A stretch of DNA of 64,000 bases from Chryseobacterium gleum. Lineage in GTDB: Bacteria; Bacteroidota; Bacteroidia; Flavobacteriales; Schleiferiaceae. The stretch lies in assembly GCA_945883565.1 (NCBI GenBank), contig CAMCXO010000003.1, positions 62,001-126,000 on the forward strand. Direction: 5' to 3'. Positions 1-64,000 of the stretch are shown here, one piece after another; the stretch's first letter is position 1; the number at the start of each line of letters is the position of its first letter. Made by a program: the position numbers and the translations under genes. The notes beneath the pieces were generated by a model. It was not told where the DNA came from. It ran no database searches and saw only the letters and a list, made by a program, of their open reading frames with translations.

Positions 1-835
1 TGGCTGCCATTTGTGCAATAGAATTTGGTGCCGAAGTAAACTGACCCTGAAGTTTATCGCATGCTTTGGCAATATCTAAAGGGGCGCCTATATAGCCCAA
101 TCGCCATCCGGTCATGGCAAAACCTTTAGACATTCCGTTTACCGTTACAGTTCGCTCCCACATTCCATCAAAACCAGCAAAGCTCTTATGGGAACCTTCA
201 TATCTAATAAGCTCATAAATTTCGTCGCTTATAACGAATAAATTGGGATGCCGTGCTACCACCTTAGCAATTTCGGCTAGCTCTTCTGGTTCGTAAACGG
301 CCCCGCTTGGATTACAAGGATTGCTAAAAATGAGCAGTTTGCTCTTTTCGGTCAATACCCTTTCTAATTGATTGGCCGAAAATTTATATCCTTCTTTAGC
401 CGTTGTAGGGATGAAAACCATTTCACCCTCTGCCAATTTAACTATTTCAGTATAACTTACCCAAAAAGGCATTGGAATGATGACCTCATCGCCGGGATTT
501 ACAAGTGCCAAAACGGCATTGGCGATGCTTTGCTTGGCACCCGTAGAAGCCACAATTTCATCGGCGGTATAATTCAATTGGTTATCACGCTCAAACTTGC
601 GGGCTATGGCTTTTCTTAATTCGGTATATCCAGCAATTGGCGTATAATGCGAATAGTTGTTTTGAATAGCCTGAATGGCCGCTTCTTTTGCGAATTCAGG
701 AACATTAAAATCTGGTTCTCCTAAAGTGAGGCTAATTACTTTGATGCCTTTTTCACCCAGTTCTCTGGTTTTGCGCGCCATGCCAATGGTTTGCGATTCA
801 TCCATCATCATAACACGTTTCGAAAGCTCTAACAT
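1..835 (-). CDS. Class I/II pyridoxal-phosphate aminotransferase (aspartate aminotransferase type), 3' end cut by window
   Basis: The frame is open from an ATG at 835 down to the window edge (278 codons; the C-terminal third is missing). The N-terminus has the family's substrate-binding stretch (ISLTLGEPDF, then the NNYSHYTPIAGYTELR segment). Further on come the NPCNPSGAVY loop, the ISDEIYE strand that contacts the pyridine nitrogen, and SKGFAMTGWRLGY, where Lys237 should form the Schiff base with PLP. Family knowledge: such enzymes exchange amino groups between aspartate or another amino acid and 2-oxoglutarate in the cytosol. The exact substrate cannot be read from the sequence. It is transcribed away from the padR-pspC terminator and seems to be a separate unit. 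Confidence 0.93.
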   Translation of the reverse strand, partial: MLELSKRVMMMDESQTIGMARKTRELGEKGIKVISLTLGEPDFNVPEFAKEAAIQAIQNNYSHYTPIAGYTELRKAIARKFERDNQLNYTADEIVASTGAKQSIANAVLALVNPGDEVIIPMPFWVSYTEIVKLAEGEMVFIPTTAKEGYKFSANQLERVLTEKSKLLIFSNPCNPSGAVYEPEELAEIAKVVARHPNLFVISDEIYELIRYEGSHKSFAGFDGMWERTVTVNGMSKGFAMTGWRLGYIGAPLDIAKACDKLQGQFTSAPNSIAQMAA

Positions 836-921
836 AAGGGGGAGGATTGAGCAACAAAGCTATTGAAAACCCATGCTTGTAGCCTTTGAAATGACATGAA
901 TTCTAAAAGCCTAATAAAAAG

Positions 922-953
922 AAGGCCGTCAAACTTGAACAACGGCCTGTTTA
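922..953 (-). terminator. Intrinsic terminator after pspC
   Basis: On the minus strand AGGCCGT (948-942) pairs with ACGGCCT (929-923) around a 12-nt loop and is followed by a T-rich tract (TTCTTTTTATT). It lies 7 bases past the pspC stop codon and separates that operon from the aminotransferase gene. Confidence 0.75.
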
Positions 954-959
954 TGAATA

Positions 960-2615
960 TTATGGACGCTCCGGAATATTCTCCAAATCCTGCCATGGGT
1001 CATCTTTAGAATCGCTTCCTACTTTCGATTCTTCTTCAGGACAATTTAAACAAACCAATTGCCCATTAGTCATTTTCCATTTGAACCCCAAAGTTCTATA
1101 AGCCTCATGGCCAAGTGCATTTTCTGAACTTTCAAGCAGACCATCTAAGCTCGGATCGAGATAAATCTCAGTGCCTTCGTTCAAATACAGTTTTACTTCT
1201 ACATAATTGCCACGAAAGGGCGTTTGGTTGAATAAGGTAAAATGGGTGGGTATTGAGATCAAAGTGTCATTGAATTCTGGAATAAAAACAATCGAAGATG
1301 CGTTTTTTCGGGCTTGTGAACGATCAACACCCCTAGCATGGCGTTCAATTCTAAAGTAAGACTGTTCCTCTTGGGTTGAATGGATTTCTACATTTACCAA
1401 TCCTATATGCTTAGCATCGGTATTAAAGTACCAATCTCGCTTAACTCCATTTATTTCTATCGAAAACTTTGGTCCATTCAATTCGCCCAACTCTAGGCTT
1501 TTTAAGAAGATAGGCCCCAAACCCGGTGGCAAATCTATGCGCTCAATTGTTTCCCCTTCTTCTTTAAATACACGGGTTGTTGCCGAAACCGCATATCCCA
1601 AGAGTAGAAACCCTAAAATACTTAAAACCAATGCCGAACGACCAATTATTGGGTTCAACTTGGGCAATTTGAAAAAGTATCGAATTAATACACTTAGAGC
1701 AAATAAGGCAGGAGGAACTAAAAAGAGCAGAACTCCGCTTACAAAAACCCCATACCCACCGGGAAACTGTAGCACATCGTGAAGCAATACCAAAGCTTCT
1801 TTTGGTGAATAAACAGAATGCCCAATTGTCCAGGGTAAACTCCAAAACAAGCTAACTGCAATAATCAGTAAGCCGAAAATACCCAATGCAATAAGCAAAG
1901 CCCTAATCACCTTAAAAACTGTTTGAAATGTCAGTCTGATGAACCGTCCTATTAACTTAAAAACATCATCTGCAAACTTTCCGACTTTCCCCAATCCTTG
2001 TGCTGCTCTTGGGAAACCCTTATCAGCCGTTTCCTTTACCCGAAAAAGCTCTTCTCTTACCGAGCGTTCGATGGTAGAAAGGTTAACCGCCTCTCCTCTC
2101 ATTTGCAACTTATCGGCAGTTGTTTTGGCCATCGGCACCACAATCCACATAATGATGTAAACCAATATACCCCCCAGAGGCAATAAAGTGAGGGCCACAA
2201 AAGCCAGCCTTATCCAAACGGGATCAATTCCAAAATAGGCCCCTAGACCCCCGCAAACCCCTCCCAACGCTTTGTTATCGGGATCTCGAAATATGCGCTT
2301 TGAGGGTTTTACAATCTGATCGCTATTTGAAATAGTGGATTGATCTTCCTCTCCCAAACTAAATGCCTCGGGTTTTCCTAAGATTTCAATAGCATAATCA
2401 ACATCCTCTTTTCCTATAACGTCGCGCTTGCCGTCTAAACGAGATTGAAAAATTTCAACCAACCTGGCCTCAACATCCTGAATTATTTCATCACGTCCAA
2501 GGGTATTTCCCAAATGCTGACGGACACTGTCTAAATAAGCTTTTAATTGGCGGTAGGCTTGCTCATCGAAATGCAAGGCAAATCCCGCTAGATTTGCGTT
2601 TAACGTTGGGTTCAT
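960..2615 (-). CDS. PspC-domain membrane protein
   Basis: 551 residues. Residues 1-90 form a soluble N-terminal part typical of Bacteroidota PspC fusions. A PspC domain follows at about 105-165 (FRDPDNKALGGVCGGLGAYFGIDP start, then a hydrophobic helix ending IMWIVVPMAK). Several further membrane helices lie between about 235 and 350, and an extracytoplasmic beta-rich tail ends with a Cys pair (CLNC). PspC proteins are envelope-stress proteins of the phage-shock type; the role of the long tail is unknown. The start overlaps the padR stop by ATGA, so the two are translationally coupled and probably controlled by PadR. Recognition of the domain is firm; the physiological role is inference. Confidence 0.9.
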   Translation of the reverse strand: MNPTLNANLAGFALHFDEQAYRQLKAYLDSVRQHLGNTLGRDEIIQDVEARLVEIFQSRLDGKRDVIGKEDVDYAIEILGKPEAFSLGEEDQSTISNSDQIVKPSKRIFRDPDNKALGGVCGGLGAYFGIDPVWIRLAFVALTLLPLGGILVYIIMWIVVPMAKTTADKLQMRGEAVNLSTIERSVREELFRVKETADKGFPRAAQGLGKVGKFADDVFKLIGRFIRLTFQTVFKVIRALLIALGIFGLLIIAVSLFWSLPWTIGHSVYSPKEALVLLHDVLQFPGGYGVFVSGVLLFLVPPALFALSVLIRYFFKLPKLNPIIGRSALVLSILGFLLLGYAVSATTRVFKEEGETIERIDLPPGLGPIFLKSLELGELNGPKFSIEINGVKRDWYFNTDAKHIGLVNVEIHSTQEEQSYFRIERHARGVDRSQARKNASSIVFIPEFNDTLISIPTHFTLFNQTPFRGNYVEVKLYLNEGTEIYLDPSLDGLLESSENALGHEAYRTLGFKWKMTNGQLVCLNCPEEESKVGSDSKDDPWQDLENIPERP

Positions 2616-2947
2616 AATTCGGTTTTTTGTAAAATTTGTTCAATAGAGCGAACCAATTCGTTCCATCCTTGCTTCAAGTCATTGTAAGTCAGCCGTCCAG
2701 CTTCTGTGAGGCTATAGTATTTGCGCGGAGGTCCAGATTTAGACTCTTCCCATTTATACGTTAACAATCCGCTGTTTTTCATACGTGTAAGTAAAGGGTA
2801 TAATGTGCCTTCTACCACCATAAGCTCACTGGTCTTTAGTCTTTCCATTAAATCGGGCGCATAGGCCGGTCCTTCGTGAAGCAGGGCCAGAATGCATAGT
2901 TCGAGCACACCTTTACGCATTTGCGCTTTTGCGTTTTCGGTATTCAT
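2612..2947 (-). CDS. PadR-family transcriptional regulator
   Basis: 111 residues, the usual size for a short PadR protein. It has a winged-helix fold: KGVLELCILALLHEGPAYAPDLMERL, then EGTLYPLLTRMKNSGLLTYKWEES, then the wing GPPRKYYSLTEAG, and a C-terminal dimerisation helix. PadR proteins are usually repressors relieved by small ligands or stress. It is the first gene of a two-gene unit with pspC (4-base overlap). A promoter and inverted repeats upstream (2992-3038) suggest it represses its own operon. Confidence 0.93.
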   Translation of the reverse strand: MNTENAKAQMRKGVLELCILALLHEGPAYAPDLMERLKTSELMVVEGTLYPLLTRMKNSGLLTYKWEESKSGPPRKYYSLTEAGRLTYNDLKQGWNELVRSIEQILQKTEL

Positions 2948-2991
2948 ACTTGGTTTATAGTGTTCATGACTGCATGAGGTTAAATGCGTAG

Positions 2992-3024
2992 CAAAGATAA
3001 TGGTCTAACTTGGTATTATGCAAT
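2992..3024 (-). promoter_or_regulatory. padR-pspC promoter (Bacteroidota type)
   Basis: Read on the minus strand, TATCTTTG at 2999-2992 matches the Bacteroidota -7 element TAnnTTTG exactly. A TTG near 3023-3021 sits about 21 bases upstream, the usual -33 spacing. The padR ATG is at 2947. Confidence 0.55.
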
Positions 3025-3038
3025 ACATGGTACTGTAT
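3013..3038. promoter_or_regulatory. Overlapping inverted repeats, candidate PadR operator
   Basis: GTATT-ATGC-AATAC (3013-3026) is a perfect dyad. It overlaps a second dyad, ATACA-6-TGTAT (3023-3038). Both cover the -33 region of the padR promoter. PadR dimers bind short AT-rich dyads of this kind, so autorepression is a reasonable inference. Confidence 0.5.
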
Positions 3039-3111
3039 TTATATTTACTACCACAAAATAAAAAATACCAATTACAGCTCTCCAATCGGATACAACTGCA
3101 TTGAATTGAAT

Positions 3112-3119
3112 TATATTCG
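3112..3119 (+). promoter_or_regulatory. Probable -7 element of the met operon
   Basis: TATATTCG differs from TAnnTTTG at one base. It ends 5 bases before the first stem of the SAM riboswitch, so transcription would begin almost exactly at that stem. No clear -33 TTTG is visible at the usual distance. Confidence 0.35.
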
Positions 3120-3124
3120 CGCTG

Positions 3125-3235
3125 CTTATCGAGAAAGACCGAGGGATTGGGCCCAAAGACGTCTTGGCAACCCACGCTATTCCTACAAAAGCGTGAAGGT
3201 GCCAAATCCCACCTCCTATATTGGAGGGAGATAAG
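3125..3235 (+). ncRNA. SAM-I (S-box) riboswitch
   Basis: P1 is CTTATC (3125-3130) pairing perfectly with GATAAG (3230-3235). Inside are the conserved S-box blocks: GAGAAAGACCGAGGGATTGG, then GGCAACC, a variable hairpin (ACGCT..AGCGT), then AAGGTGCCAAATCCC. These match the SAM-I consensus in order and spacing. It lies upstream of metH1-metH2-metF. By family knowledge it binds S-adenosylmethionine and turns expression down when SAM is plentiful. No obvious terminator hairpin with a T-tract lies between it and the start at 3294, so control may be at translation initiation; that part is inference. Confidence 0.92.
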
Positions 3236-3293
3236 GGTAATCAGCCTTTTAATACGCTGAGGTTCTTTTTCGATACGCCCATAAACATTGCGC

Positions 3294-4316
3294 ATGAAAA
3301 AGACCTTAGAAACGTTGGCTCAAGAGCGTATTCTGGTACTCGACGGAGCCATGGGTACCCAAATTCAAACTCATAGATTAAGCGAAGAGCAATACAGAGG
3401 CGTACGCTTCAAAAATTGGCCTCACCCTCTTAAAGGCAACAACGATTTGTTGTGCATAACTCAGCCAGCGATAATCGAAAACATTCATTTAGATTACCTA
3501 GTAGCAGGCGCAGATATTCTCGAAACCAATACGTTTAACTCGAATTCTGTATCTATGGCCGATTATCACATGCAAGAGTTCGTTTATGAATTAAATACCG
3601 AAGCCGTAGCTCGTGCTAGAACCGCTATAGAATTCTTCAATAAAACCGATCCAAGGCCATGTTTTATTGCAGGCAGTATTGGCCCTACCAACCGAACAGC
3701 CTCGCTTTCGCCAGATGTTAATAAGCCCGGTTTTCGAGCTATTGACTTCGACACGCTTAAATTGTGCTATTTTGAACAATGTATGGCATTGTTAAGCGCA
3801 GAAGTCGACTGTCTTCTGGTCGAAACTGTTTTCGATACCCTTAATGCAAAGGCAGCACTCATGGCCATTAGGGAAGCCTTCGATCAAAATCATAAAGAAA
3901 TTCCAGTAATGGTAAGTGGAACAATAACAGATGCAAGCGGTAGAACATTAAGCGGCCAAACAGTAGAGGCTTTTTTAATATCTATGTCACATTTTCCTTT
4001 GTTTAGTATTGGCTTTAATTGCGCCTTAGGGGCTGATCAGCTTTTGCCCTATGTGCAAGAATTAAAACGCAAATCACCTTTTAAAATATCCGCTCACCCC
4101 AATGCGGGTTTGCCAAATGCTTTTGGCGAATACGATCAGGGACCTGAGGAAATGCGCAAACAACTTTTGCCTTATTTAGAAATGGGCCTTGTAAATGTTT
4201 TAGGGGGTTGTTGCGGAACAGGCCCAGAACATATTCGTCAGATTAAATCGATGATAGAAGAACACAGCAAGCACATCTCAACTACCATTTCAGAATCCAA
4301 GCCCCATTTGCCCTAA
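3294..4316 (+). CDS. metH: Homocysteine S-methyltransferase half of a split cobalamin-dependent methionine synthase
   Basis: 340 residues from ATG 3294; a TTG two codons earlier is less likely. It corresponds to the N-terminal homocysteine-binding barrel of MetH: RILVLDGAMGTQIQ at the start, ILETNTFNSN, then the three zinc-ligand cysteines in GFNCALGAD and GGCCGTGPEH. The protein ends where the folate-binding module would begin, and that module starts 21 bases later as a separate gene. Together the two proteins should transfer a methyl group from methyltetrahydrofolate through cobalamin to homocysteine, giving methionine. A split MetH is common in Flavobacteriia. First gene behind the SAM riboswitch. 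Confidence 0.93.
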   Translation: MKKTLETLAQERILVLDGAMGTQIQTHRLSEEQYRGVRFKNWPHPLKGNNDLLCITQPAIIENIHLDYLVAGADILETNTFNSNSVSMADYHMQEFVYELNTEAVARARTAIEFFNKTDPRPCFIAGSIGPTNRTASLSPDVNKPGFRAIDFDTLKLCYFEQCMALLSAEVDCLLVETVFDTLNAKAALMAIREAFDQNHKEIPVMVSGTITDASGRTLSGQTVEAFLISMSHFPLFSIGFNCALGADQLLPYVQELKRKSPFKISAHPNAGLPNAFGEYDQGPEEMRKQLLPYLEMGLVNVLGGCCGTGPEHIRQIKSMIEEHSKHISTTISESKPHLP

Positions 4317-4337
4317 AACTGAATAACACACCTACTC

Positions 4338-7025
4338 TTGAACCCAGTTAAGACCCATTCCCTTCCATTAAAACTTTCTGGATTAGAGCCACTTATTATT
4401 GACAAAAACACGAATTTCGTCAATATCGGCGAGCGCTGCAATGTGACCGGAAGCCGTAAGTTCTTAAAGCTAATTAAGAATGGGCTATTTGATGAGGCCC
4501 TCGAAATTGCTCGCGAACAAGTTGAAAACGGGGCCCAAATTTTAGATGTAAATATGGATGAAGGTATGCTTGATGGAGCAGCCGCTATGAGCCATTTCCT
4601 AAATCTTATCGCTTCTGAACCCGATATTGCCCGTATTCCTGTTATGATTGACTCTTCAAAATGGGAAATCATAGAAGCCGGACTTAAATGCATTCAAGGC
4701 AAAGGCGTGGTAAATAGCTTAAGTCTAAAAGAAGGTGAAGAGATTTTTCTTCAACAAGCCCGGAAAGTAAAATATTATGGTGCTGCTTTGATTGTTATGG
4801 CCTTCGACGAAAACGGACAAGCCGATACTTTGGAGCGACGAATAAATATTTGCAAAAGAGCTTACGATCTTCTTACATTAAAAATCCATTTTCCTCCTCA
4901 AGACATAATTTTCGACCCCAATATTTTCCCAGTTGGAACGGGCATGGAAGAACATCGTAAAAATGCTCTCGACTTTTTTGAGGCCACAAATTGGATTAAA
5001 AGTCATTTGCCTCATGCTCGCGTTAGCGGAGGCGTGAGTAATGTGAGTTTTTCGTTTAGAGGCAATGAGGCCGTTCGCGAAGCCATGCATTCTGCCTTTC
5101 TATTTCATGGCATTAAAAATGGCATGGATATGGGCATTGTAAATCCTTCTCAACTTACCGTTTACGAAACAATTGATCAAAAATTGCTTGAGTTTGTAGA
5201 GGATGTACTTCTCGACAAACGAGACGATGCCACCGAACGCCTATTACAATTCGCATCGTCTGTTGAACAAGGGGAAAAGAAAGAAATTCAGCAAGCCGAA
5301 TGGCGCTCAAGCTCAGCTATTGAACGCTTAAAATATGCTTTGGTAAAAGGGATAGCTGACTTCATTGAAGCTGATACTAGTGAAATGCTGGATGAACTTC
5401 AAAAACCACTTGCCGTTATAGAAGGGCCTTTAATGGATGGCATGCGCGTGGTTGGTGATTTGTTCGCTTCAGGCAAAATGTTCTTACCTCAAGTGGTTAA
5501 ATCGGCTCGTGTTATGAAAAGAGCTGTTGCGTATTTACAGCCTTTCTTAGAAGCTGAAAAGCATAATGGCAGCAAGCAAAACGCCGGCAAAATTTTAATG
5601 GCCACTGTAAAAGGAGATGTTCATGACATCGGAAAGAACATTGTTGGAGTGGTATTGGCATGTAACAACTATGAAATTATTGATTTAGGCGTAATGGTTC
5701 CGGCCGAGAAAATATTGGAAGCTGCACAAAAAGAAAATGTAGATATTATTGGCCTAAGTGGCCTTATTACCCCTTCGCTCGACGAAATGGTTTATGTTGC
5801 CAAAGAAATGAAACGATTAGGCCTTTCCATTCCTTTAATGATTGGAGGAGCCACCACTTCAAAAGCACACACGGCGGTAAAAATTTCACCCCAATATCCA
5901 CATGGCGTTATTCATGTAAACGACGCCTCAAGAGCCGTTACTGTGGCTGGTAGTCTGTTAAACGCTCGAAACACTTCATACAAGCTGGAAATAGAACAAG
6001 AATACACACGAATCCGACAAGGCTATTTGAACAAACAGAGCCAAACGCAAATGCTTAGTTTGCAAGAAGCTCGCTCTAAAGCCATGCCTTGGATTGCGGA
6101 AGAAGCCAAAGTTTATAAGCCAAACCGTCTGGGTGTATTTCCAATCGAGGCTTCCATTAAGGACCTTAGACCCTTTATAGATTGGAGTCCATTTTTTCTA
6201 GCGTGGGAACTTCATGGCCGATTTCCTAAACTTCTTAACAACCCCATTATTGGCGAAGAAGCCCAAAAACTCTATAAAGATGCTCAATGCATGCTGGACG
6301 ATTGGCAAGACCATAACCGGATACGACCAAAAGGCGTTTATGGCCTTTTTAAATCTTGTTCTCATACAAACGATACCATTTCGGTTTATGATAAAGATGG
6401 CCAACTACTTACTTCCTTTTTATGTCTTCGCCAGCAACAAACCTTTTCTGAAGATCAATACTATTATAGCCTAAGCGACTTTATTGCCCCAAGTAACAGT
6501 GGCATAGAGGATTATATAGGAGCGTTTAGCGTTTCAGCGGGTGAAGGGCTTGATATGATCACCACAGAATTTGAAACCAATTTAGACGACTACAATTCCA
6601 TTTTGGCCAAAGCCCTCTGCGATCGCCTTGCAGAAGCGTTTGCAGAGTATTTGCATTATCGCGTAAGAAAAGAATTCTGGGGCTATAATGCCGACGAACA
6701 AATTGATTTAGAAAGCCTTATTCGCGAAAAATACCGTGGAATACGTCCTGCGCCCGGTTATCCAGCTTGCCCCGATCATTTGGAGAAAAAAAGCATTTTT
6801 AATCTGCTACATGTTCAACAATATACAGGAGCATATTTAACAGAAAACATGGCCATGATGCCAGCTGCTTCAGTTAGCGGATACTATTTTGCCCATCCAA
6901 AAGCCCGATACTTCGCTTTAGGGAAAATACAAACCGACCAATTATTAGATTACGCCCAAAGAAGAGGCATCGAAACAAAAGAAGCCGAACGTTGGCTTGC
7001 ACCCAATTTAATAAACAACCCATGA
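4338..7025 (+). CDS. metH: Methionine synthase, folate-, cobalamin- and SAM-binding half
   Basis: 895 residues from a TTG start at 4338; no in-frame ATG gives the conserved N-terminus. Modules in order: pterin-binding barrel from about residue 20 ([11 protein letters not shown], then [13 protein letters not shown]); cobalamin cap near 330-420; Rossmann B12 domain with DVHDIGKN, where His429 is the lower axial cobalt ligand; and a C-terminal activation domain with [12 protein letters not shown]. It lacks the homocysteine domain, which the preceding gene supplies. Stop and next start overlap as ATGA with metF. A complete set of key motifs argues for a working enzyme. Confidence 0.95.
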
Positions 7026-7978
7026 AAATAACCGAGCATTTAGAACGCGCACAGGGTAAAACTCTATTCAGTTTCGAAATTCTACCCCCACTTAAAGGCC
7101 ATAATATTAATGACATATACCATACTATTGACCTCTTAATGGAGTTTAAGCCTGCCTTTATAGATGTAACCTCTCACCGAGAAGAATTCGTGCTTAAAAA
7201 ACGCGAAAATGGTCTGCTTGAACAAGTTACTACCCGTAAAAGACCAGGGACTGTTGGAATTTGCGCCGCAATTCAGTATAAGTATAGGGTAGACACTGTT
7301 CCCCATATCATTTGTGGGGGGTTTACAAAAGAAGAAACAGAATACGCCTTAATTGACCTCAATTTTTTAGGCATCGATAATGTATTGGTGCTTCGAGGCG
7401 ACCCCATTCGCAGTGAAGGTATTTTTAAACCTGAACCCAGTGGACATGCATACGCCATTGACTTGCTAAAACAGGTTAAAGACTTAAACACAGGCAAATA
7501 CCTTCACGAAGACGTATTAAACGAACAGCACACCAATTTCTGTGTGGGGGTGGCGGCTTATCCAGAAAAGCACTACGAAGCCCCAAATCTTAAAACCGAT
7601 ATTCAATATCTCAAACAAAAAGTTGAAGCTGGTGCAGAATACATTGTTACACAAATGTTTTTCGACAATCAGAAATACTTCCATTTTGTAGACCGCTGCC
7701 GGGCTGAAGGCATTAATATCCCCATTATACCGGGCATTAAACCTCTCACCAGCCTAAAACAACTTAGCACCATCCCCCATTTTTTTCATATTGATTTCCC
7801 AGATGCCCTAACAGATGAAGCCCTAAAATGCTCAACCAATGATCAAATAAGAACATTAGGCATTGAATGGTGTGTTGAACAATGCAAAGAATTAATTCAA
7901 AAAGGTGTGCCTGCCCTGCACTTTTATTCAATGGGTAAAAGCGAAGCCGTTAAAGACGTGGCCTCAAGAGTATTCTAA
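7022..7978 (+). CDS. metF: 5,10-methylenetetrahydrofolate reductase
   Basis: 318 residues; the start ATG overlaps the metH stop (ATGA). It opens with [11 protein letters not shown], the MetF flavin-barrel entry, then DVTSHR, the LRGDP motif ([13 protein letters not shown]) and GVAAYPEKH with the substrate-side residues. Towards the end comes [13 protein letters not shown]. It reduces methylene-THF to methyl-THF, the methyl donor used by the two MetH proteins just upstream, so the operon makes both donor and product. A terminator follows at 8002-8043. Confidence 0.95.
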
Positions 7979-8001
7979 TTTCTGAACTCAATCAAAAACT
8001 C

Positions 8002-8043
8002 AAAAGAAAAGCCAGTGACCACCAATCATTGGCTTCTTCTTTT
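8002..8043 (+). terminator. Terminator after metF
   Basis: AAAAGAAAAGCCA (8002-8014) faces TGGCTTCTTCTTTT (8030-8043) around a 15-base loop. The GCCA/TGGC and flanking A/T pairs hold the stem, which ends in a T-rich tract 23 bases after the metF stop. Confidence 0.6.
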
Positions 8044-8102
8044 GTGCCATTACGGTGGCTTTAAATAACTAAATCTCTTAAAGGTATAATTTCTAAATTA
8101 AA

Positions 8103-8157
8103 CCGACAGGCCCATTTTGAATAAATTAAATCCACTTTTGGGAAAAGTGCGTGTCGG
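8103..8157 (+). other. Nested hairpin in the intergenic leader
   Basis: The 303-base gap between metF and the lipoprotein gene holds, besides the terminator, an outer stem CCGACA (8103-8108) with TGTCGG (8152-8157). It encloses an inner hairpin CACTTTT-GGG-AAAAGTG (8133-8149). It may be a structured leader of the next gene or a small RNA. No known family is recognised. Confidence 0.35.
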
Positions 8158-8281
8158 AAACGAAACCTATTAAACTAAATAAACGACATAATATATTGCT
8201 TATTAGATGATTAAATAAATCTTTGTGTTGAGTGGCACACCCTTCGCATAACCCTTTTCGAACAATTAAAGTGCCAACGAA

Positions 8282-8644
8282 ATGAAAATATCTTCTGCCA
8301 TCGCCTTCATTTTACTAAGTGTGTTCGCCATTGGCTGTGCCAAAGAACGCGACATCATGGCCGATAAGCCTGTTACCAACTTAATGGACGAATTGGTAGT
8401 GGCCGATAATTTCGATTGGAAAACCCACCAAGATGTGCAAATCAGAATTACATCTCCAGCTGATGGAGTTGTGGTTATCAAAACCTTAGATGGTCAAGTG
8501 GTTTGGAAAACCGGTATTCGCGCTTCTACACCTGAAAACATTTCGTTTGGCCTACCAGCTTATCAAAAAAAGCTGTTGGTTCTTGTGGCCGGTCAACAAA
8601 TAGCGATTGATTTAAACGGATCTCATTTAAACATAATTCTCTGA
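8282..8644 (+). CDS. Small lipoprotein, unknown role
   Basis: 120 residues with a lipoprotein signal peptide: lysine, a hydrophobic run, then the lipobox AIGC with Cys19 as the probable lipid anchor. The mature part contains DNFDWKTHQDVQI, which resembles the short segment at the N-terminus of Bacteroidota LruC-type surface lipoproteins, followed by a small beta-rich region. It stands alone between metF and the opposing LRR gene. A surface or periplasmic location is likely; no function can be given. Confidence 0.75.
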   Translation: MKISSAIAFILLSVFAIGCAKERDIMADKPVTNLMDELVVADNFDWKTHQDVQIRITSPADGVVVIKTLDGQVVWKTGIRASTPENISFGLPAYQKKLLVLVAGQQIAIDLNGSHLNIIL

Positions 8645-8685
8645 TTAAATTAAACTGGCTTTTAAGTTTCTGGCAATACTATCTT

Positions 8686-9141
8686 TCACCAACGTTTTGG
8701 CCTGCAATCGCACCTTTCAGTAAGTAAAATATTCGCGCTCGGGAAAACTTTTTCCAATTTTTCTCGATCACTTTCATCTAAAAATGTATTTCGAAGATCT
8801 AAAGTCTTTAAGTTTTCAAATCCCATAACCACCTTTGGCACCTGCCGGATGTGTGCATCCCAAAGGTCTAAATACTCCAAGGCATTAAACCCCATTAATG
8901 TATCGGGGAAGCTGAGAGGATTACCAGCGAGCCTTAAACTTTTTAAGGAATCTAGCCGACCTAGTTCTTGGGGGAAAGACTGTAATTTATTCCTTCGCAA
9001 ATCCAATTCTCGCGTACCAGAACCAATCTTATCCCAAGGAATTTCTTTTAAATTCTTCCTCGACAACTTTACAGTTTGAGCATGAGCGCCCGAAACCAAG
9101 CATAACCAAAAAATGGCTATTAAAACCCTTTGAATTCTCAC
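8686..9141 (-). CDS. Secreted leucine-rich-repeat protein
   Basis: 151 residues from a GTG at 9141 that overlaps the upstream stop as GTGA; an ATG at 9186 would add 15 residues that do not look like a signal peptide. It has a cleavable signal (RIQRVLIAIFWLCLVSGAHA). About four leucine-rich repeats follow (RELDLRRNKLQSFPQELGRL, then LKSLRLAGNPL, LEYLDLWDAHI and LKTLDLRNTFL). The C-terminus carries a CDC pair. LRR proteins usually bind other proteins; the partner is unknown. Translationally coupled to the TIGR03643-type gene. Confidence 0.82.
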   Translation of the reverse strand: MRIQRVLIAIFWLCLVSGAHAQTVKLSRKNLKEIPWDKIGSGTRELDLRRNKLQSFPQELGRLDSLKSLRLAGNPLSFPDTLMGFNALEYLDLWDAHIRQVPKVVMGFENLKTLDLRNTFLDESDREKLEKVFPSANILLTERCDCRPKRW

Positions 9142-9407
9142 CGCTTCGAGATACGATTGCTTGAAATAGCCCTTTGTCTGCTGCATTTAAATCGACCCAC
9201 TATTTGCGAACGAAGCTTTAAATGTTTCGTGCTTCTGCCGCTTACCCGTTTTCGCCAACGCTTAAAAGCACCATGACTTATTTCATTGCGCATTAGTAAA
9301 ATAACATCCGCCTCATTAAGCCCAAATTGAGAATGTATGGCCTCAAATGGGGTCCTGTCTTCCCAAGCCATTTCGATAATTCGATCTATCTGAACTTCGT
9401 TTAACAT
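9138..9407 (-). CDS. TIGR03643 / DUF2805 family protein
   Basis: 89 residues. It carries the family hallmark: a helix-turn-helix-like N-terminus (IDRIIEMAWEDRTPFEAI, then FGLNEADVILLMR) followed by FKRWRKRVSGRSTKH. The family is short and of unknown function; the basic C-terminus hints at nucleic-acid binding, which is inference. The first gene of a pair with the LRR protein, whose GTG start overlaps its stop. Confidence 0.85.
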   Translation of the reverse strand: MLNEVQIDRIIEMAWEDRTPFEAIHSQFGLNEADVILLMRNEISHGAFKRWRKRVSGRSTKHLKLRSQIVGRFKCSRQRAISSNRISKR

Positions 9408-9508
9408 AACATATAAAACACCTTCAAGCTTTCATTGTTGAACTCTCATCAAAGTTGTTGTTTTTTCTTAAAAGCTAACGACCTTAGACGAATTAAAATA
9501 AAGAATTG

Positions 9509-9937
9509 ATGAAAATAGCTTTAGCTTCTGACCACGCGGGTTTTGAATTAAAAGAAAAGGTGAAAAACCATCTTGAAATCCAAGGCATTGAGGTTGATGA
9601 TTTTGGCACTTATTCGGAGGCCAGTACCGATTATCCGGATTACGGACATCCCGCGGCCAAATCTGTAGTGAGCGGCCAATGCAAGATGGGCATCGTTATT
9701 TGTGGAAGCGGTAATGGCATCAACATGACAGTTAACAAATATGCCGAAATAAGGTCGGCACTTTGCTGGCTTCCCGAATTGGCGCATTTTGCCAGAACCC
9801 ACAATAACGCCAATATGTTGGCACTTCCAGCGCGATATATAGACACCGAAACCGCACTAAATTGCATAAATCAATTTCTTACAAGCGAATTTGAAGGTGG
9901 CCGACATGCCAAACGTGTAGAAAAAATACCTTGCTAA
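9509..9937 (+). CDS. rpiB: Ribose-5-phosphate isomerase B
   Basis: 142 residues from ATG 9509; a TTG one codon earlier is less likely. It opens with MKIALASDHAGFELK, the RpiB phosphate-binding start. The catalytic Cys lies in GIVICGSGNGINM, followed by NKYAEIRSALC and HNNANMLALPAR with the active-site His. It interconverts ribose 5-phosphate and ribulose 5-phosphate in the pentose phosphate pathway. The gene ends 8 bases before the aroQ start and probably shares its transcript. Confidence 0.95.
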   Translation: MKIALASDHAGFELKEKVKNHLEIQGIEVDDFGTYSEASTDYPDYGHPAAKSVVSGQCKMGIVICGSGNGINMTVNKYAEIRSALCWLPELAHFARTHNNANMLALPARYIDTETALNCINQFLTSEFEGGRHAKRVEKIPC

Positions 9938-9945
9938 ATCCATTT

Positions 9946-10374
9946 ATGCGCATCGAAATCATTAACGGCCCAAACCTAAACTTACTTGGTTTGCGAGAAC
10001 CTGCTGTTTACGGACATAACAGTTTTGAATCTTTTTTAGAAATGCTGAAAAGGAGTTACCCGGAAATTCAGTTTGGGTATTTCCAAAGCAATTGGGAAGG
10101 CGCATTGGTTGACCAACTTCATTTGGTGGGTATGGACGGAGCCCACATAATAATAAATCCCGGAGGTTATAGTCACACTTCAGTTGCTGTTGCAGACGCC
10201 ATTTCGGCCATAACTTCAAAATGTATCGAAGTGCATATAAGCCAAATTTATCAAAGAGAGTCCTACAGACAGATCCTTACTACAGCCAGCCGTTGCATTG
10301 GCACTATTAGTGGTTTCGGACTTAATTCTTACCAACTGGCTGTTGAGGCATTTAGAAACTTAGAAGCGACGTAG
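9946..10374 (+). CDS. aroQ: Type II 3-dehydroquinate dehydratase
   Basis: 142 residues from ATG 9946. The motifs of the type II enzyme are all present: NGPNLNLLGLREPAVYG with the catalytic Tyr, INPGGYSHTSVAVADAI with the active-site His, and the EVHISQIYQRESYR loop. It performs the third step of the shikimate pathway, dehydroquinate to dehydroshikimate, in the cytosol. It directly follows rpiB, which feeds sugar phosphates to the same part of metabolism. It converges with the histidine kinase gene. Confidence 0.95.
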   Translation: MRIEIINGPNLNLLGLREPAVYGHNSFESFLEMLKRSYPEIQFGYFQSNWEGALVDQLHLVGMDGAHIIINPGGYSHTSVAVADAISAITSKCIEVHISQIYQRESYRQILTTASRCIGTISGFGLNSYQLAVEAFRNLEAT

Positions 10375-10382
10375 CGTGCTCT

Positions 10383-12707
10383 TCACGTAGTCCTTTTTAC
10401 TTCGTCTTGCCATTTCAAAATAACCGATTTTAGATCATTGATTTTTAACGGCTTTGTCATAAAGTCACGCATACCCGCTTCAAACGCCAATCGCTTATCA
10501 TCTTCCGTTGAGTTAGCCGTTAGAGCAATTATGACTGGTTTTGGCTGGCAGTCGCGAAGAATGATTCGAGTACTTTCTAAACCATCCATTACCGGCATGC
10601 GCAAATCCATAAATATCAAGTCGAAATGTTCGCCTAATGCTTTATGATAAGCACTCTCTCCATCCTCTGCCATAGACACAATTAGCCCGAAACTGTTAAA
10701 CATCATTTCGATTAGTCGACGGTTAACCGGGTTGTCTTCTACCACTAAAATTTTCAGCTTAGGGTTAATTGGTCGTGGCGATTCTGATCGACCTTTAAAC
10801 GCTTTCTCAAAATGAACCCGTATACCTAAGGTGTTAACTGGTATACCTTCTGCAAATGTTTTTCCCTTCAAAGCCAGAACAATTTGTGAAGCTGTATGCA
10901 AACCAACAGCATGAGAATCGTATCGCATAACTTTATTTGGAGAAAAGCTGGCTTTGGGATTTAAAAATATATCAATCAAATTTGATGGCATCATACTGTG
11001 GTTGAACTTGAATTTTACGTTCAATCCATACTTTTGGTCCATCTCACCGGCAGACCAAACTTCTATGGTTAAATCGCCTTGATCCATATGCCTTACCAAA
11101 GTGCCACCTAAATGAGACAGGGCCTGCTTAAATTTCATAACATCACCTACTAACTGATTGCTTAGCAAATTGTCGTATTTCAGTTGTATATGAATGGGCT
11201 TTTGATCCTTGATACTTTCTAATGATACAGTTAATCGATTAAATACATCCTGAACATCGAAAGACTCATCCTTAAGCTTAATATCATCTGTTTCCAGCTC
11301 CGAAAAACTCAGAATTTCATTAATTACATTCGTTAGATGTTCTGCATGTTTGCGCATGCTTCCTACCTGACGTTTATGGTTGGGTGAATCGAGCTGATTT
11401 TCGAGCAAACTGGCCGCGCCAAGTATGGCATTTAAAGGCGTTCTAAGCTCATGGCTCATATTCGAGATAAACTCCGTTTTACTTCTCGAAGAAGCCTCCG
11501 CCCTCCATAATAGTCTTTGTTGATTAATTCCAAATCGGTAAGATAGAGTTAAAGACTGTGTTAAGAAGAAAGCGAAATACAAAACAATTAAAATCAAAGG
11601 CTGAGGTGGAATTAGTTGCCAAAACTCTAAAATGAGCAAAACAAAAGATGACAATAACAGCAAACTGCTGTTCAAAGCTAGAGTTGCGCCCAATCTCTTA
11701 TTCCAAGCCGCCATAATAAATACCCAAAAACTGTAAAACATGAAAACCAGTGCTGCATATAGATATACAGGAAATAAGGCAGTAAAATAATACACAGGAA
11801 ATACAACAATTATAACCTGAAATATAGTGTAATACTGGAAAATCCGAAGACCCCAAGTATTCATCTCATCTGGATATAGGTTTCTAAGGAAAATAGCAAA
11901 TAGAATTAAAGAAAAATACAAACTCAAATACTCAAGTCGAATTGTAAGAAAAAAGTTCAATTCCGGTGCCAATTCGTGCAAAACATAGGTTTGAGAAGCA
12001 AACACCCTATACGAGTAAAACACGCAAAAAAGAGAAAAGTATAAAACTGTTTTATCTCGCCTATCGTATAAAAACAATCCCAAAAAGAAAAGACCTCCAA
12101 TAATTAATCCGCCTGCCAGCAAAGTAATTAATGTAGATTCTCGCTTACGCTGAAACTGAAATGTACTCAAATTCCCTAAAAAAATGGGTCTCCCCGGACC
12201 TCCCTTAAAGTGTGTAAAATTCGCTATGTGCAAGGTTAGCAATACACTGTCTTTACCTACCGGTAAGGCCGCAATGTTAGGTATCCATTTCGGCACAGTG
12301 GTTTCGGGCATAGTGCCGGGCACACCACTTGCTGCTATTAACTCGCCATCGGCATACAAACGATAAGCTGTGTACATATCCAAAATTCGGATTCCCAATT
12401 TTGGGTAATCGCCAGGCAGCTTAAGTGTAACTTGATATGAGGCATAACCACTTCCCGACCATCGGCTGCCGAAACCGTCAATATCGTTCCACAGTTTTGA
12501 AAACTTAACTTCGTTTGATAGGAGTTCCGGGTGTCGCCTATGTGGCGTTAAAAACTGATTCGGATATAAATCCCAATTTACGTCTAAAGAAACCGGATCC
12601 GACTTCCAAAAGTTGTACGAACTTAAATCTAAAACGGCTTGTGCCCTTGCTTTCGTCGGGCATAAGACCATTAAAATGGCGAAAAATTTAAGCGCGTTGA
12701 GTATCAA
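10383..12707 (-). CDS. 7TMR-DISM hybrid histidine kinase with degenerate ATP-binding domain
   Basis: 774 residues, probable TTG start giving a full signal peptide ending ARA. The order is: periplasmic beta-sandwich sensor (about 25-185), seven membrane helices (about 190-400), HisKA with EFISNMSHELRTPLN and phospho-acceptor His419, a catalytic region at about 490-640, and a receiver domain with Asp701 (FMDLRMPVMDG) and Lys in MTKPL. The receiver looks intact. The ATP-binding module does not: the N-box Asn is absent (KQALSHLGGTLVRHM), and neither a DxGxG nor a GxGLGL loop can be found. It may act as a phosphatase, scaffold or phosphotransfer partner rather than a kinase. Divergent from moxR. 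Confidence 0.88.
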   Translation of the reverse strand: MILNALKFFAILMVLCPTKARAQAVLDLSSYNFWKSDPVSLDVNWDLYPNQFLTPHRRHPELLSNEVKFSKLWNDIDGFGSRWSGSGYASYQVTLKLPGDYPKLGIRILDMYTAYRLYADGELIAASGVPGTMPETTVPKWIPNIAALPVGKDSVLLTLHIANFTHFKGGPGRPIFLGNLSTFQFQRKRESTLITLLAGGLIIGGLFFLGLFLYDRRDKTVLYFSLFCVFYSYRVFASQTYVLHELAPELNFFLTIRLEYLSLYFSLILFAIFLRNLYPDEMNTWGLRIFQYYTIFQVIIVVFPVYYFTALFPVYLYAALVFMFYSFWVFIMAAWNKRLGATLALNSSLLLLSSFVLLILEFWQLIPPQPLILIVLYFAFFLTQSLTLSYRFGINQQRLLWRAEASSRSKTEFISNMSHELRTPLNAILGAASLLENQLDSPNHKRQVGSMRKHAEHLTNVINEILSFSELETDDIKLKDESFDVQDVFNRLTVSLESIKDQKPIHIQLKYDNLLSNQLVGDVMKFKQALSHLGGTLVRHMDQGDLTIEVWSAGEMDQKYGLNVKFKFNHSMMPSNLIDIFLNPKASFSPNKVMRYDSHAVGLHTASQIVLALKGKTFAEGIPVNTLGIRVHFEKAFKGRSESPRPINPKLKILVVEDNPVNRRLIEMMFNSFGLIVSMAEDGESAYHKALGEHFDLIFMDLRMPVMDGLESTRIILRDCQPKPVIIALTANSTEDDKRLAFEAGMRDFMTKPLKINDLKSVILKWQDEVKRTT

Positions 12708-12855
12708 TCTTGGTAAGTCAGAAAAGTTGAACGAAAATAGGAAAGCGAATTGACTGTTAAGCGATAAAAATTCCCGATTATAGCGCCCCGATTAACAGCT
12801 TATTAACGCCACTACATGTTTTAAGCTGTTTGCTTTGTACCACCTTACCTAAACT

Positions 12856-13860
12856 ATGGAAAACACAGCTGCTGAAAGCAACATTCAGGCGCTCAATGCG
12901 CGCATTCAACAAGAAAGTGCTTTTGTAGATATGCTTCATTTGGAGCTAGGAAAAGTTATTGTCGGTCAACGATTTATGCTCGACAGGCTTCTTATCGCCC
13001 TACTAGGAAACGGCCATATATTGTTAGAGGGCGTTCCGGGTTTGGCCAAAACCCTCGCCATTAAAAGCTTGGCTTCGGCCATAGACGCAACTTACTCGCG
13101 GATTCAGTTTACTCCCGATCTCTTGCCTACAGATTTACTCGGAACCCAAATTTATAACATGCACAAAGGCGAGTTTCATGTTAAGAAGGGGCCCATTTTC
13201 GCCAATTTCGTATTGGCCGACGAAATAAACCGTGCGCCGGCAAAAGTGCAAAGCGCCTTGCTCGAATCTATGCAAGAGCGCCAAGTTACATTAGGTGAAG
13301 AAACCTTTCTTTTGCCTAAACCATTTCTTGTTTTAGCCACACAGAACCCCGTAGAACAAGAAGGTACCTACCCATTGCCAGAGGCACAAATGGACCGTTT
13401 TATGCTAAAAACGGTCATTACTTACCCCAAAATTGACGAGGAAAGGGAAATATTACGCATGCACATGCGCGATGATGTTCCAGTTATTAAACCGGTGGTT
13501 AACCTCAATCAAATAGTAGAGGCCCGAAGGTTAATTGATGGCATTTATATGGATGCCAAAATTGAACAATACATTCTGGATTTGGTGTTTGCCACCCGAA
13601 AACCCGAAGATTATCGGATTGCTCGACTAAAACCCCTTATCCAATTTGGCGCGTCACCCCGAGCCAGCATACAAATGGCTAGGGCCTCACGTGTGCATGC
13701 TTTTATTCAGCATAGAGCCTATGTGGTTCCGGAAGATGTGCGCGCGGTGGCCCTCGATGTTTTAAGACACCGAATTGGTCTTACCTACGAAGCAGAGGCC
13801 GAAAACCTCAAAACTGAGGACATAGTAACCGAAATACTCAATGCTGTAGAAGTACCATAA
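12856..13860 (+). CDS. MoxR-family AAA+ ATPase, first gene of the Bat operon
   Basis: 334 residues. Walker A is GVPGLAKT, Walker B VLADEINRAPAKVQ, sensor 1 in VLATQNPVEQEGTYPLPEAQMDRF, and arginine finger region further on. MoxR ATPases act as chaperone-like factors for metal insertion or maturation of complexes that contain von Willebrand A domains. Such proteins are encoded downstream here. Seven bases separate its stop from the DUF58 gene. The 148-bp divergent gap to the kinase gene carries the promoter, but no confident -33/-7 pair was found. Confidence 0.95.
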   Translation: MENTAAESNIQALNARIQQESAFVDMLHLELGKVIVGQRFMLDRLLIALLGNGHILLEGVPGLAKTLAIKSLASAIDATYSRIQFTPDLLPTDLLGTQIYNMHKGEFHVKKGPIFANFVLADEINRAPAKVQSALLESMQERQVTLGEETFLLPKPFLVLATQNPVEQEGTYPLPEAQMDRFMLKTVITYPKIDEEREILRMHMRDDVPVIKPVVNLNQIVEARRLIDGIYMDAKIEQYILDLVFATRKPEDYRIARLKPLIQFGASPRASIQMARASRVHAFIQHRAYVVPEDVRAVALDVLRHRIGLTYEAEAENLKTEDIVTEILNAVEVP

Positions 13861-13867
13861 GGATATT

Positions 13868-14740
13868 ATGGACACGAGAGAATTACTCAAAAAAGTAAGG
13901 CGAATTGAAATTAAAACCCGGCGCCTGAGCAACCATATTTTTAGCGGCGAATACCACAGTTCATTTAAAGGGCGTGGCATTTCGTTTAGCGAAGTGCGCG
14001 CCTATCAATACGGAGACGATATTAGAAGCATTGATTGGAATGTTAGCGCGCGTTTACGAGAACCTTATGTAAAAGTTTTTGAAGAAGAACGTGAGCTTAC
14101 GCTAATGATTGTGGCCGACATTTCAGGCTCCGGCAATTTTGGCTCTAAAGGTCAAATGCGGCGTGATGTTATTACAGAAATTGGCGCCACTCTGGCATTT
14201 TCTGCACTTCTTAACAACGATAAAGTAGGCCTTCTTCTTTTCAGTGATAGAATAGAAAGATTCATACCTCCGCAAAAAGGAAGGTTTCAAGTGTTACGCA
14301 TAATTCGCGAAATGCTCGAATGCAAACCTTCAGGACAAGGAACCGACATCAATCAAGCTCTTCAGTACTTAAATGCCGTACAGCGAAAAAGAGGTATTGT
14401 GTTTTTACTATCCGATTTTTTAAACGATGGGTATGAAAAATCTCTTAGACTTACGGCACGCCGCCACGACTTAATTGGCTTTAGAATTTGGGATGCTTTC
14501 GAAAAACAACTTCCCAACTTAGGTGTAAGCCCGGTTCTGGATGCCGAAAATGGTCATTTACAATGGATAGATTTTGGCGATAAAAGGGTACAACGCCACT
14601 ACAATGAGCAAATGCAAAGGTTTGCAAGCAATTTCAGTCGATTTGTTCAAACTTCTGGAGCAGGAAAAATAGAAATGCAGCTTGGGCATTCATATGCCCA
14701 ATCGTTATTGGCCTTTTTTAAAAGCCGCAATAAACGATGA
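13868..14740 (+). CDS. DUF58 domain protein of the Bat operon
   Basis: 290 residues. It contains the DUF58 signature (FKGRGISFSEVRAYQYGDDIRSIDWN), followed by a von Willebrand-like fold whose metal site reads DISGSGNFG. It has no signal peptide or membrane helix, so it is probably cytosolic or membrane associated. In the family it works with the MoxR ATPase encoded just before it. Its stop overlaps the next start as ATGA. Confidence 0.93.
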   Translation: MDTRELLKKVRRIEIKTRRLSNHIFSGEYHSSFKGRGISFSEVRAYQYGDDIRSIDWNVSARLREPYVKVFEEERELTLMIVADISGSGNFGSKGQMRRDVITEIGATLAFSALLNNDKVGLLLFSDRIERFIPPQKGRFQVLRIIREMLECKPSGQGTDINQALQYLNAVQRKRGIVFLLSDFLNDGYEKSLRLTARRHDLIGFRIWDAFEKQLPNLGVSPVLDAENGHLQWIDFGDKRVQRHYNEQMQRFASNFSRFVQTSGAGKIEMQLGHSYAQSLLAFFKSRNKR

Positions 14741-15630
14741 AACAACTGTGTCTTACTTTTTTCTTATTGCCATTCCTTTTATGCGGGCAGGAAACGCTCT
14801 CGTTGCAACTTTCTTCCGATAGCATTTTAATTGGTGAACCTCTTTTTATAACTGTTTCCAGAGAAAATGCGCCTAAAAACTGGCTCAACCTTGGCCTGAA
14901 GCCCGCCGATACCAATTGGATAATGCTTAATCAAAGCCTAGACAGCAATGCATTTTTAACCAAACAGTCATGGATTAAAACCCTCGAATTAACACGTTTT
15001 GATTCGGGTTATCATTTGTTAAATCTATTGCCTGTTTATAGCGACTCATTGGCATTGCGACTTGAAGCCCGATTTGTGTATGTGGGCTTTCCAGAGCCTG
15101 AACCGAACATTGAAATAAAAGACATTAAAAACATCCGTAAAGCACCTTTTGATTGGTGGAGATGGGCCATAATACCAGCCATCATTTTAGGGCTTTTGTC
15201 TCTTCTTATTTACCTCATTTTTAAATTAAAACTAAAGAAAAAGCCAACTCAAGATTCATTTGACTCTACCCTTACCCCCAGAGAATTGGCTTTAAAAACC
15301 TTAGATAACATAGAGAAAAGTGCCCTTTGGCAAAAAGGAGCCAGGGAATTTTATACGGATTTAACCGATGTTTTAAGGGAATATTTAGAAACTGTATACC
15401 ATATTCCGGCTATGGAAATGTCTGGAACTGAATTAGCCGGTAAACTAATTAACATAAAACTCAAAACCGAAGACCAATTGGTGCTTAAACAGTACTTGCT
15501 ACGAGCCGACGCAGCCAAATACGCCGAAAATTTCAGCTTCGTTGAAAACCCTTTGAGTGAAGTGGCTTGTATAAAACATTTTATTGTTCAATATCCTGAA
15601 TCCAATGAACTTGCTACCCCAGGATCTTGA
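14737..15630 (+). CDS. Bat-operon membrane protein, DUF4381-like
   Basis: 297 residues. A signal peptide (KQLCLTFFLLPFLLCGQ) precedes a periplasmic beta domain of about 110 residues. One membrane helix (WAIIPAIILGLLSLLIYLIF, about 146-165) is followed by a basic stretch and a cytosolic helical domain with LALKTLDNIEKSALWQKG and DVLREYLETVYH. The layout matches the short BatD-like or DUF4381 protein often found between DUF58 and batA. Function is not established. The gene overlaps batA by 26 bases. Confidence 0.75.
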   Translation: MKQLCLTFFLLPFLLCGQETLSLQLSSDSILIGEPLFITVSRENAPKNWLNLGLKPADTNWIMLNQSLDSNAFLTKQSWIKTLELTRFDSGYHLLNLLPVYSDSLALRLEARFVYVGFPEPEPNIEIKDIKNIRKAPFDWWRWAIIPAIILGLLSLLIYLIFKLKLKKKPTQDSFDSTLTPRELALKTLDNIEKSALWQKGAREFYTDLTDVLREYLETVYHIPAMEMSGTELAGKLINIKLKTEDQLVLKQYLLRADAAKYAENFSFVENPLSEVACIKHFIVQYPESNELATPGS

Positions 15631-16615
15631 GTTCCAGTTTCCGGAGGCCTTTTGGCTCTTCCTGTTGCTGCCTCCGCTGGCTGTTTATTTATGGAAACAG
15701 CGCAAAACCAGAAAGGCAAGCATTAGGGTATCTTATGCTTCCCCGCTCTTTAAAGTGCGTGGATGGCGAAGTTATTTGGCAGAACACTTGCCTTTTTTAC
15801 GCATTTTGGTTTTGGCCTTGCTCATTGTGGCCTTAAGTAGGCCTCGCCAACGCGACACCAGTGTTCGAAGCAAAAACAGCCAGGGCATTGACATAGTGCT
15901 TGCCTTTGATGTTTCGGCCAGCATGTTGGCAAAAGATTTATCGCCAAACAGGTTCGACGCTATGCGCGAAGTAGCGAAGCGATTTATTCAATCGAGAGTG
16001 GGGGACAGAATTGCTTTGGTTGTATTTGCCGGCGAAAGTTATACCCTCTCACCACTAACCACCGACCAGAACATTCTCTTAAATGCATTAAAAGATCTGA
16101 AATATGGTCAAATTGAAGACGGAACAGCTATTGGAATGGGTTTAGCCACATCGGTGAACCGATTGAGAAAAGGTACTGGCGAAGGCCGAGTCATTATACT
16201 TTTAACCGATGGTGTGAACAACAGCGGTCAAATAGACCCAACCACAGCCGCTGATTTAGCCCTTACATACGGCTTACGCGTTTACACTATTGGAGTTGGA
16301 ACCAACGGAACCGCTCCTACTCCTGTAGGCTATGATTTTTCAGGTCAATTGGTGTTTCGAAATCTACCGGTAGAAATAGATGAAGACCTCATGAAGCGCA
16401 TTGCAGAATCTACAGGCGGCAAATATTTCAGGGCTACCGACAACCAATCGCTCGAAAATATTTATACCGAAATAGATCGTCTTGAAAGAAAAGAAGTTCA
16501 AGAGTTGCGCTTTTATGCATTCAAAGAACATTTTCGACCCTTTGTGTTTTTGGCTTTAGTGCTTTTTTCGTTGGAGTGGCTTATTCGTTTAACACTTATC
16601 CGCGGACTCACCTAA
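15605..16615 (+). CDS. batA: BatA, von Willebrand A aerotolerance protein
   Basis: 336 residues from ATG 15605. There is an N-terminal membrane helix (AFWLFLLLPPLAVYLW), a second near 65-80, then a VWA domain with the metal-ion site DVSASMLAKD, the Thr in DLKYGQIEDGTAIG and LLTDGVNNSG. A last helix near 310-330 ends the protein. The VWA part should face the periplasm. Bat proteins were named for oxygen tolerance in Bacteroides; their mechanism remains debated. Stop and batB start share one base (TAATG). Confidence 0.92.
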   Translation: MNLLPQDLEFQFPEAFWLFLLLPPLAVYLWKQRKTRKASIRVSYASPLFKVRGWRSYLAEHLPFLRILVLALLIVALSRPRQRDTSVRSKNSQGIDIVLAFDVSASMLAKDLSPNRFDAMREVAKRFIQSRVGDRIALVVFAGESYTLSPLTTDQNILLNALKDLKYGQIEDGTAIGMGLATSVNRLRKGTGEGRVIILLTDGVNNSGQIDPTTAADLALTYGLRVYTIGVGTNGTAPTPVGYDFSGQLVFRNLPVEIDEDLMKRIAESTGGKYFRATDNQSLENIYTEIDRLERKEVQELRFYAFKEHFRPFVFLALVLFSLEWLIRLTLIRGLT

Positions 16616-17625
16616 TGGAACGTTTAGAAGAAGCCCAACAATTGTGGTGGTTATTAAGCATCCCACTTCTCTTCATTTTGCAATTCTCGCAATTGCTCTG
16701 GAAAAGACGCATACGGAAACGGCTAGGAGCAGATTTTCCATTCGAAAATCTGGTTCCGAAATACAGCACCGGTCGACAAGTTATCAAACTAAGTGCTGCC
16801 GTAATTGTTATTGCTTTGCTAAGTGTAGCCCTTGCCAATCCGCAATCGGGCAGTAAAATGGAAACTTTTAAGCGTGAAGGAATAGACATAGTTTTCGCAT
16901 TGGATGTTTCAAATAGTATGTTGGCTGAAGACACTCGGCCTAACCGCCTCCTTCGCGCCAAGCAACTCATATCAAACTGTATAGACAATTTAGGAGGCGA
17001 TAGAGTAGGACTTATTGCTTATGCCGGTGAAGCCTATCCCATTTTACCCGTTACCTCCGATTTATCTGCTGCACGTTTGTTTTTAGATGGTTTGGGCCCC
17101 GATATGGTTTCGCGACAGGGAACTGCCTTTGATGAAGTTATTGAATTGGCGGTAGGCATGTTAAATTCAACTGAAAAACATTCAAAAGTTCTGGTTATTT
17201 TGAGCGATGGTGAAGACCATGAAGGCGGGATTGGCGGCTGGGATCCAGATGAATCGGGAATAAAAATATTTACCATTGGTTTTGGAAATTCTCGCGGCGT
17301 TCCTATTCCATTGAAAGACGCTTACGGCAGAACCTCCGGATATAAAGAAGACCGAAATGGCCAAAAAGTCATCACCAAATTAAACGAATCGTTTCTTCGC
17401 GATTTGGCGGGAAAATGGAAAGGGCAATATTTTATGGGCCGCGATACCCGCGTAACCGCTCAACAGTTAAGTGATGCTTTTGTTGAAATGGAAAAAAGCA
17501 CCTACGAGTCAAGCTTGTTTACCGACTATGAAGACCAATTTTATTGGTTTTGTGGAATGGCCCTTTTGACTTTGTTGGTAGATAGTTTCATACTAGAACG
17601 CAAAATGAAATGGCAAGGAAAGTAA
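16615..17625 (+). CDS. batB: BatB, von Willebrand A aerotolerance protein
   Basis: 336 residues, start ATG 16615. It has the same architecture as BatA: two N-terminal helices, VWA domain with DVSNSMLAED and VILSDGEDHEGG, and a C-terminal helix (FYWFCGMALLTLLVDSFIL). The two proteins are equal in length and clearly paralogous, so they may pair through their VWA domains. It overlaps batC by 16 bases. Confidence 0.92.
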   Translation: MERLEEAQQLWWLLSIPLLFILQFSQLLWKRRIRKRLGADFPFENLVPKYSTGRQVIKLSAAVIVIALLSVALANPQSGSKMETFKREGIDIVFALDVSNSMLAEDTRPNRLLRAKQLISNCIDNLGGDRVGLIAYAGEAYPILPVTSDLSAARLFLDGLGPDMVSRQGTAFDEVIELAVGMLNSTEKHSKVLVILSDGEDHEGGIGGWDPDESGIKIFTIGFGNSRGVPIPLKDAYGRTSGYKEDRNGQKVITKLNESFLRDLAGKWKGQYFMGRDTRVTAQQLSDAFVEMEKSTYESSLFTDYEDQFYWFCGMALLTLLVDSFILERKMKWQGK

Positions 17626-18389
17626 AGCCCCTTAGTTTCGTTTTCTTTTGTTATTTGCTGTTTTCCGGCAGCGTTCATTTAGCGTATGCCCAAAATAATT
17701 TTGGGGGAGGCATGCGCGAAGGAAACAAAGCGTACAAACAAAACGACTTCTCGAATGCCGAGTCGGCTTATCGAAAAAGTCTGGAAAGTAAGCCCAACAA
17801 TCCCGATGCCTTGTATAACTTGGGTAATTCGCTCTATCAACAGGGCCGCTTTGAGGAAGCCAAAGAAGCTTTTGATGCAGCTAAACAATTTGACAAAAAA
17901 CGGAAAGCTCAGGCAGAAGCCATGCACAATTATGGCAACAGTTTGTTTCAGGAGAAAAAATATCAAGAAGCTGCCCAGGCTTTTAAAGAAGCGCTCAAAC
18001 TCAATCCAGCCGATGACGATTCGAGGTACAATTTGGCCCAAGCCCTAAGGCGAATACAGTCTCCTCCCCCAAGCCAAGAAAACCAAAAAAACAACGATAA
18101 AAACTCGGGTGATTCCGGGGAAAATAAAGAAGAGGGCCAAAACCAGAACCCCAACGAGTCAAATGAAACCAGTAAAAACGATCCAAATCCAAACAGCGAG
18201 GGTTCTCAGAAAGATAAAAATGAAAACCGGAAGAGCAAACAATTTAACGAGGGAGAATCTGAAGGAATAGAAGAAGGCGATGCAAATCGCCTGTTAGACG
18301 CTTTGGATGAGGATGAAAAAAAGCTCCAGAAAAAACTGATGCAAGAAAAAAGAAAAAAGAAAAAAACAACTAGCACGAAAGACTGGTGA
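17610..18389 (+). CDS. batC: BatC, tetratricopeptide-repeat protein
   Basis: 259 residues: a signal peptide (LSFVFFCYLLFSGSVHLAYA), then about three TPR units (NDFSNAESAYRKSLESKPNN, then NPDALYNLGNSLYQQGRFEE, then ALKLNPADDDSRYNLAQALR). A long low-complexity Asn/Glu/Lys/Ser-rich linker and a lysine-rich helix form the tail. TPRs should dock the periplasmic parts of BatA, BatB or BatD. Overlaps batB by 16 bases and hands over to batD by GTGA. Confidence 0.9.
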   Translation: MARKVKPLSFVFFCYLLFSGSVHLAYAQNNFGGGMREGNKAYKQNDFSNAESAYRKSLESKPNNPDALYNLGNSLYQQGRFEEAKEAFDAAKQFDKKRKAQAEAMHNYGNSLFQEKKYQEAAQAFKEALKLNPADDDSRYNLAQALRRIQSPPPSQENQKNNDKNSGDSGENKEEGQNQNPNESNETSKNDPNPNSEGSQKDKNENRKSKQFNEGESEGIEEGDANRLLDALDEDEKKLQKKLMQEKRKKKKTTSTKDW

Positions 18390-20134
18390 AAAAGTACTCT
18401 GTTTTGCTCATTCTATTTTTGTTGCAAAAGGCTTGGGCTCAACCCCAACTCATTGCAGAAGCTAGCCGGTATAGGGTTGAATTGGGTGATGTAATAGAAG
18501 TTACCTATACCGTGAATGAACGCGTTAACAACTTCGAAAATCCAAACTTTGGCAGCGACTTCGATTTGCTTTCCGGTCCTAATCGGGGCTTTCAAACCCA
18601 AATAATAAACGGCCGAGTTAGTCAAGAACAGAGTTTTGGCTTTCTCATTAGGCCAAAAAAAATCGGGCGTTTAAAAATCTCACCAGCCAGAGCCGAGTAT
18701 AAAGGCGATTATTTAGAAAGTAAAGCTTTAGAAATAGAAGTTGTAGCCAAAGGCAGCCGCACTCCATCGCAATCGAACAATCAAGATGCCAATGAAGTGG
18801 CATTTATGCGAATAGAACCAACTAAACGGAGTGTGTATGTTGGCGAACCCTTGGTGGTAGAGTATTCAGTTTATTATTCAGAATCTATTGAAGCGCCAAA
18901 TATTGAAGAAAGACCAGATTTTAAGGGGTTTCAAATGCAAATTTTAGACGTTCCCGACGCAGAACGAAGCAGACGTGAAGTGATTAATGGCATTAATTAT
19001 CAGAGAACTGTTCACACACGAATGCTGCTGATACCCCAAATTCCTGCTGCTAAAGTTAGTGGAAATCTTTCTGGCAGCTTGCCCACTTATATGCGAACCG
19101 GAAGGCGCGATATTTTTAACCGGCCCCAAGTGGTTTTGGTTCCTCAAAGTTTCTCTTTAAAAGTTCCCAATATTGAAGTGAAAGCCCTTCCAGAAAATGG
19201 CAAACCTGAAGGATTTGAAGGTGCAGTGGGCGATTTTGAGATGCTGGTTGATTTAAGTGAAAATGAAGTAGATGCCGATGGTTCTGTAACACTTAAGATT
19301 GCCATTAGTGGTCAAGGTAATTTGTCTTTTATCAATCTCCCCAAACCAGAATTGCCTAGCCAAATAGAGGTTTTTGACCCACAAATACGCAACGACTTCA
19401 GAACGGGTACATATGGTCAAAAAGGGATTAAGACCAATGAGTATTTATTAATCCCGCGTTATAAAGGCGTTTACAAAATACCGCCTTTTAGATTTGTCTA
19501 TTTTAATACCAAAACCCAACAATACAAAACTTTAGAAAGCGACGCCTTAGAACTTCGCGTACTTAGCGGGCAAGAATCCAATCTAGCTTCAGCCGGTAAT
19601 GGCCCAAGTAGCCCCACCGAGAAACAAAGTGTTGAAGCTTTGGGTAATGATATTAGATTTTTAGATTTACGTCCTCAAAAATGGACAAATCGTCAGTCAA
19701 ACCGTGAGGCCTTTGTCCGCTTGATGCTGGTTTTAATGCCTTGGATTTTGCTTTCTATATGGTTGGTGTTTAGGGCGTATTCAAAAAATCGTCTCACCAA
19801 AGGCTATCAAATTACGCGTGCAAGAGCTTTCCAAACCGCCTATAAAGCCATTGAAAAACTGCATGCTCTACCTAAAGACCAAATTTATACCGGCCTTCAC
19901 AAAAGCCTCGAAACCTTTCTCATGCAACGGTTTGGTTTGAACCGCGCCGATTTAAACGCTTCAAAAGTTTCCGAAGTGCTTCAGGCTCATGGTTTAAATA
20001 TGCAACTGGTTCAGTTGTTTTTAAGCCTTTTACAAACCATAGAAAGTGGGCATTATGCCCCAATGGCCGTAGAAGCCAATGCCCTTCGGCTTCAGATGCT
20101 TGAGGTACTCAAACAGCTAGAAGAAGCCCTATGA
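18386..20134 (+). CDS. batD: BatD, aerotolerance protein with oxygen-tolerance domain
   Basis: 582 residues from GTG 18386, which overlaps the batC stop. A signal peptide leads to repeated immunoglobulin-like beta domains: VELGDVIEVTYTVNERVNNF, then VYVGEPLVVEYSVYYSE, and VDADGSVTLKIAISGQGNL in the third. A membrane helix (LMLVLMPWILLSIWLVF, about 448-465) and a helical cytosolic tail follow. This is the standard BatD layout. It likely bridges periplasm and membrane in the Bat complex. Ends with ATGA overlap to batE. Confidence 0.92.
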   Translation: MKKYSVLLILFLLQKAWAQPQLIAEASRYRVELGDVIEVTYTVNERVNNFENPNFGSDFDLLSGPNRGFQTQIINGRVSQEQSFGFLIRPKKIGRLKISPARAEYKGDYLESKALEIEVVAKGSRTPSQSNNQDANEVAFMRIEPTKRSVYVGEPLVVEYSVYYSESIEAPNIEERPDFKGFQMQILDVPDAERSRREVINGINYQRTVHTRMLLIPQIPAAKVSGNLSGSLPTYMRTGRRDIFNRPQVVLVPQSFSLKVPNIEVKALPENGKPEGFEGAVGDFEMLVDLSENEVDADGSVTLKIAISGQGNLSFINLPKPELPSQIEVFDPQIRNDFRTGTYGQKGIKTNEYLLIPRYKGVYKIPPFRFVYFNTKTQQYKTLESDALELRVLSGQESNLASAGNGPSSPTEKQSVEALGNDIRFLDLRPQKWTNRQSNREAFVRLMLVLMPWILLSIWLVFRAYSKNRLTKGYQITRARAFQTAYKAIEKLHALPKDQIYTGLHKSLETFLMQRFGLNRADLNASKVSEVLQAHGLNMQLVQLFLSLLQTIESGHYAPMAVEANALRLQMLEVLKQLEEAL

Positions 20135-20868
20135 AACACCTATACGTTTTCGTTTTTTTATTCTGTGCTGTGTTCGCCTTAACCGCACAACAGCCCGAAT
20201 TCGAGAAAGCCAATGATGCCTATACGAAAAGTGATTTCCAAAGTGCGATTGAGGGATATGAAAACCTCTTGAAAGCCGGTTGGGAAAGTCCAGCTCTTTA
20301 TTACAATTTAGGCAATTCGTATTACCGAAGTCGGAAGATAGGTCAAGCCATTTGGTCGTACAAAAAGGCACTTAACCTTGACCCAAAATATCAAGACGCG
20401 CAACACAACCTTCAGTTAAGCGAAAGGCTTACCGTTGACGCCATTACCCAAGTGCCAAAGCCTTTGGTTGAAAGGTACTTTCGGGCATTTGGAAACTTTA
20501 TGGGGCATAATTATTTTGCCTATGCCCTTGCCCTTTGCACTTGGTTAGGTGCTGCTTCTTTTATTATGTGGAGAAGAAACAGGCTGTCTTGGTATTTAGC
20601 CGGTGGTTTGGTTTTTACTGCATTATTTGGGCTTTTAGGCCTTTCTTGGGGCTTATATTATTATCTCATATCGAAAGAACAATTGGCGGTGGTTATAAGT
20701 GAAAATGTATATGTAAAAACCGCACCCGTTAAAACATCGCCCGACGCTTTTATTTTACATGAAGGCACATTGGTTGAAATTGAAGATCAAATGAGTGAGT
20801 GGCGGGAAATACGGTTGCCCGACGGGCAGGTAGGATGGTTGATGCCTGAAAATTTACGTGAGTTGTGA
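20131..20868 (+). CDS. batE: BatE, TPR and SH3-like aerotolerance protein
   Basis: 245 residues. A signal peptide is followed by two TPR-like helix pairs (FQSAIEGYENLLKAGW, then YYNLGNSYYRSRKIGQAIWSYKKAL). Two membrane helices span about 128-185, and a bacterial SH3 domain ends the protein (YVKTAPVKTSPDAFILHEGTL... GWLMPENL). Last gene of the Bat operon. The SH3 domain may contact cell wall, an inference from the fold. Confidence 0.9.
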   Translation: MKHLYVFVFLFCAVFALTAQQPEFEKANDAYTKSDFQSAIEGYENLLKAGWESPALYYNLGNSYYRSRKIGQAIWSYKKALNLDPKYQDAQHNLQLSERLTVDAITQVPKPLVERYFRAFGNFMGHNYFAYALALCTWLGAASFIMWRRNRLSWYLAGGLVFTALFGLLGLSWGLYYYLISKEQLAVVISENVYVKTAPVKTSPDAFILHEGTLVEIEDQMSEWREIRLPDGQVGWLMPENLREL

Positions 20869-20891
20869 AATATTTTTCTGCCAAACCTTTA

Positions 20892-20899
20892 TACTTTTG
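20892..20899 (+). promoter_or_regulatory. Putative -7 element for the FkbM gene
   Basis: TACTTTTG matches TAnnTTTG exactly and lies 26 bases before the ATG at 20926. A T-rich run ending in CTG about 12-20 bases upstream is a poor -33 element. Confidence 0.4.
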
Positions 20900-20925
20900 T
20901 TTGCCCATTTAGGGCATACCTAACT

Positions 20926-21831
20926 ATGGAATTTATTTATCGGCTGATCTATCAACCGAACATAAACTATGTGTTGCGCAATACCACCAAGGCGTTGGGC
21001 GCCATTTTGCCTAACCATTTGCGTATACCACCTACAGGAAATTTGCGGATTGATTTGCCCAATTCCAAACCTATCATTCTAAGTCTCAATCAAACCAGTT
21101 ATTTAGGTAAAGAGCTGTTTTGGGGTGGGATTATGGAATTTGAATACATGCCCATTTTTGAATCCCTTATTAAAAAGGTTAGATGTTTTTACGACGTTGG
21201 CGCCAATATTGGGTTGTATTCTCTTTTAGCTGCCCGTTTCAATCCACAAATTCAGGTTGTAGCGTTTGAACCTGCAGCCGGGCCCCTTTATTTTCTCCGC
21301 GAAAACGTTGGCCTTAACAGTTTCAGAAACATTAGAGTGGAGAATATGGCATTGGCCGACCAAGTAGGCACCATAGAGTTCTTCGAAATCCAAAATCGAA
21401 AATACCCTTGGCTGAAACACAACTTATCGGGCGAAAGCAATGCCGGCAGCAAAACCCAGGGACGAGATTTTGTGCCAACCAAGGTTGAAGCCACCACTTT
21501 CGACCAGTATGTGAAAACGCATTGCGTGAGCAACATTGACTTGATTAAAATTGACACAGAGGGCACCGAACACCTAATTCTGAAAAATGCCTCCAATGTT
21601 TTTACCAAACTGCGGCCCATTTTAATTAGCGAAACCCTTTTTCAAAAAAATGAAGTCGAACTCGAAGAGGTTATGAAATCATTTGGGTATCGTTTTTTTA
21701 ATCACCTTTATGGCCAAGGTTTGGAAGAAATTACTACCCTAGTGCGAGAAACCGATAATGGTGTACGCAATTGCTTTTTTGTACCTGAAGAGCGCATCGA
21801 TTTAATCACCCCTTTCTGTATCTCCAAATGA
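20926..21831 (+). CDS. FkbM-family SAM-dependent methyltransferase
   Basis: 301 residues. The SAM-binding motif is FYDVGANIGLYSLLAARF, motif II ends VAFEPAAG, and the FkbM signature is DLIKIDTEGTEHLILKNA. FkbM enzymes methylate sugar hydroxyls, often in polysaccharides or glycolipids. The next two genes encode glycosyltransferases, so a glycan substrate is likely. No signal peptide; cytosolic. Confidence 0.9.
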   Translation: MEFIYRLIYQPNINYVLRNTTKALGAILPNHLRIPPTGNLRIDLPNSKPIILSLNQTSYLGKELFWGGIMEFEYMPIFESLIKKVRCFYDVGANIGLYSLLAARFNPQIQVVAFEPAAGPLYFLRENVGLNSFRNIRVENMALADQVGTIEFFEIQNRKYPWLKHNLSGESNAGSKTQGRDFVPTKVEATTFDQYVKTHCVSNIDLIKIDTEGTEHLILKNASNVFTKLRPILISETLFQKNEVELEEVMKSFGYRFFNHLYGQGLEEITTLVRETDNGVRNCFFVPEERIDLITPFCISK

Positions 21832-21859
21832 TACACAAAAAGCTTTTAGTGTTTCTTAA

Positions 21860-23080
21860 ATGAACCTAAATCTTGGTGCTGCATCTGATTTTGGACCAGA
21901 TGCTCCCAAACCCCGAATTCATATTATAGAACTCGACTACCATAATGATGTATTGTCTGATTTACTTGAACTTATAGATTCAAAGATTTTTGATGTAATA
22001 TGTTCTACGAAAATAGAAATACACAACAGTTTAAGCGAAGCTGCTAAAACAAACACCCAATTTAATTTAGTTAATAAAAGTCGCACTGGCCTAAAATCAA
22101 TAGCCGCCATTAAGGCCGATTTGCATGTTTTCAATACCATGGCTTCGTGGTACCGCTTTTGGAGCGTTAACTTACCAAAACCCACTGTTATTCGGATTCA
22201 TAATTTTAATACCGTTTTCTTTCCTCTTCAAAACATAAAAATTGGCTTCAATTTTTTTGAATGGCGTAAAGCCTTTACGCATATAGTTTTTAGACAACTC
22301 ATATTACACGACTTATTCCACTTACACAAAATAAAAAAAGAAGCCTTAGGCTTTAGCTTTCTTTCGAGTGAGATTGAACGGCTCTTTATTGAAAACTGCC
22401 CGCTTCAGAGCCAAAAATGTATGCCTGTATTGCCGGTAAACTGGTGTAAAAATTTGAGCAAATGGCAAGCGCCGTCAAAGGAAATAAGGATAGTAATTAG
22501 CGGAACTTTAGAGCCTAAAAGGAAAAACTTTCAGGACATTGAAGCGCTTTGTGGGTGCCTTCAGAAGTGCACGAAAAGCGTTAAGCTCATTTTTGCCGGA
22601 CGCGTTCCTAAACACAGCTTGCCTTTTATTCTAAGTATGAAAAGAAAAGAAACACCTATTTTTTCTATTCATTATTACGAGACCCACTTATCGCAAAGCG
22701 ATTTCGATCAAACCCTTGAAAGCGCGGACATTTTGGTGTTTCCGATGGCTAAGTTTACCCGCTATAAGGTATTTCGAGAAGTTTACGGACAAACTAAAAT
22801 TTCAGGGGGCTTTAACGACTATGTTCGGGCTGCCAAACCCGCCTTGGTACCAGAATTTTATCGGCTCAATGGCAACGAACAATTACTTTGCCGATACTAC
22901 CATAATCCCTTTGATTTAGCTTCAAAATGCCTCGAACTTATGGATGAGTTACAAACTGAGGAAGGTCAAAAACAATGGTCAGATACAACCAAGGCATTTC
23001 AACATCTTTTCTCTTTTGAACAAGCCCAGCTAACCACTTCTGAGGCCTTGCATTATATGTTGGAAAAAACCCGTTGTTAA
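21860..23080 (+). CDS. Glycosyltransferase-like protein (GT-B fold)
   Basis: 406 residues. The N-terminal half is divergent. The second half has a GT-B donor domain: EIRIVISGTLEPKRKNFQDI, then VKLIFAGRV, LESADILVFPMA, and DYVRAAKPALVPEFYRLNG in place of the usual EAxAxGxPV loop. The catalytic Glu pattern of GT4 is not clear, so donor and activity are uncertain. Lies 28 bases after the FkbM gene; its stop overlaps the opposing GT4 gene by 4 bases. Confidence 0.7.
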   Translation: MNLNLGAASDFGPDAPKPRIHIIELDYHNDVLSDLLELIDSKIFDVICSTKIEIHNSLSEAAKTNTQFNLVNKSRTGLKSIAAIKADLHVFNTMASWYRFWSVNLPKPTVIRIHNFNTVFFPLQNIKIGFNFFEWRKAFTHIVFRQLILHDLFHLHKIKKEALGFSFLSSEIERLFIENCPLQSQKCMPVLPVNWCKNLSKWQAPSKEIRIVISGTLEPKRKNFQDIEALCGCLQKCTKSVKLIFAGRVPKHSLPFILSMKRKETPIFSIHYYETHLSQSDFDQTLESADILVFPMAKFTRYKVFREVYGQTKISGGFNDYVRAAKPALVPEFYRLNGNEQLLCRYYHNPFDLASKCLELMDELQTEEGQKQWSDTTKAFQHLFSFEQAQLTTSEALHYMLEKTRC

Positions 23081-24195
23081 GCCTTCTTCACAAGGCTTTG
23101 GTAGACCTTCGAAACCTCTTCAACTGTACGGGCTACAGTATAGTCTTTTTCTATTTTATTTCTAGAAGCCAAGCCAAATGCTGTGCGCTTTTGGGCATCA
23201 TTAACCAACAAACTTAGTTGTTTAGCCAATTCTATCGGGTTTTTTTCTGGCACTAAATAACCATTAACCCCCTCTTCTACCAATTCAGGGGTACCTCCAA
23301 CAGGGGTTGCCACTACAGGTTTGCCCATGGCCATAGCCTCTAAAACCCCAATCGGCAATCCCTCCCATAAAGAAGGCAGGCAAAAAACATCCATTGCCTT
23401 TAGCACCCTTGGCACATCGGTTCTAAACGCCTCGAGGAAGACAACACTTTGCAAGTCCAATTCCTTAACCAATTCGCGAACAGCTCGTTCTAAATCACCA
23501 CCACCCACCACCAATAATCGCGCATTTGGGTGTTGCTTTGATAGGATTCCAAAAGCCTTGATAAGGGTTAAAGGATCTTTTTGAAGGGTAATTCTAGCAA
23601 TAAATCCTATTAGCACCACATCGGCCGGAATGCCTAACTCGATTCGCAAACCTTGGTCGGTATTTAACGGGTCAAACCGTTTAAGATCTACCCCATTCTT
23701 TACCACCATACTGTTTTTCAATCCCAAAAGCTTTTGCCCAACCCGCTGGTTTTCTTCAGAAACCAATATGGTTTTGTCTACATGCTTTACCAAAAAAGAC
23801 TCAAAGTACTGCCTCAAATTTTTGATTACAAAGTTCTGACCCGGGTGAAAAGACCACCCATGCACCGTGTATAGAATAGGCAATTTTAATGCTTGGGCCG
23901 TTTTGTAGCTGTTTGAACATGCCCTTGTGCCATGGGCGTGAATGAGGTCGAAATTTTGAGATTTGGCCCATTCGTTTACTTTAGGCCAAACCGAACGGTC
24001 GAAGGCTTTTTCGGTATAAATAACGTGCGATTCTATACCTGCGCGGTTAAGATGTTTTATCATCTCACCATCAGTAAACGAAAGCACAACAGGGTGAAAT
24101 ACAGACTTATCTAATCCTTCAACCAAATCAATAACATGGCGCTCTCCGCCGCCTATTTGGCCTTGCCTAATGGTTTGAAGGACTTTGATTTTCAC
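23077..24195 (-). CDS. Family 4 glycosyltransferase
   Basis: 372 residues from a GTG start. The acceptor domain opens with VLQTIRQGQIGGGERHVIDL, then DLIHAHGTRA. The donor domain has IGFIARITLQKDPLTLIKAF, VVGGGDLE and EGLPIGVLEAMAMGKPVVATPVGGTPELV with the E-x7-E pair. Typical of enzymes that build surface polysaccharide or lipopolysaccharide from nucleotide sugars at the inner membrane. It lies downstream of the lipid A genes on the same strand, 75 bases after the ABC ATPase. Confidence 0.92.
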   Translation of the reverse strand: MKIKVLQTIRQGQIGGGERHVIDLVEGLDKSVFHPVVLSFTDGEMIKHLNRAGIESHVIYTEKAFDRSVWPKVNEWAKSQNFDLIHAHGTRACSNSYKTAQALKLPILYTVHGWSFHPGQNFVIKNLRQYFESFLVKHVDKTILVSEENQRVGQKLLGLKNSMVVKNGVDLKRFDPLNTDQGLRIELGIPADVVLIGFIARITLQKDPLTLIKAFGILSKQHPNARLLVVGGGDLERAVRELVKELDLQSVVFLEAFRTDVPRVLKAMDVFCLPSLWEGLPIGVLEAMAMGKPVVATPVGGTPELVEEGVNGYLVPEKNPIELAKQLSLLVNDAQKRTAFGLASRNKIEKDYTVARTVEEVSKVYQSLVKKA

Positions 24196-24270
24196 GTCAC
24201 AAATAAAGGCAAACAGATGAAGATTTCATCACTGCTTTATAAAATTTCGCCAATTTTCACTAAAAAAAAT

Positions 24271-24879
24271 TCAAAGCAATATATGGTTTACACATATATT
24301 CATTTCGGCTTCTATGTGGTTTGAACCTATTAGCAGCAGGCGTTGGCCTAAATTTCGTTCAACCATTTGGTGAAACCAGTTTATACCGGTTTTATCCAAA
24401 TTAGAGATAGGTTCATCCAAACAAACCAATTCAGAATGGGTGAGTAAGGCCATAGCCAGCCTTAAGCGCTGCTTCATGCCGCTGGAGAAGTGCTTTATAA
24501 GTTTATGGGCAGCAAAGTCTAATCCGCTAATTTCTAGGACCTCATTGGGCCGTACGCCATCAATTGGCCGCCTAAACTTGAAGTGAAATTCAAGCAATTC
24601 TGAAACGCTAAATTCTTCTATAAGTTCTTGATAAGGCGCGGCAAAGGAAATGAGGCCATGCCAATTGGCCGGATTTTGAGGTTTACCATTCAAAACAAAA
24701 AGAATTTCACCACTGCTTGGGCTCAGCATGCCCAAAATCAGTTTTAAAAAAGTGCTTTTGCCCGAGCCATTTCCCCCCAAAACAACTGTAGTAGAACCTT
24801 CTTCAAACACATGGTTGAAAGATTTTATCACCACCTGCCTACCGAAGCGTTTGGTTAGTTCTTTTGCCTCAACCCGCAT
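24271..24879 (-). CDS. ABC transporter ATP-binding protein without a partner permease
   Basis: 202 residues. Walker A GGNGSGKST, Q-loop region in ISFAAPYQELIEE, signature FSSGMKQR, Walker B LVCLDEP, D-loop SNLD and an H-loop His in GSNH are all present, so ATPase activity is expected. No membrane subunit is encoded nearby. It overlaps the lpxA end by 11 bases, tying it to lipid A synthesis. A role in moving lipopolysaccharide or another lipid is inference from position only. Confidence 0.9.
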   Translation of the reverse strand: MRVEAKELTKRFGRQVVIKSFNHVFEEGSTTVVLGGNGSGKSTFLKLILGMLSPSSGEILFVLNGKPQNPANWHGLISFAAPYQELIEEFSVSELLEFHFKFRRPIDGVRPNEVLEISGLDFAAHKLIKHFSSGMKQRLRLAMALLTHSELVCLDEPISNLDKTGINWFHQMVERNLGQRLLLIGSNHIEAEMNICVNHILL

Positions 24880-25663
24880 TTTTAGAGAGCATAAAGCCCT
24901 TCATAATGCCTCTCTGCGAATTTCTGATGAACTGAATAATCTCATCTCGTTCGGGAGTTGCGGGCATTTCGGTTTCCAAAATTTCTAAAGCCTGGGTTGT
25001 ATTGTAGTTTTTCTGAAACAGAATTCGATAGATACCTTGAATTTCGTTTATAGAATTGGCACTGTAACCCCTTCGCCTTAATCCGATGCTGTTTACCCCG
25101 ACGTACGACAACGGTTCTTTGGCGGCTTTTACGAAGGGCGGAATGTCTTTACGCACCAAACTGCCCCCACCAATCATGGCATGAGCACCAATTTTTATAA
25201 ACTGGTGCACAGCGCTTAATCCACCTAAAATGGCCCAATCATCAATTTCAACATGTCCGGCCAATGCCACTCCATTAACCAAAATAACATGATTGCCTAA
25301 AACACAATCGTGGGCAATGTGGGCATATGCCATTATAAGACAGTGCTTCCCAATAACCGTTTTACCTAAAACTTTGGTGCCCCGGTTTATGGTTACACAT
25401 TCGCGAATGGTGGTACCATCACCCACAATGGCCAAACTGTCTTCACCTTCAAATTTCAAATCTTGAGGAATGGCTGAAATAACGGCTCCGGGAAAAATTC
25501 GGCAATTTTTTCCTATTCGAGCCCCTTCCATTATGGTAACATTGCTGCCAATCCAAGTGCCTTCTCCTATTTCCACGTTTTTGTGTATGGTGGTAAAAGG
25601 CTCTATTACAACAGTATTTGCAATCTTGGCCGATGGGTGTACGTATGCGAGAGGTTGATTCAT
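24869..25663 (-). CDS. lpxA: UDP-N-acetylglucosamine acyltransferase
   Basis: 264 residues from ATG 25663, close to the 262 of E. coli. Left-handed beta-helix hexapeptide repeats run through most of it (IANTVVIEPFTTIHKNVEIG). The catalytic His lies in MAYAHIAHDCVLGNH. It adds the first hydroxyacyl chain to UDP-GlcNAc in lipid A synthesis. The start overlaps the lpxC-fabZ stop as ATGA. A start further upstream would run into that gene and lacks family similarity. Confidence 0.96.
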   Translation of the reverse strand: MNQPLAYVHPSAKIANTVVIEPFTTIHKNVEIGEGTWIGSNVTIMEGARIGKNCRIFPGAVISAIPQDLKFEGEDSLAIVGDGTTIRECVTINRGTKVLGKTVIGKHCLIMAYAHIAHDCVLGNHVILVNGVALAGHVEIDDWAILGGLSAVHQFIKIGAHAMIGGGSLVRKDIPPFVKAAKEPLSYVGVNSIGLRRRGYSANSINEIQGIYRILFQKNYNTTQALEILETEMPATPERDEIIQFIRNSQRGIMKGFMLSKNAG

Positions 25664-27057
25664 GCTTTGTTTACTTTGGAGATTTGCGCCATGAGCTCGG
25701 CTTCGCAAACTAATCGTTTGCCCACAAATGCCTGGCCTTTCATACTGATAATGCCTCTGCGCATGGGCGCCGTCATTCTCAGTTCAAATACAAGTGTATC
25801 GCCCGGAACCACTTTTTGTTTAAACCGAACCCCATCTATTTTCAAAAAGAAGGTTAAATAGTTTTCAGGGTCAGGCACCAAGCTCAAAGCCAAAATGCCT
25901 CCCACTTGTGCCATGGCTTCCACTTGCAAAACCCCGGGCATAACGGGGGCTCCCGGAAAATGGCCTACAAAAAACCCTTCATTCATGGTCACATTTTTCA
26001 CACCCACCACATGGGTGTCGCTTAACTCTATTATTTTATCGACCAACAAAAATGGGGGTCTGTGTGGAAGCATCCTCATCACACTGTTCACATCCATAAT
26101 GGGATCTTCATCCGGATTGTAAACCGGAACTCCTACCCGGCCTTCGCGCCTGATTCGATCGAGTAGTTTTTTGGCAAACTCGGTATTGCTTTTATGGCCT
26201 GGCCTTGTGGCTATAATTTTGCCTTTTATTCGCTTTCCAATTAAGGCCAAGTCGCCAATTACATCAAGCAGTTTATGCCGAGCGGCTTCGTTTGGGTAGT
26301 GCAGTTCCAGGTTATCGAGAATTCCATTTGGCCTTATGCTTACATCGGGTTTGCCAAAAACCTTTTTTAGTTTTTCCAATGATTCAGGCTTAGGGGTATG
26401 GTCTACATATACGATGGCATTGTTTAAATCGCCACCCTTTATAAGACCATAATCCAGCATATACTCCAATTCATGCAAAAAACTAAAGGTGCGTGCCTTA
26501 GCAAAATGGGGAACAAATTCATCTAGACTGTTAAGAGTGGCATTTTGACTTCCAAGAACATTGGTGCCATAATCGACCATAACCGAAACCGAAAAGCCAT
26601 CGTAAGGAATGGCTATTATCTCTGCATCTTTTTCTTCGTCGTGGTAATGGGTAACTTCTTTTATAATAAGATAGTCGCGTGCCGAAAGCTGTTCTTTAAG
26701 TCCAGAGGCCAAAATGGCATTTACAAATTCAATTGAGCTACCGTCCATAATAGGAGGTTCCGGTGCATTCAACTCAATAATGCAGTTATCTACCCCACAG
26801 CCCACCAAAGCAGCCAAAACGTGCTCGCAGGTATGAATTACTGCGTCTCCCTTAGCCAGCGAGGTTCCTCTTTCTGTGGCGGTTACATAAATGGCCAAAG
26901 CCTCTACTTCCGGGCTTTCGGGTAAATCGACACGGCGAAAAATAAAACCGGTATGATCAACAGCCGGCAAAAGCTTCATATTTACCTGATTCCCGGTATG
27001 TAAACCAACTCCGGAAAGTTCTATTTCGCTTTTTAAGGTACACTGTAAAGCACTCAT
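25660..27057 (-). CDS. lpxC-fabZ: Fused LpxC deacetylase / FabZ dehydratase
   Basis: 465 residues. The LpxC half (1 to about 310) has the zinc motif HTCEHVLAAL and RHKLLDVIGD with the third ligand and catalytic pair. The FabZ half starts near 325 with LPHRPPFLLVDK and has GHFPGAPVMPGVLQVEAMAQ, carrying the catalytic His and Glu. LpxC removes acetate from acylated UDP-GlcNAc, the committed step of lipid A; FabZ dehydrates hydroxyacyl-ACP for fatty acids. The fusion, which balances the two uses of hydroxyacyl-ACP, is characteristic of Bacteroidota. Confidence 0.97.
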   Translation of the reverse strand: MSALQCTLKSEIELSGVGLHTGNQVNMKLLPAVDHTGFIFRRVDLPESPEVEALAIYVTATERGTSLAKGDAVIHTCEHVLAALVGCGVDNCIIELNAPEPPIMDGSSIEFVNAILASGLKEQLSARDYLIIKEVTHYHDEEKDAEIIAIPYDGFSVSVMVDYGTNVLGSQNATLNSLDEFVPHFAKARTFSFLHELEYMLDYGLIKGGDLNNAIVYVDHTPKPESLEKLKKVFGKPDVSIRPNGILDNLELHYPNEAARHKLLDVIGDLALIGKRIKGKIIATRPGHKSNTEFAKKLLDRIRREGRVGVPVYNPDEDPIMDVNSVMRMLPHRPPFLLVDKIIELSDTHVVGVKNVTMNEGFFVGHFPGAPVMPGVLQVEAMAQVGGILALSLVPDPENYLTFFLKIDGVRFKQKVVPGDTLVFELRMTAPMRRGIISMKGQAFVGKRLVCEAELMAQISKVNKA

Positions 27058-27066
27058 CGTAATTAT

Positions 27067-28080
27067 CTAAAGTGAATTCTTAGGCTTTTCTTTCCCGAAC
27101 AACTTATGCAATTGTCTGAAGTATACATAAGCCTTGCGGTATTCGCGGTGGTCGAAAGCCGGACTGCCTTGAATAATGGAATCGTCGGGTACATTGGATG
27201 AAACCCCGCTTTGTGCGGCAATTTTAACCCGGTTGCCAATGTTTAAATGGCCTATAATACCCACTTGCCCACCAATCATGCAATTGGCCCCGATACGGGT
27301 GCTGCCCGCCACCCCGGTTTGTGCCGCTATAACGGTATTCTCGCCAATCTCTACATTATGGGCTATTTGGATCAAGTTATCGAGTTTAACTCCTGTGCGA
27401 ATAATGGTACTGCCCAATGTGGCCCGATCGACTGTGGTGTTGGCTCCAATTTCTACATGGTCTTCAATAACCACATTGCCAATTTGGGCCACTTTGTTAT
27501 AACTGTCGGCCGAATTCGGCGCAAACCCAAACCCATCGCCTCCAATTATAACCCCGGAATGTAGCGTTACATGATTGCCAATAACCGAATCGGCTAAAAT
27601 GCGCACGCCCGGAAAAATAAGTGAATGATTGCCCAATTGAACCCCATCTGCTATAAAAACCTGCGGGTAAATTCGGCATGAGCGCCCAATTTTTACATTT
27701 TTACCTATGTAAGTGAATGCGCCAATGTAGGCGTCTTCGCCAACTGATGCACTTGGATGAATGTAAGCCTGCTCTTCTATTCCGCGACGGTCGTGACGTA
27801 TTTGATTGTAAAGTTCGAGCAATTGAGCAAAGGCAGCATAAGCATTTTCAACGCGAATAAGTGTGCTCTTAACCGCTTTCTCGGGCTTAAAATCGCTGTT
27901 AACAATAACCACCGAAGCATCGGTTTTATAAATATATGGCGTGTATTGCGGATTGCTTAAAAAGCTTAAACTACCAGCTACGCCTTCTTCTATTTTAGAA
28001 AGGGCATTAACCGTAACATCTCCATTTCCGTCTACACTGCCCCCAAGCAATTGGGCCAGTTGATTCGCAGTAAATTCCAT
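27067..28080 (-). CDS. lpxD: UDP-3-O-acylglucosamine N-acyltransferase
   Basis: 337 residues. An N-terminal uridine-binding domain (MEFTANQLAQLLGGSVDGNG) is followed by a long hexapeptide beta-helix. The catalytic His is in IQIAHNVEIGENTVIAAQ, and a C-terminal helix ends the protein. It transfers the second hydroxyacyl chain to the LpxC product. Nine bases separate it from lpxC-fabZ; the order lpxD, lpxC-fabZ, lpxA is the common Bacteroidota arrangement. Confidence 0.96.
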   Translation of the reverse strand: MEFTANQLAQLLGGSVDGNGDVTVNALSKIEEGVAGSLSFLSNPQYTPYIYKTDASVVIVNSDFKPEKAVKSTLIRVENAYAAFAQLLELYNQIRHDRRGIEEQAYIHPSASVGEDAYIGAFTYIGKNVKIGRSCRIYPQVFIADGVQLGNHSLIFPGVRILADSVIGNHVTLHSGVIIGGDGFGFAPNSADSYNKVAQIGNVVIEDHVEIGANTTVDRATLGSTIIRTGVKLDNLIQIAHNVEIGENTVIAAQTGVAGSTRIGANCMIGGQVGIIGHLNIGNRVKIAAQSGVSSNVPDDSIIQGSPAFDHREYRKAYVYFRQLHKLFGKEKPKNSL

Positions 28081-28147
28081 TTAACATGTGGCAAGGGCAT
28101 CAAAAGTAATAAAACCCATTGCGTTTGCTCTTATTAGTTCTGTACTC

Positions 28148-28669
28148 TTATAATTCCTTACGAATTTCGGCCTTAATAAAGGCCAAAGCCCGCTTGGTGG
28201 GCAGGTATTCGAGCTCCATTGAATAACTCAAAATGCGCTTACTCAACTCTACTGCCGGCGCAGACTGGGGCATTTCGCCGGCCACTTTGTTTATTATACC
28301 CACCATAGCACTCTTCGCATGAACAATCTGAGCCCAGGTTTCATCGCTTACGTACACTTGTTGCGATACGTTATGCTCGAATTCTTGCCAAATAATCTTT
28401 ATCAAAGTTGACTGATAACCCGCTGCTGCTTGTTTTCCGGCCGGAATGCGTAAAAGCAGCTGATTGGGCGAAATGCGCTCTAAAAACAAAGCCAAACGTT
28501 CGTAAGCCATCAATTTATGCTCAAGGCTGGTTTTACGGGTTTCTCGCCTTAGCAAATAGGCCCGGCGCTTGTCTTCGTTGTCGAAAAAGCTGCTTAGCAT
28601 TATGTACGTGGTTACCAACACTAAAAGGGCCGGCAAGGTGTATTTAAGAATTTCGAAAAAAACGTCCAT
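28148..28669 (-). CDS. Conserved membrane-anchored protein, unknown function
   Basis: 173 residues from ATG 28669; a TTG twelve codons upstream is the alternative. One N-terminal membrane helix (EILKYTLPALLVLVTTYIML) precedes a basic arginine-rich stretch and a helical cytosolic domain (MAYERLALFLERISP... IWQEFEHNVSQQVYV). It looks like a conserved Bacteroidota family often seen near lpxD (DUF7935-like), but I cannot assign a role. It sits between comF and lpxD on the same strand. Confidence 0.75.
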   Translation of the reverse strand: MDVFFEILKYTLPALLVLVTTYIMLSSFFDNEDKRRAYLLRRETRKTSLEHKLMAYERLALFLERISPNQLLLRIPAGKQAAAGYQSTLIKIIWQEFEHNVSQQVYVSDETWAQIVHAKSAMVGIINKVAGEMPQSAPAVELSKRILSYSMELEYLPTKRALAFIKAEIRKEL

Positions 28670-28714
28670 AGGGTTTTTTGAGAGGGCTTCAAATATCGCT
28701 ATCAAAGGCCATTG

Positions 28715-29419
28715 TTATTGCCCTGCCTCGTAAGCCAAAGAAAAAACCGAAACAGCCGCTGCTCCACATGCATCTAAAGCCAAGGTGCAGGCCTCTAAAG
28801 TGCTTCCAGTGGTCACCATATCATCTACCAATGCAATATGTAAGCCCCTGGCTTCGGGCAGGGCCGAAAAGGCCTGTGAAATATTCTCCCAACGCGCACT
28901 CCGGCCTAATTTGGTTTGCGACTTCAAATCCAGATCTCGAACCAACAAATCGGTACGCTGTGGTATTCGAACCACTTCTGATATAGCACTGGCCAGGCGT
29001 TGGCTTTGGTTAAACCCTCTTTTCTTTAGCTTATTGGGGTGAAGAGGTACCGCTACCAAAGCATCGGGTTTGTTTAAACAGGCAGTGAGCAACTGTCGGC
29101 CCATTCTAAGGCCCATTTCGCGCGCTAATTCCTCTCTATTTCTATACTTGATTTCGTGCAAAATCTTGCGCACCGGCCCTTCTTTGGTAAAGTACAACAA
29201 ACTTCCGGCATACATCCAGCCAAAACGGGCCCCTAAACTTCGGTGCATTTCATTGTTTGTTAACTGCCTGTAATGTCTCGAATACGGCAAATCGGCCTCG
29301 CAATACAAGCATAGTTGGGCCTCATCGGGTTTCAACTTCTCCTCACAAAGCACACAAACCGGAGGAAAGAGCAATCGGTTTAACGATTCACTGGCTTGAA
29401 TAACAAACGGAAAGCGCAT
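28715..29419 (-). CDS. comF: ComF-family phosphoribosyltransferase
   Basis: 234 residues from ATG 29419; a TTG four codons earlier is possible. The N-terminus has the zinc-binding cysteines CVLCEEKLKPDEAQLCLYC. The PRTase fold follows: LVAVPLHPNKLKKRGFNQSQRLA, then ALVDDMVTTGSTLEACTLAL, the PRPP-binding loop. ComF takes part in DNA uptake in competent bacteria; in others its role is unclear. Divergent from the coiled-coil protein at 29448. Confidence 0.93.
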   Translation of the reverse strand: MRFPFVIQASESLNRLLFPPVCVLCEEKLKPDEAQLCLYCEADLPYSRHYRQLTNNEMHRSLGARFGWMYAGSLLYFTKEGPVRKILHEIKYRNREELAREMGLRMGRQLLTACLNKPDALVAVPLHPNKLKKRGFNQSQRLASAISEVVRIPQRTDLLVRDLDLKSQTKLGRSARWENISQAFSALPEARGLHIALVDDMVTTGSTLEACTLALDACGAAAVSVFSLAYEAGQ

Positions 29420-29447
29420 ACCTTTGAACAAATTTTAGGGTTTCACA

Positions 29448-30335
29448 ATGAAAGAATCTTCTTCCAAAAATAAGTCGGCTACTTGGATTTTATTCCTGCT
29501 GCTTATTGGTGCGCTCGGTATTAGCCTTTGGTATTTAACGCAAAGCCGCGATGAAGTAAGTGATTTGGCCGCCGAAAAGGTGCAGCTTACGGCCGAGCTT
29601 CAACAACTGATGTTACAATACGACAAACTTGAATTGGCCAACGACAGCCTTCAAGATGTGGCAAGCGCCGAGAAACAGCGGCTTATGAATATGATAGACT
29701 CGGTTCAAAACCTAAGAAGCGGGGATTTTCAAAAACTTGATCGTTTTAAAAACGAAATATTTAAGCTGAAAGTTGAAAACAAAAAACTTGTAACTCGACT
29801 GGACAGTATGTCGGTGCGCATAGAAGAACTTCAAGCCGAGAAACAAGCCGTAGAGACCAGTTTAAGCATGGAACAAGAACGCAGCCGCACCCTCGACAAT
29901 GTGCGTAAAGGCCTGGAACAAGAGGTGGCCAAGGGCAGTTTGTTGCAAATTGGAAGCATGAGCGCCGAAGCCATCAAACGTTGGAGTTCAGGGAAAGAAA
30001 CCCCAACCGAAAGAGCCCGTCGTGCCGATGAAATAAAAGTGTGTTTCACCATCGCCAAAAACCCCATTGCCCCAAAAGGCGAACGAATGGTTTACGCCAG
30101 GGTTATAAATCCAGAGCTTACTGTGGTTTCGGTTGGCGACTCTACCGAAGGCTCATTTTTTAACCACAACGGCAGCAGCCTTATTTACAGCACCAAAAAA
30201 GCTGTTTGGTACGAGGGCGAACCTTTAAACCAATGTTTATACGTAAAACGCGAAAAGTTTACTTCGGGTAATTACAAAATAGAAATTTATACCGACGAAC
30301 AATTGTTGGGTGAGATTAGCCTAAACCTCAAATAA
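29448..30335 (+). CDS. Membrane-anchored coiled-coil protein
   Basis: 295 residues. An N-terminal membrane helix (WILFLLLIGALGISLWYL) is followed by a coiled coil over about 38-165, rich in Glu, Leu and Gln heptads. A globular beta domain closes the protein (IKVCFTIAKNPIAPKGERMVYARVINPE... NYKIEIYTDEQLLGEISLNL). This is a conserved layout in Bacteroidota with no known function. The C-terminal domain would be periplasmic if the helix is a signal anchor. Confidence 0.8.
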   Translation: MKESSSKNKSATWILFLLLIGALGISLWYLTQSRDEVSDLAAEKVQLTAELQQLMLQYDKLELANDSLQDVASAEKQRLMNMIDSVQNLRSGDFQKLDRFKNEIFKLKVENKKLVTRLDSMSVRIEELQAEKQAVETSLSMEQERSRTLDNVRKGLEQEVAKGSLLQIGSMSAEAIKRWSSGKETPTERARRADEIKVCFTIAKNPIAPKGERMVYARVINPELTVVSVGDSTEGSFFNHNGSSLIYSTKKAVWYEGEPLNQCLYVKREKFTSGNYKIEIYTDEQLLGEISLNLK

Positions 30336-30370
30336 TCGGGTACCTTTTCACCGAGTTTTTAAACTTTTAC

Positions 30371-30409
30371 ATTCCTCCTTCGCTTACTTTCGTAAAGTGA
30401 AGGAGGAAT
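30371..30409 (+). promoter_or_regulatory. Hairpin enclosing the CDF start codon
   Basis: ATTCCTCCTTC (30371-30381) and GAAGGAGGAAT (30399-30409) form an 11-bp perfect inverted repeat. The GTG start (30397-30399) lies at the inner edge of the right arm. A candidate -7 element (TACTTTCG, 30385-30392) lies in the loop. No T-tract follows, so it is not a normal terminator. Confidence 0.45.
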
Positions 30410-31383
30410 TTCGTTTACAAAGACTGGTATTGGCCGTGGGCATTGGCATTTTAGCCATTAAAACCCTGGCCTTTTGGCTTACAGCCTCTAACGCCATTTT
30501 AAGCGATGCCCTCGAGTCTGTGGTAAATGTGGCAGCCGGTGCCCTCGCCCTTTATAGTTTATGGTTCTCGGCCCAACCCAGCGATGCCGATCACCCCTAT
30601 GGTCACGGAAAAATAGAATTTCTAACGTCTGGTGTTGAAGGGGTGCTTATTATATTGGCTGGAATGGCCATTGTAGGCAAGGCCATTTACAATTTCTTTT
30701 ACCCACAAACCATTCAAAATTTAGATATAGGCCTTTGGTTAAGCCTTTTGGGTGGAAGCACCAATTTTGTTCTGGGCTTTTTGCTCCTCCGCTTGGGCAA
30801 CAAACGCAACTCGCTGGTATTAAAATCAGAGGGGCATCACCTGATGAGCGATGCCTGGAGCACTTTGGCCCTGGTGGTGGGCATTACCGTGGTGTACTTT
30901 ACCAATTGGCTATGGCTCGACAACTTAATTGCCATGGGGTTCGGTATAGCCATTGCCTGGGTGGGCATTAAAGTGATTCGCAAATCGCTATCAGGCATAC
31001 TCGACGAAACCGATAGCGGCCTTTTAAATACTTTACTCAACGCTTTAAGAACACAGCCAAAACCCGAGTGGATTAATCTGCACAATTTAAGGGTGCAGCG
31101 TTTTGGTCGAAACCTACATTTCGATGCGCACCTCACCCTACCTTGGTACCTGCATCTCAAAGATGCCCATAAAAGCATGCACGAACTCGAAGAAAGGGTA
31201 TCGCAAATGCTTCAAGTGCCTGTCGAAATCTCCTTGCACCTCGACCCTTGTAAACCCATTCATTGCAGCAGCTGTCTGGTAGCCGAATGCGCTTACCGGG
31301 TAGAAGCCTTCCAAAAGGCTTTTAGCTGGGAGCTTAAAGAGGTGGCTGATCAGCCCAACCAACCCAAGCTTGCACAAATTTGA
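30397..31383 (+). CDS. Cation diffusion facilitator metal transporter
   Basis: 328 residues from a GTG start. Six membrane helices fill residues 5-205, followed by a cytosolic ferredoxin-like domain and a cysteine-rich end (LHLDPCKPIHCSSCLVAEC). Metal-site residues are seen in HPYGHGKIEF and in HHLMSDAW of helix 5. Helix 2 reads DALESVVN, where the common form is DAAHSLSD, so the site has E for H and N for D. The family exports Zn, Mn, Fe or other divalent ions; the metal here is not predictable. It overlaps the ClC gene by TTGA. Confidence 0.9.
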   Translation: MKEEFRLQRLVLAVGIGILAIKTLAFWLTASNAILSDALESVVNVAAGALALYSLWFSAQPSDADHPYGHGKIEFLTSGVEGVLIILAGMAIVGKAIYNFFYPQTIQNLDIGLWLSLLGGSTNFVLGFLLLRLGNKRNSLVLKSEGHHLMSDAWSTLALVVGITVVYFTNWLWLDNLIAMGFGIAIAWVGIKVIRKSLSGILDETDSGLLNTLLNALRTQPKPEWINLHNLRVQRFGRNLHFDAHLTLPWYLHLKDAHKSMHELEERVSQMLQVPVEISLHLDPCKPIHCSSCLVAECAYRVEAFQKAFSWELKEVADQPNQPKLAQI

Positions 31384-32660
31384 GCCGAAAGCCACTTAAA
31401 AACATCAAAATAAAGCCGTTTAAGGGCTTACAATCTGTTTATCAACCAGCAATGTACTGGATGCTCACCACTTTAGCAGCGGTAAGTATTGGCAGCGTAT
31501 CGGCATTCTTTCTAATTTCCCTAGACCAAGTAACCCACTTTCGCCAACAACATCCTTTAATGGTTTGGACACTCCCTGTAAGTGGAGCCCTTATTGGCTG
31601 GGCTTACTACCAATGGGGAAATACAGTAAAGGCCGGGAACAACCTCATTATTCAAGAATACCATCAAGCCGACCGCCCCATTCCTTTCCGCCTGTTGCCC
31701 ATGGTTCTACTGGCCACCTTGCTCACCCATCTTAGTGGAGGTTCGGCCGGAAGAGAAGGGACTGCGGTACAAATGGGCGCTGCCATAGGCGACCAAATTG
31801 GTGCCCGATTCGGCATTCATCATGCTTTTAGAAAAGGCTTTCTCGTAGTAGGCATTTCGGCGGGTTTTGCCTCGGTTTTTGGAACACCACTTGCCGGCGC
31901 CATTTTTGCCCTGGAAGTGCTGGCCATTGGCCAAATTCGCCTAGCCGCCCTCTTACCAGCATTGTATGCCGCCATTTTGGCCCATTACACATGCTTGGCT
32001 TGGGGCGCTCAACACACAGCTTACCCCAGCATCGAGAGCTTTAGCTTTAACTACGGCCATATTTTTTGGGTTGCGGCCGCCGGGGTTTTATTTGGATTAA
32101 CGGCGCGATTGTTTAGCCACACCACCCAAAGCCTAAGCCAATTCTTTGAAAAGTTCATTCCTTCGCCTCCCTTGAGACCCGTATTGGGCGGATTGTTGCT
32201 CGCCCTTCTATTCTCAATACCCGGAAGCCAAGTCTTTATGGGACTTGGAATTCCCGGCATAGAGTTGGCCTTTGAGCAAAATGCCCCAGCCTTTCACTTC
32301 CTCATAAAGCTTGGCTTAACAGCCCTTACCCTGGCCGCCGGATTCAAAGGCGGAGAAGTAACCCCTTTATTTTTTATTGGTGCCACCTTAGGCAGTGCGC
32401 TCTTTGTAATTATTCCACTGCCACTTGCCCTTTTGGCCGCATTGGGTTTTGCAGCCGTTTTTGCCGGTGCCACTCATACCCCCATTGCCAGCACCCTGAT
32501 GGCCATAGAGCTTTTTGGCCCGCAAACCGCCTGGTATTTCGCGTTGGCCTGTGCCATGGCGTATGCCGTTTCGGGGCACAAAGGAATTTACCACCATCAA
32601 CCCATTGCCCAAGTCAAACCATCCTTTTTAAAACTGAAGTCTCAAAGTCGTTCTAAATAA
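31380..32660 (+). CDS. ClC-family chloride channel or transporter
   Basis: 426 residues from a TTG overlapping the CDF stop; an ATG 26 codons in is the alternative. About ten membrane helices. The gating-glutamate loop is GGSAGREGTAVQMG. The C-terminal ion-path loop is GFAAVFAGATHTPIASTLMAIELFG. The first selectivity loop (GSGIP in typical members) is replaced by KAGNNLIIQE, and the internal proton glutamate after helix H appears to be Val (FALEVLAIG). It has no CBS domains. Ion and mechanism are uncertain; Bacteroidota have a distinct clade of this kind. Confidence 0.88.
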   Translation: MSRKPLKNIKIKPFKGLQSVYQPAMYWMLTTLAAVSIGSVSAFFLISLDQVTHFRQQHPLMVWTLPVSGALIGWAYYQWGNTVKAGNNLIIQEYHQADRPIPFRLLPMVLLATLLTHLSGGSAGREGTAVQMGAAIGDQIGARFGIHHAFRKGFLVVGISAGFASVFGTPLAGAIFALEVLAIGQIRLAALLPALYAAILAHYTCLAWGAQHTAYPSIESFSFNYGHIFWVAAAGVLFGLTARLFSHTTQSLSQFFEKFIPSPPLRPVLGGLLLALLFSIPGSQVFMGLGIPGIELAFEQNAPAFHFLIKLGLTALTLAAGFKGGEVTPLFFIGATLGSALFVIIPLPLALLAALGFAAVFAGATHTPIASTLMAIELFGPQTAWYFALACAMAYAVSGHKGIYHHQPIAQVKPSFLKLKSQSRSK

Positions 32661-32692
32661 TAGCAGCACACACATTAATTGTATATTTCGGT

Positions 32693-32857
32693 ATGCTTTG
32701 GAACACCCTTTTGCTAGTGGCCCTGCTTAGCCTTCCTCTTATGGCAGGCGCCTTTTTGGTTTGGTTTATGATGGGAGGAAAAGGAAAACCCGCCCCACAA
32801 ACCCATGAAATTCTGGAAGTAAAGCGCCAGAAAAACCCAACAGGGCCCACTGAATAA
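32693..32857 (+). CDS. Possible 54-residue membrane peptide
   Basis: An ATG at 32693 opens 54 codons ending TAA at 32857. One hydrophobic segment (NTLLLVALLSLPLMAGAFLV, then WFMM) is followed by a basic, proline-containing tail. It fills most of the gap between the ClC and O-methyltransferase genes on the same strand. No family is recognised; chance cannot be excluded. Confidence 0.45.
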   Translation: MLWNTLLLVALLSLPLMAGAFLVWFMMGGKGKPAPQTHEILEVKRQKNPTGPTE

Positions 32858-32890
32858 ACCCTTGTCTTCAACAACCTTTTACCCTTATAT

Positions 32891-33532
32891 ATGGACTTTC
32901 CCTCTCCTGAAATTCTAAACTACGCCTCTCAATTTACCACTCAAGAGCCCCCTTTATTGGCCTCCCTCAACCGTGAAACTTGGTCTAAAGTGCTTATGCC
33001 GCGCATGCTTAGTGGCCACATACAAGGCCGAATTTTGAGCCTGTTTAGCCATATGATTAAGCCAAGTAGAATTCTCGAAATTGGCACATACACCGGTTAT
33101 TCTGCCATTTGCTTGGCAGAAGGCCTTAGCAAAGACGGTCAACTGCATACCATAGACCTTAACGAAGAACTCGAAGACATGGTTCGACATTACTTCGAAT
33201 CCTCTCCATACGCCCACCAACTTCATTTTCATCTAGGGAATGCCTTAAACATAGTGCCCACCCTCGACGAAAGTTGGGATTTGGTGTTTATAGACGCCGA
33301 CAAAGAAAACTATATAAACTATTTCGACCTCATAATAAACCGGGTAAGAAGCGGAGGGATCATTTTGGCCGACAATGTTTTGTGGAGTGGGAAAGTGTTA
33401 CAGTCCACCCAGCAAATGGATGCCGAAACCTTGGCCCTACATGGGTTTAACCAATACGTAGCTCAAGACCCGCGCGTAGAAGCCCTTTTATTTCCCGTTA
33501 GAGACGGCCTTATGTGCCTGCGCAAAATTTAA
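32891..33532 (+). CDS. Class I O-methyltransferase (family 3, caffeoyl-CoA type)
   Basis: 213 residues. The SAM site is ILEIGTYTGYSAICLAEGL, then LHTIDLNEELEDM. The metal and catalytic residues lie in WDLVFIDADKENYINYFDL and GGIILADNVLWSGKV. Bacterial members methylate catechol-like small molecules or act on tRNA; the substrate here is unknown. It is the last gene before tRNA-Asn. Confidence 0.93.
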   Translation: MDFPSPEILNYASQFTTQEPPLLASLNRETWSKVLMPRMLSGHIQGRILSLFSHMIKPSRILEIGTYTGYSAICLAEGLSKDGQLHTIDLNEELEDMVRHYFESSPYAHQLHFHLGNALNIVPTLDESWDLVFIDADKENYINYFDLIINRVRSGGIILADNVLWSGKVLQSTQQMDAETLALHGFNQYVAQDPRVEALLFPVRDGLMCLRKI

Positions 33533-33635
33533 TTCAAAAAAAGGCCAAAAAGCCCTTGCCAAACTAAGTCGCTTGATTTAATATTGCAGCCCGTTTCGCA
33601 AAAGCCCTAACAGGCGTGCTTAACAAAGGCCAAAT

Positions 33636-33712
33636 TCCTCCTTAGCTCAGTTGGTTAGAGCATCTGACTGTTAATCAGAGGGTCGCTGGTTCAAGTCCAG
33701 CAGGGGGAGCCA
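33636..33712 (+). tRNA. tRNA-Asn (anticodon GTT)
   Basis: Full cloverleaf: acceptor TCCTCCT (33636-33642) with AGGGGGA (33702-33708), D arm GCTC..GAGC, anticodon stem TCTGA..TCAGA with loop CTGTTAA (anticodon GTT at 33670-33672), and T arm GCTGG-TTCAAGT-CCAGC. The discriminator is G and CCA is encoded. It borders the repeat-rich island. Confidence 0.98.
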
Positions 33713-33720
33713 AACAATAA

Positions 33721-33759
33721 AAGCGAATTTCGAAAGCCATCGAAGTTCGCTTTTTTTTT
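33721..33759 (+). terminator. Terminator after tRNA-Asn
   Basis: AAGCGAA-T-TTCG (from 33721) pairs with CGAA-G-TTCGCTT around a short loop and runs into nine Ts. It lies 8 bases past the CCA end. Confidence 0.85.
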
Positions 33760-33848
33760 GCCCAAAAAATATAAGGACGCCTACTTCCTCGGTTTAAAAG
33801 GTCGCAAAAACGTTATCCTTCTTGTCCTTGGTCGCCTTTGTTAGATCT

Positions 33849-33880
33849 CGATTTTTGGATTAAAGGATGGGCGTGATTGA
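33849..33880 (+). repeat. Solo copy of a dispersed repeat arm
   Basis: CGATTTTTGGATTAAAGGATGGGCGTGATTGA-like sequence closely resembles the arms of the inverted repeat at 39859-39905 and 40216-40263 (the CGATTTTTAGGATTAATGG form). It suggests that one repeat family flanks both ends of the island. Confidence 0.5.
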
Positions 33881-33910
33881 GGGGCAGCTTACACGCTTAA
33901 TCTCTCTCAG

Positions 33911-34056
33911 TGGCACAGTTCGAACCGAAACAAAACTGCTCCAAATCAGAAAAGTGGCACAATTCGAACCGGAAAATTATTCGTGCTTTGTGGCACAGTT
34001 TAAACCGAAACAGCTGGCACAGTTTCACCGAAATGGGTGGCACATTTCAAACCGTA
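33911..34056 (+). repeat. Five spaced direct repeats, likely relic of an IS21-type element end
   Basis: Units of about 20 bases starting TGGCACA and ending in ACCGAAA lie at 33911, 33955, 33991, 34015 and 34038. Multiple subterminal repeats of this kind are found at the ends of IS21-family elements in Bacteroidota. No transposase or helper ATPase gene lies in the window, so this would be a solo end. The identification is from memory of the pattern, not from a search. Confidence 0.4.
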
Positions 34057-34360
34057 ATAGCCAGTCGTCGCCGAGAGGCTTACTGTCATCTTTTTTAAAG
34101 CATCTGCGGCCTAATGCTCGATGGCAAAGGATTCTATGGTATTTTCGGTTATTCGAGTCATTCTATATAAAATTTATCATCCTGCCATTTTGCAGGGTTG
34201 TTGATGATATATTCCGAAATGGTATGATAGGATTGTTCGTTTCGGATGATGTGTTCGTAATAATTGCGTTGCCACAATTTACCACCAAATGGTTGCCATC
34301 TCAAATTTTTCACGCCACGGATATATTCGTTGGTGGTCATTGTTTTGAACCATTGCACCA

Positions 34361-34402
34361 CCCGATGTAGGGGCGAACCTACGTGTTCGCCCCTACATCG
34401 GG
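34361..34402. repeat. Perfect 18-bp-stem palindrome inside the RAYT gene
   Basis: CCCGATGTAGGGGCGAAC (34361-34378) and its exact complement (34385-34402) enclose the loop CTACGT. It is a second palindrome class, distinct from the GGGCAGAC type. Its CTA at 34393-34395 gives the premature TAG of the transposase frame. Confidence 0.85.
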
Positions 34403-34427
34403 TTGGTGTTCGCAACAATTGGGTTGG

Positions 34428-34735
34428 TGTTGTCCGTATTAGGGCAGACACGCAGGTCTGCCCCTACATGTGCGCCCAATGATGATTGTTCGTCCGCGGT
34501 TGGGGTAATCCCATGGGATTGCATGTTTTCGGTTTTATTAGGGCAGACACGCAGGTCTGCCCCTACGTGTTCGCCCTCTATTGGGATCGCATTTGCGTTG
34601 TTCGTATTAGGGCAGACACGCAGGTCTGCCCCTACGTGTTCGCCCAATGATGATTGTTCGTCCGCGGTTGGGGTAATCCCATGGGATTGCATGTTTTCGG
34701 TTTTATCAGGGCAGACACGCAGGTCTGCCCCTACG
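34428..34735. repeat. Direct duplication with 168-bp period inside the RAYT gene
   Basis: 34428-34567 recurs at 34596-34735 with few differences. The period of 168 bases equals 56 codons, so the duplication keeps the reading frame and repeats the peptide NKTENMQSHGITPTADEQSS along with two REP palindromes. Confidence 0.8.
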
Positions 34736-34917
34736 GTTCCAATATTTTCGATAATGCAATGGAAATGATTGGGCATTATCACCATTTCGTGGCAACGGAT
34801 ATCCGGAAATTTGTTTTCCAATTCATCATACCATTTTTCAACCATCTTGCCGGCATCATTCAAAATCATTTCGGCATTGGTGCGAATTTCTGGGCAGACA
34901 CGCAGGTCTGCCCCTAC
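34442..34917. repeat. Five identical 26-bp REP palindromes
   Basis: Copies at 34442-34467, 34541-34566, 34610-34635, 34709-34734 and 34892-34917. Each has arms GGGCAGAC and GTCTGCCC around ACGCAG and ends CTAC. All five lie in the same frame of the RAYT gene. The identity of the copies points to recent spread. Confidence 0.9.
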
Positions 34918-35088
34918 GGATTGATTCATTTGCACAATATTGCCAAATAAACACAATCTGTCTTTTACACAAATGGTAATAAAATACAATCCTGCCTGTG
35001 TGTAATCGTATCCCTTTAACCGGATGGATTTACGATGGTGAATATTAGGATTGTATTTGTTCATTCTATTTTTTATTATTTGGTAATT

Positions 35089-35114
35089 GGGCAGACACAT
35101 GGGTCAGCCCTTAC
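35089..35114. repeat. Degenerate sixth REP palindrome at the hsdS-RAYT boundary
   Basis: It reads GGGCAGACACATGGGTCAGCCC-like, with several mismatches to the five perfect copies. It lies between the RAYT start and the hsdS remnant, and its last bases form the hsdS stop codon. Confidence 0.7.
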
Positions 35115-35376
35115 AATATCCTCACCTCCCCAAAGTTCGACACGCTCACTTCCCCGCTCATCAATTTTGGCAACAATGTATCTCGCAATGCCGTGAGGGT
35201 GCGGATTTGGGTTTGGTTGGAATTTATTTTTTTATATTGCTTGTATCTAGTGCTCCATTTTAAACATCTGTAACCTTTACCATTGGGAAACCACAATCAG
35301 AGTATACGGGTGTTTTGTGCAAGCAATCTAAGAGTTCGCAGACTTCACCGAGTTTAATTTCCTTCCACTCAATCAT
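35111..35376 (-). pseudogene. Collapsed hsdS (type I specificity subunit)
   Basis: An ATG at 35376, five bases after the mntA stop, starts MIEWKEIKLGEVCELLDCLH, then KTPVYSDCGFPMVKVTDV, then TAA. This is a typical HsdS N-terminus, and it stops after 38 codons. In another frame the same stretch ends with TQIRTLTALRDTLLPKLMSG and EVSVSN, the typical HsdS C-terminus. The two DNA-recognition domains and central helices, about 300 residues in a normal HsdS, are missing. An internal deletion plus frameshift is the simplest reading. The specificity subunit is therefore dead. Confidence 0.85.
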
Positions 35377-35381
35377 TAATT

Positions 35382-35708
35382 TTAATCTTTAAAAAGTTGT
35401 TTTTCATAGAATAGTTTTCCTACTCGGTTGATGTGTTCGGTAAGTGCGGGTTCGGTAATGGTATGAAAATTAAGCACATCAAACTTATAAGGCATGGGCG
35501 TTTCTTCATTCAAGTGAAAACTAACATGGGTAACGATTTGTGAGGTAATGTTTTTTCCTTTCAATGCTATATCCACATCGCTTCCAAGCTTGTAAGTGCC
35601 TTTTGCACGGCTGCCAAAAATGAGGGCTTGCTCAATTTCAGGCTCTTTTTCCATAATGCGGCAAATCATTTCTAAATCGCCAGGCTTTAAACCGAAATCA
35701 TTTTTCAT
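35382..35708 (-). CDS. mntA: MntA-type nucleotidyltransferase antitoxin
   Basis: 108 residues, minimal nucleotidyltransferase. The metal/nucleotide motif is FGSRAKGTYKLGSDVDIAL (GSx10DxD). A third acidic residue is likely in KFDVLNF. In studied pairs this enzyme adds AMP units to a tyrosine of the HEPN partner and silences it. It overlaps the upstream HEPN gene by 11 bases and is followed by the hsdS remnant. Confidence 0.9.
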   Translation of the reverse strand: MKNDFGLKPGDLEMICRIMEKEPEIEQALIFGSRAKGTYKLGSDVDIALKGKNITSQIVTHVSFHLNEETPMPYKFDVLNFHTITEPALTEHINRVGKLFYEKQLFKD

Positions 35709-36108
35709 TCATTTTTTGGTTAAAGGTGAGTTGCAATTCTTTCATGATGGGGTAATACTTATGGTCAATCAACTGTTCCATTTCTGTAGCTTTTTCTTCA
35801 TCGTAGGTGTGGCTTGTCAAATTCCTATCTTCCAATAACTGCATCCAATCATGCCCTTGTTTGATTAACCCAACTTCAAAGGCTTTTTTCAATGCAGACC
35901 TTGGTGATTTTACATCCTGAAAACCTTGCTCTTCCAAAAAATCTTTCAAAAGTTTCCAGGCAAGCTCAAAACCCATTTCAAACAATTGAATGATGCCTGC
36001 TTTTTGTACCAAATCTGGTTGTACGATAGCTAGAGCCACTTCAAGATGGCTCATTACTTTATTATAATTATGCAAGCGTTGATGCCAGCGTATATCTTGT
36101 GTACTCAT
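35698..36108 (-). CDS. hepT: HEPN-domain protein (HI0074 / HepT-like), probable toxin
   Basis: 136 residues, all helical. The motif RNLTSHTY matches RX4HXY, the RNase and AMPylation motif of HepT toxins. The upstream helix has [20 protein letters not shown]. In older annotation this family is called nucleotidyltransferase substrate-binding protein. With MntA it forms a toxin-antitoxin pair. The start overlaps the hsdM stop as ATGA, so it is expressed from the methylase promoter. Toxicity is inferred from the motif. Confidence 0.88.
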
Positions 36109-37715
36109 ACTTTAACTTTCGAAAGGTTCATACTTATTTGTTCATTCAATTGGGCTTCTTCTTTCAGTTGTGCTTCCAACTCTGACTTCAAACTGGTAAA
36201 GCGTTCAGCAAAATTGAAGTCGTCTTCTTCATCAGGTAAACCCACATATCTGCCAGGAGTAAGCACATAGTCGAGTTCTCTTATCTTACTGATGGGTGCA
36301 GAGGCACAAAAGCCGGGGATGTCTTCATCACCACCTTTAACCACCCCGTCAGCCTCCGGCTGCCACCCCTCCAAAGGAGGGGAATTTCTCCAATTGTGGT
36401 AGGTGCTGGTGATTTTGTCTATGTCTTCTTTTGAAAGTTCTTTAGTTCTACGGTTAATCAAATGCCCCAAGTTTCGGGCATCAATAAATAAAATCTCGTT
36501 GCTTCGGTCTCTGAAACCACCCCGCCCTTCGGGCACCCCTCCAGAGGAGGGGAATTTGCCGGTGCGGTTGCGGCTCATAAACCATAAAGCGGCAGGAATT
36601 TGGGTGTTTAAAAACAATTTGGCAGGTAGGTTTACAATGCAATCAATCAAACCGTTTTCAACCAAGGCTTTTCTTATGTCGCCTTCGCCTGATGTTTTAG
36701 ATGTCAATGCACCTTTTGCCAATACCACACCTGCTTGTCCGCTTGGTGCTAAGTGGTAAATAAAATGTTGCATCCAGGCAAAGTTGGCGTTGCCTATTGG
36801 TGGTGTGCCGTATTGCCAACGTCCATCGGTTCGCATTAAGTCACCGCCCCAATCACTTACGTTAAACGGTGGATTCGCAATGATGTAATCTGCTTTCAGG
36901 TCTTTGTGAGCATCGTTTAAAAATGAACCTTCAATGTTCCATTTCACTTGTGAGCTGTCAATACCACGAATAGCCAAGTTCATTTTAGCCAGTCGCCAAG
37001 TGGTTTGGTTACTCTCTTGTCCGTAAATGGAAATGTCGTTTACTTTTCCTTGGTGTTCGGTTACAAATTTCTCGGAGTGAACAAACATACCACCCGAACC
37101 ACAACAAGGGTCAAATACCCGGCCTTTGTATGGTTCCAGCATTTCCACCAATAATTCTACAACGCTTCTTGGCGTGTAGAACTGTCCGCCTTTCTTGCCT
37201 TCAGCAAGTGCAAACTCACCCAAGAAATATTCAAAAACGTGTCCAAGCACATCGGCACTTCTTGCTTTGGCATCGCCTAAGGCAATGTTTCCAACCAAGT
37301 CAATCAGTTCACCCAAACTGGTCGGGTCAAGATTTTGTCGGGCAAATACTTTTGGTAAAACACCTTTCAAGGAAGCATTTTCTTTTTCAATAGCGTCCAT
37401 GGCATCATCCACAAACTTCCCAATTTCAGGTTGTTTGGCTTTCGATTGCAAATAGTTCCATCGGGCATCCTGCGGAACGAAGAATACATTTTCAGCTTTG
37501 TATTCGTCTTTGTCTTCGGGGTCTGCACCGTTTGCTTCGTCTGCTTTTAGTTTTGCATATTGTTCTTCAAAAGCATCAGAAATATATTTCAGGAAGATTA
37601 AACCTAACACAATGTGCTTGTATTCAGCTGCATCAATGTTCTTGCGGAGTTTGTCCGCTGTTTTCCAGAGTTGCTTCTCTAAAGGTTCTTCCGTTGTTGC
37701 TTTTTGTTTAGCCAT
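36105..37715 (-). CDS. hsdM: Type I restriction-modification DNA methyltransferase with two palindromic inserts
   Basis: 536 residues. The N-terminal helical domain starts [20 protein letters not shown]. The SAM site is [15 protein letters not shown], and the catalytic motif is [13 protein letters not shown] (N6-adenine type). The C-terminal region contains two in-frame inserts encoded by GC-rich palindromic repeats: [13 protein letters not shown] before [16 protein letters not shown], and [18 protein letters not shown] before [12 protein letters not shown]. Both lie in surface-type loops and keep the frame. No hsdR gene is in the window and hsdS is destroyed, so it is probably an orphan without specificity. 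Confidence 0.95.
36340..36387. repeat. Palindromic repeat insert A in hsdM
   Basis: It reads ACCACCCCGTCAGCCTCCGG, continuing into the hairpin CCCCTCC-AAA-GGAGGGG and AATTT. Same family as insert B and as dispersed Bacteroidota intergenic palindromes. It encodes [16 protein letters not shown] on the hsdM strand. Confidence 0.8.
36516..36557. repeat. Palindromic repeat insert B in hsdM
   Basis: It has the order ACCACCCC, GCCCTTCGGGC hairpin, then CCCCTCC-AGA-GGAGGGG and AATTT. It encodes [14 protein letters not shown] on the hsdM strand. It shares both ends with insert A and differs in the middle. Confidence 0.8.
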
Positions 37716-38308
37716 TATATTCTGTTAAGCATTAATTCGTTTAAAGTCTGCTTATTTAAGTTTTTAATGCCCATTATCGTCATTTGGTGCGGTGGCAAAA
37801 ATGGCTCTTTTGGTTTTGCGAAGGGTCGGCTTTTGTGACGGACAAAACCAAATGTACTGTTAGTGCGGCTGACGAATGTATTCTTAATAAATGTTTAGGC
37901 TTGAAGTCAGCAATTACCTGTCCCAACAGCTAAACACGGTCAGTTTGAAAGTCTGTCTGCTTGGTGCATATGGTCTGTACGTTGAGTCCATTTTCAATCA
38001 TTGTCTTGCTGTGTAGTCTGTCTTTTTAGCATTGGTGGTAACTTATATATATACGGTAGTACACTGTACTTTTTCTGGCTTATTGTGGTTTGTTATTTTG
38101 CGTAGTGTATTCAGTATTAGTGGTTTTGTTTGTTTTGGTAGAATTAGCTGCGTTCTGGGTCAATTGATCTAGGGAGCTGTTGATTTTATTTACTTTGGTT
38201 AGGGTTATGTGGATCGAAATGGTGGTGGTCTTCGTGGTGTTTTGTGGCCCCAAAATCGTGTTCAAAGAGTTCGTAAAAAGGGTTTTGAGATATCCCGATG
38301 AATCTAAA
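37716..38308. other. Intergenic stretch upstream of hsdM, no gene seen
   Basis: No frame of convincing length or composition. It should contain the hsdM-hepT-mntA promoter on the minus strand, but no clear TAnnTTTG pair was found. An AT-rich alternating TATATATATA tract lies near 38046. Nothing else is supported. Confidence 0.5.
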
Positions 38309-38334
38309 TAGCCCACGGTTTAAACCGTGGGCTA
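38309..38334. repeat. 26-bp perfect palindrome at the head of the 21-bp array
   Basis: TAGCCCACGGTTT and its complement AAACCGTGGGCTA abut without a loop. Palindromes of this sequence are dispersed in Bacteroidota genomes. It lies 12 bases before the first recognisable array unit. Confidence 0.85.
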
Positions 38335-38346
38335 TGAGAAGGGTAT

Positions 38347-39394
38347 TGTTGAATGTTTGAAGTTTGTGGTTTTAGGGTGAAAGGCATTGGTGCAAATGAA
38401 GGTGTTGTGGGTTTAGCGACTCTTTTTGTTGGTAGAACTGAAAACGTTAGCGGTGAAATTGAAAATGCGCGCGGTGGAACCGATAACGTTCGTGGTGGAA
38501 AAGAAAACCTTGGTGGTTTGTTGTAAATGCGCGCGGTGCAGTGTTGAATTCTGTTGCTTAGTGTTGAAGCCGATGGTGCAAATGAAAAAGTTGGCGGAAG
38601 AATTGAAAATGTTCGTCGCTTAATTGCAAAGGGCTTTGGTGCAGCGTTTGACGCCGATGGTGCAGCGGATAATGGACGTGGTAAAACTGAAAATGCCAGC
38701 GGTGCAATTGAAAATGCCTATAGTTTGCTGTTTGATGCCTGTAGTTCGATGGTTGATGCGGGTATACAAAGTTGAAGAGGCCGGCAGTTGAATTGAAAAA
38801 GCCAACACCTGAAAGTGATGAAGCCTTCCGCTTTTCTTAAAACGTCGGTCGCTTTTTTGCAGAAGCCTGTGGTGGATGGTTTGAAGCCATGTCGGGAATG
38901 TTGGATGTCGGCTGCTTTTTTGAAAATGCCGGTTTCGTTTTTGAAAACGTCGACTGATTTTTTACAGATGCCAGGAGTTGATGGTTTGAAGCGGGCTTGG
39001 GAATTGAAAATGCGGGCTGCTTTTTTGCGGACGTTTGTGGTTTAGGGCGAGAAGCCATGTTTTGATGGTTTGAAGTGGGAGGATTTTTTGAAATGCCGGC
39101 AGAAGATTTGAAGAAGGCCATATTTGATGGTTTGACGTTGGTGCCGGAATGTTTGAAGTGGGCGGTTGAATGTTTGAAGCGGGCGGTTGAATGTTTGATG
39201 CCGGCGGTTGAATGTTTGAAGCGGGCGGTTGAATGTTTGATGCCGGCGGTTGAACGTTTGAAGCCATCGGTTGAATGTTTGAAGCGGACGGTTTAACGTT
39301 TGAAGCGGGCGGTTTAACGTTTGAAGCGGGCGGTTGAACGTTTGAAGCCGGCGGTTGAATTTTAGAAGTCAATTAATGATGGTTTGATGCTTTT
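38347..39394. repeat. About fifty degenerate 21-bp tandem units
   Basis: The stretch divides into consecutive 21-base units of the form GGTnnAAnTGAAAATGnnnGC, grading into GGTTGAATGTTTGAAGCGGGC. Sample starts: 38431, 38452, 38473, 38494, 38575, 38596, 38659, 38680, 38701, 39164, 39185, 39206, 39269, 39332. The register slips only by -3 near 38560 and by +1 between about 38830 and 39160. The right end is nearly uniform and the left end strongly diverged. The minus strand reads as heptapeptides such as PPASNIQ, with stops, so no intact gene spans it. Function unknown. Confidence 0.85.
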
Positions 39395-39496
39395 TCAATT
39401 TATTTTTAAGCGGGTTGATTTTCTTGGCCTGCGGCAATTAAATTCTTGCAATTGATTGATCTTTTGGGCGCCTCAATCGCCGGCGCAGGGCTTGTT

Positions 39497-39518
39497 CCTT
39501 TTGGCTTGACCCAAAAGG
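39497..39518. repeat. Small hairpin repeat
   Basis: CCTTTTGG (39497-39504) and CCAAAAGG (39511-39518) flank CTTGAC. It lies between the 21-bp array and the first long direct repeat. Confidence 0.6.
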
Positions 39519-39520
39519 TC

Positions 39521-39787
39521 AAGCTGGACGCTTTGGGGTAATGTTTTTGGGAAAAATTGTCTGGAATTATGTCGCCCCTTCGGGGCTTATAGGTTATGGG
39601 TACGGTTATTCTATAATCATGTCGCCCCTTCGGGGCTTTGTTTTTAGTCTAAATTGTTTTTTCTGCTTTTTTTGAGTCGCCATGCTGAAGGGGTCGGGGG
39701 GTTGAATATTGTTTATTGGGACCATTAGGACTATTGGGACTTTAGGGACGTAGTTGTTGCTGCTTTGGATTTGCGCCAGGGATTGCA
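39521..39787. repeat. Long direct repeat, copy 1
   Basis: 267 bases starting AAGCTGGACGCTTTGGGG and ending GCGCCAGGGATTGCA. It contains two GCCCC-TTCG-GGGC hairpins (39574-39586, 39624-39636). Copy 2 lies 382 bases downstream. No coding frame of note. Confidence 0.85.
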
Positions 39788-39858
39788 ATTGAAGAATGGC
39801 GGCCGGGCGAGCTCCTTCGTGTGGTCTTACTATGCCTCTTCGGCGGTGTAGCAGTCGC

Positions 39859-39905
39859 CATTGTCTGAACACGATTTTTAGGATTAATGGATGGGCATGA
39901 TTAAG
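39859..39905 (+). repeat. Left arm of a 47-bp imperfect inverted repeat
   Basis: Starts CATTGTCTGAACACGATTTT and ends in GGGCATGATTAAG-like sequence. The right arm is at 40216-40263. The pair encloses copy 2 of the direct repeat, giving a MITE-like unit of about 405 bases. Confidence 0.65.
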
Positions 39906-40177
39906 CTGGACGCTTTGGGGTAATGTTTTTGGGAAAAATTGTCTGGAATTATGTCGCCCCTTCGGGGCTTATAGGTTATGGGTACGGTTATTCTATAATC
40001 ATGTCGCCCCTTCGGGGCGTTGTTTTTAGTTTAAATTGTTTTTTCTGCTTTTTTTGAGTCGCCATGTGAAGGGGTCGGGGAGTTGAATATTGTTTATTGG
40101 GACCATTGGTATCATTAGGACTATTGGGACTTTAGGGACGTAATTGTTGCTGTTTGGGATTTGCGCCAGGGATTGCA
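39903..40177. repeat. Long direct repeat, copy 2
   Basis: 275 bases matching 39521-39787, with scattered changes and an extra GGTATCATT-like insertion near 40110. The two hairpins recur at 39955-39967 and 40006-40018. Confidence 0.85.
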
Positions 40178-40215
40178 GCGGAAAGCCCGCAGCCACCTTG
40201 ACCAAAGCCTTTTGA

Positions 40216-40263
40216 TTTAATCATGCCCATCCTTAAATCCAGAAAATCATGGTTCAGACAATG
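40216..40263 (-). repeat. Right arm of the 47-bp inverted repeat
   Basis: TTTAATCATGCCCATCC at its left end and GGTTCAGACAATG at its right end complement the arm at 39859-39905 with a limited number of mismatches. Confidence 0.65.
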
Positions 40264-40392
40264 GCGGCGAGGACTTGCAGCGGAAAGCCCGGCCCGCGAG
40301 GGGCTGAAGGGGTTTTGGCTTTGTATGGTTATTATGCCCCGAGCGGGGGCGCCCAAATTGAGGGCTTTATGTGGGGGAAAAGGCGGGCTAAC

Positions 40393-41304
40393 TTAAACGC
40401 CGTGTGTGGTGTTGTTGTGCATTTTGATTGTGGCGAGTATGCGTTTAAGGGTGGCGAGGGTTTTGGGTATTTTTGGGGTGCTTAAGGGGTTTGTAAAGGG
40501 GCCTCCCATTTTCAACACAGCGCGGTAAAACTGGGCGCTGCTTATTCCCCATTTTAGTAAGAAGGTGTAACGGCCTTTGTTTTTGTTTACGCGTTTGGTC
40601 GATTTTGATCCAAAGTGATAAACGAGAGAATGTCCGCAGCCTTTGAAAATGCGCACTCCGGCTGCATAAAGTTTTCGCGACAAATCGGGATCTGAATACA
40701 TTCCCGGGCTATACTCTATGCTCATGCCGCCTACTAAATCCCACAACACCAAAGGCATTAAAATGGGAGGCCATGAGCTTCCATTCCAATCGTTTCGTTT
40801 TAAATCAGGAGCGTTTTTAAGCAAGGCTTCTTCTTGAAAAGTTTCGAGATTTTGCCCAAAATCGCCCACCACTACGCAAGGGTTTCCGGTTGGTTGTGGC
40901 TCTATCATGGTGCCCGAAAGCATAAAATTTTGGGTGTTTAGCTGTGTGGCATGGTCTAAAAGCACCCGATCCCAATTGGGTAAAACATACATATCGTCGT
41001 TTAGATACGCTATGTAATGGCCTTTAACAAGCGGTCGGGCTGCGTTTAATCCAAAGCAAATGCCAAGATTTAAAGGCGAATAAACAAAATCGAGTTCTTC
41101 TTGGCTTAGGAGCCAATCTAGTGTACCGTCTTTGGCTTCGTTGGCCACTACAATAATTTGAATTCCGGGTTGGGAGTGCTTTTGAAGGCTGCCTATGCAC
41201 AGTTTCAAATAAGGCAGATTGTTCCAACTTGGCACTAAAACGCTTATTTGGTATTGGTTTTTAAGGCTTCGGTGGTGTAGTTGAATGTGGTCTGCTAAAT
41301 TCAT
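40393..41304 (-). CDS. Family 2 glycosyltransferase
   Basis: 303 residues. A GT-A fold: ISVLVPSWNNLPYLKLCIGS, then IIVVANEAKDGTLDWL, and the metal-binding stretch YIAYLNDDMYVLPNWD. Acceptor-side residues continue with WDLVGGMSIEYSPGMYSDPDL. No membrane helix. Likely adds sugars to a surface glycan. The start overlaps the exonuclease stop as ATGA, so the two are co-expressed. Confidence 0.92.
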   Translation of the reverse strand: MNLADHIQLHHRSLKNQYQISVLVPSWNNLPYLKLCIGSLQKHSQPGIQIIVVANEAKDGTLDWLLSQEELDFVYSPLNLGICFGLNAARPLVKGHYIAYLNDDMYVLPNWDRVLLDHATQLNTQNFMLSGTMIEPQPTGNPCVVVGDFGQNLETFQEEALLKNAPDLKRNDWNGSSWPPILMPLVLWDLVGGMSIEYSPGMYSDPDLSRKLYAAGVRIFKGCGHSLVYHFGSKSTKRVNKNKGRYTFLLKWGISSAQFYRAVLKMGGPFTNPLSTPKIPKTLATLKRILATIKMHNNTTHGV

Positions 41305-42632
41305 GCTGACTGGTATTTGCCATGCCCTAAGGTCATTAGCCAGAATTGGCCTCGCATATAGGCATCGCCGGGCATTTTGATGAGTAGGTTATCGAGGCGG
41401 GAGAGGTCGGTTATTTCGTTTGATAGTTTGAAGTAGCACATTTCTATTTTATTGAAATGGGCTTTTACATAGGCTTTTTCGCCGGTTTTACGCCCGCTTA
41501 CCACCACGGATAAAGGTGTTTGAAGTTGTATGGTGTTGAGGGCATTTTGCCAATTGGTTTGGTATTCGGGACTTTGACGGGCGGTTAAGCAAGGGCTGCT
41601 GCAATGGTGGTAGGGTCCGAGGAGTGCGCAATGGCGTTGTCCGGCCTGTTTTAACGGACATAATTCGAATTCGCGTTGAAAAAAGCGCAATACTTTTTTG
41701 GCGTGTTCCAGTTTGGTGAAGAAGGCCAGCTGTTGTTCATCTATTTCCACGTTTTTTAGAAACTCTAAACCTTGGGTTTCGTGGTTTATACAAATGGCAA
41801 CGCCTTTGCCAAGAGGAGGATAGGCTTGTGGATTGAGGGCTTTTTGTCGTTCGGCTTGCAAACGAATTCTGGCTATGCACCTATGTCCGGCGGGTTCTAT
41901 CTCTAAATCGGCTATTCGGTTTTGAATGCTTACGTCGCCGGCTTCGGGCGATAAGAAGAGTTTAGAGAGCTCGCTGTGCATGCGTTCGGCAATGCCTGCC
42001 TTAAGCAATTGGCCTTGATTATCGCGCAAATAATAAATACCGGTTTCGTTTTTAACGCCGTCTAAAAGGGCCTGAAGTTTTTTGGGGGGTTGTTCGGCCT
42101 TATCGCCTTGAATGCCTAAGGCGGAGATGCGTTTTTCTAAATCCATCTCCAGCAATTTGCTAAACAATTCGGTGGTGGCCCGGGCATCGTCGCCGGCTCG
42201 GTGGCTGCGTGGAAGCCAAATACCCAAGGATTCGCAAAGGCTGCTGAGTTTATAGCTGGTTAAATCGGGCAAGAATTTGCGGCTCCAGTTTACCGTATCG
42301 ATGGTGTTGCGCTCGTATTTATAACCCAGCCGCTCAAATTCCAATTGAAGCATTCGGTAATCGAAGGCTACCCCATGCCCAACCAAAACCGCTTGATCGG
42401 TTATTTCGACTATGCGCTTGGCAAGTTCGTGGAAGCGTGGCGCTCTGCGCAGCATATGGGGTTCTATTCCCGTCATTTTTTGAACATAGGCCTGAATGGG
42501 CTTATCGGTATGCACCAAAGAAATCATTTGGTCTACCACTTCTTTGCCATTAAACCTAAATAAAGCAATTTCTATGATGGCCTCTTCGTTGAAGCGGCCC
42601 CCTGACGATTCTATATCAACCACCACATACAT
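41301..42632 (-). CDS. DEDDh exonuclease fused to a degenerate GIY-YIG domain
   Basis: 443 residues. Residues 1 to about 170 are a DnaQ-like exonuclease: VVDIESSGG, then VLVGHGVAFDYRML, and HRAGDDARATTEL as the last motif. Residues about 190-260 look like a UvrC-type GIY-YIG domain (ETGIYYLRDNQGQLLKAGIA), but the second motif is LLKAGIA rather than YVGK and the catalytic Arg is not evident. The rest resembles the C-terminal part of the epsilon-UvrC fusion family. Probable DNA repair or processing nuclease. Confidence 0.88.
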   Translation of the reverse strand: MYVVVDIESSGGRFNEEAIIEIALFRFNGKEVVDQMISLVHTDKPIQAYVQKMTGIEPHMLRRAPRFHELAKRIVEITDQAVLVGHGVAFDYRMLQLEFERLGYKYERNTIDTVNWSRKFLPDLTSYKLSSLCESLGIWLPRSHRAGDDARATTELFSKLLEMDLEKRISALGIQGDKAEQPPKKLQALLDGVKNETGIYYLRDNQGQLLKAGIAERMHSELSKLFLSPEAGDVSIQNRIADLEIEPAGHRCIARIRLQAERQKALNPQAYPPLGKGVAICINHETQGLEFLKNVEIDEQQLAFFTKLEHAKKVLRFFQREFELCPLKQAGQRHCALLGPYHHCSSPCLTARQSPEYQTNWQNALNTIQLQTPLSVVVSGRKTGEKAYVKAHFNKIEMCYFKLSNEITDLSRLDNLLIKMPGDAYMRGQFWLMTLGHGKYQSA

Positions 42633-42683
42633 TGCGCGAATATAGCTTTTAGCCCAAGGCGGCTCTTTACCTTTGAGTAATTG

Positions 42684-44807
42684 ATGAAGCCTTGGCTAAA
42701 ATATTTTTTTGCTTTAAGTATTGGCGTGACCGGCAGCCCTTTGAAGGCTCAAGACGTGGCCGATTATTTGCCTCCGGCAAGGGCTGTGGAGACCAAAAGT
42801 CTTGCTTATTATCAAAAAACCACTTTGCAGTGGTTTGAGTTGCCTGAAGATATTCCGTTTATTTCTAACCGTTTTATTCCGGGTTCTTACGATTTGGGGA
42901 ACCGTTACCTTGAAGAGCGTTTCGGACGTTGTTTTTTGAAAAATGGGTTGTGGAACGATTGGGTTGACTCGTGCTTTACAGCCGGTACTTTACGAAAATT
43001 GAATTGGATACAGGCCTCCGACCTTTATTTTGGGTTCGAGCAGAAGGAAGTGCAGCTTCCGGCTTTACTCACTAGGCCGCTTATTAATCCGTTTCGAACC
43101 GAAGAACGCAAGAATTATCAATGGGAGGTTAAACAAAACACCTTGCATTTTAGGCCTAAAGGTGGGCGGAATTGGGGGGCAAGCGGCTTTATAACAAGAA
43201 CCGATAGCGTGGTGAGACTAGAATTAAAAATCGGGGCCTCGCAAGGATTGCGGTTGGCCGATAGTGCGGTATTTGAAGCGGTTTGGCACCAAGGCCTGCT
43301 GAAGCGGAGTGGCTGGAGCATATGGCTGCATGAGTTTGATTTTAAAGGTGTTTATAAAACTTTTATTGAATTTGAGCTTTCAGACTCCATGTTGGAGAAA
43401 ATTGGCTCCATGAATCTGCAGTGCCGGCAAATGTGGGTGGAAGAAAATGATGGGTTTAAGTCTGCTCAGGCGAAAAGACCATTGCCCTTAAGCAAAGAAG
43501 AAACAAAGAATTTGGATTCTTTTGAAAAATACCTCAACCATGATGGCGCTTTTATTGCCGACAGTGGATATGCCCAATTAAGCTGGCCTTTTTTTCAATC
43601 GTGGGCGTTAACCGGTACCCGAAGCCGGGTAAAAAACCATGCCTATTTTAATCTGCCCCCATTATGGAAAGGGGTGGGATTAAACACCGTGGAAGGATTT
43701 TATTATGTTTTTCAACCTTCTTGGATTAAAGAAAACCTCAACCGCAGAATATTGGCGAAAGCGCAGTTGAGATATGCCTTTAACGAAAAACGTTTACGGT
43801 ATTCGGGCGAATGGCATTACGCTTTTTCCGGGCCAAAAGGCTATTTATTGGGCGTGGAAGCCGGGAGTTATGTTAAACAGTTTAATAGACAGAACCCTAT
43901 TGGGCCCTTTATAAATGGTGTTAACGTTTTGCTTTGGGGAAAAAACTATTTGAAGCTTTACCAAAGCGATTTTGTAAACTTTAAAGCGCATTGGCAGATT
44001 CGGTCGGGCTGGCAAATGCATACAGAATTGGAATTCGACTACAGAAGTCCATTGTTTAATTTGGATTTTTTCAACGATTTTAGGGACTATACCCCGAATA
44101 ATCAGATTTCAGATCCAGAAAATTTGGACTTAGGGTTTGAAGCCCATCGGTCGGTTCAATGGCGATTAAACATGAGCTATCAGTTTAACCAACAATACCG
44201 AATAAGCAGAGGGGCCTATGTACCCTTACCTGCCGAAAGCCCTAGGCTTTTGTTTGAATACCGAAAAGGCCTTCCGATTTTGGGTGGAGAAACCCAGTTT
44301 GATTTCGTTTCGCTGGGAGTGGCACAAAAGCGCAAGTGGGGACAATTGGGCCATAGTTTGGCGCAACTATCGTTTGGGAGTTTCTTTTCTACTGTTTCTC
44401 TTCCTTTTATTGATTTCGAACATTTTAACGGGCAGCAGGTGCGGTATATCCACAGTTTGAATGATGCGTACGACGAGTTAAACCGATTTTACCATTTGCC
44501 CTACTATGATTACAGCAGCGCGCGGCATTTTGTGGAGGCCCATGTGTTGCATGATTTTCAAGGCTATTTTTGGAAGCAGTTGCCTTACATAGGGCACTTA
44601 AATTACAGTTTTTACACCGGATTAAATTTTGTTTACACACCGGATCAAGGACGCTACAGCGAAGTGTTTTTAGGAATTAATCAAATTTTTGGCATTGCCA
44701 AATTGCAGTTTTTGTTGCCCATTCCGGGAACGAATGGTTTCCCTCCCTCCTACCGTTTTGGTTTAACCATTAACCATATGTTTTACCGTAAAAATCGTTT
44801 ACATTGA
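42684..44807 (+). CDS. Large outer-membrane protein, DUF5686-like
   Basis: 707 residues from ATG 42684. A signal peptide (KYFFALSIGVTGSPLKAQ) precedes a periplasmic beta-rich part. From about residue 330 to the end there are many alternating, aromatic-rich strands typical of an outer-membrane barrel (NTVEGFYYVFQPSWIKENLN onwards), ending TINHMFYRKNRLH. The similarity is to the barrel half of DUF5686 proteins; the carboxypeptidase-like domain is not seen. Substrate and role unknown. Confidence 0.75.
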   Translation: MKPWLKYFFALSIGVTGSPLKAQDVADYLPPARAVETKSLAYYQKTTLQWFELPEDIPFISNRFIPGSYDLGNRYLEERFGRCFLKNGLWNDWVDSCFTAGTLRKLNWIQASDLYFGFEQKEVQLPALLTRPLINPFRTEERKNYQWEVKQNTLHFRPKGGRNWGASGFITRTDSVVRLELKIGASQGLRLADSAVFEAVWHQGLLKRSGWSIWLHEFDFKGVYKTFIEFELSDSMLEKIGSMNLQCRQMWVEENDGFKSAQAKRPLPLSKEETKNLDSFEKYLNHDGAFIADSGYAQLSWPFFQSWALTGTRSRVKNHAYFNLPPLWKGVGLNTVEGFYYVFQPSWIKENLNRRILAKAQLRYAFNEKRLRYSGEWHYAFSGPKGYLLGVEAGSYVKQFNRQNPIGPFINGVNVLLWGKNYLKLYQSDFVNFKAHWQIRSGWQMHTELEFDYRSPLFNLDFFNDFRDYTPNNQISDPENLDLGFEAHRSVQWRLNMSYQFNQQYRISRGAYVPLPAESPRLLFEYRKGLPILGGETQFDFVSLGVAQKRKWGQLGHSLAQLSFGSFFSTVSLPFIDFEHFNGQQVRYIHSLNDAYDELNRFYHLPYYDYSSARHFVEAHVLHDFQGYFWKQLPYIGHLNYSFYTGLNFVYTPDQGRYSEVFLGINQIFGIAKLQFLLPIPGTNGFPPSYRFGLTINHMFYRKNRLH

Positions 44808-44831
44808 GATTTGAAACTCAAAACAGATTTT

Positions 44832-45218
44832 ATGCAGATTAGAAAAGTTCATCACATAGCCCTGATATGCTCTGACTATTCTAAATCAAAAGACTTTTAT
44901 ACCCGAGTATTGGGTTTTGAGGTAATTCGCGAGGTATACAGAGCCGATCGCAATTCGTATAAACTCGATTTAGCCTTAAATGGAGCCTATGGTTTAGAGT
45001 TGTTTTCGTTTCCAAATCCGCCCATGAGACCTACTCAGCCTGAAGCTTGTGGACTTAGGCATTTGGCTTTTGAAGTTGACAATTTAGAAAAGGCTGTGGA
45101 CCAATTGCTTTCTGAAGGGGTTAGTTGTGAGCCCATTCGATTGGATATATACACCCAAAAAAAGTTTGTTTTTTTCTTCGATCCCGATCATTTGCCACTC
45201 GAATTGTACGAAAAGTGA
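44832..45218 (+). CDS. VOC superfamily protein, YaeR / SMU1112c type
   Basis: 128 residues from ATG 44832. It contains the compact glyoxalase fold: VHHIALICSDYSKSKDFYTR, VIREVYRADRNSYKLDL, GLELFSFPNPPMRP, CGLRHLAFEVDNLEKAVDQL, and DPDHLPLELYE. The metal ligands His, Glu, His and Glu are in place. Metal-dependent lyase or dioxygenase activity is likely, but the natural substrate of this subfamily is not known. Confidence 0.92.
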   Translation: MQIRKVHHIALICSDYSKSKDFYTRVLGFEVIREVYRADRNSYKLDLALNGAYGLELFSFPNPPMRPTQPEACGLRHLAFEVDNLEKAVDQLLSEGVSCEPIRLDIYTQKKFVFFFDPDHLPLELYEK

Positions 45219-45307
45219 GAACGGCCAAAACTCATAAACACGAACGATCGTTAGAACTGGCGCTAAGGAGTTTTTCAATTTAAGCTTTACTGCTTTAACT
45301 TGGCCCC

Positions 45308-46975
45308 ATGGCAAGTAACCTGGCTTCGGGCCGCATAGACAATTGGCGCATACTTTTAGCGGCTTTGCTGCTTTTTTTTCCTTTTTTAGGCGGGGTGCAT
45401 TTGTTTGATTGGGATGAAATAAACTTCGCCGAGCTGGCTCGCGAAATGGTGGTTAGTGGTAATTATCTCAGTTTGCAGCTCGATTTTGTTCCCTTCACCG
45501 AAAAGCCCCCCTTGTTTATTTGGCTGCAGGCACTGAGTATGAATATTTTTGGAGTAGGCGAATACGCAGCGCGCTTTCCGAATGCCATAGCCGGATTGCT
45601 GAGCTTATGGTTTCTTTACAACATAGGCTTTAGGCTTCATGGGCAGCGGTTTGCACGCTGGTGGGTATTGGCCTATGTAGGGAGCACCTTGCCCCATTTG
45701 TATTTCAAATCCGGAATTATTGACCCTTGGTTCAATTTATTCATTTTCGCCGGACTTTGGATGCTGATTCAGTACCATTGGAAACGAAATGAGGTAAAAG
45801 GTCTTAAACTTTCATACAAGGCTTGGAGCTATTTGGGTTTAGCGGCTTTGGCTACCGGTTTGGCCATATTAACCAAAGGTCCTGTGGCTTTTCTTATTAT
45901 TTCGCTAAGTCTGTTTGTTTATTGGACAATAAACCGTTTTCGCTTTTTTATTAAGCCATTGCCATTTTTAGGGTATACCGCTTTGGCTTTGGCATGTACC
46001 GCTTTATGGTTTGGGGTAGAAACACTTTTTAATGGACCCGATTTTATTGTTGAATTTACCATTAGGCAATGGGCATTGCTAACGACGCCTGACGCCGGAC
46101 ATGGTGGATTTGCCGGTTATCATTTTGTGGTTTTGCTTTTGGGGTGTTTTCCGGCATCCATTTTTGCCGTACAGAGCCTATTAAAAAGAGAAAAAGGAAA
46201 GGAAGCCCAACACGACATGCACCTATGGATGCTCATTTTGTTTTGGGTTGTTCTTATTTTATTTAGTTTGGTGAGGTCGAAAATTGTGCATTACTCTTCG
46301 ATGGCTTATTTCCCATTAACCTATTTGGCGGCGAATTCTTTAAGCAAAATTTCGCAGGGAGAATGGAAGCTTGCCATGTGGATGAAAGGATTATTGGCCC
46401 TAATTGGCAGTTTGTATGCCTTAGCCGGCTTTGCTTTGTACACGCTGGGAACCCAAACCCACAAAGTATTACCTTATATTCAAGATGTTTTTGCCAAAGC
46501 CAATTTTGGGGCCCAAGTAGATTGGCCTTGGTATACGCTTATTCCAAGTATTTGGATGTTTGGGCTTATTTCGACCTTTTTAGTAATTATCGCCAAACGA
46601 AAAGTGAGGTCGTTGAATATACTCTTGATAGGCCATGTTATTTGGATACAAACGGCCTTGTACTTTTATGTTGGCCGGGTAGAAGCCTATTCGCAAAAGG
46701 CGAATATTGAATTTTTTAAATCGAAGTCGAAAGAAAATGCGTATTTGGCGACTTACAAATACAAAAGCTATGCGCCTTATTTTTATGGACAAACCCAGCC
46801 AGAAAATAGATTTGGCAACAGTAGGTATTTGAATGATGAAGCGCTTGACCGCGAATTGTTTATTAGCGTGAGAATAGATAAAAAGGACGAATTTGAATTG
46901 AATTTTCCGAAAGCTAAAAAGCTGTACGAAGAGAATGGGTTTTTATTCTATCAATTTAAACCTAGCACCCCATAA
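45308..46975 (+). CDS. Family 39 glycosyltransferase, ArnT-like
   Basis: 555 residues with about twelve membrane helices. The first periplasmic loop has LFDWDEINFAELAREMV, where the acidic residues serve catalysis in GT39 enzymes, followed by FTEKPPLFIW and EYAARFPNAIAGLL. Such enzymes use a polyprenyl-phosphate sugar to modify lipid A or proteins in the periplasm. A C-terminal soluble domain follows the helices. Confidence 0.9.
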   Translation: MASNLASGRIDNWRILLAALLLFFPFLGGVHLFDWDEINFAELAREMVVSGNYLSLQLDFVPFTEKPPLFIWLQALSMNIFGVGEYAARFPNAIAGLLSLWFLYNIGFRLHGQRFARWWVLAYVGSTLPHLYFKSGIIDPWFNLFIFAGLWMLIQYHWKRNEVKGLKLSYKAWSYLGLAALATGLAILTKGPVAFLIISLSLFVYWTINRFRFFIKPLPFLGYTALALACTALWFGVETLFNGPDFIVEFTIRQWALLTTPDAGHGGFAGYHFVVLLLGCFPASIFAVQSLLKREKGKEAQHDMHLWMLILFWVVLILFSLVRSKIVHYSSMAYFPLTYLAANSLSKISQGEWKLAMWMKGLLALIGSLYALAGFALYTLGTQTHKVLPYIQDVFAKANFGAQVDWPWYTLIPSIWMFGLISTFLVIIAKRKVRSLNILLIGHVIWIQTALYFYVGRVEAYSQKANIEFFKSKSKENAYLATYKYKSYAPYFYGQTQPENRFGNSRYLNDEALDRELFISVRIDKKDEFELNFPKAKKLYEENGFLFYQFKPSTP

Positions 46976-47047
46976 TGCGCAGCTTTTTTGAACATTTAAG
47001 CTTTGTGGGTATTTAACTAAATGCGTGCATAATAAATCTGTTGAATG

Positions 47048-47055
47048 TATCTTCG
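47048..47055 (+). promoter_or_regulatory. Possible -7 element for etfB
   Basis: TATCTTCG matches TAnnTTTG except at one base and lies 26 bases before the etfB ATG. The same distance separates the FkbM gene from its TACTTTTG. No good -33 box. Confidence 0.3.
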
Positions 47056-47081
47056 CACACCCTTAAAAACACCCAGAACGG

Positions 47082-47828
47082 ATGAAAATATTGGTTTGTA
47101 TTAGCCACGTTCCGGACACCACATCAAAAATCAATTTTACAGCCGACTTAAAGGCCTTTGATTCCAATGGTGTTCAATTTGTTATAAACCCTTATGATGA
47201 ATTTGGTTTAACCCGTGCACTTTGGTTTAAAGAAAAAGTGGGCGGTACCATTACTGCTGTAACCGTTGGAAACGCTTCTGTTGAGCCAACCTTAAGAAAG
47301 GCTCTTGCCATTGGTGCAGACGATGCCATTAGAATAGATGCTGAGCCAACGGATGGCTATTTTGTTGCGGCTGAATTGGCCGGACTTATTGCCCAAAATG
47401 CTTATGATTTGGTAATTATGGGTCGTGAATCTATAGATTACAATGGTGGCCAAGTGCCTGGAATGGTGGCAGCGCTGCTCGATTGGCCTTTTGTAAATGC
47501 CTGCGTGGGAATGGAAGTAGAAGGTAAAGCGGCCTCTTGCATTAGAGAAATTGACGGTGGCAAAGAAACCATAACATGTTTTTTGCCTATGGTGGTAGCC
47601 GGTCAAAAAGGATTGGTTGAAGAAAAAGATTTGCGAATACCCAATATGCGTGGTATTATGACCGCACGTACCAAACCTTTACAGGTGATACAGCCTTCGA
47701 CCCAGGAAAAGCGCACTGAAGCTGTTGCATACGAAAAACCTGCGGGGAAAGCTTCGGTAAAGCTTATAGCCGCTGATGCAGTTGAAGATTTGGTTAAATT
47801 CTTACACGAAGAAGCAAAAGTTATATAA
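47082..47828 (+). CDS. etfB: Electron transfer flavoprotein, beta subunit
   Basis: 248 residues. Starts MKILVCISHVPDTTSKINFT; the AMP-binding region and the NPYDEFGLTRALWFKE, VIMGRESIDYNGGQVPGMVA and VEEKDLRIPNMRGIMTARTKP segments match EtfB. With EtfA it carries electrons from acyl-CoA dehydrogenases to the quinone pool. The alpha-subunit gene follows after 13 bases. Confidence 0.96.
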   Translation: MKILVCISHVPDTTSKINFTADLKAFDSNGVQFVINPYDEFGLTRALWFKEKVGGTITAVTVGNASVEPTLRKALAIGADDAIRIDAEPTDGYFVAAELAGLIAQNAYDLVIMGRESIDYNGGQVPGMVAALLDWPFVNACVGMEVEGKAASCIREIDGGKETITCFLPMVVAGQKGLVEEKDLRIPNMRGIMTARTKPLQVIQPSTQEKRTEAVAYEKPAGKASVKLIAADAVEDLVKFLHEEAKVI

Positions 47829-47841
47829 AAAACACGACAGC

Positions 47842-48807
47842 ATGTCTACACTAATTTTCGCCGAAACCTGGGAAGGTCATTTTAAGAAAGCCACTTACGA
47901 AGCCGTATCATATGGAGCCAAAGTGGCACAAATGCAAGGCAGTGAGGCCGTGGCCGTGGTTTTAGGTAATTGTCACGACGATTTATCGGTTTTAGGCAAA
48001 TACGGAGCCCAAAAGGTTTTACACCTCGCATCGGAAAGCTTAAACCATTTTAATCCCAAAAACCACGCATTGGCCATTAATGAAGTGGCCAATAGTTTAG
48101 GGGCTTTGGCGGTGGTGGTTTCAGGTACGTTTAATGGAAAATCCATTGTGCCTGCATTGGCCATAGCCTTAAAAGCCTCGCCCATAACCAATATTTGCGC
48201 TTTGCCTGATTCGGTTCGACCCTTGCGTGTTAAACGTTCGGCTTTTTCGAGCAAAGGGTATGTAGTATTCGAAAGCCAATTAGAAAAAAGCATTTTGAGC
48301 ATAATTCCTAATGGTATTGGCGTTCACGAAATTCCGGCAAGCCCCGAAGTATCGAGCTTTGATTTTCAGCCTGCTTCATCTAACACCCAATTGGTTTCAG
48401 TGGATAGGGCCAAGGGCAGCATTCCATTGCCTGAGGCTGAAATTGTGGTATCGGGTGGCCGCGGTTTAAAAGGCCCTGAAAACTGGAAGATGTTGGAAGA
48501 ATTGGCCGAGGTTTTGGGTGCCGGCACCGCTTGTTCAAAACCGGTTTCAGATATGCACTGGAGGCCTCATAGCGAACACGTAGGTCAAACCGGCATTGCC
48601 ATCAATCCAAATTTATACATTGCCGTTGGTATATCGGGAGCCATTCAACATTTGGCCGGGGTGAGCAATTCTAAAACCATAGTGGTGATAAACAGCGACT
48701 CAGAAGCGCCTTTCTTCAAAGCAGCCGATTATGGCATTGTGGGTGATGCCTTTGACGTTGTTCCGAAACTTACTGCGGCCATTAAAAACTTCAAAGCCCA
48801 GAATTAA
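47842..48807 (+). CDS. etfA: Electron transfer flavoprotein, alpha subunit
   Basis: 321 residues from ATG 47842; an earlier in-frame start would overlap etfB without family similarity. The C-terminal FAD domain has GGRGLKGPENWKMLEELAEV, the SDMHWRPHSEHVGQTG loop, and INSDSEAPFFKAADYGIVGD. It pairs with EtfB encoded just upstream. Confidence 0.96.
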   Translation: MSTLIFAETWEGHFKKATYEAVSYGAKVAQMQGSEAVAVVLGNCHDDLSVLGKYGAQKVLHLASESLNHFNPKNHALAINEVANSLGALAVVVSGTFNGKSIVPALAIALKASPITNICALPDSVRPLRVKRSAFSSKGYVVFESQLEKSILSIIPNGIGVHEIPASPEVSSFDFQPASSNTQLVSVDRAKGSIPLPEAEIVVSGGRGLKGPENWKMLEELAEVLGAGTACSKPVSDMHWRPHSEHVGQTGIAINPNLYIAVGISGAIQHLAGVSNSKTIVVINSDSEAPFFKAADYGIVGDAFDVVPKLTAAIKNFKAQN

Positions 48808-48813
48808 TTGGCT

Positions 48814-49404
48814 ATGAGCAAAGTGCGTTTGTGGATAAAGGGACTTTCATACAGTCAGACCCAATCGGGTGCCTATGCTTTGGTTTTAAGTGAAGAAAAT
48901 GGTGGCAGAACCTTACCCATCATTATTGGTGCCTTTGAAGCCCAAAGCATTGCCATTGCCTTAGAGAAAGAAATAACCCCACCTCGTCCGCTAACGCACG
49001 ATTTATTTGCTTCATTTGCTAGAATGTACAGCATCGACCTCAAGGAGGTCATTATATACGATTTGCGTGAAGGGGTGTTTCATGCCAGCATCGTGTTCAA
49101 AAGTGCCGATGGATCTGAAAGCGTACTCGATTCGAGAACCAGTGACGCCGTGGCTTTGGCTACAAGGTTTAGAAGCCCTATTTATACCTACGAAAACATT
49201 TTAGACAAAGCAGGTGTGGTTTTAGACGATGATGCCGATCCTTTGGATAACCATGAGGACCACATCGAAATTCAAAGTGATAAACCAGGAGAGCAGGAAT
49301 CGGTGGAGATGTTGTATTTACGACTTGAACAAGCCGTAAAAAATGAGGATTATGAAGAAGCCGCCCGTTTGCGCGACATCATAGGCAAACTTGATTCAAA
49401 GTAA
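48814..49404 (+). CDS. Bifunctional nuclease (DUF151) with UVR motif
   Basis: 196 residues from ATG 48814. Residues 1-140 form the DUF151 fold: LPIIIGAFEAQSIAIALE, then THDLFASFA, and DSRTSDAVALATRFRSPIYT. A UvrB/UvrC-type motif closes it (LEQAVKNEDYEEAARLRDII). DUF151 proteins have been described with RNase and DNase activity. It starts 6 bases after etfA and is directly followed by the nucleoside transporter, which would take up breakdown products; that link is inference. Confidence 0.92.
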   Translation: MSKVRLWIKGLSYSQTQSGAYALVLSEENGGRTLPIIIGAFEAQSIAIALEKEITPPRPLTHDLFASFARMYSIDLKEVIIYDLREGVFHASIVFKSADGSESVLDSRTSDAVALATRFRSPIYTYENILDKAGVVLDDDADPLDNHEDHIEIQSDKPGEQESVEMLYLRLEQAVKNEDYEEAARLRDIIGKLDSK

Positions 49405-50829
49405 ATGGCGTTGCACATCGGCTCAATTGGCTTAGAGCCGTTCGCATTTATACTTGCTGCTGCTAAAAGCCTCGAACCTCTAAGTACTTTGCCTGTAGAT
49501 CAAGTTGCTGAATTGCCTGTTGATAATGCTTATTATTGGTTAAATCGTATTTTCAGGGGATTTATAGGCCTTTCAACTTTGGTTTTTTTAGGGTGGTTGT
49601 TTAGTAGCCACAGAAAGAGCATTAACTGGTCGTTGGTGTTAAAAGCCTTGGTTCTACAAATTGCCATAGCCTTTTCTATTCTAAAATTGCCTTATGTAAA
49701 AGGCTTTTTTGAAAGTATGAGCCGGGGATTTGTTTGGCTGTTATCGTTTGCTGATAAAGGTTCTTCTTTTTTGTTTGGCCCTTTGGTTGATAAGGCCGAT
49801 AGCTTAGGCTACATTTTCGCTTTTAAAGTTTTGCCTACCGTTGTTTTTTTCTCGGCCGTTACCGCAATTTTATTTTATTTCGGATTGGTTCAAAAGCTTG
49901 TAAAATGGATGGCTGGGTTTATGCGGAAGGCTTTAGGACTTTCGGGAGCTGAGAGCTTGGCGGCGATTGGCAATATTTTTCTGGGACAAACCGAAGCCCC
50001 TTTATTGGTAAGACCCTATATAGCCGGAATGACCCGTAGCGAACTTTTGTGTTTAATGTCGGGTGGCATGAGTACCATTGCAGGAGGTGTTTTGGCTGCG
50101 TACATTGGATTTTTAGGTGGTGCCGATGAGATTAGACAAATATTTTTTGCTAAGCATCTAATCGCGGCCTCAGTAATGTCGGCACCGGCTGCGGTTTTGG
50201 CCGCCAAAATGTTGCTGCCTGAAAAAGGTGAAGTGCATAAAGAAGCCGAAATCAACAAACAAGATGTAGGCGAAAATTTGCTCGAAGCCATTGCCAATGG
50301 AACCATTCAAGGTTTAAAGCTTGCCGTAAATGTTGGGGTTATGCTTTTGGTTTTTATTGCGCTTATTTATTTGCTCAACGATGTACTTTACCAAGGCGTG
50401 GGCAGTTGGACAGGTTTAAACGATAAAATTGTGACTTGGAGCAGTGGCCTTTTTAACGGGCTTACACTGCAGTCATTACTAGGATTTGTATTAGCACCAA
50501 TTGCCTGGTTAATGGGGGTTCCGGCCTCCGACATGCTTCAAGTGGGTCAATTATTGGGCGAAAAAACGGTCATCAATGAATTTGTAGCGTATGTATCGCT
50601 TGGCAAATTGCAAGCCGCCGGAGCCTTTTCAAGCGACCGTTCTGTGGTAATGGCCACTTATATATTATGCGGGTTTTCAAATTTTGCCAGCATAGGCATT
50701 CAAATTGGAGGCATAGGGGCTTTGGCTCCGAGCCGAAGGCGCGATTTAAGTGAGCTGGGATTCAAAGCTTTATTGGCTGGCACACTGGCTAGTTTGTATA
50801 CAGCCGTGGTGGTTGGCATGATGATATAA
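49405..50829 (+). CDS. Concentrative nucleoside transporter (CNT / NupC type)
   Basis: 474 residues; the ATG directly follows the nuclease stop codon. About ten membrane helices. Substrate-site motifs are GQTEAPLLVRPYIAGMTRSEL, GEKTVINEFVAYVSL and CGFSNFASIGIQIGG, all characteristic of CNT proteins. It imports nucleosides with sodium or protons across the inner membrane. The N-terminus carries an extra 30-residue extension before the first helix. Confidence 0.95.
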   Translation: MALHIGSIGLEPFAFILAAAKSLEPLSTLPVDQVAELPVDNAYYWLNRIFRGFIGLSTLVFLGWLFSSHRKSINWSLVLKALVLQIAIAFSILKLPYVKGFFESMSRGFVWLLSFADKGSSFLFGPLVDKADSLGYIFAFKVLPTVVFFSAVTAILFYFGLVQKLVKWMAGFMRKALGLSGAESLAAIGNIFLGQTEAPLLVRPYIAGMTRSELLCLMSGGMSTIAGGVLAAYIGFLGGADEIRQIFFAKHLIAASVMSAPAAVLAAKMLLPEKGEVHKEAEINKQDVGENLLEAIANGTIQGLKLAVNVGVMLLVFIALIYLLNDVLYQGVGSWTGLNDKIVTWSSGLFNGLTLQSLLGFVLAPIAWLMGVPASDMLQVGQLLGEKTVINEFVAYVSLGKLQAAGAFSSDRSVVMATYILCGFSNFASIGIQIGGIGALAPSRRRDLSELGFKALLAGTLASLYTAVVVGMMI

Positions 50830-50913
50830 TGAACCCTTTGCAAAAAGGTGCTCATGCTTTGGTACATCATTAAAATGGCCATAATTGAGTAAAGTTGCCA
50901 TACCTTAATATCT

Positions 50914-51777
50914 GTGATTAAATTAAGCATTCTTAATAAATGGTGGCCAAAGATCATGGCCATTCTGGCGTACAGCAATTTGGTGGTGGCCATGTCGGCG
51001 GCTGCATTATGTCAGGCTTGGAGCTACATCTACAACGTTGACCTAGGCATTTACCCTGTTCTGGTGTTTTTTTTAACACATGCCGCTTACACCTATATGC
51101 ATTTAATGGATGCCCTGAGCCATGCCAACCAGGAGCATCCGGTGCGTCGCTTTTCAAAACGCTATTTTAGGCTTCTCTTTTTACTGGGAACCATTAGTGC
51201 GTTTATTTCGGTATACATTCTAATAAAACAGCAAAACCTGATACTTTGGTTAATTCCGCCTGCTCTGGCCTCTTTAGCCTATCCCAAATCCCCCATTTTC
51301 CGAATAGGCTTGCGCCATATTCCGGCACATAAAACCTGGTTAATTGCTTTAACCTGGGCCTATGTTTGTGCGTTTTTGCCTTTAAAACTCGGGCATGTTC
51401 AGCCCATGCAAATGGTGCTTGCATTTGGTCAATACACATTTTGGGCCTTGGCTTTATTGGTGGCATTTGACCTACGCGACTTCCGTTATGATGAGCCCAT
51501 TGGCAATTTACCTCAAACCATAGGGCTAAAAAACAGCATACGTCAAGGTTGGATTTCGTTGCTTTTAGTGGAGGCCAGCATTCTGGCCGATTTTATTAAT
51601 GATGTTCATGGTTTTTGGATGTTATTGGCTCGAATAATCCCAATTGAACTAAGTTCCTTGGCTCTGTGGAGAGTGGGGCAAGAACAAAAACCCTTGTTTA
51701 TTTCTTTTTGGGTAGAATCTATTCCTATTTTACTTCCCTTGTTACTTTGGCTGATGAAGGTCATTTGGGCCAACTAA
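50914..51777 (+). CDS. UbiA-like membrane protein without the first metal motif
   Basis: 287 residues from GTG 50914, with eight or nine membrane helices. The second UbiA motif is present as FDLRDFRYDEPIGNLPQTIG. The first Asp-rich motif (NDxxD) is missing; that region reads AYTYMHLMDALSH. This divergent UbiA branch is widespread in Bacteroidota without known function. Classical prenyl transfer, which needs both Mg sites, is doubtful. Lies just upstream of kynU. Confidence 0.72.
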   Translation: MIKLSILNKWWPKIMAILAYSNLVVAMSAAALCQAWSYIYNVDLGIYPVLVFFLTHAAYTYMHLMDALSHANQEHPVRRFSKRYFRLLFLLGTISAFISVYILIKQQNLILWLIPPALASLAYPKSPIFRIGLRHIPAHKTWLIALTWAYVCAFLPLKLGHVQPMQMVLAFGQYTFWALALLVAFDLRDFRYDEPIGNLPQTIGLKNSIRQGWISLLLVEASILADFINDVHGFWMLLARIIPIELSSLALWRVGQEQKPLFISFWVESIPILLPLLLWLMKVIWAN

Positions 51778-51801
51778 ACATTGCGTTTACATTTGAAGAA
51801 C

Positions 51802-53070
51802 ATGGAAACCCTTAGCCAAATTCGAGAAATAGATAAAGCCGATGCTTTAAATCATTTTCGAAATCAATACTTGATTCCGCAAGCACCGGATGGAAGTTCT
51901 TGTATTTATTTAACCGGTAATTCACTCGGCTTGCAGCCTTTAGGTGCGAGAAAGTACATATTGGAAGAACTTGAAGACTGGGCCAAATGGGGGGTAGAAG
52001 GCCATGTTCACAGCCGCCGGCCTTGGGTTAATTACCACCGCTTTTTTTCTGATTCTTTGGCTAAAATAGTAGGCGCTAAAAGCGAAGAAGTGGTGGCAAT
52101 GAATGGATTAACCACTAATTTACACCTTTTGATGGTGAGCTTTTACCGACCAAAAGGACTACGAAGAAAAATAATCTGCGAAGCCAAGGCTTTTCCAAGC
52201 GATTTATATGCTTTCAAAAGCCAAATTCGGTTTCACGGAGGGCAAGAAAGCGATTTAATTGGTTTAAAACCCCGAAATGGTGAGCATTTGTTGCGAACCG
52301 AAGATATTTTGCAAGCCATAGAAGAGGTCGGTAACGAACTAGCGCTTTGCCTTTTAGGAGGGGTTAATTATTATACAGGCCAATGGTTTGATATGCCACA
52401 AATAACACTGGCTGCGAAAGCACACGGGGCTTTTGTTGGATGGGATTTGGCACATGCGGCTGGCAATGTGCCTCTAGAACTGCATAAATGGCAAGTAGAT
52501 TTTGCCGTTTGGTGCAGCTACAAATATTTAAATAGTGGTCCAGGTGGTGTAAGTGGAGTTTTTATTCATGAAAAACACCATGGCCTTAACCATATTCCAC
52601 GATTTGAAGGTTGGTGGGGACATAATGCTGAAAACCGATTTAAAATGCCCGATAACTTCGAGCCCATGCCTACGGCCGAAGCTTGGCAACTGTCTAATGC
52701 ACCTATATTAAGCATGGCCGCTCACCGCGCTGCACTCGATTTATTCGACGAGGCCGGAATGCCCGCTTTGCGCGAAAAAAGTCTTAAATTAACGGCATAC
52801 CTCGAATCTATTTTAAACAGTGTTCAAGAACGCTTTAAGACAGGTTGGGAAATTATAAGTCCTAAAAATCCAAACGAAAGAGGCTGTCAGTTGTCTTTGT
52901 TAACTGGGGCGGATGGTAAAAATCTATTCGACTATTTAACAGCAAAAGGTGTTGTGGCCGATTGGCGAGAACCGAATGTAATTAGAATGGCGGCGGTCCC
53001 TATGTACAATTCTTTCGAAGATTTATTCAACCTTCAAAACCATTTGCTCCATTATTATGAACAAGCCTAA
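51802..53070 (+). CDS. kynU: Kynureninase
   Basis: 422 residues from ATG 51802. Fold type I PLP enzyme: YLTGNSLGLQPLGARKYIL at the start, WAKWGVEGHVHSRRPWVNYH, GWDLAHAAGNVPLELHKW, and CSYKYLNSGPGGVSGVF with the Schiff-base Lys. It cleaves kynurenine or 3-hydroxykynurenine to (hydroxy)anthranilate and alanine. The kmo gene overlaps its end by 14 bases, so the pair converts kynurenine to 3-hydroxyanthranilate, a route to NAD. Confidence 0.96.
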   Translation: METLSQIREIDKADALNHFRNQYLIPQAPDGSSCIYLTGNSLGLQPLGARKYILEELEDWAKWGVEGHVHSRRPWVNYHRFFSDSLAKIVGAKSEEVVAMNGLTTNLHLLMVSFYRPKGLRRKIICEAKAFPSDLYAFKSQIRFHGGQESDLIGLKPRNGEHLLRTEDILQAIEEVGNELALCLLGGVNYYTGQWFDMPQITLAAKAHGAFVGWDLAHAAGNVPLELHKWQVDFAVWCSYKYLNSGPGGVSGVFIHEKHHGLNHIPRFEGWWGHNAENRFKMPDNFEPMPTAEAWQLSNAPILSMAAHRAALDLFDEAGMPALREKSLKLTAYLESILNSVQERFKTGWEIISPKNPNERGCQLSLLTGADGKNLFDYLTAKGVVADWREPNVIRMAAVPMYNSFEDLFNLQNHLLHYYEQA

Positions 53071-54403
53071 ACACATTGCCATTACCGGAGCCGGGTTAGT
53101 CGGCTCTTTGCTAAGCGTTTATATGGCCAAGAGGGGTTTCAAAGTAGACGTTTATGAGCGAAGGCCGGATTCGCGCAAAACCCAGGTTTACCAGGGACGT
53201 TCCATCAATTTAGCGCTTAGCGATAGAGGCTGGAAAGCTTTAGAGGGTGTAGGATTGGCTGATAAGGTAAAATCGATTGCCATTCCGATGTACCGCCGGG
53301 TAATGCATAGTATCGAAGGCAATCTTAGTTATCAACCTTATGGCAAAAACAATCAGGCCATTTATTCAGTATCGCGTGGTTTGCTTAACCAACTTTTACT
53401 TGATGAAGCTGAAACCTTCGAGGGTGTAAATCTGCATTTCGAACACAGTTGTAAGGAAATTGACTGGCAGAATGCTCGATTGAGTTTTCAAAATGAAAGC
53501 GGCAGCATTATTGAATCGGAATTCGATTATGTTTTTGGTGCGGACGGGGCGTTTTCGGCCGTTCGAAACGCCTTGATGAAAACAGACCGTTTTAGTTACG
53601 AACAAGAGTATATAGACCACGGATACAAAGAATTAAGCATTCCAGCAGCAGCCAATGGCGGCTTTCAAATGGAAAAAGAAGCACTTCATATTTGGCCAAG
53701 AGGCGAGTATATGCTGATTGCATTACCCAACCCGGATGCCACTTTTACCTGTACGCTATTCTTTCCTTTCGAGGGTCAACATTCGTTTTCAACCCTTAAT
53801 ACACCGCAAAAAGCAAGGGCTTTTTTTGAAACTGTTTTCCCAGATGCACTATCCCTTATGCCCCATTTCGATAACGAATGGAGTCAAAATCCAAACAGCT
53901 CGCTGTGTATTATTCGCTGCAAACCCTGGATAAAAGGGAAAACCGCCTTAATTGGCGATGCAGCCCATGCCATTGTACCTTTTTATGGCCAAGGCATGAA
54001 TGCCGGATTTGAAGACTGTCGAATTCTTAACGACATACTTGAAAACAGCAACAACTGGTTTGAGGCCATGGAAATATATAATAATGCAAGAAAATCTAGT
54101 GGAGATGCCATTGCAGAATTGGCCATGCGCAACTTCATTGAAATGCGTGATTTAACGGCCGATCCGGTTTTCTTGCTTCGTAAAAAAATTGAAGCCCGTT
54201 TTGCCGACCGTTACCCCAGCCTTTGGACACCCCTTTACAGCATGGTAACCTTTAGCCATATGCCTTATGAGGAAGCCCTAAGATTGGGTAAATTGCATGA
54301 CAAAATTATGGGTGAAGTGATGCAAAGAAGCGACATCGCCGAAATGTGGGACAGCCCTGAGGTTGAGGCATCTATTCTAGAATTGGCTCAGCGTTATCTT
54401 TAA
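53057..54403 (+). CDS. kmo: Kynurenine 3-monooxygenase
   Basis: 448 residues. The FAD-binding GxGxxG is ITGAGLVGSLLSVYMAKRG; the second flavin motif is ALIGDAAHAIVPFYGQGMNAGFEDC; RSINLALSDRGW is typical of Kmo. A C-terminal helix may associate with the membrane. It hydroxylates kynurenine using NADPH and oxygen, the step before KynU. Tryptophan dioxygenase and 3-hydroxyanthranilate dioxygenase are not in the window. Confidence 0.96.
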   Translation: MNKPKHIAITGAGLVGSLLSVYMAKRGFKVDVYERRPDSRKTQVYQGRSINLALSDRGWKALEGVGLADKVKSIAIPMYRRVMHSIEGNLSYQPYGKNNQAIYSVSRGLLNQLLLDEAETFEGVNLHFEHSCKEIDWQNARLSFQNESGSIIESEFDYVFGADGAFSAVRNALMKTDRFSYEQEYIDHGYKELSIPAAANGGFQMEKEALHIWPRGEYMLIALPNPDATFTCTLFFPFEGQHSFSTLNTPQKARAFFETVFPDALSLMPHFDNEWSQNPNSSLCIIRCKPWIKGKTALIGDAAHAIVPFYGQGMNAGFEDCRILNDILENSNNWFEAMEIYNNARKSSGDAIAELAMRNFIEMRDLTADPVFLLRKKIEARFADRYPSLWTPLYSMVTFSHMPYEEALRLGKLHDKIMGEVMQRSDIAEMWDSPEVEASILELAQRYL

Positions 54404-54407
54404 TACT

Positions 54408-55604
54408 TTGGTTAAGCTAATTGCCAGCTACATTTTAGTCCTATTTTGTTTAGTAAAGGGGAAGGCCCAACCCCTTACTTTAAAATCGGCAAGCGAAGCC
54501 ATTAATTATGCACTTGAACATTCTGCTGAAGTAAAAGTTGAAGCTCTCCGTTTTAAGCAAGCAGAGATTTTTGGCAAAACGGCCTACAACATCGACAAAA
54601 CCCGTTTCTTTTACAGCTTCGATGAAAACAATATTGCGTCAAATGAATACCCAATTTATGTAATTGGGCTTTCGCAATCCTTTTTGTTTCCTACTATTTA
54701 TGCCAAACAGAGACGCGTATTGGATCAAGAATCGCTTATGGCAGAGGCTCAATTTGATAGAGTAAAACGACAAACCGCTCGAATGGCGGCCATGGCTTTT
54801 GAAAAATGTCAGTATCAATACCGTCGACTTAAATGGCTTGAAAAAAGCGATAGTTTATATTCTCACGTGCTTTTGGCAGCAGAAGCACGTGTGCGGGCAA
54901 GCGAATCTTCAGAAATAGAAAGACTTTCTATAAAAAATATCCGAAGCCGTTGTGGTTTGCAATTAAACGAGGCTATTACAGAATTAGAAGCGACCAAAAG
55001 AGAACTCAAGCAGATTCTTCAAATTGAAACTGATTTTGAAGTTAAGATTATTGAAGCCGAGAAAGTTATCTGGAAAGCCGATACCCTTCAAGAACCTGGC
55101 GCTGCTTATTATAAGGCCGCCCTTGAGCGGAGTAGGCAATTGGCAAAGTTAGAAGGCCATAAAATGCTTCCTGATTTTGAGATTTCGTGGTTTGGGGGCA
55201 CCAATCAACAAACGGATGCCCGTTGGCTTAATGGGATACAATTCGGAATTGGCATTCCCATTTGGTTTGTAGAACAAAAAGCCCGTAAACAAGCCGCTCT
55301 TTTACAATTAGAACAAACAGGTATTGAAGAAAATGCCTATAAATTGGCATACGATGTCAAAGCTTTAAATCTACAAACACGATTAACTTCTTATTTGCGA
55401 AGACTAAACCAATATGAAAGCGAAGGAATTATTCTCAAAAAATCGCTTTTTTCTATGGCCAGTTTGGCTCTTAAAACAGGTGAAATTGATATTTTGCGTT
55501 TGCTTCCTATTTATCAACAGGCTCTCGATTTAGAACATCAATATGCTCAAGATCTATTTGAGTACAACAGTCTGGTTTACGAATTAATTTTTTTTACACT
55601 TTAA
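54408..55604 (+). CDS. TolC-like outer-membrane efflux protein
   Basis: 398 residues from a probable TTG start. A signal peptide (VKLIASYILVLFCLVKGKAQ) is followed by the long helical hairpins of a TolC family member (AINYALEHSAEVKVEALRFK, YAKQRRVLDQESL, and a second copy near 250-390). The order OMF then adaptor matches CusCB-type metal efflux. No RND pump gene is adjacent. Overlap and gap values (3 bases to the next gene) show one operon. Confidence 0.85.
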   Translation: MVKLIASYILVLFCLVKGKAQPLTLKSASEAINYALEHSAEVKVEALRFKQAEIFGKTAYNIDKTRFFYSFDENNIASNEYPIYVIGLSQSFLFPTIYAKQRRVLDQESLMAEAQFDRVKRQTARMAAMAFEKCQYQYRRLKWLEKSDSLYSHVLLAAEARVRASESSEIERLSIKNIRSRCGLQLNEAITELEATKRELKQILQIETDFEVKIIEAEKVIWKADTLQEPGAAYYKAALERSRQLAKLEGHKMLPDFEISWFGGTNQQTDARWLNGIQFGIGIPIWFVEQKARKQAALLQLEQTGIEENAYKLAYDVKALNLQTRLTSYLRRLNQYESEGIILKKSLFSMASLALKTGEIDILRLLPIYQQALDLEHQYAQDLFEYNSLVYELIFFTL

Positions 55605-55606
55605 GC

Positions 55607-56743
55607 ATGCCGTTCAACACAAAATTTCGAGGGTTTCAAATTTTCCTCTTGTTTCCGGTTTTCTTTTGGAGTTGTACTCCAAAAGAAATTTCGGAGGAAG
55701 AGTCTTTTAACCTACTAGGAGACACGGTATTGGTTTCTAAAGAATGGCTAAAACGCAACGGTTGGGAAATAGCACATCCAAGCCGAAAAACCTTCGTTAA
55801 ACGTATTTTGGCAAGCGGAATGGTAGAAATGCCTCCTGACTCAAAAGCCGAGATTCTCACACCCTTTGAAGGCAGGGTGGGCCGTATTACCATAATTGAA
55901 GGGCAGGAAGTGAAGAAAGGAGAAATTTTGTTTACGCTCGAAAATCCTGAATATCTCGATATACAACGCGATTTTCTTATTGTTAAAAGCCGTTTGCAAT
56001 TAGCTGAATTGACTTACGAACGCAAAGAAAATCTCGCTGGTCAACAATTTGCGCCTGGCAAGGAACTAGAAGAGTCTAGAGCTGAGCGTAATCAACTGAA
56101 AACAACTTATGAAGTTTTAAAGGCAAAACTTAAGTTAATGAGCATTGATGCCGAAAAGCTTGAGGCCGACAAGTTAAAAAGTGAAATCCCCGTTTTAGCG
56201 CCGATTGACGGTTATGTTTCCAACCTTCATCTCAGCTTAGGAAGTTTGGTAAACCTACATGAAACCGCTCTGAACATTTTGAACACCGAACACATTCACC
56301 TCGAGCTTAATGTTTATGAGCCCGACATTCCTTTTGTTGCAAAAGGGCAACAAATTCGCTTCCGATTGTCAACCAACGATACGGCCTATTACCCTGGTTT
56401 TATAAAACTTTTAGGTCACGAGATAGATGAAAACAGCAGAAGTATGTCGGTTCATGCGCATCCTGAAAAAGGCTACGAATTTTTGAATCTGCGAGCAGGT
56501 ATGTTTGTAGATGCTGAGATTTTAAGCGATACCTTGAGCAGTTGGGCATTACCTGAAAGTGCTTTTGTTGAGCTCAATGGAGAGATTTATGTACTTATGC
56601 TGTTGTCTGAAACCGAAAACGAATTTCTATTTGTAAAACAAAAAGAAAGAGCCATTCGAAGCTATGAAGGTTGGAAAACACTAGAAAAAAACGAAAAAGA
56701 TCGTTATTTAATGAGAGGTACTTTTGAATTGGTTTCGGAATAA
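55607..56743 (+). CDS. Periplasmic adaptor of an RND efflux system (HlyD/CusB type)
   Basis: 378 residues. A signal peptide with a possible lipobox (FFWSC) precedes a barrel-sandwich domain: AEILTPFEGRVGRITIIEGQEVKKGEILFTL, then a coiled coil and VLAPIDGYVSNLHLSLGSLVN. A beta-barrel and membrane-proximal domain follow. It connects an inner-membrane pump to TolC. The missing pump may lie elsewhere. It ends next to the SRP RNA gene. Confidence 0.88.
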   Translation: MPFNTKFRGFQIFLLFPVFFWSCTPKEISEEESFNLLGDTVLVSKEWLKRNGWEIAHPSRKTFVKRILASGMVEMPPDSKAEILTPFEGRVGRITIIEGQEVKKGEILFTLENPEYLDIQRDFLIVKSRLQLAELTYERKENLAGQQFAPGKELEESRAERNQLKTTYEVLKAKLKLMSIDAEKLEADKLKSEIPVLAPIDGYVSNLHLSLGSLVNLHETALNILNTEHIHLELNVYEPDIPFVAKGQQIRFRLSTNDTAYYPGFIKLLGHEIDENSRSMSVHAHPEKGYEFLNLRAGMFVDAEILSDTLSSWALPESAFVELNGEIYVLMLLSETENEFLFVKQKERAIRSYEGWKTLEKNEKDRYLMRGTFELVSE

Positions 56744-56747
56744 AAAA

Positions 56748-56839
56748 GCAGGGGTTCATATCACACCGCATCGACCGGCTACCCTTGCTTCATTCCTGAC
56801 CTGGGGGAGTTCACCGGGAGCTGGTTGTATGGCCCCTGC
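56748..56839 (-). ncRNA. ffs: Signal recognition particle RNA (4.5S, small bacterial type)
   Basis: On the minus strand the arms GCAGGGG (56839-56833) and CCCCTGC (56754-56748) close a long hairpin. The apical part reads CCAGGTCAGGAATGAAGCAA, the conserved SRP domain IV with the GGUCAGG and AAGCA internal loops that bind Ffh. A run of T follows the closing stem (complement of 56747-56742), so it likely ends its own transcript. Confidence 0.93.
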
Positions 56840-56951
56840 CGGCTACAAAAGTACAGCAAATGCCTTTAAAATATAAAACTGCTGAGGTTAAACCTTCAAT
56901 CAACATAATGAGTAGTTTGTGGTTTCGTATTCTTTTATTATTCCATCTCAA

Positions 56952-58226
56952 CTAGTTGGATGGTTTGAGCAATAAATGCTTTCCCATGGCACATTGCAAA
57001 CATTTACGAGGTAAGCAGTAATGTCGATATAATTCAAGCAAGCCTTGGGTTTCGAGAGCGGTTTTGGCTGTAAATCCCAATTCTTTAAACCGCTTATAGA
57101 TGGTATTTTGCTCGGCACTTAAACTTTCTAGTGCATCAATTGCGTCTTCAGATTGCTTGTTATCATCGGACCATCTGCCCGATAAGAATCTTATTGGTAA
57201 AACTACATTTAGCCATAAGTGTTTGTAAAACATCTCGCCCGGATACGGATCAACTTGTGTTTTAGATTTCTTTCGCAAACTGTAATGCCAATGCCAAAAT
57301 GGCCCCATATTCAATTCGCCATCCGAGCTTTGAATTAGCTCCAGGTTTAAAACGAATTGGCGGTCTTTTGAAATAAAAGCAGCTAATTGTGCCATTCTTA
57401 GACTTGGGAAATTGGCAGGTCTTAATCGAGAAAATTTCCACATATGAGCTGGCAGGGACTCTAAGTGCCACATTTCTTTCAACAATTGGTAAGCCTGCTT
57501 TAACTGTTGAACGTGTGGGTGACTCACCAATGGCTCTTGTTGAAGCATTCCCGAGGAACCAAAAAGCAAAGCCTCTAAATATATTGGTCCCATATCGGCA
57601 GCATACAAAACATGTTTGTAATTGAGTAATCTTGCCAAAGCTTCAAACGCATCTGAATTCACCTGCATTCCAAAGCCTCTGCATAAAATTTCCCAAGCCA
57701 ACTGCTGCCAGCTTTCTCCCTTTCTCAGGCGTTCTTCAATTTGACCCCAACGCCTTTCAAAGCGGTTCCAGGCCAATCGTTTTATCCACAAAGTACCGGC
57801 TTGGTCGGGCCAAAATTTCACCAATGGCGCACAAACAATCCATTGCTTTTGAGATTGCCATTGTTCGAATCGCCAAAAAGGCATTTCATCCATTCGGTCT
57901 TTTAAACTAAGCTGAGGAATATGGCTTCCATCGGCCCGTAATACCGATTTGTCGCAATTGTATACCACATGTAAAACCACCGCATTGTAAGCCTGGTCGT
58001 TCTGATGGCCATGGCGATACCAGTCACTGCTGCACAGGTGCATCTCTACATGGCCCGAAAACCGTATACCGGCAATTCGAACCTCTGCGTTTAAAAAATC
58101 CGGTCCAGAATTCGAGTTGTGAAATCCAAAATTCAACACTTCCAATTCTTGCCCATCATGGGTTTTTAGCAACCGGTATTCAAAGCGTTTATGCTTCCAA
58201 ACAAAATGCAAATATTCTTCGGTCAT
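56952..58226 (-). CDS. DUF2851 family protein
   Basis: 424 residues. Recognised by the N-terminal block MTEEYLHFVWKHKRFEYRLL, FHNSNSGPDFLNAEVRIAG, SGHVEMHLCSSDWYRHGHQ, DQAYNAVVLHVVY, and by the C-terminal CLPRKCLQCAMGKHLL with a cysteine pair. The family is restricted mainly to Bacteroidota and has no known role. No signal peptide; cytosolic. Single transcription unit. Confidence 0.92.
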   Translation of the reverse strand: MTEEYLHFVWKHKRFEYRLLKTHDGQELEVLNFGFHNSNSGPDFLNAEVRIAGIRFSGHVEMHLCSSDWYRHGHQNDQAYNAVVLHVVYNCDKSVLRADGSHIPQLSLKDRMDEMPFWRFEQWQSQKQWIVCAPLVKFWPDQAGTLWIKRLAWNRFERRWGQIEERLRKGESWQQLAWEILCRGFGMQVNSDAFEALARLLNYKHVLYAADMGPIYLEALLFGSSGMLQQEPLVSHPHVQQLKQAYQLLKEMWHLESLPAHMWKFSRLRPANFPSLRMAQLAAFISKDRQFVLNLELIQSSDGELNMGPFWHWHYSLRKKSKTQVDPYPGEMFYKHLWLNVVLPIRFLSGRWSDDNKQSEDAIDALESLSAEQNTIYKRFKELGFTAKTALETQGLLELYRHYCLPRKCLQCAMGKHLLLKPSN

Positions 58227-58290
58227 TGACCAAAAATAATTGTATTTGTAAGTTTTTAACTATACGAATACCGCACAAACTAAAGCTTAA

Positions 58291-58932
58291 TTAAGGTGCT
58301 AATCGGGTTCTTACCCATCCATCTTCATTCAAATTCCGATAAAGCAGTCTATCGTGTAAGCGTGAAGGCCTTCCTTGCCAAAATTCTATTTCGAAGGGCA
58401 ATATTCTAAAACCTCCCCAAAAACCTGGTCTATACGGCGCTTCATTTTCAAAATGCTTTTTATAAAAATTGAACTGTTCATCTAAAAATTCTCGGTCTTT
58501 TATGGCTTCACTTTGCGGAGAAGCCCATGCACCAATTTGACTTTCAATGGGTCGACTCTTAAAATACTCATCGCTTTCTTCGGGAGGAAGGCGTTCAATA
58601 TGGCCTTGAACCCTAACTTGTCTTTCCATTTCGGGCCAAAAAAACAAGAGTCCAACCTTGCCTGAAGATTCTGCTTCTTTCGATTTTCGGCTGTTGTAAT
58701 TAGTGAAAAATACAAAGCCCTTCAAATCGAAAGCTTTTAAAAGAACAATACGAGCGCTAGGCCCTTCCGGACCAGAAGTACACATCGTCATGGAATTCAC
58801 CTCGGTCTTACAAACCTTTTGGTATTCGTCGAACCAAAATCCGAATTGCTCCATAGGATCGTGAAGAGCATATTCCTCTGTTAATGAGCCTTTATCATAC
58901 TGTAATCGATAATTATGCAGTTTTTTTTCCAT
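58291..58932 (-). CDS. pdxH: Pyridoxamine 5'-phosphate oxidase
   Basis: 213 residues from ATG 58932; further upstream starts add unrelated residues. FMN contacts lie in SARIVLLKAFDLKGFVFFTN and SRKSKEAESSGKVGLLFFWP. The C-terminal signature is EIEFWQGRPSRLHDRLLYR. It makes pyridoxal phosphate, the cofactor for the aminotransferases and kynureninase in this window. A TATTTTTG element on the minus strand (58955-58948) may be its -7 box. Divergent from yqgE. Confidence 0.96.
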   Translation of the reverse strand: MEKKLHNYRLQYDKGSLTEEYALHDPMEQFGFWFDEYQKVCKTEVNSMTMCTSGPEGPSARIVLLKAFDLKGFVFFTNYNSRKSKEAESSGKVGLLFFWPEMERQVRVQGHIERLPPEESDEYFKSRPIESQIGAWASPQSEAIKDREFLDEQFNFYKKHFENEAPYRPGFWGGFRILPFEIEFWQGRPSRLHDRLLYRNLNEDGWVRTRLAP

Positions 58933-59005
58933 GAAGCTGTATTTTCTCAAAAATAGTTTGCAGGAGGGGGGTAATGCTATGATGTTTGTATAATTTGCTA
59001 TTTCT

Positions 59006-59584
59006 ATGAAAGACCTATCAAACCCAAAAAATGCTAAGCCTAAAGCGGGCAGTTTGCTATTGGCCAATGCCTATATTGGAGATCCTAATTTTGAAAAATC
59101 ATGTATTTTAATCCTTGAGCACAATGAAAAAGGCACTTTTGGTTTTAAGCTAAATCAACTGCTAACGGTTTGTGTGAGCGAATTGCTGCCAGACCTTTGT
59201 AACGATTTAAACTGCAAGGTTTTTATGGGAGGTCCGGTTGAAACCAACACATTGCACTTCATGCATAAGAGGCCAGATTATTTTACTAAAAATATAACCA
59301 TTAGCGGCGATGTATATTTCAGCGATCAATACAAAACGCTTATAGAAGGATTAAATTCTGCTGAATTAAAGCCTAATGATGTAAATTTTTATTTGGGCTA
59401 CAGCGGCTGGGGGCCCGGCCAATTAGATGAGGAACTAAAAGAGAAAACCTGGTTGGTGATTCCAGAAACTTCTTTACAACTCGATGCACTGCACCTCGAC
59501 TATCATTGGCAAAATGCCATGCGTAAATTTGGGGGCACTGCTGCACTTTGGGCCGATGCACCCGACGACCCCAATTTAAACTAG
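59006..59584 (+). CDS. YqgE/AlgH family protein
   Basis: 192 residues. Family blocks: AGSLLLANAYIGDPNFEKSC, LILEHNEKGTFGFKLNQ, VFMGGPVETNTLHFMH, and LGYSGWGPGQLDEELKEKTW. The function is unclear; it has been linked to alginate regulation in Pseudomonas, though the family is general. It overlaps the opposing aminotransferase gene by 4 bases. Confidence 0.93.
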   Translation: MKDLSNPKNAKPKAGSLLLANAYIGDPNFEKSCILILEHNEKGTFGFKLNQLLTVCVSELLPDLCNDLNCKVFMGGPVETNTLHFMHKRPDYFTKNITISGDVYFSDQYKTLIEGLNSAELKPNDVNFYLGYSGWGPGQLDEELKEKTWLVIPETSLQLDALHLDYHWQNAMRKFGGTAALWADAPDDPNLN

Positions 59585-60423
59585 TTAGAGGCTGCCCGTT
59601 CTGTATTCAACAAGTTGCACATTTCTTGAGCTCGCTCATTGCTGTAATTATTTTGACGATAGGTTTTCATCCATTGCACCCCTGAGATCGCATTGCTCAA
59701 CCAAACTTCATCTGCTTTCAGCAATTCAAAAGGTGAAATTTCGCCTTCAATGGTTTTGAGCCCCATTTTACTAGCCAAACGCAAAATTTGCTTGCGCATC
59801 ACCCCTTTTAAGCAACCAGAAGACAATGAAGGCGTATGCAATTCATCGCCTTTCACCAAAAACACATTTCCGCTTACGCTTTCGCAAAGGTTCTTTCTTT
59901 CGTTCAGCAAAAAACAATCATCTAAACCGTTTTCGCGGGCCCAAATGCCTGCAATGATGTACAATCCTGCACCGCTTTGCTTTAAGCCCGACAACAAATG
60001 GATTGGTTTGGCCATGTCTTTATATAAATCCATCTCAAGGCCTTTTCCAATTTCAAAGCTGGGATTTTCTAGTTCAGCAGCGCTAATTAAAAAGCCGATT
60101 TCGGTATTAGACGGAACATAAAAGCCCGTTCCGCTTCGAAAAACCTGTAGACGAATTCTCGCCTGACCATCAAACAAACTTTTGGCTTTGAGTAGTTTAA
60201 AAACCTCACCTTCCAAATACTCCGGACTGAAATGCATAGGGATTTCCATTCGGTAGATACGCATTCCGGACATCAGTCTAAAATAATGGTCTTCGAAAAA
60301 CCTAAGGGATTGATGGCTAAAACGGATGGTTTCAAATAGCGAATCGGCATAGGCCACTGCCCTATGGTCAAAAGGCAAATGGGCATTTTCATAAGCTATC
60401 AGTTCGCCGCAATAATTAATCAT
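59581..60423 (-). CDS. Class IV aminotransferase (aminodeoxychorismate lyase or branched-chain type)
   Basis: 280 residues. Fold type IV PLP enzyme: AYADSLFETIRF near the start, LLSGLKQSGAGLYIIAGIWA with the likely Schiff-base Lys, CESVSGNVFLVKGDELHTPSL with the PLP-ring Glu, and GCLKGVMRKQIL. The overall size fits PabC. Whether it makes 4-aminobenzoate or handles amino acids cannot be told from these motifs. Confidence 0.85.
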   Translation of the reverse strand: MINYCGELIAYENAHLPFDHRAVAYADSLFETIRFSHQSLRFFEDHYFRLMSGMRIYRMEIPMHFSPEYLEGEVFKLLKAKSLFDGQARIRLQVFRSGTGFYVPSNTEIGFLISAAELENPSFEIGKGLEMDLYKDMAKPIHLLSGLKQSGAGLYIIAGIWARENGLDDCFLLNERKNLCESVSGNVFLVKGDELHTPSLSSGCLKGVMRKQILRLASKMGLKTIEGEISPFELLKADEVWLSNAISGVQWMKTYRQNNYSNERAQEMCNLLNTERAASN

Positions 60424-60442
60424 GCGGCAAAGTTAAATGGAC

Positions 60443-61405
60443 TTATTGAAGATTATCGACAAACAGTTTTATCTCACGATTTACCAGATTAGCGGCTTCC
60501 CATTGAACAAAATGTCCGGCCTTAGGAAGCATTAGCAAACGGGCATTTGGAATTTTAGACACTCCATCTTTGGCTATGGTTTGTGTAAAGCCCGGGTTTA
60601 ACCAGCGATTAGGTATAAGCATATCATATTCGCCAAAAACCACCAAAGTGGGCTGTTTAATTTGATGCAAATAATCGTAAACAGGCCTATTAACCATGCC
60701 TTTAACGCAATTCACCACTACATAGCAATAAGCATCGAAGCCTTCCATATGTCTCATAGCCAATCGATCACTTATCATAAAGTTTGCATCTTCAGGAAAC
60801 ACATTAAAGTTGTAGGTTAAATTGCTTTGTATGCCTGATGCCGGTGTAAGTGCAACTGATTTAGGTGATAAAACTTCTCTAAACCATTGTTTTTGCCCCT
60901 CATCGAAGGTTTCGAAACCTGCAGGAGCGGCCAACACCAAAGCGTTTACCCTTTGAGGATGAGTAAGAGCCATTACCATAGCAATTTGACCGCCCATGCT
61001 GTGGCCAACCACTATTGCCGAAGACAAACCTATAGAATCCATCCATTCAACTAAATAATTAGCATAAAACTCCATAGAAGACTCGTAAGCCCCTTTACTC
61101 GATTTTCCGTATCCAGGTAAATCGACCACCAAGCATCGATATTGGTCTTTTAGATCTTCAACATTTTTTTTCCATGCAGGAGCATAACTGCCTAATCCAT
61201 GAACAAAAATCAAAGTCTGGAGCCCTGATCCAACTTCGGCATAAGCCATTACAACGTTCTGACTTAGCTGTTGTTTCTTCATATCGAACGGGTAAACCAA
61301 TTCATCAAAGGTTTTCAACTTGGGATAGTTTTTATAGGGCGTGGCACAAGAAGCTAATAGAACCAGTGCCAAAAATCCCAACAAACGCAAATACAATTTT
61401 TTCAT
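60443..61405 (-). CDS. Lipoprotein alpha/beta hydrolase
   Basis: 320 residues. A lipoprotein signal ends in the lipobox LASC. The hydrolase fold has the oxyanion loop FVHGLGSYAPAWKKN, nucleophile elbow VGHSMGGQIAM, an acidic residue in VFGEYDMLIPNRW, and the catalytic His in KAGHFVQWE. It is thus anchored in the envelope. Ester or lipid substrate unknown. It lies 9 bases after the outer-membrane protein gene on the same strand. Confidence 0.9.
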   Translation of the reverse strand: MKKLYLRLLGFLALVLLASCATPYKNYPKLKTFDELVYPFDMKKQQLSQNVVMAYAEVGSGLQTLIFVHGLGSYAPAWKKNVEDLKDQYRCLVVDLPGYGKSSKGAYESSMEFYANYLVEWMDSIGLSSAIVVGHSMGGQIAMVMALTHPQRVNALVLAAPAGFETFDEGQKQWFREVLSPKSVALTPASGIQSNLTYNFNVFPEDANFMISDRLAMRHMEGFDAYCYVVVNCVKGMVNRPVYDYLHQIKQPTLVVFGEYDMLIPNRWLNPGFTQTIAKDGVSKIPNARLLMLPKAGHFVQWEAANLVNREIKLFVDNLQ

Positions 61406-61414
61406 TTTTGTTGC

Positions 61415-62971
61415 TTAAAACATCAGCCATTTATATACCATAAAAATGGTCCATGGATTAACGGGTCTTTCGCTTACGCCACCATTTACGGACTCACTGT
61501 CGTAAAAGTCGCCCAACCAACAATAGGCCGCATGGCATTCTAGCTGCATAAAGGTTTTAATAGTGTAGCTAAGCCGGGTATTTCCCTCGGTTCCCAACAA
61601 ATAGCCGCCATTTGTAGGTGCAATATTGGCAATGGCAGCAGCAGCCCCTATTTTCCAATTGAGTTTATTGGGAATCAGGTCTCTGTAGTAATTCAAAACC
61701 AATCCACTTACACCATATCCTAAATTAGACGGATCGTTAACCAAAGAGACAAAACGGTTTACTACATTGCCATGAGGGAATAATATGTATGCCCCACTGC
61801 TTATGAAAAGGCTAACTGGTGTCCCCCAGTAATTTCCAGTCATAACCCCTGTATAATGGCCATCGGCTGCTCCATTTGCATCGCCACTGGCAAATAACAA
61901 ATCAGCTTGAATGACGTCGCCGGCTGTCATACCGTATCTATATCCCATTTTCAAATTCGCACCCAAACCGCCAAGGGTGCTGTATTGGCTGTAATTATTG
62001 TCTTGAGCTGTATCGACCCGACCAAAATTGAAATTTAGGAAGCCCGTTAACATGTATCGATCGTGGCTATAGTCGGCATTTCGAGTAAAAAAACTTCCGG
62101 TCCAAAATACATCGGCCTTGTATGCACTTCCGCCTAATGGAAAGCGGTAAAGGCCGTTATAGTCAGTTAATGTAGAATTCAATCCTTGGCCTAAAATAGA
62201 TGGTCCGCCTTCGCCATTGGCCCGGTCGCGCACATAGTCCGCACTAAAACCCAATTTCCATTTGGTGGCTATGTCTTTTTCGTACATTGCCTCTAAGCGA
62301 ATAACATCGTCTTTTTCGTGAACGTTATTTTCCCAAAACTGCCAGAAGCCTATTTTGGCACGTTCAAAATCTCCATCGTAACGAATATTGAGGCCACTCG
62401 CGTCGGTTCCCCAGTACGTTAATCTGTAACCAGTACCTGTGAGTTGATCGAAAAGGGTTCTATAAGGGTTATTCGGATTGTCGAACATGCGCTGTAACCC
62501 CAACAATACTGATATTCTTGGAAAGGGTTTGAGCTCTAGCGAAACGTTTTGGGTTTGAATGTTTACCTGATCGGAGGCAATAGCGCCTCCAAAATTACCT
62601 CCTGCCCCATAAGCTGCATCGCCCCACGTATAATCTATTTCAAAACTGGCCCTTAAAATGGCTTTACCATTTAGCAACTTAGGTTGATAAATAAAGAAAG
62701 GAAGAAACCTTTGTTCAACATAGGCGGTGGTATTTTCGGAAGAAGTGGTAGTTGTGTTTTGTCCGAATAAACGCCCAAAAATCTGTCCCCTTAAAAAATC
62801 ATTGGTAGGGTAATAGTTTCCACTTACAAATTGGGTATAGGAATAAGCTATAAACTGAAACTCTTTTTCAGCTTTTTGGGGAATTTCTTTGTCGAAAATT
62901 CTTTGATTTTCTATTTGTGCCGATGCGCTCAAGGCGAGCAAAAGGGCAAAGGCCGAAATTTTTGTTCGCAT
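61415..62971 (-). CDS. Outer-membrane beta-barrel protein, unknown function
   Basis: 518 residues from ATG 62971. A signal peptide (TKISAFALLLALSASAQ) leads to many amphipathic strands with aromatic girdles, such as AILRASFEIDYTWGDAAYG, GLNIRYDGDFERAKIGFWQF and YMLTGFLNFNFGRVD, and it ends in a terminal strand (PWTIFMVYKWLMF). No family was recognised. Co-transcription with the downstream lipoprotein hydrolase is likely. Confidence 0.75.
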   Translation of the reverse strand: MRTKISAFALLLALSASAQIENQRIFDKEIPQKAEKEFQFIAYSYTQFVSGNYYPTNDFLRGQIFGRLFGQNTTTTSSENTTAYVEQRFLPFFIYQPKLLNGKAILRASFEIDYTWGDAAYGAGGNFGGAIASDQVNIQTQNVSLELKPFPRISVLLGLQRMFDNPNNPYRTLFDQLTGTGYRLTYWGTDASGLNIRYDGDFERAKIGFWQFWENNVHEKDDVIRLEAMYEKDIATKWKLGFSADYVRDRANGEGGPSILGQGLNSTLTDYNGLYRFPLGGSAYKADVFWTGSFFTRNADYSHDRYMLTGFLNFNFGRVDTAQDNNYSQYSTLGGLGANLKMGYRYGMTAGDVIQADLLFASGDANGAADGHYTGVMTGNYWGTPVSLFISSGAYILFPHGNVVNRFVSLVNDPSNLGYGVSGLVLNYYRDLIPNKLNWKIGAAAAIANIAPTNGGYLLGTEGNTRLSYTIKTFMQLECHAAYCWLGDFYDSESVNGGVSERPVNPWTIFMVYKWLMF

Positions 62972-63043
62972 CACTGGGCTTTAAATAAAAAACCGGTTCC
63001 ACCACTTAAGATGAAACCAGTTTGCTACTCTTTCACAGAAAAG

Positions 63044-63544
63044 TTAATTAACCTTACGGTATGTTTGAACGTTAATGGTTCCTAGTGCCCCACCATTGGT
63101 GCTGCCAAATCCAGCGGCTGGAGTGGGCGGAACCGCCTGAATATCGGGCTGGGTTTGAACAATTTCGTAGGTCATTGTACTGCCATCAACCTTAAAAATG
63201 CCTTCACTGGTAAGCGTAGCAGGGACGGTTTGATTTACTTCTATTGTCCAAATATCGGTAGTTGCTTTTTGCTGGGTATAGGTTCCGCTAAGCGTTACCA
63301 AAGCACCGCTTGTGCTATACTGCTCTACCAAGTAGGTATTGTTGGTGTTGAATTCGGCATAAATAGAATCTGTTTGGAACAAAGTAACCAGCAAAGGCGC
63401 TACATCGCTACCCGATGATTGCCATTTGCCTTGAATGCCTGTAGCCGTTGGGGTGTTATTATCATCGTTATCGTCTTCTTTTTTACAAGCTGATACCGCT
63501 ACAATAGCTGCCAAAGAAAGGCCTAACCATGCGTTGATTTTCAT
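63044..63544 (-). CDS. Lipocalin-like lipoprotein
   Basis: 166 residues. Signal peptide with lipobox VSAC followed by an Asp/Asn-rich linker (KKEDDNDDNN), a layout common for surface-exposed Bacteroidota lipoproteins. The mature part starts GIQGKWQSSG and has successive beta strands (YAEFNTNNTYLVEQYSTSG, LSGTYTQQK, MTYEIVQTQ), as in the lipocalin-like domain. Ligand unknown. Confidence 0.8.
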   Translation of the reverse strand: MKINAWLGLSLAAIVAVSACKKEDDNDDNNTPTATGIQGKWQSSGSDVAPLLVTLFQTDSIYAEFNTNNTYLVEQYSTSGALVTLSGTYTQQKATTDIWTIEVNQTVPATLTSEGIFKVDGSTMTYEIVQTQPDIQAVPPTPAAGFGSTNGGALGTINVQTYRKVN

Positions 63545-63676
63545 TCTTTTTAGGGGTTTTAGGTTTTGATTTGTTCAAATTTAATCTCACCTATCTCAAA
63601 CAGCCACCTCAGCTACTTTTGCTTTGCATGGACTTAAATATAAATAAAAGATATTTTGGTATTAATAAACTGATAA

Positions 63677-64000
63677 TCAAAGAATCAATCTGTCTGTAAA
63701 AAGTTCTGACCACAGTTTCTTCATCATATCTGGTTGAATGGCATACAAGGCCCTAATTTGTTGCCTGATTCTTTCTCGTCTTAGCGGATCTTGCATTAAA
63801 TTTTTGGCTACTTCAACCATTTGTTTTACAGCAAGTGCTTCATTAAGATCGCCTTCCATAAAATCGGCCAAGGCTATATACCAACTTACAGTTGGCAAAT
63901 AATGGCTCTTACCCGCATAATTCAACTCCTTTTCGCGCATCCCCTTGCGATCTACGATGTACAATAAGCGGGCAAACTTTTCCTGCATTACCAAACTTCT
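63677..64000 (-). CDS. C-terminal part of an unidentified helical protein, cut by window edge
   Basis: The frame is open to the window end, so the N-terminus is missing. About 107 residues are seen, largely helical (FARLLYIVDRKGMREKELNY, LADFMEGDLNEALAVKQMVE, and ALYAIQPDMMKKLWSELFTD). No family is recognised. An apparent start within the window is probably internal. Confidence 0.6.
   Translation of the reverse strand, partial: RSLVMQEKFARLLYIVDRKGMREKELNYAGKSHYLPTVSWYIALADFMEGDLNEALAVKQMVEVAKNLMQDPLRRERIRQQIRALYAIQPDMMKKLWSELFTDRLIL

Follow-up and report, generated by a model that had tools for sequence, protein, structure and literature searches.

The array of 21-bp repeats studied here is one module of a dispersed non-coding element of about 2.3 kb, and it is probably a non-coding satellite DNA of a bacterium, which would have arisen on a recombinase platform, have been copied along with that platform and still be growing where its units are alike. 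Positions are those of the window, i.e., the whole stretch of 64,000 nucleotides that was analysed, unless a locus (L) number precedes them. The array consists of about 50 units of 21 bp at 38346-39380 (about 51 in the count over all arrays), and the features of the element and its surroundings are listed in Table 1.

Period, extent, and zones of the array

Because Tandem Repeats Finder called chiefly the right end (39130-39368, period 21), together with two short pieces on the left, the period of the left part was tested by autocorrelation instead. Over lags 5 to 129, the top lag in 38347-39140 is 21 (0.458, as against a mean of 0.270 and an SD of 0.043), with harmonics at 42, 63, 84, 105, and 126, and the lag-21 identity of the right part is 0.816. 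The claim of about fifty 21-bp units, made in a preliminary description of this DNA, has thus been confirmed by the top lag in both parts; that description had named a 21-bp peak confined to the last 230 bases as the result that would speak against it, and the peak in 38347-39140 lies outside them. When the whole 64 kb was scanned in segments of 300 bases, values above 0.42 were obtained only for segments on the array.

A cyclic profile of 21 states, fitted to the left part of the consensus of the copies, gave a score of 260, compared with -1 +/- 9 (maximum 18) for shuffled sequences. The consensus unit is GGTTGAATTGAAAATGCCGGT in the left part and GGTTGAATGTTTGAAGCGGGC in the right part. According to the same fit, the phase of the left part jumps by a small amount at five points (38520, 38560, 38767, 38813, and 39091), where two shifts had been described before.

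A dispersed family with higher-order repeats

In the genome to which the window belongs (G000; 2.86 Mb, 64 contigs), the unit GGTTGAATGTTTGAAGC has 124 matches at two or fewer mismatches, and the reversed control has none. The genome search for the 21-mer that had been suggested found arrays of the unit at 22 loci; at least 20 of these TTGAA arrays are present, counted at the 22 loci, and they make up 18,029 bp of the stretches read. Four other members of the genus have two or fewer matches each at the same threshold, and thus no array of this unit is present in those four. No match to the unit pattern was found in 84,980 genomes or viral contigs, from which records close to the genome under study were possibly excluded, and no matching description of a 21-bp family was found in the literature.

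Array size varies between loci from about 4 to 70 units, the shortest ones ending at contig ends, and the uniform zone comprises between about 2 and about 40 units. Since the genomes are all drafts and many arrays stop at contig ends, these copy numbers and lengths are lower bounds. The uniform zone adjoins the end of a Flavo-1-like element in every locus having both, and in five loci the array joins this element directly with an identical unit phase. Dispersed copies, variation in the copy number of the uniform zone and the lack of coding described below bear out the minisatellite that had been listed among the candidate explanations.

The degenerate block is present at nine loci of the genome with a mutual identity of 80-92%, and its degeneration is therefore older than its copying. 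The left end had previously been regarded as having drifted in this copy, which does not hold, because the block was already degenerate before dispersal. Of the related proposal of an old amplification from the right end, the position of the homogeneous zone at the right agrees with the data, but the degenerate part goes back to the common ancestor of the copies.

Most of the longer degenerate arrays have a higher-order repeat of 105 bp (5 x 21). At eight loci (L060, L061, L064, L067, L068, L069, L076, and L077), the lag-105 identity is 0.70-0.84, and the lag-21 identity of the degenerate arrays among them is about 0.5. The 105-bp repeat is composed of five distinct 21-mers, for example CGGTGCGGGAAGGTTTGAAGT, CTGTTGATAATTTGAAAACGT, CGGTAAAAAAATTGAAAATGC, CTATTAATGAATGCTCGAAGT, and CAACTTTTGACTGTTCGATGC, as read from L077.

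CAMDHZ01 (G149), a bin from a lake metagenome that bears the name Chitinophaga pinensis, has four loci in common with the genome under study at 99.5-100% identity, and most of the common contigs stop in or before the array. This bin also has platform loci with different cargo. Since the glycosyltransferase gene of the window was not found in it by DNA search, the bin may be mixed or misnamed and has been used cautiously.

Architecture of the element

Local comparison of the loci revealed that the stretch from 38035 to 40365 recurs as a whole, with the order and orientation of its modules fixed, and that the module set is incomplete in some element copies. From left to right come the end AACTTATATATATACG, a domain of 300 bp that contains a 28-bp palindrome, the array with its degenerate zone first and its uniform zone second, the REP-like modules E-H and a Flavo-1-like end. 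The Flavo-1-like element terminates in GGGGGCGCCC, and the next gene ends about 30 bp further on. Its match to the Rfam family RF01705 is 27.8 bits (E 0.005), the gathering score of 42 not being reached. Its core has 60 matches in the genome as a dispersed DNA repeat, often beside the 3' ends of genes. A REP-like module has been duplicated, 39903-40107 being a 98% direct copy of about 39521-39726, and carries CGCCCCTTCGGGGC hairpins.

Table 1. Location of features in the window and, where a locus number is given, at other loci.
Feature	Location	Strand	Basis
REP-associated (IS200-like) transposase-like ORF, with VGADLRVCP peptide repeats	34393..35100	-	Sequence reading; no Pfam match
Nucleotidyltransferase	35382-35708	-	Pfam Polbeta 9e-15
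Nucleotidyltransferase substrate-binding (HEPN-type) protein	35698-36108	-	Pfam NTase_sub_bind 2e-37
hsdM (type I methyltransferase), the first cargo gene to the left of the platform	36105..37715	-	N6_Mtase 7e-105, HsdM_N 6e-30 (Pfam); MTase_I 1e-199 (PADLOC)
attC-like palindrome, GGCTCTTTTGGTTTTGC..GCAAAACCAAATGT	37784..37871	-	Matches in L063, L071, L132
Left boundary of the element, GTAACTTATATATATACG	38035..38060	-	Boundary alignment of 13 loci of G000 and a further lake bin
Relic of tyrosine recombinase C-terminus, KTTTISIHITLTKVNKINSSLDQL	38080..38316	-	Six-frame comparison of copies
Perfect 28-bp palindrome, ATAGCCCACGGTTTAAACCGTGGGCTAT	38308..38335	.	Weak Acido-Lenti-1 similarity, below gathering score
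Old degenerate array zone, about 38 units	38346..39138	+	Autocorrelation, profile fit, nine genomic copies
Young near-uniform array zone, about 11 units	39139..39380	+	Tandem Repeats Finder, autocorrelation
REP-like modules E, F, G, H, dispersed	39399..40110	+	Comparison of loci
Flavo-1-like right boundary, end GGGGGCGCCC	40160..40365	+	Rfam RF01705, right-boundary alignment of copies
22-bp-unit arrays	L135 4100-4900; L204 150-940; L210 2650-2960; L272 1-222		
Gene of about 255 residues	L190 1638-2399; L191; L132 8431-9228		

Arrays of other units are present at equivalent positions. At two platforms of the same genome (L132 and L133), the array family GGGCATAGATGCATTTTAAGT is found at the equivalent place, and L132 and L303, both with this second array type, can be aligned over 9 kb with a single gap. 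In two genus mates (G002 and G004), a separate 21-bp family lies upstream of an intact recombinase, and one or two other loci in each of them carry short pieces related to it.

No array was found at 20 loci with homologous recombinases from other genera and families, and thus the recombinase needs none; a general partnership of array and recombinase has been rejected on this ground. Of 20 Flavo-1 loci taken from outside the platforms, 17 lack an array and only three have one close by, and its role as a general Flavo-1 partner has likewise been rejected. These two results together indicate that the arrays are a feature of the genus and of its platforms.

Several further repeats and one gene were observed in these surroundings. 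A 22-bp array family, with the unit CTCGAACTCACTTACAACACAC, lies at the equivalent place between the recombinase relic and Flavo-1 (in L135, for example), and arrays with a 51-bp period lie near other recombinase relics and Flavo-1 elements (L193 2700-3450, L134 900-1250, and L205 4750-5001). In the family member G009 (L192 2130-2430), an array of 7-bp units, AACTCAT / AACGCTT, comes right after a Flavo-1-like repeat and upstream of a recombinase. A conserved gene of about 255 residues with no Pfam match is situated between array and recombinase in both G002 and G004 and at one locus of G000.

Cargo side and recombinase relic

The left boundary of the element is sharp: beyond the TATATATA motif the sequence differs in every copy, and in many copies a minus-strand gene starts 20-50 bp from the boundary. 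This putative attI-like boundary is common to 13 loci of the genome and to further ones of the lake bin, and the cargo beyond it differs. The genes past the left end are mostly phage-defence genes, including type I restriction and methyltransferase genes, a UG14 reverse transcriptase, a type IIG enzyme, an AbiU/AIPR protein, and others; eight of the ten cargo genes tested matched PADLOC models, two of them weakly, and lipoprotein or unknown genes hold the cargo position in other copies.

In the window, hsdM is intact (N6_Mtase and HsdM_N domains) and no hsdR was seen, so that the term “dead R-M locus” used in the preliminary description is fair; the locus belongs to a defence-gene hot spot common to the sister loci. 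The folding z of the attC-like palindrome next to hsdM is -1.1 here and -4.4 in L071. The ORF at 34393-35100 is located in the accessory stretch to the left of the element; because it has no Pfam match, its name rests on recognition of the N-terminal sequence, which we take to be that of a transposase. This ORF holds in-frame copies of an intergenic repeat encoding VGADLRVCP, and palindromic copies of the repeat are found at 34360-34470.

Read on its minus strand, the left domain codes for the C-terminal end of a tyrosine recombinase, KTTTISIHITLTKVNKINSSLDQL, and a fuller relic, SIKTATIYTHLTQAKVNRINSPLDQ, is found in L133; such short relics have been assigned by motif and not by profile match. 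L133 keeps, in addition, 205 residues upstream of the relic that are 41% identical to a homologue in G009, and the frame of that homologue continues into a recombinase. Full-length relatives of the recombinase are present in the genus mates G002 and G004 and also in G017. The only intact tyrosine recombinases over the Pfam cut-off in the genome of the window are two of the XerC/XerD type.

The best match of the intact relatives is the XerA/integron model of NCBI. Against the integron integrase model (TIGR02249; cut-off 265), they score 172 and 215 and are matched in two pieces, the best of which end at model position 179 and start at 239, and the additional domain specific to IntI was not found in them by this comparison. 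Because of the score below the cut-off and the match in two pieces, we do not call the platform an integron. In G017 (L194), an AIPR gene comes after the recombinase, and then two more genes, with repeated hairpins between them, an integron-like arrangement that may possibly represent an unrecognised integron lineage in Bacteroidota. The attC-like hairpins of G017, with the core CCGCTAACG / TGTTAGCGG, are located at L194 87-254, 1255-1614, and 2122-2290.

Proposed growth of the array and the question of spacing

We suppose that the array would grow by unequal in-register exchange or by slippage at that end at which adjacent units still resemble one another, and that it would freeze where units have diverged, while short-tract exchange between units would keep common positions common. 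The platform itself may be a dead integron-like locus whose cargo side has turned into a hot spot of defence genes, and the array would be carried along with it, having no function for the cell.

Substitutions were compared among six to nine related copies. The number per site is 0.036 in the TGAAAA.G phases and 0.128 in those of CCGG, compared with 0.075 for the recombinase relic, and purifying selection on TGAAAA.G was the first impression. This candidate has mostly been undone by the isolated singletons, i.e., the most recent changes, which amount to 0.0097 in the core, 0.0091 in other phases and 0.0178 in the CCGG phases, and by the clustering of changes within the same copy (23 pairs versus 9.5 +/- 2.7). 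Derived bases, furthermore, lean to the bases of other units (z 1.9). Since the singleton rates are equal, the changes are clustered and this lean exists, short-tract exchange fits better than selection on the motif.

Small indels are scarce. In six copies, the old block has 0 per 259 substitutions and the relic 4 per 60 (Fisher p = 0.0014), and in pairwise comparison the number per mismatch is 0.007 in the array versus 0.038, 0.038, 0.154, and 0.099 in other modules. Homopolymer runs are commoner in the array than in the relic. Because the alignment found 56 of the 58 indels that had been planted as a control, the missing small indels of the array have not been hidden by alignment. Two larger indels, one of 22 bp and one of 72 bp, do not correspond to any multiple of 21 and break the register, and the five old phase jumps of the left part likewise speak against a strict spacing. 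“Selection on spacing”, which had been raised earlier, is thus favoured to some extent by the scarcity of small indels but not by the two larger ones, and in-register exchange of units is an alternative to it.

Two results count against the satellite explanation. The scarcity of small indels, recent ones being absent, is poorly accounted for by unit exchange, and the period of 21 recurs in unrelated units at the equivalent position within the genus. The former is a concrete puzzle by which selection on spacing can be separated from concerted evolution.

These same two results, together with the low substitution level of the TGAAAA.G phases relative to the CCGG phases and the relic, would be expected of phased protein-binding or structural sites, in which selection holds a spacing of two helical turns while the sequence turns over. 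Such sites might, for example, organise or silence the adjacent defence genes, or serve the recombinase. We consider this explanation possible but doubtful, because the core is unprotected from recent isolated substitutions, the larger indels disregard the period, arrays are missing from the 20 homologous recombinase loci outside the genus, and the predicted curvature is ordinary. The predicted bend of the units is no higher than that of shuffled units (p 0.13-0.49, in a calculation with wedge parameters), a result that also argues against the curved-DNA array suggested at the outset. It is rather improbable that selection keeps the two-helical-turn periodicity, and not the sequence, beside the platforms of the genus, the array being a spacing-only element that organises or controls the defence cargo; if this were true, unrelated unit families would arise at one place.

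RNA structure and coding

A structured non-coding RNA transcribed from the array, with Flavo-1 as its 3' domain, is very improbable. Flavo-1 is annotated as an RNA motif in Rfam, and the plus strand of the uniform zone has a folding z of -4.1, but the older part folds no better than shuffled sequences (z -0.2 and 1.0), and Flavo-1 loci off the platforms rarely have an array nearby, as described above. In F. psychrophilum, moreover, Flavo-1 is found in both orientations, and many of its copies lie outside transcribed regions (PMC9723704).

No consistent synonymous excess was found in any of the six frames of ten arrays: the synonymous fraction between higher-order repeats equals the expectation in nearly all of the 60 frame tests, isolated outliers lying above as well as below it. 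The remains of a heptad-repeat protein gene on the minus or plus strand, a candidate of the preliminary description consistent with seven codons per 21 bp and with several frames open over long stretches, are largely refuted and now hardly credible, since the open frames and the few stops on the minus strand follow from the repeat unit itself, phase jumps interrupt the frames, and 38962-39372 has no Pfam match.

Comparison with known systems

The platform resembles integrons, above all those in which integrase and cassettes are co-directional, in its tyrosine recombinase, in a sharp boundary on the 3' side of the recombinase with changing cargo, in the defence nature of this cargo and, as seen in the relative G017, in hairpin sites between cargo genes. 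It differs from them in that the recombinase here is a relic and its intact relatives are below the integrase cut-off, and the hairpin cores of G017 (CCGCTAACG..TGTTAGCGG) do not fit the attC core GTTRRRY. In Bacteroidetes proper, one complete integron has been named, in Salinibacter ruber (PMC9024848). The array marks a family of recombinase platforms collecting phage-defence genes in Bacteroidota, for which few integrons have been described.

The right end of the element is like Flavo-1 (RF01705) in having both conserved boxes in their order and in its many copies, and unlike it in its score (27.8 versus 42 bits) and in a longer insert between the boxes.

Dispersed minisatellites, or VNTR loci, are known in bacteria, the MIRU-VNTR of mycobacteria being an example. 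The arrays share with them tandem units at many intergenic sites, a variable copy number and a unit family distributed throughout the genome; they are distinguished by the 21-bp unit with its five-unit higher-order repeat of 105 bp and by a fixed place in a platform of several modules, among them a recombinase relic and Flavo-1. In eukaryotic satellites of the alphoid type, diverged units are grouped into longer repeats that are amplified together. The satellite described here is similar to these in its higher-order grouping, its homogeneous young zone and its degenerate old zone, but it is bacterial, its arrays are at most about 1.5 kb long and no centromere is involved. Since it combines higher-order repeats, adjacent old and young zones and many paralogous copies, models of satellite growth can be tested on it without a centromere.
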